From an uncultured Clostridia bacterium (GTDB lineage: Bacteria > Bacillota > Clostridia > Oscillospirales > CAG-272): a stretch of 10,862 nt of DNA. Every line of letters starts with the position of its first letter. Position 1 is the first letter of the stretch. The notes beneath the pieces were generated by a model, which was not told where the DNA came from, did no database searches, and saw only the letters and a program-made list of their open reading frames with translations. The position numbers were made by a program, and so were the translations under genes. Positions 1 through 10,862 of the stretch are shown piece by piece. The stretch is from contig CAMGCN010000010.1 of NCBI GenBank assembly GCA_946040935.1, positions 1 to 10,862 of the forward strand. The letters run 5' to 3'.

Positions 1-45
1 ACACCTCAGCCTTCGTCGGCAGCGTCAGATGTGTATAAGAGACAG
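1..45 (+). other. Illumina Nextera adapter (non-genomic)
   Basis: Bases 13-45 match the Nextera read-1 transposase adapter. Its last 19 bases (27-45, ending in AAGAGACAG) are the Tn5 mosaic end. Bases 1-4 (ACAC) fit the end of the P5 primer and bases 5-12 then occupy the 8-base i5 index position. The order P5 tail, index, adapter, insert is exactly that of a library molecule, so this is untrimmed sequencing adapter and not a natural transposon. Genomic sequence begins at about base 46. Confidence 0.98.
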
Positions 46-490
46 GAATAAAGAAATGTTTTACTTTAGAAAGAAAAAGCCGTGTTTTGGTTTTGATTTT
101 CTTGGTTTCTCTCATGAGCGGCAACCGCCTCTCATATTTTTTTAACTTTTCCGAGCCGCGCTCGATATGCTTTCCGTCACGGTTTATCGCGCTGACTAAA
201 GCGACTATCTGCTCGCGCTTTATACCGTATTCGAGCTTGTACTGATTGTCGCCGCACATTACAAAGGCTCCGTCCTTTTCCGACACTATGCGGTGCAAAA
301 CATAAACTCCGTTTTCCCTTTGGTACAGGACGATGTCTCCTATACGAGCGTCGTCAGCCGCGCTCAGCTCTACGCTGTCTATGCCCGGACGCAAAAGGGG
401 GAGCATGCTCGTCCCGTTCGGTATAAATGTGAAAATACCGCCGGAAGACACCGCCCTGTCTATGAGGGGGCGCATCTGTGCGACGGTCAT
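46..490 (-). CDS. S24/S26-family (signal-peptidase-fold) peptidase, 3' end cut by contig end
   Basis: This is a partial gene of 148 codons, starting at the ATG at 490-488, four bases after the PqqD-like stop. The protein has the signal-peptidase-fold motifs in order: GTSMLPLL with the candidate nucleophile Ser28, then GDIVLYQ near 51-57, YVLHRIV with His66 where bacterial type I signal peptidases normally have a catalytic Lys, and CGDNQ with Asp81. Ser/His use resembles the SipW/ER-type branch. I see no N-terminal membrane helix, unlike housekeeping LepB, so it is probably soluble or held by partners. The basic tail (residues 115-147) suggests the true end is near. From base 45 leftward the frame continues into adapter, which would add a false C-terminus. 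It is the last visible gene of the 1901-46 operon. The fold is fairly sure; the substrate is unknown, and a LexA-like S24 regulator is less likely because no DNA-binding domain is seen. Confidence 0.8.
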
Positions 491-494
491 TTGT

Positions 495-758
495 CTATTC
501 AAGGGCGCCTGCCTTTTCAAGCGTTCTGATAAAGTCCTGTGCGCTTTCTTTGGCGACTTCTTCGCTTACTTCATATTCCTGCGTCATGGCCTTGACTATT
601 CCGTCGAGGTCTGCGCCTTTTTCGAGCAGATCCCATATAAACTTTCCGCTGTCGTTGAGAGTTATCATACTTTTGAACGTCTTTGACAGCTCGCCCGTTG
701 CGATGACTATGTTTTCCCCGCCTACACGGCTTACTAAAAATCCCTGTTTAATTTTCAT
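495..758 (-). CDS. PqqD-family small protein
   Basis: The 87-residue protein has the PqqD-like pattern: an N-terminal beta segment (VSRVGGENIVIA), the signature LNDSGKFIWDLLEKG at about residues 34-48, then helical EEVAKESAQDFIRTLEKAGAL. PqqD-like domains are winged-helix peptide-binding modules (RiPP recognition elements) that present leader peptides to modifying enzymes; stand-alone members also occur beside HPr-kinase-like and S24/S26 genes. The ATG at 758-756 is preceded by GGGAG (765-769) at 6-base spacing and lies inside the end of the kinase-like gene (11-base overlap), so translation is coupled. No pqqA/pqqE is visible, so PQQ synthesis is not implied. Family assignment is confident; the role as a peptide-binding adaptor for its neighbours is inference. 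Confidence 0.85.
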   Translation of the reverse strand: MKIKQGFLVSRVGGENIVIATGELSKTFKSMITLNDSGKFIWDLLEKGADLDGIVKAMTQEYEVSEEVAKESAQDFIRTLEKAGALE

Positions 759-1464
759 TTTTTACTCCCGTGATTGTACTGTATGACAGTTTAGCCGCGT
801 CTTGAGAAATATCGCAGCCTAACCGCCACGTATCGGTATATTCTAAAGTTTTGTCTACAAGAGAAAGAATTTTTGAAAGCTTGTCCGCTTCACTCGGACG
901 AAAGATTTGCCCCATTATCAGGCGTGCCGCGATTTTTTTGTCAAGCGGCCGGATAAAGTTTTCAGCAGAGCGCTCGAGATATATTATTCCCTTAAGACGC
1001 GCGCATCTGTTCTTGCTCCAGTTTTCCTTACCGCACCAGGGACTTCCGCAGGCATACGGAATGCCGTCTTTCAGGCGTATTATCGGCTTATCTCCGTTTA
1101 TTATGTCCGCTCTTTCTCCGAGCAGTTCACGCAAAAGTCTTGTGTGGGTGGATTTTCCCGTTCCGCTTTTTGCCGTTATGGCATAGCCCTCTCCGTCTAT
1201 GGTAAAGGCGGAGGCGTGCATTATATAAGCGTCAAACTCAGGCAATATAAGCCCCAGCTTTCTGTGAGCGCATACACTCTCACAGTATCCGCGTGAATAC
1301 TGTCCCAAGGGACCGGCCATCTCTTTGTCTATCTCTTCTTCGCTCACGCAAAGGCTGATTTGCGCTTTCGTCTCGTCACACTCATATTTTTTGCATAGCT
1401 TGGGTAAATAGGAGTATTTTGCGGCGATTTCAATATTGATTCCTGCAATTTTATATAACTGCAT
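748..1464 (-). CDS. HPr-kinase-like P-loop protein
   Basis: The 238-residue protein has a Walker A motif AKSGTGKST at residues 98-106 (Lys104), an INGDKPII segment with an acidic residue (Asp125) where HPr kinases place a catalytic Asp, a Cys/Trp-rich SPWCGKENWS segment (141-150), and a C-terminal LGCDIS motif (215-220). The layout fits the HPrK/P-like serine-kinase family. At 238 residues it is shorter than true HprK (about 310) and lacks its N-terminal regulatory domain. Some homologues phosphorylate lasso peptides, so a peptide or protein substrate is possible. Start ATG 1464-1462 overlaps the stop of the upstream membrane-protein gene (TGATG), and its own end overlaps the PqqD-like gene; both point to translational coupling. 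Kinase activity on a neighbour, or simple nucleotide binding, cannot be decided from sequence. Confidence 0.8.
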   Translation of the reverse strand: MQLYKIAGINIEIAAKYSYLPKLCKKYECDETKAQISLCVSEEEIDKEMAGPLGQYSRGYCESVCAHRKLGLILPEFDAYIMHASAFTIDGEGYAITAKSGTGKSTHTRLLRELLGERADIINGDKPIIRLKDGIPYACGSPWCGKENWSKNRCARLKGIIYLERSAENFIRPLDKKIAARLIMGQIFRPSEADKLSKILSLVDKTLEYTDTWRLGCDISQDAAKLSYSTITGVKNEN

Positions 1465-1901
1465 CAGTTGTCACCGAAACTAACATAGGGAAGCTCAAAC
1501 GTATTCCCTGAATTTGGATTAAAAGGACCTGACTCTGTTTCGCCTTGTGTTTCTTTATCTGTTTCTTTATTGTCTGTTGTCTCTGTACGGTTTTCGGTTT
1601 CCTCCTCGGACCCGTCGAGCGTATCATATTCTATATAATCGCCCGGAAGAGCGTCATCATTGCTTTCGTCGGATGCCGAAGAGACGTCGTTTTCTTCCTG
1701 TGACGGAATGGAAGCTTGCTTTTCGTCACTGCTCTCGTCTGTCCCGCTGTACTGATTTTGAGAGGAGCTTGTTTTGTCAGAGTTTGCGTTTTGTTTTTCT
1801 CCGCCTTTAACTGCGAATATAACGGCGATTACCGCCGCGATCAGGATAAGCGCGGCCGCGATAATAACGATTGTTTTCTTATTATCCAAAAACTTTTTCA
1901 T
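1464..1901 (-). CDS. Single-pass membrane protein with acidic Ser/Thr/Glu-rich tail, unknown function
   Basis: I do not recognise a family. The 145-residue protein has a basic N-terminus (MKKFLDNKK), one hydrophobic helix at about residues 10-31, then about 100 residues of low-complexity, strongly acidic Ser/Thr/Asp/Glu/Asn/Gln sequence, ending in a more ordered, partly hydrophobic stretch, NTFELPYVSFGDN. The membrane segment lacks a clear signal-peptidase site, so an anchored protein with an extracellular flexible tail is most likely. It is the first gene of the operon and its stop overlaps the kinase-like start. The many Ser/Thr residues and the distinct C-terminus make it a possible target of the kinase-like, PqqD-like and S26 proteins encoded next; this is inference. 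There is only one Met, so the start at 1901-1899 is forced, although no Shine-Dalgarno precedes it. Confidence 0.75.
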   Translation of the reverse strand: MKKFLDNKKTIVIIAAALILIAAVIAVIFAVKGGEKQNANSDKTSSSQNQYSGTDESSDEKQASIPSQEENDVSSASDESNDDALPGDYIEYDTLDGSEEETENRTETTDNKETDKETQGETESGPFNPNSGNTFELPYVSFGDN

Positions 1902-1907
1902 AGTTAT

Positions 1908-1936
1908 ATTTTACAACAAATAGGCTTTCATGTCAA
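1908..1936 (-). promoter_or_regulatory. Promoter of the membrane protein/kinase-like/PqqD/S26 operon
   Basis: On the minus strand a perfect -35 TTGACA (1931-1936) is followed after 17 bases by a -10 TAAAAT (1908-1913). Only six bases separate the -10 from the ATG at 1901, so the expected start of transcription falls at or next to the A of the ATG. This, with the absence of a Shine-Dalgarno, suggests a leaderless transcript. Confidence 0.7.
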
Positions 1937-1990
1937 TGAGAAATATATTACGCACAGCAAAGGAAACGCATATTGTCTTAACAAAAGTTT

Positions 1991-2000
1991 AGGGGCTGTA
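1991..2000 (+). repeat. Left arm of inverted repeat flanking lipoprotein pair
   Basis: AGGGGCTGTA here is the exact reverse complement of 4158-4167, with weaker similarity (three of the next five bases, A-rich) extending inward. The pair encloses about 2.2 kb with both lipoprotein genes. The form resembles transposon ends, but no transposase or target-site duplication is visible, and ten bases could match by chance. Confidence 0.45.
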
Positions 2001-2073
2001 TGAAATCCGCCGCAAACCCTCCCGACGGCGCACATGGTACGCAGAGAGGTGATTTTCGTTTGTTTTTCATGGG

Positions 2074-2113
2074 CAAATAAAAAGCGCTGTAAAAACTTGC
2101 GTTTTTACAGCGC
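2074..2113 (-). terminator. Rho-independent terminator of the lipoprotein operon
   Basis: A perfect 13-bp stem (2084-2096 pairing with 2101-2113, ending GCGC) closes a 4-base loop. On the minus strand it is followed by a TTTTATTTG tract (2083-2075). It lies 28 bases after the stop of the downstream lipoprotein copy. The plus-strand side is also T-rich, so it may work in both directions. Confidence 0.85.
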
Positions 2114-2141
2114 CGTTTTAGATTTAATTTAGAACTTGTAA

Positions 2142-2963
2142 TTAATCGGTGAATATGTTCTCCACTCCGGCGAACTGTGCGTCGAGCTCGGGCACGGTCT
2201 TGTTCTGATCGATTTCAAAGTCCTTCAGCGTGCCGTCCTCGTTGTATACAATATCAAAACTGTAGGTGTAACTGTTTTTATCTTGGAAGAATTCCTCTTT
2301 TTCTTTTTGAATAAGCTCTTCAAAAGCCGAGCGGTCTACCTCAAAGATTTTGATAAGTTCAAGCATGCTGATTTGATTTGAGTAGTTTATTTTATCGATT
2401 TTGCTTTCTATCAGAGCTTTTTCTTCGTCGGTTTTATTTAGGTAATTTTCCTGTTCTTTCCCGTACTCTATTACATAGCTCTTTAATCTATACAATCTCA
2501 ATCGCTTGTCAGAAGTCTTGTACCTGCTTTCAAGATCTCTGTAATAGTCTTCTATTGCCTCGAGGTCATCCGAATAAAGCAGGTCGACGTTATGGATACA
2601 TTCGGGAATGTCGTTGCAGTATTTTTCGAATGTTTCCCGCGGAATTTGGAAAAAGTCGATAAATGCCTTGACGTCGTGTCCGTATTCTGAGCAATCGCTC
2701 TGTACGGTTTTTTTGTTTTCTGCCACAGCGGCGAACCAGTCCATGACTGCGTCGTCGTCGCCGACTAAATCGGTTAACCCGGTATGAATTACATGAAATT
2801 GTCCGAAGTGAACCTCGCAAAAACCGGATCCCACTATCTTCTCCGAATTTTCGGTGTTTTCAGACTCGGACGGTTGTTCGGACGGGGCGTTTACTTGTGA
2901 GCATGACGCTAAAACTGTCAATAACATACATAAACAAATGATTGCCGATATAAATTTTCTCAT
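2142..2963 (-). CDS. Putative lipoprotein, tandem copy A (second in transcript)
   Basis: The 273-residue protein has a basic start, a hydrophobic segment and the lipobox LASC with Cys21 as the lipidated residue, so it is probably anchored on the outer face of the membrane. Residues 22-45 form a polar Ser/Glu/Pro linker. The remainder is mostly helical and acidic, with Cys49, Cys91, Cys116 and Cys122, and two similar segments (101-116 and 203-218, sharing an F-x-[IV]-x-R-x-x-F-E core). I recognise no family. It is about 92% identical to copy B: 21 differences, at residue 4 and between residues 41 and 163, while residues 164-273 are identical. Its upstream sequence has only AAAGGGA before the ATG (2963-2961), weaker than copy B, and no promoter is seen between the copies. 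It probably depends on read-through from copy B and is translated less well. Confidence 0.85.
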   Translation of the reverse strand: MRKFISAIICLCMLLTVLASCSQVNAPSEQPSESENTENSEKIVGSGFCEVHFGQFHVIHTGLTDLVGDDDAVMDWFAAVAENKKTVQSDCSEYGHDVKAFIDFFQIPRETFEKYCNDIPECIHNVDLLYSDDLEAIEDYYRDLESRYKTSDKRLRLYRLKSYVIEYGKEQENYLNKTDEEKALIESKIDKINYSNQISMLELIKIFEVDRSAFEELIQKEKEEFFQDKNSYTYSFDIVYNEDGTLKDFEIDQNKTVPELDAQFAGVENIFTD

Positions 2964-3019
2964 TATTTTTCCCTTTCATGTTTTACAGCGCCGTTTTAGA
3001 TTTAATTTAGGACTTGCAA
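2964..3019 (-). other. Inter-copy junction carrying half a terminator
   Basis: This 56-base gap carries the right arm and flank of the terminator (from 2981, TTTTACAGCGCCG) without its left arm, so no hairpin can form. No promoter is seen. Transcripts from copy B should therefore read into copy A. Confidence 0.65.
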
Positions 3020-3841
3020 TTAATCGGTGAATATGTTCTCCACTCCGGCGAACTGTGCGTCGAGCTCGGGCACGGTCTTGTTCTGATCGATTTCAAAGTC
3101 CTTCAGCGTGCCGTCCTCGTTGTATACAATATCAAAACTGTAGGTGTAACTGTTTTTATCTTGGAAGAATTCCTCTTTTTCTTTTTGAATAAGCTCTTCA
3201 AAAGCCGAGCGGTCTACCTCAAAGATTTTGATAAGTTCAAGCATGCTGATTTGATTTGAGTAGTTTATTTTATCGATTTTGCTTTCTATCAGAGCTTTTT
3301 CTTCGTCGGTTTTATTTAGGTAATTTTCCTGCTCTTTTCCGTACTCTATTACATCGCTCTTTAATCTATACAATCTCAATCGCTTGTCTAAGGTCTTTCT
3401 TCTGTTTTCAATATCTCTGTAATAGTCTTCTATTGCCTCGAGGTCATCCGAATAAAGCAGGTTGACATTATGGATACAGTAGGGAATGTCGTTGCAGTAT
3501 TGTTCAAATGTTTCCCGCGGAATTTGGAAAAAGTCGATGAATGCCTTGACATTGCATCCGTATTCTGAGCAATCGCTCTGTACGGTTTTTCTGTTTTCTG
3601 CCACAGTGCCGAACCAGTCCATGACCGCGTCGTCGTCGCCGACTAAATCGGTTAATCCGGTATCAACTACATGAAATTGTCCGTGGTGAACCTCGCAAAA
3701 ACCGGTTCCTCCTATCGCGTCCGAATTTTCGGTGTTTTCGGACTCGGACGGTTGTTCGGACGGGGCGTTTACTTGTGAGCATGACGCTAAAACTGTCAAT
3801 AACATACATAAACAAATGATTGCCGATATAATTTTTCTCAT
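3020..3841 (-). CDS. Putative lipoprotein, tandem copy B (first in transcript)
   Basis: This is a 273-residue lipoprotein of the same unrecognised family as copy A: lipobox LASC with Cys21, a Ser/Glu-rich linker to about residue 45, then an acidic helical region with the two related segments at 101-116 and 203-218. Unlike copy A it carries an extra cysteine (His96 in A is Cys96 here) and differs around 41-60, 78-84, 96-97 and 144-163. A strong Shine-Dalgarno GGAGG (3849-3853) stands 7 bases before the ATG (3841-3839), and a consensus promoter lies further upstream, so this is the leading and probably better expressed copy. An envelope or sensing role can be guessed from lipidation only; no binding or catalytic motif is evident. 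Confidence 0.87.
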   Translation of the reverse strand: MRKIISAIICLCMLLTVLASCSQVNAPSEQPSESENTENSDAIGGTGFCEVHHGQFHVVDTGLTDLVGDDDAVMDWFGTVAENRKTVQSDCSEYGCNVKAFIDFFQIPRETFEQYCNDIPYCIHNVNLLYSDDLEAIEDYYRDIENRRKTLDKRLRLYRLKSDVIEYGKEQENYLNKTDEEKALIESKIDKINYSNQISMLELIKIFEVDRSAFEELIQKEKEEFFQDKNSYTYSFDIVYNEDGTLKDFEIDQNKTVPELDAQFAGVENIFTD

Positions 3842-3848
3842 TATTTTT

Positions 3849-3853
3849 CCTCC
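3849..3853 (-). promoter_or_regulatory. Ribosome binding site of lipoprotein copy B
   Basis: GGAGG on the minus strand, 7 bases before the ATG. The corresponding place in copy A has AAAGGGA, because the duplication boundary falls here. Confidence 0.85.
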
Positions 3854-3895
3854 AATTTGTGTTTTTTTAGTGTCGCGAAATTGTTTCTCTTAAAC

Positions 3896-3905
3896 TCACC
3901 TCCCT
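3896..3905 (-). promoter_or_regulatory. Orphan anti-16S (Shine-Dalgarno-like) sequence in leader
   Basis: AGGGAGGTGA on the minus strand matches the 16S 3' end better than the real binding site of copy B, but no ATG, GTG or TTG follows at usable spacing. It lies about 9 bases after the predicted transcription start. It may be a ribosome standby site, an mRNA 5' stabiliser or the remnant of a lost leader gene. Confidence 0.5.
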
Positions 3906-3920
3906 GTTTATTCTAATCAC

Positions 3921-3949
3921 ATTATATATTAGATTGTATAATGTGTCAA
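3921..3949 (-). promoter_or_regulatory. Consensus promoter of the lipoprotein pair
   Basis: TTGACA (3944-3949), exactly 17 bases, then TATAAT (3921-3926) on the minus strand: a perfect match to the vegetative sigma-factor consensus. Predicted start of transcription is near 3914, giving a leader of about 70 bases. Confidence 0.9.
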
Positions 3950-4025
3950 CTGGCAAAACAGGGAAGAATAGACAATTTATTTGTTGATATTGCACAAATA
4001 TAATGTAAAAATAGCTGATAAATAA

Positions 4026-4053
4026 GTAAATCCGCTCATATGAGCGGATTTAC
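4026..4053 (-). terminator. Perfect palindrome, probable terminator of the SLH-protein gene
   Basis: Bases 4026-4053 form a perfect 28-bp palindrome (core CCGCTCATATGAGCGG), which in RNA gives a 12-bp stem with an ATAT loop. On the minus strand it is followed by TTATTTAT. It is 120 bases past the stop of the SLH protein and about 77 bases upstream of the lipoprotein -35, so it would insulate the two units. A palindromic protein-binding site is the alternative. Confidence 0.6.
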
Positions 4054-4147
4054 CACATTATTGAGTCTTTATCAAATATATGTTTTAGCTTTCTTATAAC
4101 AGATAAAAACGCCGAAAATCAAGGCTATTTCACATAGAACGCTCTGC

Positions 4148-4167
4148 GCTGTTTTTTTACAGCCCCT
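4148..4167 (-). repeat. Right arm of inverted repeat, overlapping a small hairpin
   Basis: TACAGCCCCT (4158-4167) is the inverse of 1991-2000. It overlaps a small hairpin (GCTGT 4148-4152 with ACAGC 4159-4163, A/T loop) lying 9 bases after the SLH-protein stop. The hairpin has no T tract, so termination here would be weak. Confidence 0.45.
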
Positions 4168-4175
4168 TTGATAGG

Positions 4176-5957
4176 TCATGTGTTATCTTTATGATATCGC
4201 ATGATTATAGACGCGCATTGTGCACGGGTAGCGTAACCGCGCGGATTTATTACCGTTTCGCTCATTCCCGTGATATACTTTTTCGCGTTCGCCCAAACAA
4301 GAGAAGTCTTTGCAAATGTGCTGGCATCACGAAAGTCGGTGTATTTTGACATATCGACAGTCGCGTCGACGTCGACGCCTTTATAGTTTGCATATCTGTA
4401 AAGTATGCAGACGAACTCCTCGCGGGTAATGGGCATGTCGGGAGAGTAGTGGCTGCTGTCTATTCCAACGACGAGTTTGCTATTATAACCCCATTTTATT
4501 GCTTTTTCATGCCATGCGCCCTCCGGAACATCCACAAAAGGATTCGTCATGTCTTCTGTTGAGGGCCTTCCCTCCAAATTATACAGGATTTGAACGAGCA
4601 TAGCACGGGAGGTCAGGGAGGAGGGGGAGAAAAACACCTTGCTTGTTCCCGACATCAGTGAGTTTTCGTACACATATTTCACCGCTTTGTGAATCCAGTC
4701 TCCGTTTTGAGATACGTCTATAAACGGAAAGTTGAACTCCGGCTTTTCAAGTCCGGTTATCGTAAATGTATATTCTTTGGGAAGGGTGCCGTAATTCGGA
4801 GTTATCGAGTATGTGACGGTATTTAATCGGAGCACAATGCCGAAAACCTTTCCTTTTGCCGTGTCGGGCGTGAGGAGAGTTTGAGAGTCTTTGCTTATCA
4901 GGGAATATGCTTTTATTTTTGTCGGCGTATTATAAACCAGATAATCTCCGTACCGTGACAGGCCGGAAAAGCTGTCTGTATAGTAGGAGTTTTCCGTCGA
5001 CCACTTGACATTCTCGGGATAAATGCAGTTTTTGCCGTCTGTTTCACAGTCATATGTGCATATGCCCTTATCAAAACAGTAGAGCGTGTCATCGACATAA
5101 ACAAACGGCGAGAGTATATCCCTATACTGCTTATTCTCATATCTTGTATCAGTACACGGATAGTCGGCGTATGTCGTGAGGTGCTCTGCCTCATACTCGT
5201 TCGCGTCCGAGTTTAGAAAATAGTTATGATGGACTATTCCCTTTACATCGTGCGCCGGGTCGGTAAATATCGGATCGTCCCAGGCTACATCGACATTATA
5301 CCAGGATTCGCCTAACTTCACGAGATTCCATAAATGATTTATCTTGTTACTTTCTGCAAAGGCGTTTTCAATTCCGCATTTGTCGAGCAGGTATTTATAA
5401 AACAGTGAATACGCCTGACATACTCCCTTTTTCGTCTTGATAAAGGTGTATATGTCCGAGCTTGTATAAGTATCGTCGTAGCTGTAGTATTCGACTATTT
5501 TGTCGTGGAGAATCAGCGCCTTTTCAAAATCGTCCATAGAGTCTTTTACAGACAATAATATATCGTTTGCCTCTGCTTCTACTTCCGCCAAAGCGGTATT
5601 GTATGCTACCTTGTTTGGAATTTTATATACGGGCAGGAAATAAGACAGATATTTTTCGTCTTCCGTCAGGCAGTACTGATACTGATTGGAAATATGAAAA
5701 AACTCCGGGTAATTGCGAATAATATTTAAGTAAAAATCAGAGATTTCTTCAAGGGGGATTCTGTATTGAGAAAGGTCTACGACGGTTTTGTATTTTCTTA
5801 TTCCGTCTGCGAGCTTTTCCTGTGCGCTTTCATACGCGGGATTTGCGCTGAGAAAGATATCCGCCTTGCCCGTGTGTACAGCGCCGTGCGAGGCAAAAGC
5901 GGGCATGCCCGAAAGGACAATGATAATCGATAGAGTAATTGCGAGCAGCTTTTTCAC
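4176..5957 (-). CDS. Secreted transglutaminase-like protein with three C-terminal SLH domains
   Basis: The 593-residue protein starts with a signal peptide (basic MKK, hydrophobic core, cleavage probably after AFA at about residue 23). Residues about 140-230 form a transglutaminase-like domain with the expected Cys-His-Asp order: GVCQAY (Cys180), NHLWN (His208) and WYNVDVAWDD (Asp223). Residues about 280-400 are beta-rich with repeated Tyr/Asp and no clear family. Three S-layer homology domains follow at about 411-460, 473-525 and 538-589, with SRAMLVQILYN, TREEFVCILYR and TRAQCASIIMR. The protein is therefore exported and attached to secondary cell-wall polymer, where it could act as a peptidase or transpeptidase; crosslinking is not shown. 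The start is GTG (5957-5955), chosen because AAGGAG stands 7 bases upstream and the signal peptide begins there. It lies 69 bases after recG with its own promoter. Confidence 0.92.
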   Translation of the reverse strand: MKKLLAITLSIIIVLSGMPAFASHGAVHTGKADIFLSANPAYESAQEKLADGIRKYKTVVDLSQYRIPLEEISDFYLNIIRNYPEFFHISNQYQYCLTEDEKYLSYFLPVYKIPNKVAYNTALAEVEAEANDILLSVKDSMDDFEKALILHDKIVEYYSYDDTYTSSDIYTFIKTKKGVCQAYSLFYKYLLDKCGIENAFAESNKINHLWNLVKLGESWYNVDVAWDDPIFTDPAHDVKGIVHHNYFLNSDANEYEAEHLTTYADYPCTDTRYENKQYRDILSPFVYVDDTLYCFDKGICTYDCETDGKNCIYPENVKWSTENSYYTDSFSGLSRYGDYLVYNTPTKIKAYSLISKDSQTLLTPDTAKGKVFGIVLRLNTVTYSITPNYGTLPKEYTFTITGLEKPEFNFPFIDVSQNGDWIHKAVKYVYENSLMSGTSKVFFSPSSLTSRAMLVQILYNLEGRPSTEDMTNPFVDVPEGAWHEKAIKWGYNSKLVVGIDSSHYSPDMPITREEFVCILYRYANYKGVDVDATVDMSKYTDFRDASTFAKTSLVWANAKKYITGMSETVINPRGYATRAQCASIIMRYHKDNT

Positions 5958-5964
5958 CTGAGTT

Positions 5965-5970
5965 CTCCTT
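5965..5970 (-). promoter_or_regulatory. Ribosome binding site that sets the GTG start of the SLH protein
   Basis: AAGGAG on the minus strand, 7 bases before GTG. No ATG lies at a better distance, and the GTG yields an intact signal peptide. Confidence 0.85.
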
Positions 5971-5990
5971 TTCGTTTTACTTATGTATAC

Positions 5991-6019
5991 ATTATATATC
6001 TTTACGGCAGTTTTGTGAA
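5991..6019 (-). promoter_or_regulatory. Promoter of the SLH-protein gene
   Basis: TTCACA (6014-6019, five of six consensus bases), 17 bases, TATAAT (5991-5996) on the minus strand, within the 69-base gap after recG. No terminator is seen in that gap, so read-through from recG is also possible. Confidence 0.75.
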
Positions 6020-6026
6020 CGGCTGT

Positions 6027-8135
6027 CTAATTCACCGTCTTCATTTCCTCGCCGTACATTCTGCGTGCGGCTTTAAGCAGCGGCGCGTGCTCGCCCGAGG
6101 ACAGGTCGGGGTCTTCGCGCAGGATTTCCTCTGCACAGGCGAAAGCGTCGGTCAGGGTTTCCATGTCGTCGCAGAGATTTGCTATGCCGAATGTGAATTC
6201 TCCGTGTTGCTTCGCTCTGTGCTCCCCGTGGGGCAGGAAGTCGCCGGGGCCGCGCATTTTCAGGTCGGCTTCGGCGATTTTATATCCGTTTGAATTCTCC
6301 TTCAGGACATTTAACCTTTCTTTTGCGACCTCCGATTCCGAATCGGAAACAAGTATGAAATACGATTTTCTCTCTCCTCTGCCTACCCGTCCGCGCAGCT
6401 GATGAAGCTGGGAAAGTCCGAAGCGCTCGGCGTTTTCTACTATCATAAGGCTCGCGTTCGGCACGTTTACGCCTACTTCGATTACCGTCGTCGAGACGAG
6501 AACGTCTATTTCATGTGCGGCAAACGCGCGCATGGTTTTGTCCTTCTGCGCTCCGCTCTGCTTGCCGTGTATTAATTCTATTCTGCATTCGGGTAGGGCT
6601 GCGCGGAGCTTGTCGCAGTATTCCACCGCGTTTTTCATTTTGGGTTTTTGCTCGGTTTCCTCGCAAAAGTCAAGACCGACGAGCCCCTCCTCCTCCTCGC
6701 TCTCAATAGACGGACATACGGCGTATACCTGACCGCCCTCGCTTACCTGCTTTCGTATAAACGCGTTGAGTCTTTCGCGGAAGCTCTCGTTTACAACATA
6801 TGTATCTACCTTTTGTCTGCCCGGGGGCATTTCGTCTATTTGCGAAATGTCTAAATCTCCGTACATAATATGCGCGAGCGTACGGGGTATGGGAGTTGCG
6901 CTCATGACGAGAGTGTGCAGGTCCTTTCCCTTTTCGGCGAGCGCGGCGCGCTGCATAACGCCGAAGCGGTGCTGTTCGTCGGTGATTACAAGCGCGGGAT
7001 TTGCAAATTTCACCGTATCGGTCAAAAGCGCGTGTGTTCCGATGATAATACCTGTTTCTCCGCTCTCAAGCTCGGCAAGTATTTTTTTTCTTGCCGAAGC
7101 GCGTACAGAGCCCGTGAGGAGAGAGCATTTTATGCCGAGCTTTGAAAAGAGCTCGCTTATGTCCTTATAGTGCTGATTTGCCAGAATCTCGGTCGGCGCC
7201 ATGAGGGCGCACTGATAACCGCCCGAACAGCAGATATATGCGGCAAGAGCTGCCACAACCGTTTTTCCGCTTCCTACGTCGCCCGAGAGAAGCCGCGCCA
7301 TAGGCGTGCCGTCCTTGTTTGTCAAATCGAGCAAAATATCCTTTGCACACCTTTTCTGTGCCGCCGTGAGAGTGTACGGCAGAGCGTCGAGAAAGGGCTT
7401 TGTGTCCGTTTGCGGAATTATAGGCGCCCTTCCGCCGTGCACGGCGTTTTTCGTCATGGTTACGGCGCAGGCGAATGTGAAAAGCTCCTCGAAAACAAAG
7501 CGTTTTCTCGCCTGTGCAAGCGACGGATAGTCGGCAGGCGAGTGTATATCGTTCAGCGCCTTTTTCAGAGGAGGCAGGGAATATTTATCACGTATGTTCC
7601 CGGGTATTACATCCTCTTTTTCGAGGGGACAGCCCGAGAGGGCGATTTTAACCGCATCTTTTACATTTTTTTGGGTGAGAGGCTCGCTGAGCGGATATAC
7701 CGCGAAAAACTCGGGCAGGGGTTTTCCCTCAAAATACGCCTCGTATGCGGGGGAGGACATTTCATATCTGTTGCCGCGCACTTTTATCTTTCCGTAAAAA
7801 CGGAAAGTCGCGCCTAACTTAAACACATCCGCAAGATAACTCTGGTTAAAATAAGTTACAGTACATTTTCCCGTATCATCGAATGCGACGAACTTCGTCA
7901 GCGTCATTCTGCCCTTGACCATAGTGTTTATCGGTCTTGAAGCGACAGTCAAAAGCAGGGAGACGACCTCCGCGTCGCTTACATCGCAGAGACTTTTTAT
8001 ATTTCCCCGTCTCTGATATGCGCGCGGAAAATGGTACAGGATATCGCGCGCACATTCTATACCCATGCGCGCGTATGCAGCGGCTTTTTTTTCTCCTACG
8101 CCGTAAAAGGCGGAAACGGGTGTTTCGAGCGTCAT
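6027..8135 (-). CDS. recG: ATP-dependent DNA helicase RecG
   Basis: The 702-residue protein matches the length of RecG (about 690 in E. coli). An N-terminal helix-hairpin-like start (FYGVGEKKAAAYARMGI) is followed by the OB-fold wedge domain (about 55-150), then superfamily 2 helicase motifs: Walker A SGDVGSGKT (284-292), APTEIL (313-318), DEQH (386-389), SATPIPRT (412-419) and motif VI QLRGRVGRG (579-587). The C-terminal MRGPGDFLPHGEHR segment fits the translocation-in-RecG region. RecG remodels stalled replication forks and Holliday junctions. The start ATG 8135-8133 is preceded by GGGAGGAG at rather short spacing. The gene is a single transcription unit from its own promoter, divergent from the GH3 gene. 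Nothing essential appears to be missing. Confidence 0.97.
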   Translation of the reverse strand: MTLETPVSAFYGVGEKKAAAYARMGIECARDILYHFPRAYQRRGNIKSLCDVSDAEVVSLLLTVASRPINTMVKGRMTLTKFVAFDDTGKCTVTYFNQSYLADVFKLGATFRFYGKIKVRGNRYEMSSPAYEAYFEGKPLPEFFAVYPLSEPLTQKNVKDAVKIALSGCPLEKEDVIPGNIRDKYSLPPLKKALNDIHSPADYPSLAQARKRFVFEELFTFACAVTMTKNAVHGGRAPIIPQTDTKPFLDALPYTLTAAQKRCAKDILLDLTNKDGTPMARLLSGDVGSGKTVVAALAAYICCSGGYQCALMAPTEILANQHYKDISELFSKLGIKCSLLTGSVRASARKKILAELESGETGIIIGTHALLTDTVKFANPALVITDEQHRFGVMQRAALAEKGKDLHTLVMSATPIPRTLAHIMYGDLDISQIDEMPPGRQKVDTYVVNESFRERLNAFIRKQVSEGGQVYAVCPSIESEEEEGLVGLDFCEETEQKPKMKNAVEYCDKLRAALPECRIELIHGKQSGAQKDKTMRAFAAHEIDVLVSTTVIEVGVNVPNASLMIVENAERFGLSQLHQLRGRVGRGERKSYFILVSDSESEVAKERLNVLKENSNGYKIAEADLKMRGPGDFLPHGEHRAKQHGEFTFGIANLCDDMETLTDAFACAEEILREDPDLSSGEHAPLLKAARRMYGEEMKTVN

Positions 8136-8163
8136 GACTCCTCCCTGATAAATCCTTATTTAT

Positions 8164-8192
8164 ATTATACATCGGTCAGGATTCTTTTTCAA
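8164..8192 (-). promoter_or_regulatory. Promoter of recG
   Basis: TTGAAA (8187-8192), 17 bases, TATAAT (8164-8169) on the minus strand. Predicted start of transcription is near 8157, giving a short leader of about 22 bases. Confidence 0.8.
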
Positions 8193-8203
8193 GAATATCT
8201 TGA
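8189..8203. promoter_or_regulatory. Inverted repeat between divergent -35 elements
   Basis: TCAAGA-ATA-TCTTGA: 6-base perfect arms around a 3-base centre, overlapping the -35 regions of both recG and the GH3 gene. It could be an operator controlling both, or simply the consequence of two opposed TTGA-type -35 elements, which explains four of the six arm bases. Confidence 0.35.
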
Positions 8204-8228
8204 TAATGAGCCTTTGATATGATAAAAT
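8200..8228 (+). promoter_or_regulatory. Promoter of the GH3 glycosidase gene
   Basis: TTGATA (8200-8205), 17 bases, TAAAAT (8223-8228) on the plus strand, about 30 bases before the ATG. A modest Shine-Dalgarno AGGGG (8247-8251) lies 6 bases before the start. Confidence 0.7.
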
Positions 8229-8257
8229 CAATGTAATAAAATATATAGGGGTAGAAT

Positions 8258-10862
8258 ATGGACTACATAACGAAAAACATCGACGGTATAGAACTCGAGT
8301 CACTGAAGAGGGGCGCGCTTCCCGAGCTTGCGGAGCTTTCGAGAAAAGCGGCCTCGGACGGTGCGGTTCTTTTGAAAAACGAAAACAACGCGCTTCCTTT
8401 CAGAAAAGGCGAAAAAATCTCGATTTTCGGAGCAACTCAGCTTGCGTATATAAAGAGCGGAACGGGCTCGGGCGGACGTGTAAACAGCCCATACGAAACA
8501 GATATTCCTTCGGGCTTGCACAGACATGTTGAGATAAACGAAGAGCTTTACGAAACGTATAAGTCATGGTGGCGGGAAAACCGCGACAAGAGCGAGTACG
8601 GCTGGGCGAGCCAACCCTGGTGCAATCCCGAGATGCCTCTTGACGAAAAGACGGCATGCGACGCGGCAAAAAAGAGCGACGCCGCACTCGTTGTCATCGG
8701 AAGAAGAGCCGGTGAAAACAGGGACAACAGCGCAGAAGAGGGAAGCTATTATCTTACGTCAGTTGAGATAGAAATGATGAAAACCGTCCGCGCGGCGTTC
8801 GACCGCGTTGTCGTCGTACTCAACGTGGGAAATATTATAGACATGGCGTGGGAGAAAAGCGTTTGTCCCGATGCGATTATGTATGTTTTCCAGGGCGGAA
8901 CGGAGGGCGGAAACGCCGCGGCAGACGCGCTCTGTGCAGTGAACGGACCGAACGGCAGACTTACCGATACTATCGCTGAAAAAATTACCGACTATCCCTC
9001 TGATAAATATTATTACGAAAATGACAAGACATACTACGGCGAGGATATTTACGTAGGTTACAGGTATTTTGAGACTTTTTCACCCGACTCTGTGATGTAT
9101 CCCTTTGGATTCGGTCTGTCATATACGAAATTTGAAAGAAACGTCAACCTCGTTTACGAGGATAAAGACAGCATCACCGTGAGCGTAACCGTTAAAAACG
9201 CAGGCTCCTTCGAGGGACGCGATGTTGTACAGGTATACTTCGGAGCGCCGCAGGGAAAGCTCGGAAAGCCTGTTAAAGAGCTTGTTGCGTTTTCTAAAAC
9301 AGAGCCTCTCTCCCCCGGGATGAGCGAGACGATTTTGCTTGATTTTAAGATTTCCGACATGGCCTCTTATGACGACTCGGGCGTGACGGGCAATGCAAAC
9401 TGCTATGTGCTCGAGGCAGGAGATTACATAATCTACTGCGGAGAAAACGTGCGCGACGCGGCGGCGGTTTATACTCATACAGAAAAGGAATGCCGCGTGG
9501 TTTCAAGACACGAGGAGCTTCTTTCCCCTGTTGAAAAATTCAAGAGATTAAAACCCGAATTCAAGGACGGAGCCTTTGTTGAGTCAAGCGAGGACGTACC
9601 CACAAGGAGCTATGACCTTGACGCGAGAATAGCCGCCGATATCCCCGAAGAAATTAAGCAGACGGGCGACCGCAAAATTAAGCTTTACGACGTTGCCGAG
9701 GGTAAGGCGACGCTTGACGACTTTGTCGCACAGCTCGGTGATGAGGAACTCGCAGTTCTCTGTAAGGGAGAGGGCATGAACTCTCCAAAGGTAACGGCAG
9801 GATGCGGCTGTGCATACGGCGGAACAAACGAAAAACTCAATTCCTACGGCATACCGGCCGTATGCGGAACAGACGGACCCTCGGGCGTTCGTATGGAGGA
9901 CGGCTCTCAGGCGACATATATCCCGGGCGGCACGCTTCTTGCCTGCACGTGGGATCCCGATCAGGTGGAAAAGCTTCACACTTATTTCGGCATTGAGATG
10001 TTCGTAAATAAGATTGATACCATTCTCGCACCGGGCATGAATATCCACCGTCACCCGCTGAACGGCAGAAACTTCGAATACTACTCTGAAGATCCGCTCC
10101 TCACGGGTAAAATGGGAGCGGCGGCAACACGCGGCGTTGCCGTGACGGGAGCGACCACGACGATAAAGCATTTTATATGCAACAACCGTGAAACCAACAG
10201 ATACGAATTGGATTCGATAGTTTCCCAGAGAGCTATAAGAGAAATTTACGCAAAGGGCTTTGAGATAGCTGTCAAGGAGGGGGGCGCCCGTGCAGTTATG
10301 ACGAGCTACAACCCAGTCAACGGAATATGGACGGCGTCAAACTACGACCTTTGTACTATGCTTCTTCGCCGTGAATGGGGCTTTGACGGCTTCGTCATGA
10401 CCGACTGGTGGGCAAGCGTCAACGGATTTGCAGGCGACGAGCCGACGGGAGATAAACTTGCATACATGGTGCGCGCACAGAACGACGTTTATATGGTTGT
10501 CGCCGACGCGATTACATTCCCCGACGATATCCTCTCGGCGATGAAAGAGGGCAGGCTTCCCCGCGGTGTTGTACAGCGCAGTGTGAAAAATCTGCTTAAG
10601 TATATCCTCTCTACTCCCGCGCTCGTTCGTGAGAGCAGAGGAGAGGGCAAAAAGCTCCTCGGGCTTGAAAAGGTCGCCGACACTCTTACTCCCATACTCG
10701 ATAAGGATAATCCCGAGAGCGGAGAAGAAACCGTCGTTAATTTAGAGAGAAACAAGACAGTGCTTTTGCGTGTGACGCTTACATGCGACGCGCCCGCGCT
10801 CGTACAGGAAAATGTGACCGTCATGGGCGGAAATACCGGACTCACCACGCTGTGTGTACACT
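8258..10862 (+). CDS. GH3 family beta-glycosidase with inverted domain order, 3' end outside window
   Basis: The frame stays open from ATG 8258 to the window end (868 codons). It has no signal peptide, so it is probably cytoplasmic. The usual GH3 order is reversed: the alpha/beta sandwich domain comes first (about 25-280, with VVIGRRAGENRDN near 150, where the acid/base Glu region is expected, and FQGGTEGG), then YPFGFGLSYT (281-290) and a fibronectin III-like domain (about 306-395). The TIM barrel follows from about residue 474, with GTDGPSGVR, GMNIHRHPLNGRNFEYYSEDP-type sequence, IKHFICNNRE (Lys637, His638) and FVMTDWWA, in which Asp716 is the expected nucleophile. This permuted arrangement is known from Ruminococcus albus and Butyrivibrio beta-glucosidases. 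An extra tail after about residue 780 is partly visible. Likely substrates are beta-glucosides or other short beta-linked oligosaccharides; specificity cannot be read from sequence. Confidence 0.93.
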   Translation, partial: MDYITKNIDGIELESLKRGALPELAELSRKAASDGAVLLKNENNALPFRKGEKISIFGATQLAYIKSGTGSGGRVNSPYETDIPSGLHRHVEINEELYETYKSWWRENRDKSEYGWASQPWCNPEMPLDEKTACDAAKKSDAALVVIGRRAGENRDNSAEEGSYYLTSVEIEMMKTVRAAFDRVVVVLNVGNIIDMAWEKSVCPDAIMYVFQGGTEGGNAAADALCAVNGPNGRLTDTIAEKITDYPSDKYYYENDKTYYGEDIYVGYRYFETFSPDSVMYPFGFGLSYTKFERNVNLVYEDKDSITVSVTVKNAGSFEGRDVVQVYFGAPQGKLGKPVKELVAFSKTEPLSPGMSETILLDFKISDMASYDDSGVTGNANCYVLEAGDYIIYCGENVRDAAAVYTHTEKECRVVSRHEELLSPVEKFKRLKPEFKDGAFVESSEDVPTRSYDLDARIAADIPEEIKQTGDRKIKLYDVAEGKATLDDFVAQLGDEELAVLCKGEGMNSPKVTAGCGCAYGGTNEKLNSYGIPAVCGTDGPSGVRMEDGSQATYIPGGTLLACTWDPDQVEKLHTYFGIEMFVNKIDTILAPGMNIHRHPLNGRNFEYYSEDPLLTGKMGAAATRGVAVTGATTTIKHFICNNRETNRYELDSIVSQRAIREIYAKGFEIAVKEGGARAVMTSYNPVNGIWTASNYDLCTMLLRREWGFDGFVMTDWWASVNGFAGDEPTGDKLAYMVRAQNDVYMVVADAITFPDDILSAMKEGRLPRGVVQRSVKNLLKYILSTPALVRESRGEGKKLLGLEKVADTLTPILDKDNPESGEETVVNLERNKTVLLRVTLTCDAPALVQENVTVMGGNTGLTTLCVH

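Follow-up and report, generated by a model that had tools for sequence, protein, structure and literature searches.

The closest described counterparts of the locus analyzed here are the lasso peptide clusters of Firmicutes, the SynChlorMet cassette, HPr kinase/phosphorylase, the S26-type protease SodX, and the orphan discrete lasso RREs. Lasso clusters such as those of paeninodin and pseudomycoidin combine an HPrK-like kinase with a discrete PqqD/B1 RRE and a transglutaminase-like B2 protease. The lasso RRE motif is YxxP, the target of the paeninodin kinase is a C-terminal Ser, and the pseudomycoidin nucleotidyltransferase adds a sugar to the phosphate. In SynChlorMet, a kinase-like protein (ScmC) is accompanied by a PqqD-like one (ScmD). 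S26 signal peptidase I is expected to have a transmembrane anchor; SodX, the Ni-SOD maturation protease, is a soluble S26-type enzyme. It has been described as the cognate peptidase of a single protein, whose N-terminus it processes (PMC3919588). RRE-Finder found almost 8,000 discrete lasso RREs, only ~4,000 of them with lasso enzymes (PMC7470986). The PqqD-like protein of our locus looks like this orphan type, the difference being that here a likely enzyme set and a precursor family can be named; some of the lasso-like RREs left aside as orphans in genome mining thus gain candidates for both. Among the papers listed by our literature searches, we recognized none describing a peptide-processing system of this kinase (K), PqqD-like protein (D), and S26 protease (S).

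The window, by which we mean the whole analyzed stretch of 10,862 nucleotides from an uncultured Clostridia bacterium, contains the following features:

1..45, no strand: library adapter, an artefact and not genomic (exact Nextera read-1 match at 13-45)
46..520, minus strand: soluble S26-type serine protease, signal-peptidase-like, probable leader peptidase (Ser38/His76; the contig end cuts its 3' end)
495..758, minus strand: PqqD-family RRE, lasso-B1-like, probable leader-peptide binder, 87 aa (PF05402, E 8.9e-17, over the cut-off)
748..1464, minus strand: P-loop kinase of the PEPCK/HPrK fold, 238 aa (Walker A SGTGKSTH at residues 100-107, Asp125)
1464..1901, minus strand: membrane-anchored Ser/Thr/Glu-rich tail protein, 145 aa, with the C-terminus FELPYVSFGDN (from its sequence)
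1908..1936, minus strand: sigma-70-like promoter TTGACA-17-TAAAAT (11/12 consensus positions)
2083..2114, minus strand: intrinsic terminator-like hairpin between the operon and the upstream lipoprotein gene (14 pairs, then a T-rich tail)

Bases 13-45 match the 33-nt Nextera read-1 adapter exactly; thus, genomic DNA begins at position 46 and the S26 gene is cut by the contig end. Read 5' to 3' on the minus strand, the ORFs encode the tail protein, K, D, and S, and the four genes do overlap or lie no more than 4 bases apart, as the original prediction had it: the tail stop and the kinase start overlap (TGATG at 1464), the kinase and PqqD ORFs share 11 bases, and 4 bases separate PqqD from the S26 ATG. 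The four-gene operon is real, and it is more than a chance arrangement because K-D-S recurs in other genomes. A strong promoter site (1936-1908) stops 7 bases short of the tail ATG, so close that the operon mRNA is predicted to be leaderless or near-leaderless; however, the promoter scan of the window as a whole (4 sites versus 2.9 in shuffles) was not above chance, and no other site was strong. There is no Shine-Dalgarno sequence before the tail ORF, and its codon usage is uninformative. Two points favor its translation: its stop overlaps the kinase start, and the kinase itself has no clear Shine-Dalgarno sequence ahead of it.

Sequence searches of the kinase against the PDB were not decisive, returning just P-loop matches, of which most were to ABC proteins and one was a weak match to PEPCK; its identity was settled by a fold search, which assigned it to the PEPCK-like P-loop fold of the HPrK/PEPCK superfamily. 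Its ATP-binding site is intact, the P-loop residues S100, G101, G103, and K104 and the aspartate D125 being invariant in 31/31 aligned kinases (window included; picked from 120 listed homologues), and the fold suggests that D125 is the catalytic Asp. Most of the at least 120 kinase homologues listed carry the Pfam number PF27840. The window kinase stayed below every curated cut-off. The closest named model is ScmC, matched by 25/31 aligned members (best E 1.6e-10), and the PqqD partner is a further likeness to SynChlorMet; however, the window kinase falls far below the ScmC cut-off (24.5 bits versus 125), and a scan of the window proteins revealed no radical SAM gene. From HPr kinase/phosphorylase, K differs in having its own N-terminal part and an operon with an RRE and a protease. 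In a kinase tree (2/112 kinases dropped for length), the window protein had no supported sister group. A virus-borne system was considered and rejected, as a viral_contigs scan with the kinase gave no relative.

The PqqD protein lies next to the modifying-enzyme genes, as RRE-type domains of RiPP systems do, and its profile matched TbiB1 (5v1u, E 6.5e-10) and TfuB1 (6jx3, E 1.3e-7) in the PDB; it is a probable binder of leader peptides. With the PqqD model of PQQ biosynthesis it scored 22.5 bits against a cut-off of 46, and PqqA, the PqqE radical SAM enzyme, and PqqC were not among the window proteins scanned, the left side being missing. The PqqD score does not support an ordinary PQQ cluster.

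The S26 ORF, starting at TTG 520 or ATG 490, reaches the contig end after ~159 codons, close to where aligned relatives (chosen at 138-172 aa) end. Ser38, His76, Arg77, Gly90, and Asp91 are conserved in 63/63 aligned S26 proteins (those outside 110-210 aa excluded). Thus, the catalytic Ser with its His partner and the GD motif of the family are present, but the transmembrane anchor is not: 0/63 have a TM-like stretch, no 19-residue window exceeding a mean hydropathy of 1.6. TIGR02228 matched 27/32 aligned S26 proteins and the SodX-type TIGR02754 matched 5/32 (window among the 32); the window protein itself scored 27.8 bits with TIGR02228, below the cut-off of 51.85, had no TIGR02754 match at E 0.001, and matched SEC11A in the PDB at E 0.0014. 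Beyond this family likeness, SodX has another substrate and another operon. We regard the S26 protein as a probable leader peptidase.

Among 112 kinase loci, D is near the kinase in 85, S in 63, and both in 59, with the order K-D-S in 57. In 1.50 Mb of kinase-centred DNA, 86/88 PqqD and 63/65 S26 matches lie on the kinase strand, at most 1.5 kb away. Co-occurrence of all four families had been anticipated; K, D, and S are indeed strongly linked, but no conserved family includes the tail protein; what is conserved is at most a kind of protein, exported and Ser/Thr/Glu-rich. The four genes probably form the central part of a bacterial apparatus for peptide processing about which little is known, composed of a kinase, a peptide binder, and a protease. 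In some relatives, an ABC exporter, an NTP_transf_5 enzyme, or one of the radical SAM type is present in addition. The order K-D-S-ABC-c1 is found in seven loci (L097, L116, L123, L127, L132, L140, and L143), with ABC and PF14907 (NTP_transf_5) confirmed in L123; PF14907 is absent from the window's assembly. An S26-NTP_transf_5 fusion in L100 resembles the B2-nucleotidyltransferase fusions that occur in lasso clusters (PMC8498205). The NTP_transf_5 enzyme may be a counterpart of the pseudomycoidin nucleotidyltransferase.

In gut bacteria related to this one, K-D-S is accompanied by numerous small peptides of very variable sequence, whose genes often directly follow those of large secreted proteins; up to 19 such tiny leader peptides occur per genome. 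They share the leader [YF]xx[PAL]..E...F..ED[VI]ITxS, followed by variable Gly/acid-rich cores, so that a precursor with a conserved leader and a variable core is linked to the system in relatives. None of 28 leader peptides matched Pfam/NCBIfam models, and the leader profile matched at least 6166 of 7999 scored database candidates (E 0.01). The 19 small-ORF rows returned by one peptide query represent 16 distinct ORFs, each of them on the same strand as the kinase. The spacing from Y/F to Asp is 14 in 37/40 readable rows of leader model A5.

The leader family tracks the kinase. Among 243 genomes of the class, a full-length kinase was found in 29/30 genomes with a leader match (model A4, which G053, a member of this sample, had fed) and in 12/213 without one (Fisher p 7e-27, a value that overstates independence, the genomes being related by descent). 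Among relatives, 22/22 leader-positive genomes by A5 have the kinase, and 12/12 do once the 10 genomes that fed the model and the window's own genome are set aside. Conversely, a leader match is lacking in 7/29 kinase-positive relatives, the window's own genome included, and A4 found one in 6/10 genomes chosen around near kinase loci. That the operon makes no peptide product, and instead pairs a regulatory HPr-like kinase with a signal-peptidase- or SodX-like protease for one protein while the leader peptides are mere small ORFs in surface-protein operons with no relation to it, would agree with the HPrK fold of K and with the resemblance of S to SEC11, SipW, and SodX-type peptidases. Such an arrangement would leave the RRE unexplained, together with the kinase in nearly every leader-positive genome of the class, and we hold it to be very improbable. 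The K-D-S co-occurrence, the intact active sites, and the tracking of the kinase by the leader family all point to what had been proposed for this operon at the outset, phosphorylation/proteolysis or RiPP-like processing of a peptide.

The resemblance to lasso clusters extends, in some relatives, to a nucleotidyltransferase, which at times forms a fusion with the protease, an ABC exporter, and YxxP in part of the leaders (35/43 A5 rows but 35/120 top database peptides). In Firmicutes, lasso peptides are known to be tailored by a kinase and a nucleotidyltransferase (PMC8498205, PMC7533575), and the RRE is nearest to lasso B1; on these grounds, the operon might be a stripped-down tailoring set (kinase, B1, and nucleotidyltransferase) that has lost its cyclase and B2 or uses a distant lasso cluster. 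We consider this very improbable. PF13471, the lasso B2 family, matched in 5/59 genomes (2 over the cut-off), never near a kinase match, and had 0 matches in the window's assembly (68% complete); S26 occupies the place of B2, the peptides are dispersed and often paired with secreted proteins, and the cores are acidic/Gly-rich, 102/117 readable top database cores not ending in Ser and 16/117 having no Ser, Thr, or Tyr at all. The same B2 result does not support an ordinary lasso cluster. The locus does not look like an ordinary lasso or PQQ cluster, and on this the original statement was right. No asparagine-synthetase-like cyclase was among the 9 window proteins scanned, the left side being cut by the contig end; transporter and precursor were seen only in relatives.

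Secreted proteins are frequent neighbors of the leader peptides. For the analysis, 20 stretches and 12 more were picked by hand from places of earlier matches. The upstream gene had a signal peptide for 16/22 leader peptides versus 126/1414 control genes. A further 18 peptides (L174, L178, and L179 excluded as duplicate or doubtful) showed the pairing less clearly: an upstream gene was present in 13, with a signal peptide in 3, none in 4, and the start cut off in 6. In G277, leader peptides are paired with secreted proteins, yet no kinase match was found at E 1e-20.

Judging from gene content and sequence, we think it fairly probable that the operon is the core of an RRE-guided, RiPP-type phosphorylation and leader-cleavage system acting in trans, which perhaps serves surface proteins. 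By binding the conserved leader, the PqqD protein would hand the precursor over to both enzymes. Phosphorylation by the kinase would target a residue with a hydroxyl group; because Ser, Thr, and Tyr are all missing from some cores, this residue may lie within the conserved T-x-S where leader and core meet. At this ITxS junction, the soluble Ser/His S26 enzyme would also cut off the leader (small residues at -3 and -1), in place of the lasso B2 protease. Completion and export would in some relatives fall to the NTP_transf_5 enzyme and the ABC exporter. A single K-D-S set would serve several peptides encoded in trans. Since many of these are encoded directly behind large secreted-protein genes, the secreted proteins are probably the partners or the targets of the product. 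A more specific proposal, possible but doubtful, is that a central RRE-kinase-S26 machine phosphorylates, trims, and exports peptides that complete, anchor, or regulate cognate secreted proteins. If the pairing is functional, RiPP-type peptide maturation would be linked to surface proteins of gut Clostridia, and surface-protein maturation by RiPP logic would form a class of its own rather than one of antibiotic-type RiPPs.

The tail protein could be an accessory protein or an alternative or second substrate. A database search at E 0.001 returned nothing, not even the protein itself, and its own genome gave weak matches only. PADLOC gave no match for the kinase, PqqD, S26, or one NTP_transf_5 protein, and the PD-T4-6 matches of the tail protein (6.7e-7 and 7.5e-4) are weak and fall on its anchor and low-complexity part; antiphage defence was rejected. 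That the adjacent exported tail protein or lipoprotein is the main substrate, modified or trimmed at a C-terminal motif (LP[FY]VxF and the like), with leader peptides as a second, optional substrate, strikes us as unlikely. The tail gene does overlap the kinase start, and when the loci were filtered for an exported protein whose gene ends shortly upstream of K, 16/112 passed, many of the proteins being lipoprotein-like and Ser/Thr/Glu-rich; however, no such protein was found in the other 96/112, among them the window, missed because its tail gene has no Shine-Dalgarno sequence. C-terminal LP[FY]V.[FA], a pattern chosen after inspection, occurs in 5/15,068 ORFs of the kinase loci, 5/5 on the same strand and upstream of the kinase, but the tail-type motif is common to four loci only. 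In L143, the lipoprotein carries ELPFVPAF and the leader peptide ELPFVPAE. Against the tail protein as main substrate, the kinase and the S26 protease look cytoplasmic, whereas the tail protein is exported.

For the RRE-guided system acting in trans, the peptide of the window, which has no leader peptide of its own, would presumably be encoded elsewhere. The window's genome (68% complete) has one weak leader candidate (C5:7551-7718, E 0.018), located behind a dipeptidase gene, not a secreted-protein gene. In G003, from the window's own genus, no PqqD or S26 was found beside the kinase, where the contig starts; the kinase is followed there, in one row of genes, by a lipoprotein-like protein of 869 aa and a pair of leader-like peptides, the second of them weak (E 0.0047 in a small set).

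The four genes were found at the positions where the original prediction had placed them:

1464-1901, minus strand: tail protein
748-1464, minus strand: kinase
495-758, minus strand: PqqD-like protein (RRE)
46-520, minus strand: S26 protease
ending 7 bases ahead of the tail-gene ATG: strong sigma-70-like promoter, TTGACA-17-TAAAAT (promoter scan)
between the operon and the upstream lipoprotein gene, separating the two: hairpin terminator (sequence scan)

The stop codon of the tail gene overlaps the start of the kinase gene (TGATG), and no clear Shine-Dalgarno sequence precedes the kinase gene, which suggests from the sequence that the two genes are translationally coupled. Bases 13-45 of the window match the Nextera transposase adapter exactly; thus, the left contig end is artificial, and anything in the operon beyond the S26 gene is lost. 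The assembly holding this contig amounts to 1.26 Mb and is 68% complete.

As had been proposed, we tabulated the neighbors of kinase homologs, using 112 kinase-centered loci: the window, 31 stretches from relatives, and 80 of 587 confirmed named genome contigs, with a few near-duplicates among them (L041/L120, L039/L128). Among the named loci, best matches were mostly Clostridia MAGs. Profiles grown from the window's own PqqD and S26 proteins on these loci detected a PqqD ORF within 1.5 kb of the kinase and on the same strand in 85 loci, and an S26 ORF in 63. Both were present in 59 loci, and the order kinase-PqqD-S26 recurred in 57. These counts are probably lower bounds, because the profiles are narrow. 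Kinase neighbors comprise 86 of the 88 PqqD matches and 63 of the 65 S26 matches in 1.50 Mb. In five loci (L084, L085, L086, L090, and L104), the kinase-PqqD pair is followed by an ORF of BLAST cluster c7 in place of S26; its identity as DUF1846 (PF08903) was checked on L085.

The original prediction had noted that no transporter, radical SAM enzyme, cyclase, or classical precursor is visible in the window. No leader pattern was found within the window; at the loci of relatives, a transporter, a radical SAM enzyme, and candidate precursors were all found. ABC-transporter-like ORFs (BLAST cluster c2) occur in 26 of the 112 loci, 27 of the 33 being on the kinase strand, and a BLAST cluster containing NTP_transf_5 proteins (PF14907) has 21 non-S26 ORFs. 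The gene order kinase-PqqD-S26-ABC-c1 (c1 being a BLAST cluster of ORFs) is seen in seven loci (L097, L116, L123, L127, L132, L140, and L143). Family checks returned PF00664/PF00005 and PF14907 (E 5.8e-37) on L123 and confirmed radical SAM identity on L081, L118, L069, and L064.

The candidate substrate is a family of small peptides. Searching the other loci with a 47-residue ORF from beside the L040 kinase gave 19 rows of small ORFs, which represent 16 distinct ORFs and lie without exception on the strand of the kinase. All 34 rows returned by a leader model built from peptides of this kind, 33 with E <0.01, are likewise on that strand. The leader consensus is M..[YF]xx[PAL]..E...F..ED[VI]ITxS, and, of the 40 readable rows of the wider model, A5, 37 place Asp at a spacing of 14 from Y/F. 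None of 28 leader peptides matched NCBIfam or Pfam; a database search with the leader, in which 7999 candidates were scored, yielded at least 6166 matches (E 0.01). YxxP is the known lasso RRE motif. Pro occupies Y+3 in 35 of 43 A5 rows versus 35 of the best 120 database peptides, in which Ala (55) and Leu (25) are frequent; thus, YxxP is not universal here. At the junction, Thr is present in 116 and Ser in all of the 117 readable best database peptides; the A5 counts are 33 (Thr) and 35 (Ser) of 40. Ranking biases the best 120 towards the consensus. Signal peptidases follow a small-residue rule, which T-x-S also fits.

Does the leader family track the kinase? In a class sample of 243 genomes, the window's own among them, a kinase match at E 1e-20 was found in 67, a full-length kinase in 41, and leader peptides at E 0.001 in 30. 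The full-length kinase was present in 29 of the 30 genomes with leader peptides versus 12 of the 213 without them (Fisher 7e-27). The exception, G277, has leader peptides beside large proteins and no kinase match at E 1e-20. The kinase was matched in 29 of 59 relatives, a set that includes the window's own genome, and all 22 genomes with A5 leader matches fall within these 29 (p 1.7e-10); when the window's genome and 10 genomes that fed the model are set aside, leaders remain in 12 of 18 kinase-positive and 0 of 30 kinase-negative genomes (p 2.7e-7). With the narrower model, A4, 16 of the 59 relatives were leader-positive, all 16 with the kinase, and 6 of 10 genomes chosen around near kinase loci had matches. 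Given the shared ancestry of the genomes, and since G053 both fed A4 and belongs to the class sample, these numbers represent association rather than independent events. Up to 19 leader peptides were found per genome (G240), spread over many contigs.

The window's genome had no A4 match and one weak A5 match (E 0.018), a 55-residue ORF on contig C5 that lies 132 bases behind a dipeptidase gene. In another genome of this genus, G003, a run of genes at a contig start comprises a kinase, a lipoprotein-like protein of 869 aa, and two leader-like peptides, and PqqD and S26 were not found beside them; the remaining two, G001 and G002, had neither kinase nor leader matches.

The PqqD protein exceeds the Pfam cut-off, and a PDB search with its profile matched two lasso RREs, TbiB1 (E 6.5e-10) and TfuB1 (E 1.3e-7). 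In 63 aligned S26 proteins of 110-210 aa, including that of the window, Ser38, His76-Arg77, and Gly90-Asp91 are always kept, and none has a transmembrane-like stretch. The S26 protein resembles SEC11 (E 0.0014) and signal peptidases of the archaeal and SipW types; for 5 of 32 aligned relatives, a resemblance to the nickel-SOD maturation protease was also seen. SodN is processed at its N-terminus, SodX being its cognate peptidase (PMC3919588). In Firmicutes lasso clusters, the C-terminal Ser of the precursor is phosphorylated by a kinase that is HPrK-like, and the phosphate receives hexoses from a nucleotidyltransferase, at times one fused to the leader protease B2 (PMC8498205). An S26-PF14907 fusion, resembling these B2-nucleotidyltransferase fusions, was confirmed on L100; the S26 protein thus stands at the B2 position. 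A C-terminal Ser cannot be the general phosphorylation site in our family: the cores, acidic and Gly-rich with scarce Lys/Arg, lack Ser, Thr, and Tyr altogether beyond the junction in 16 of 117 readable best database peptides and 2 of 40 in A5, and a C-terminal Ser was seen in 15 of the 117. The conserved module and the tracking leader family bear out both the coupled operon and the main idea of a peptide-processing system. The predicted mechanism is most likely that of an RRE-guided system of the RiPP type, in which a putative kinase and leader protease would work in trans. We recognized no description of this kinase-PqqD-S26 system in searches of openly licensed papers.

Leader peptides are commonly paired with secreted proteins. 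For 22 peptides on 20 hand-picked stretches from five genomes, an upstream gene (same strand, at least 100 aa, ending from 20 bases inside to 120 bases before the peptide) was present in 19, with gaps of -8 to +48. By a simple ad hoc rule, it carried a signal peptide for 16 of the 22 (control genes: 126 of 1414; p 1.7e-12), the start being cut off in three more. A second set was weaker: 13 of 18 had an upstream gene (signal peptide in 3, none in 4, start cut off in 6), and 4 of 18 had a signal-peptide gene downstream; thus, the pairing is common but not universal. In eight loci (L040, L046, L076, L079, L083, L094, L138, and L143), the peptide lies behind a large protein of cluster c3, and these proteins have similar C-terminal domains.

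The tail gene has no Shine-Dalgarno sequence before it and uninformative codon usage, and a database search with its protein found no homolog at E 0.001. Its C-terminus reads FELPYVSFGDN. Among the 15,068 ORFs in the 112 loci, five carry the C-terminal pattern LP[FY]V.[FA], picked post hoc, and each of them is on the kinase strand and upstream of the kinase: one in the window, one in L045, one in L046, and two in L143, of which one is the leader peptide itself. Filtering for exported proteins that end shortly before the kinase retained 16 of the 112 loci, the window not among them. Possible roles of the tail protein are those of an accessory, an anchor, or a second substrate.

Several loci stand apart. 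In Faecalibacterium/Blautia-type loci (L081, L133, L077, L089, and L067), leader peptides contain Cys, and an ORF of the radical SAM cluster (c11) lies near the kinase in L081, L067, and L077; a cross-linked subclass is possible. L062, L063, and L064 have a divergent kinase subfamily (ORFs of ~290-310 aa) and longer peptides beginning MKK.Y.KP; the latter two also contain an ORF of the radical SAM cluster. These three loci are perhaps a sister system. Apart from the operon, a second PqqD-like domain within an ORF of ~460-480 aa lies at G000:C119:3776-3934 and recurs in several relatives.

Other genes of the window are as follows:

2142-2963 and 3020-3841: pair of lipoprotein-like genes in tandem, 273 aa each, 782 of 822 bases identical
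4176-5957: secreted protein with a transglutaminase-like core and SLH domains (domain scan)
8258-10861: GH3 glycosidase, cut by the window end (domain scan)

The tandem pair, with no Pfam family above cut-off, is a recent duplication. The GH3 glycosidase has its C-terminal domain (residues 37-289) ahead of its N-terminal domain (residues 524-780).
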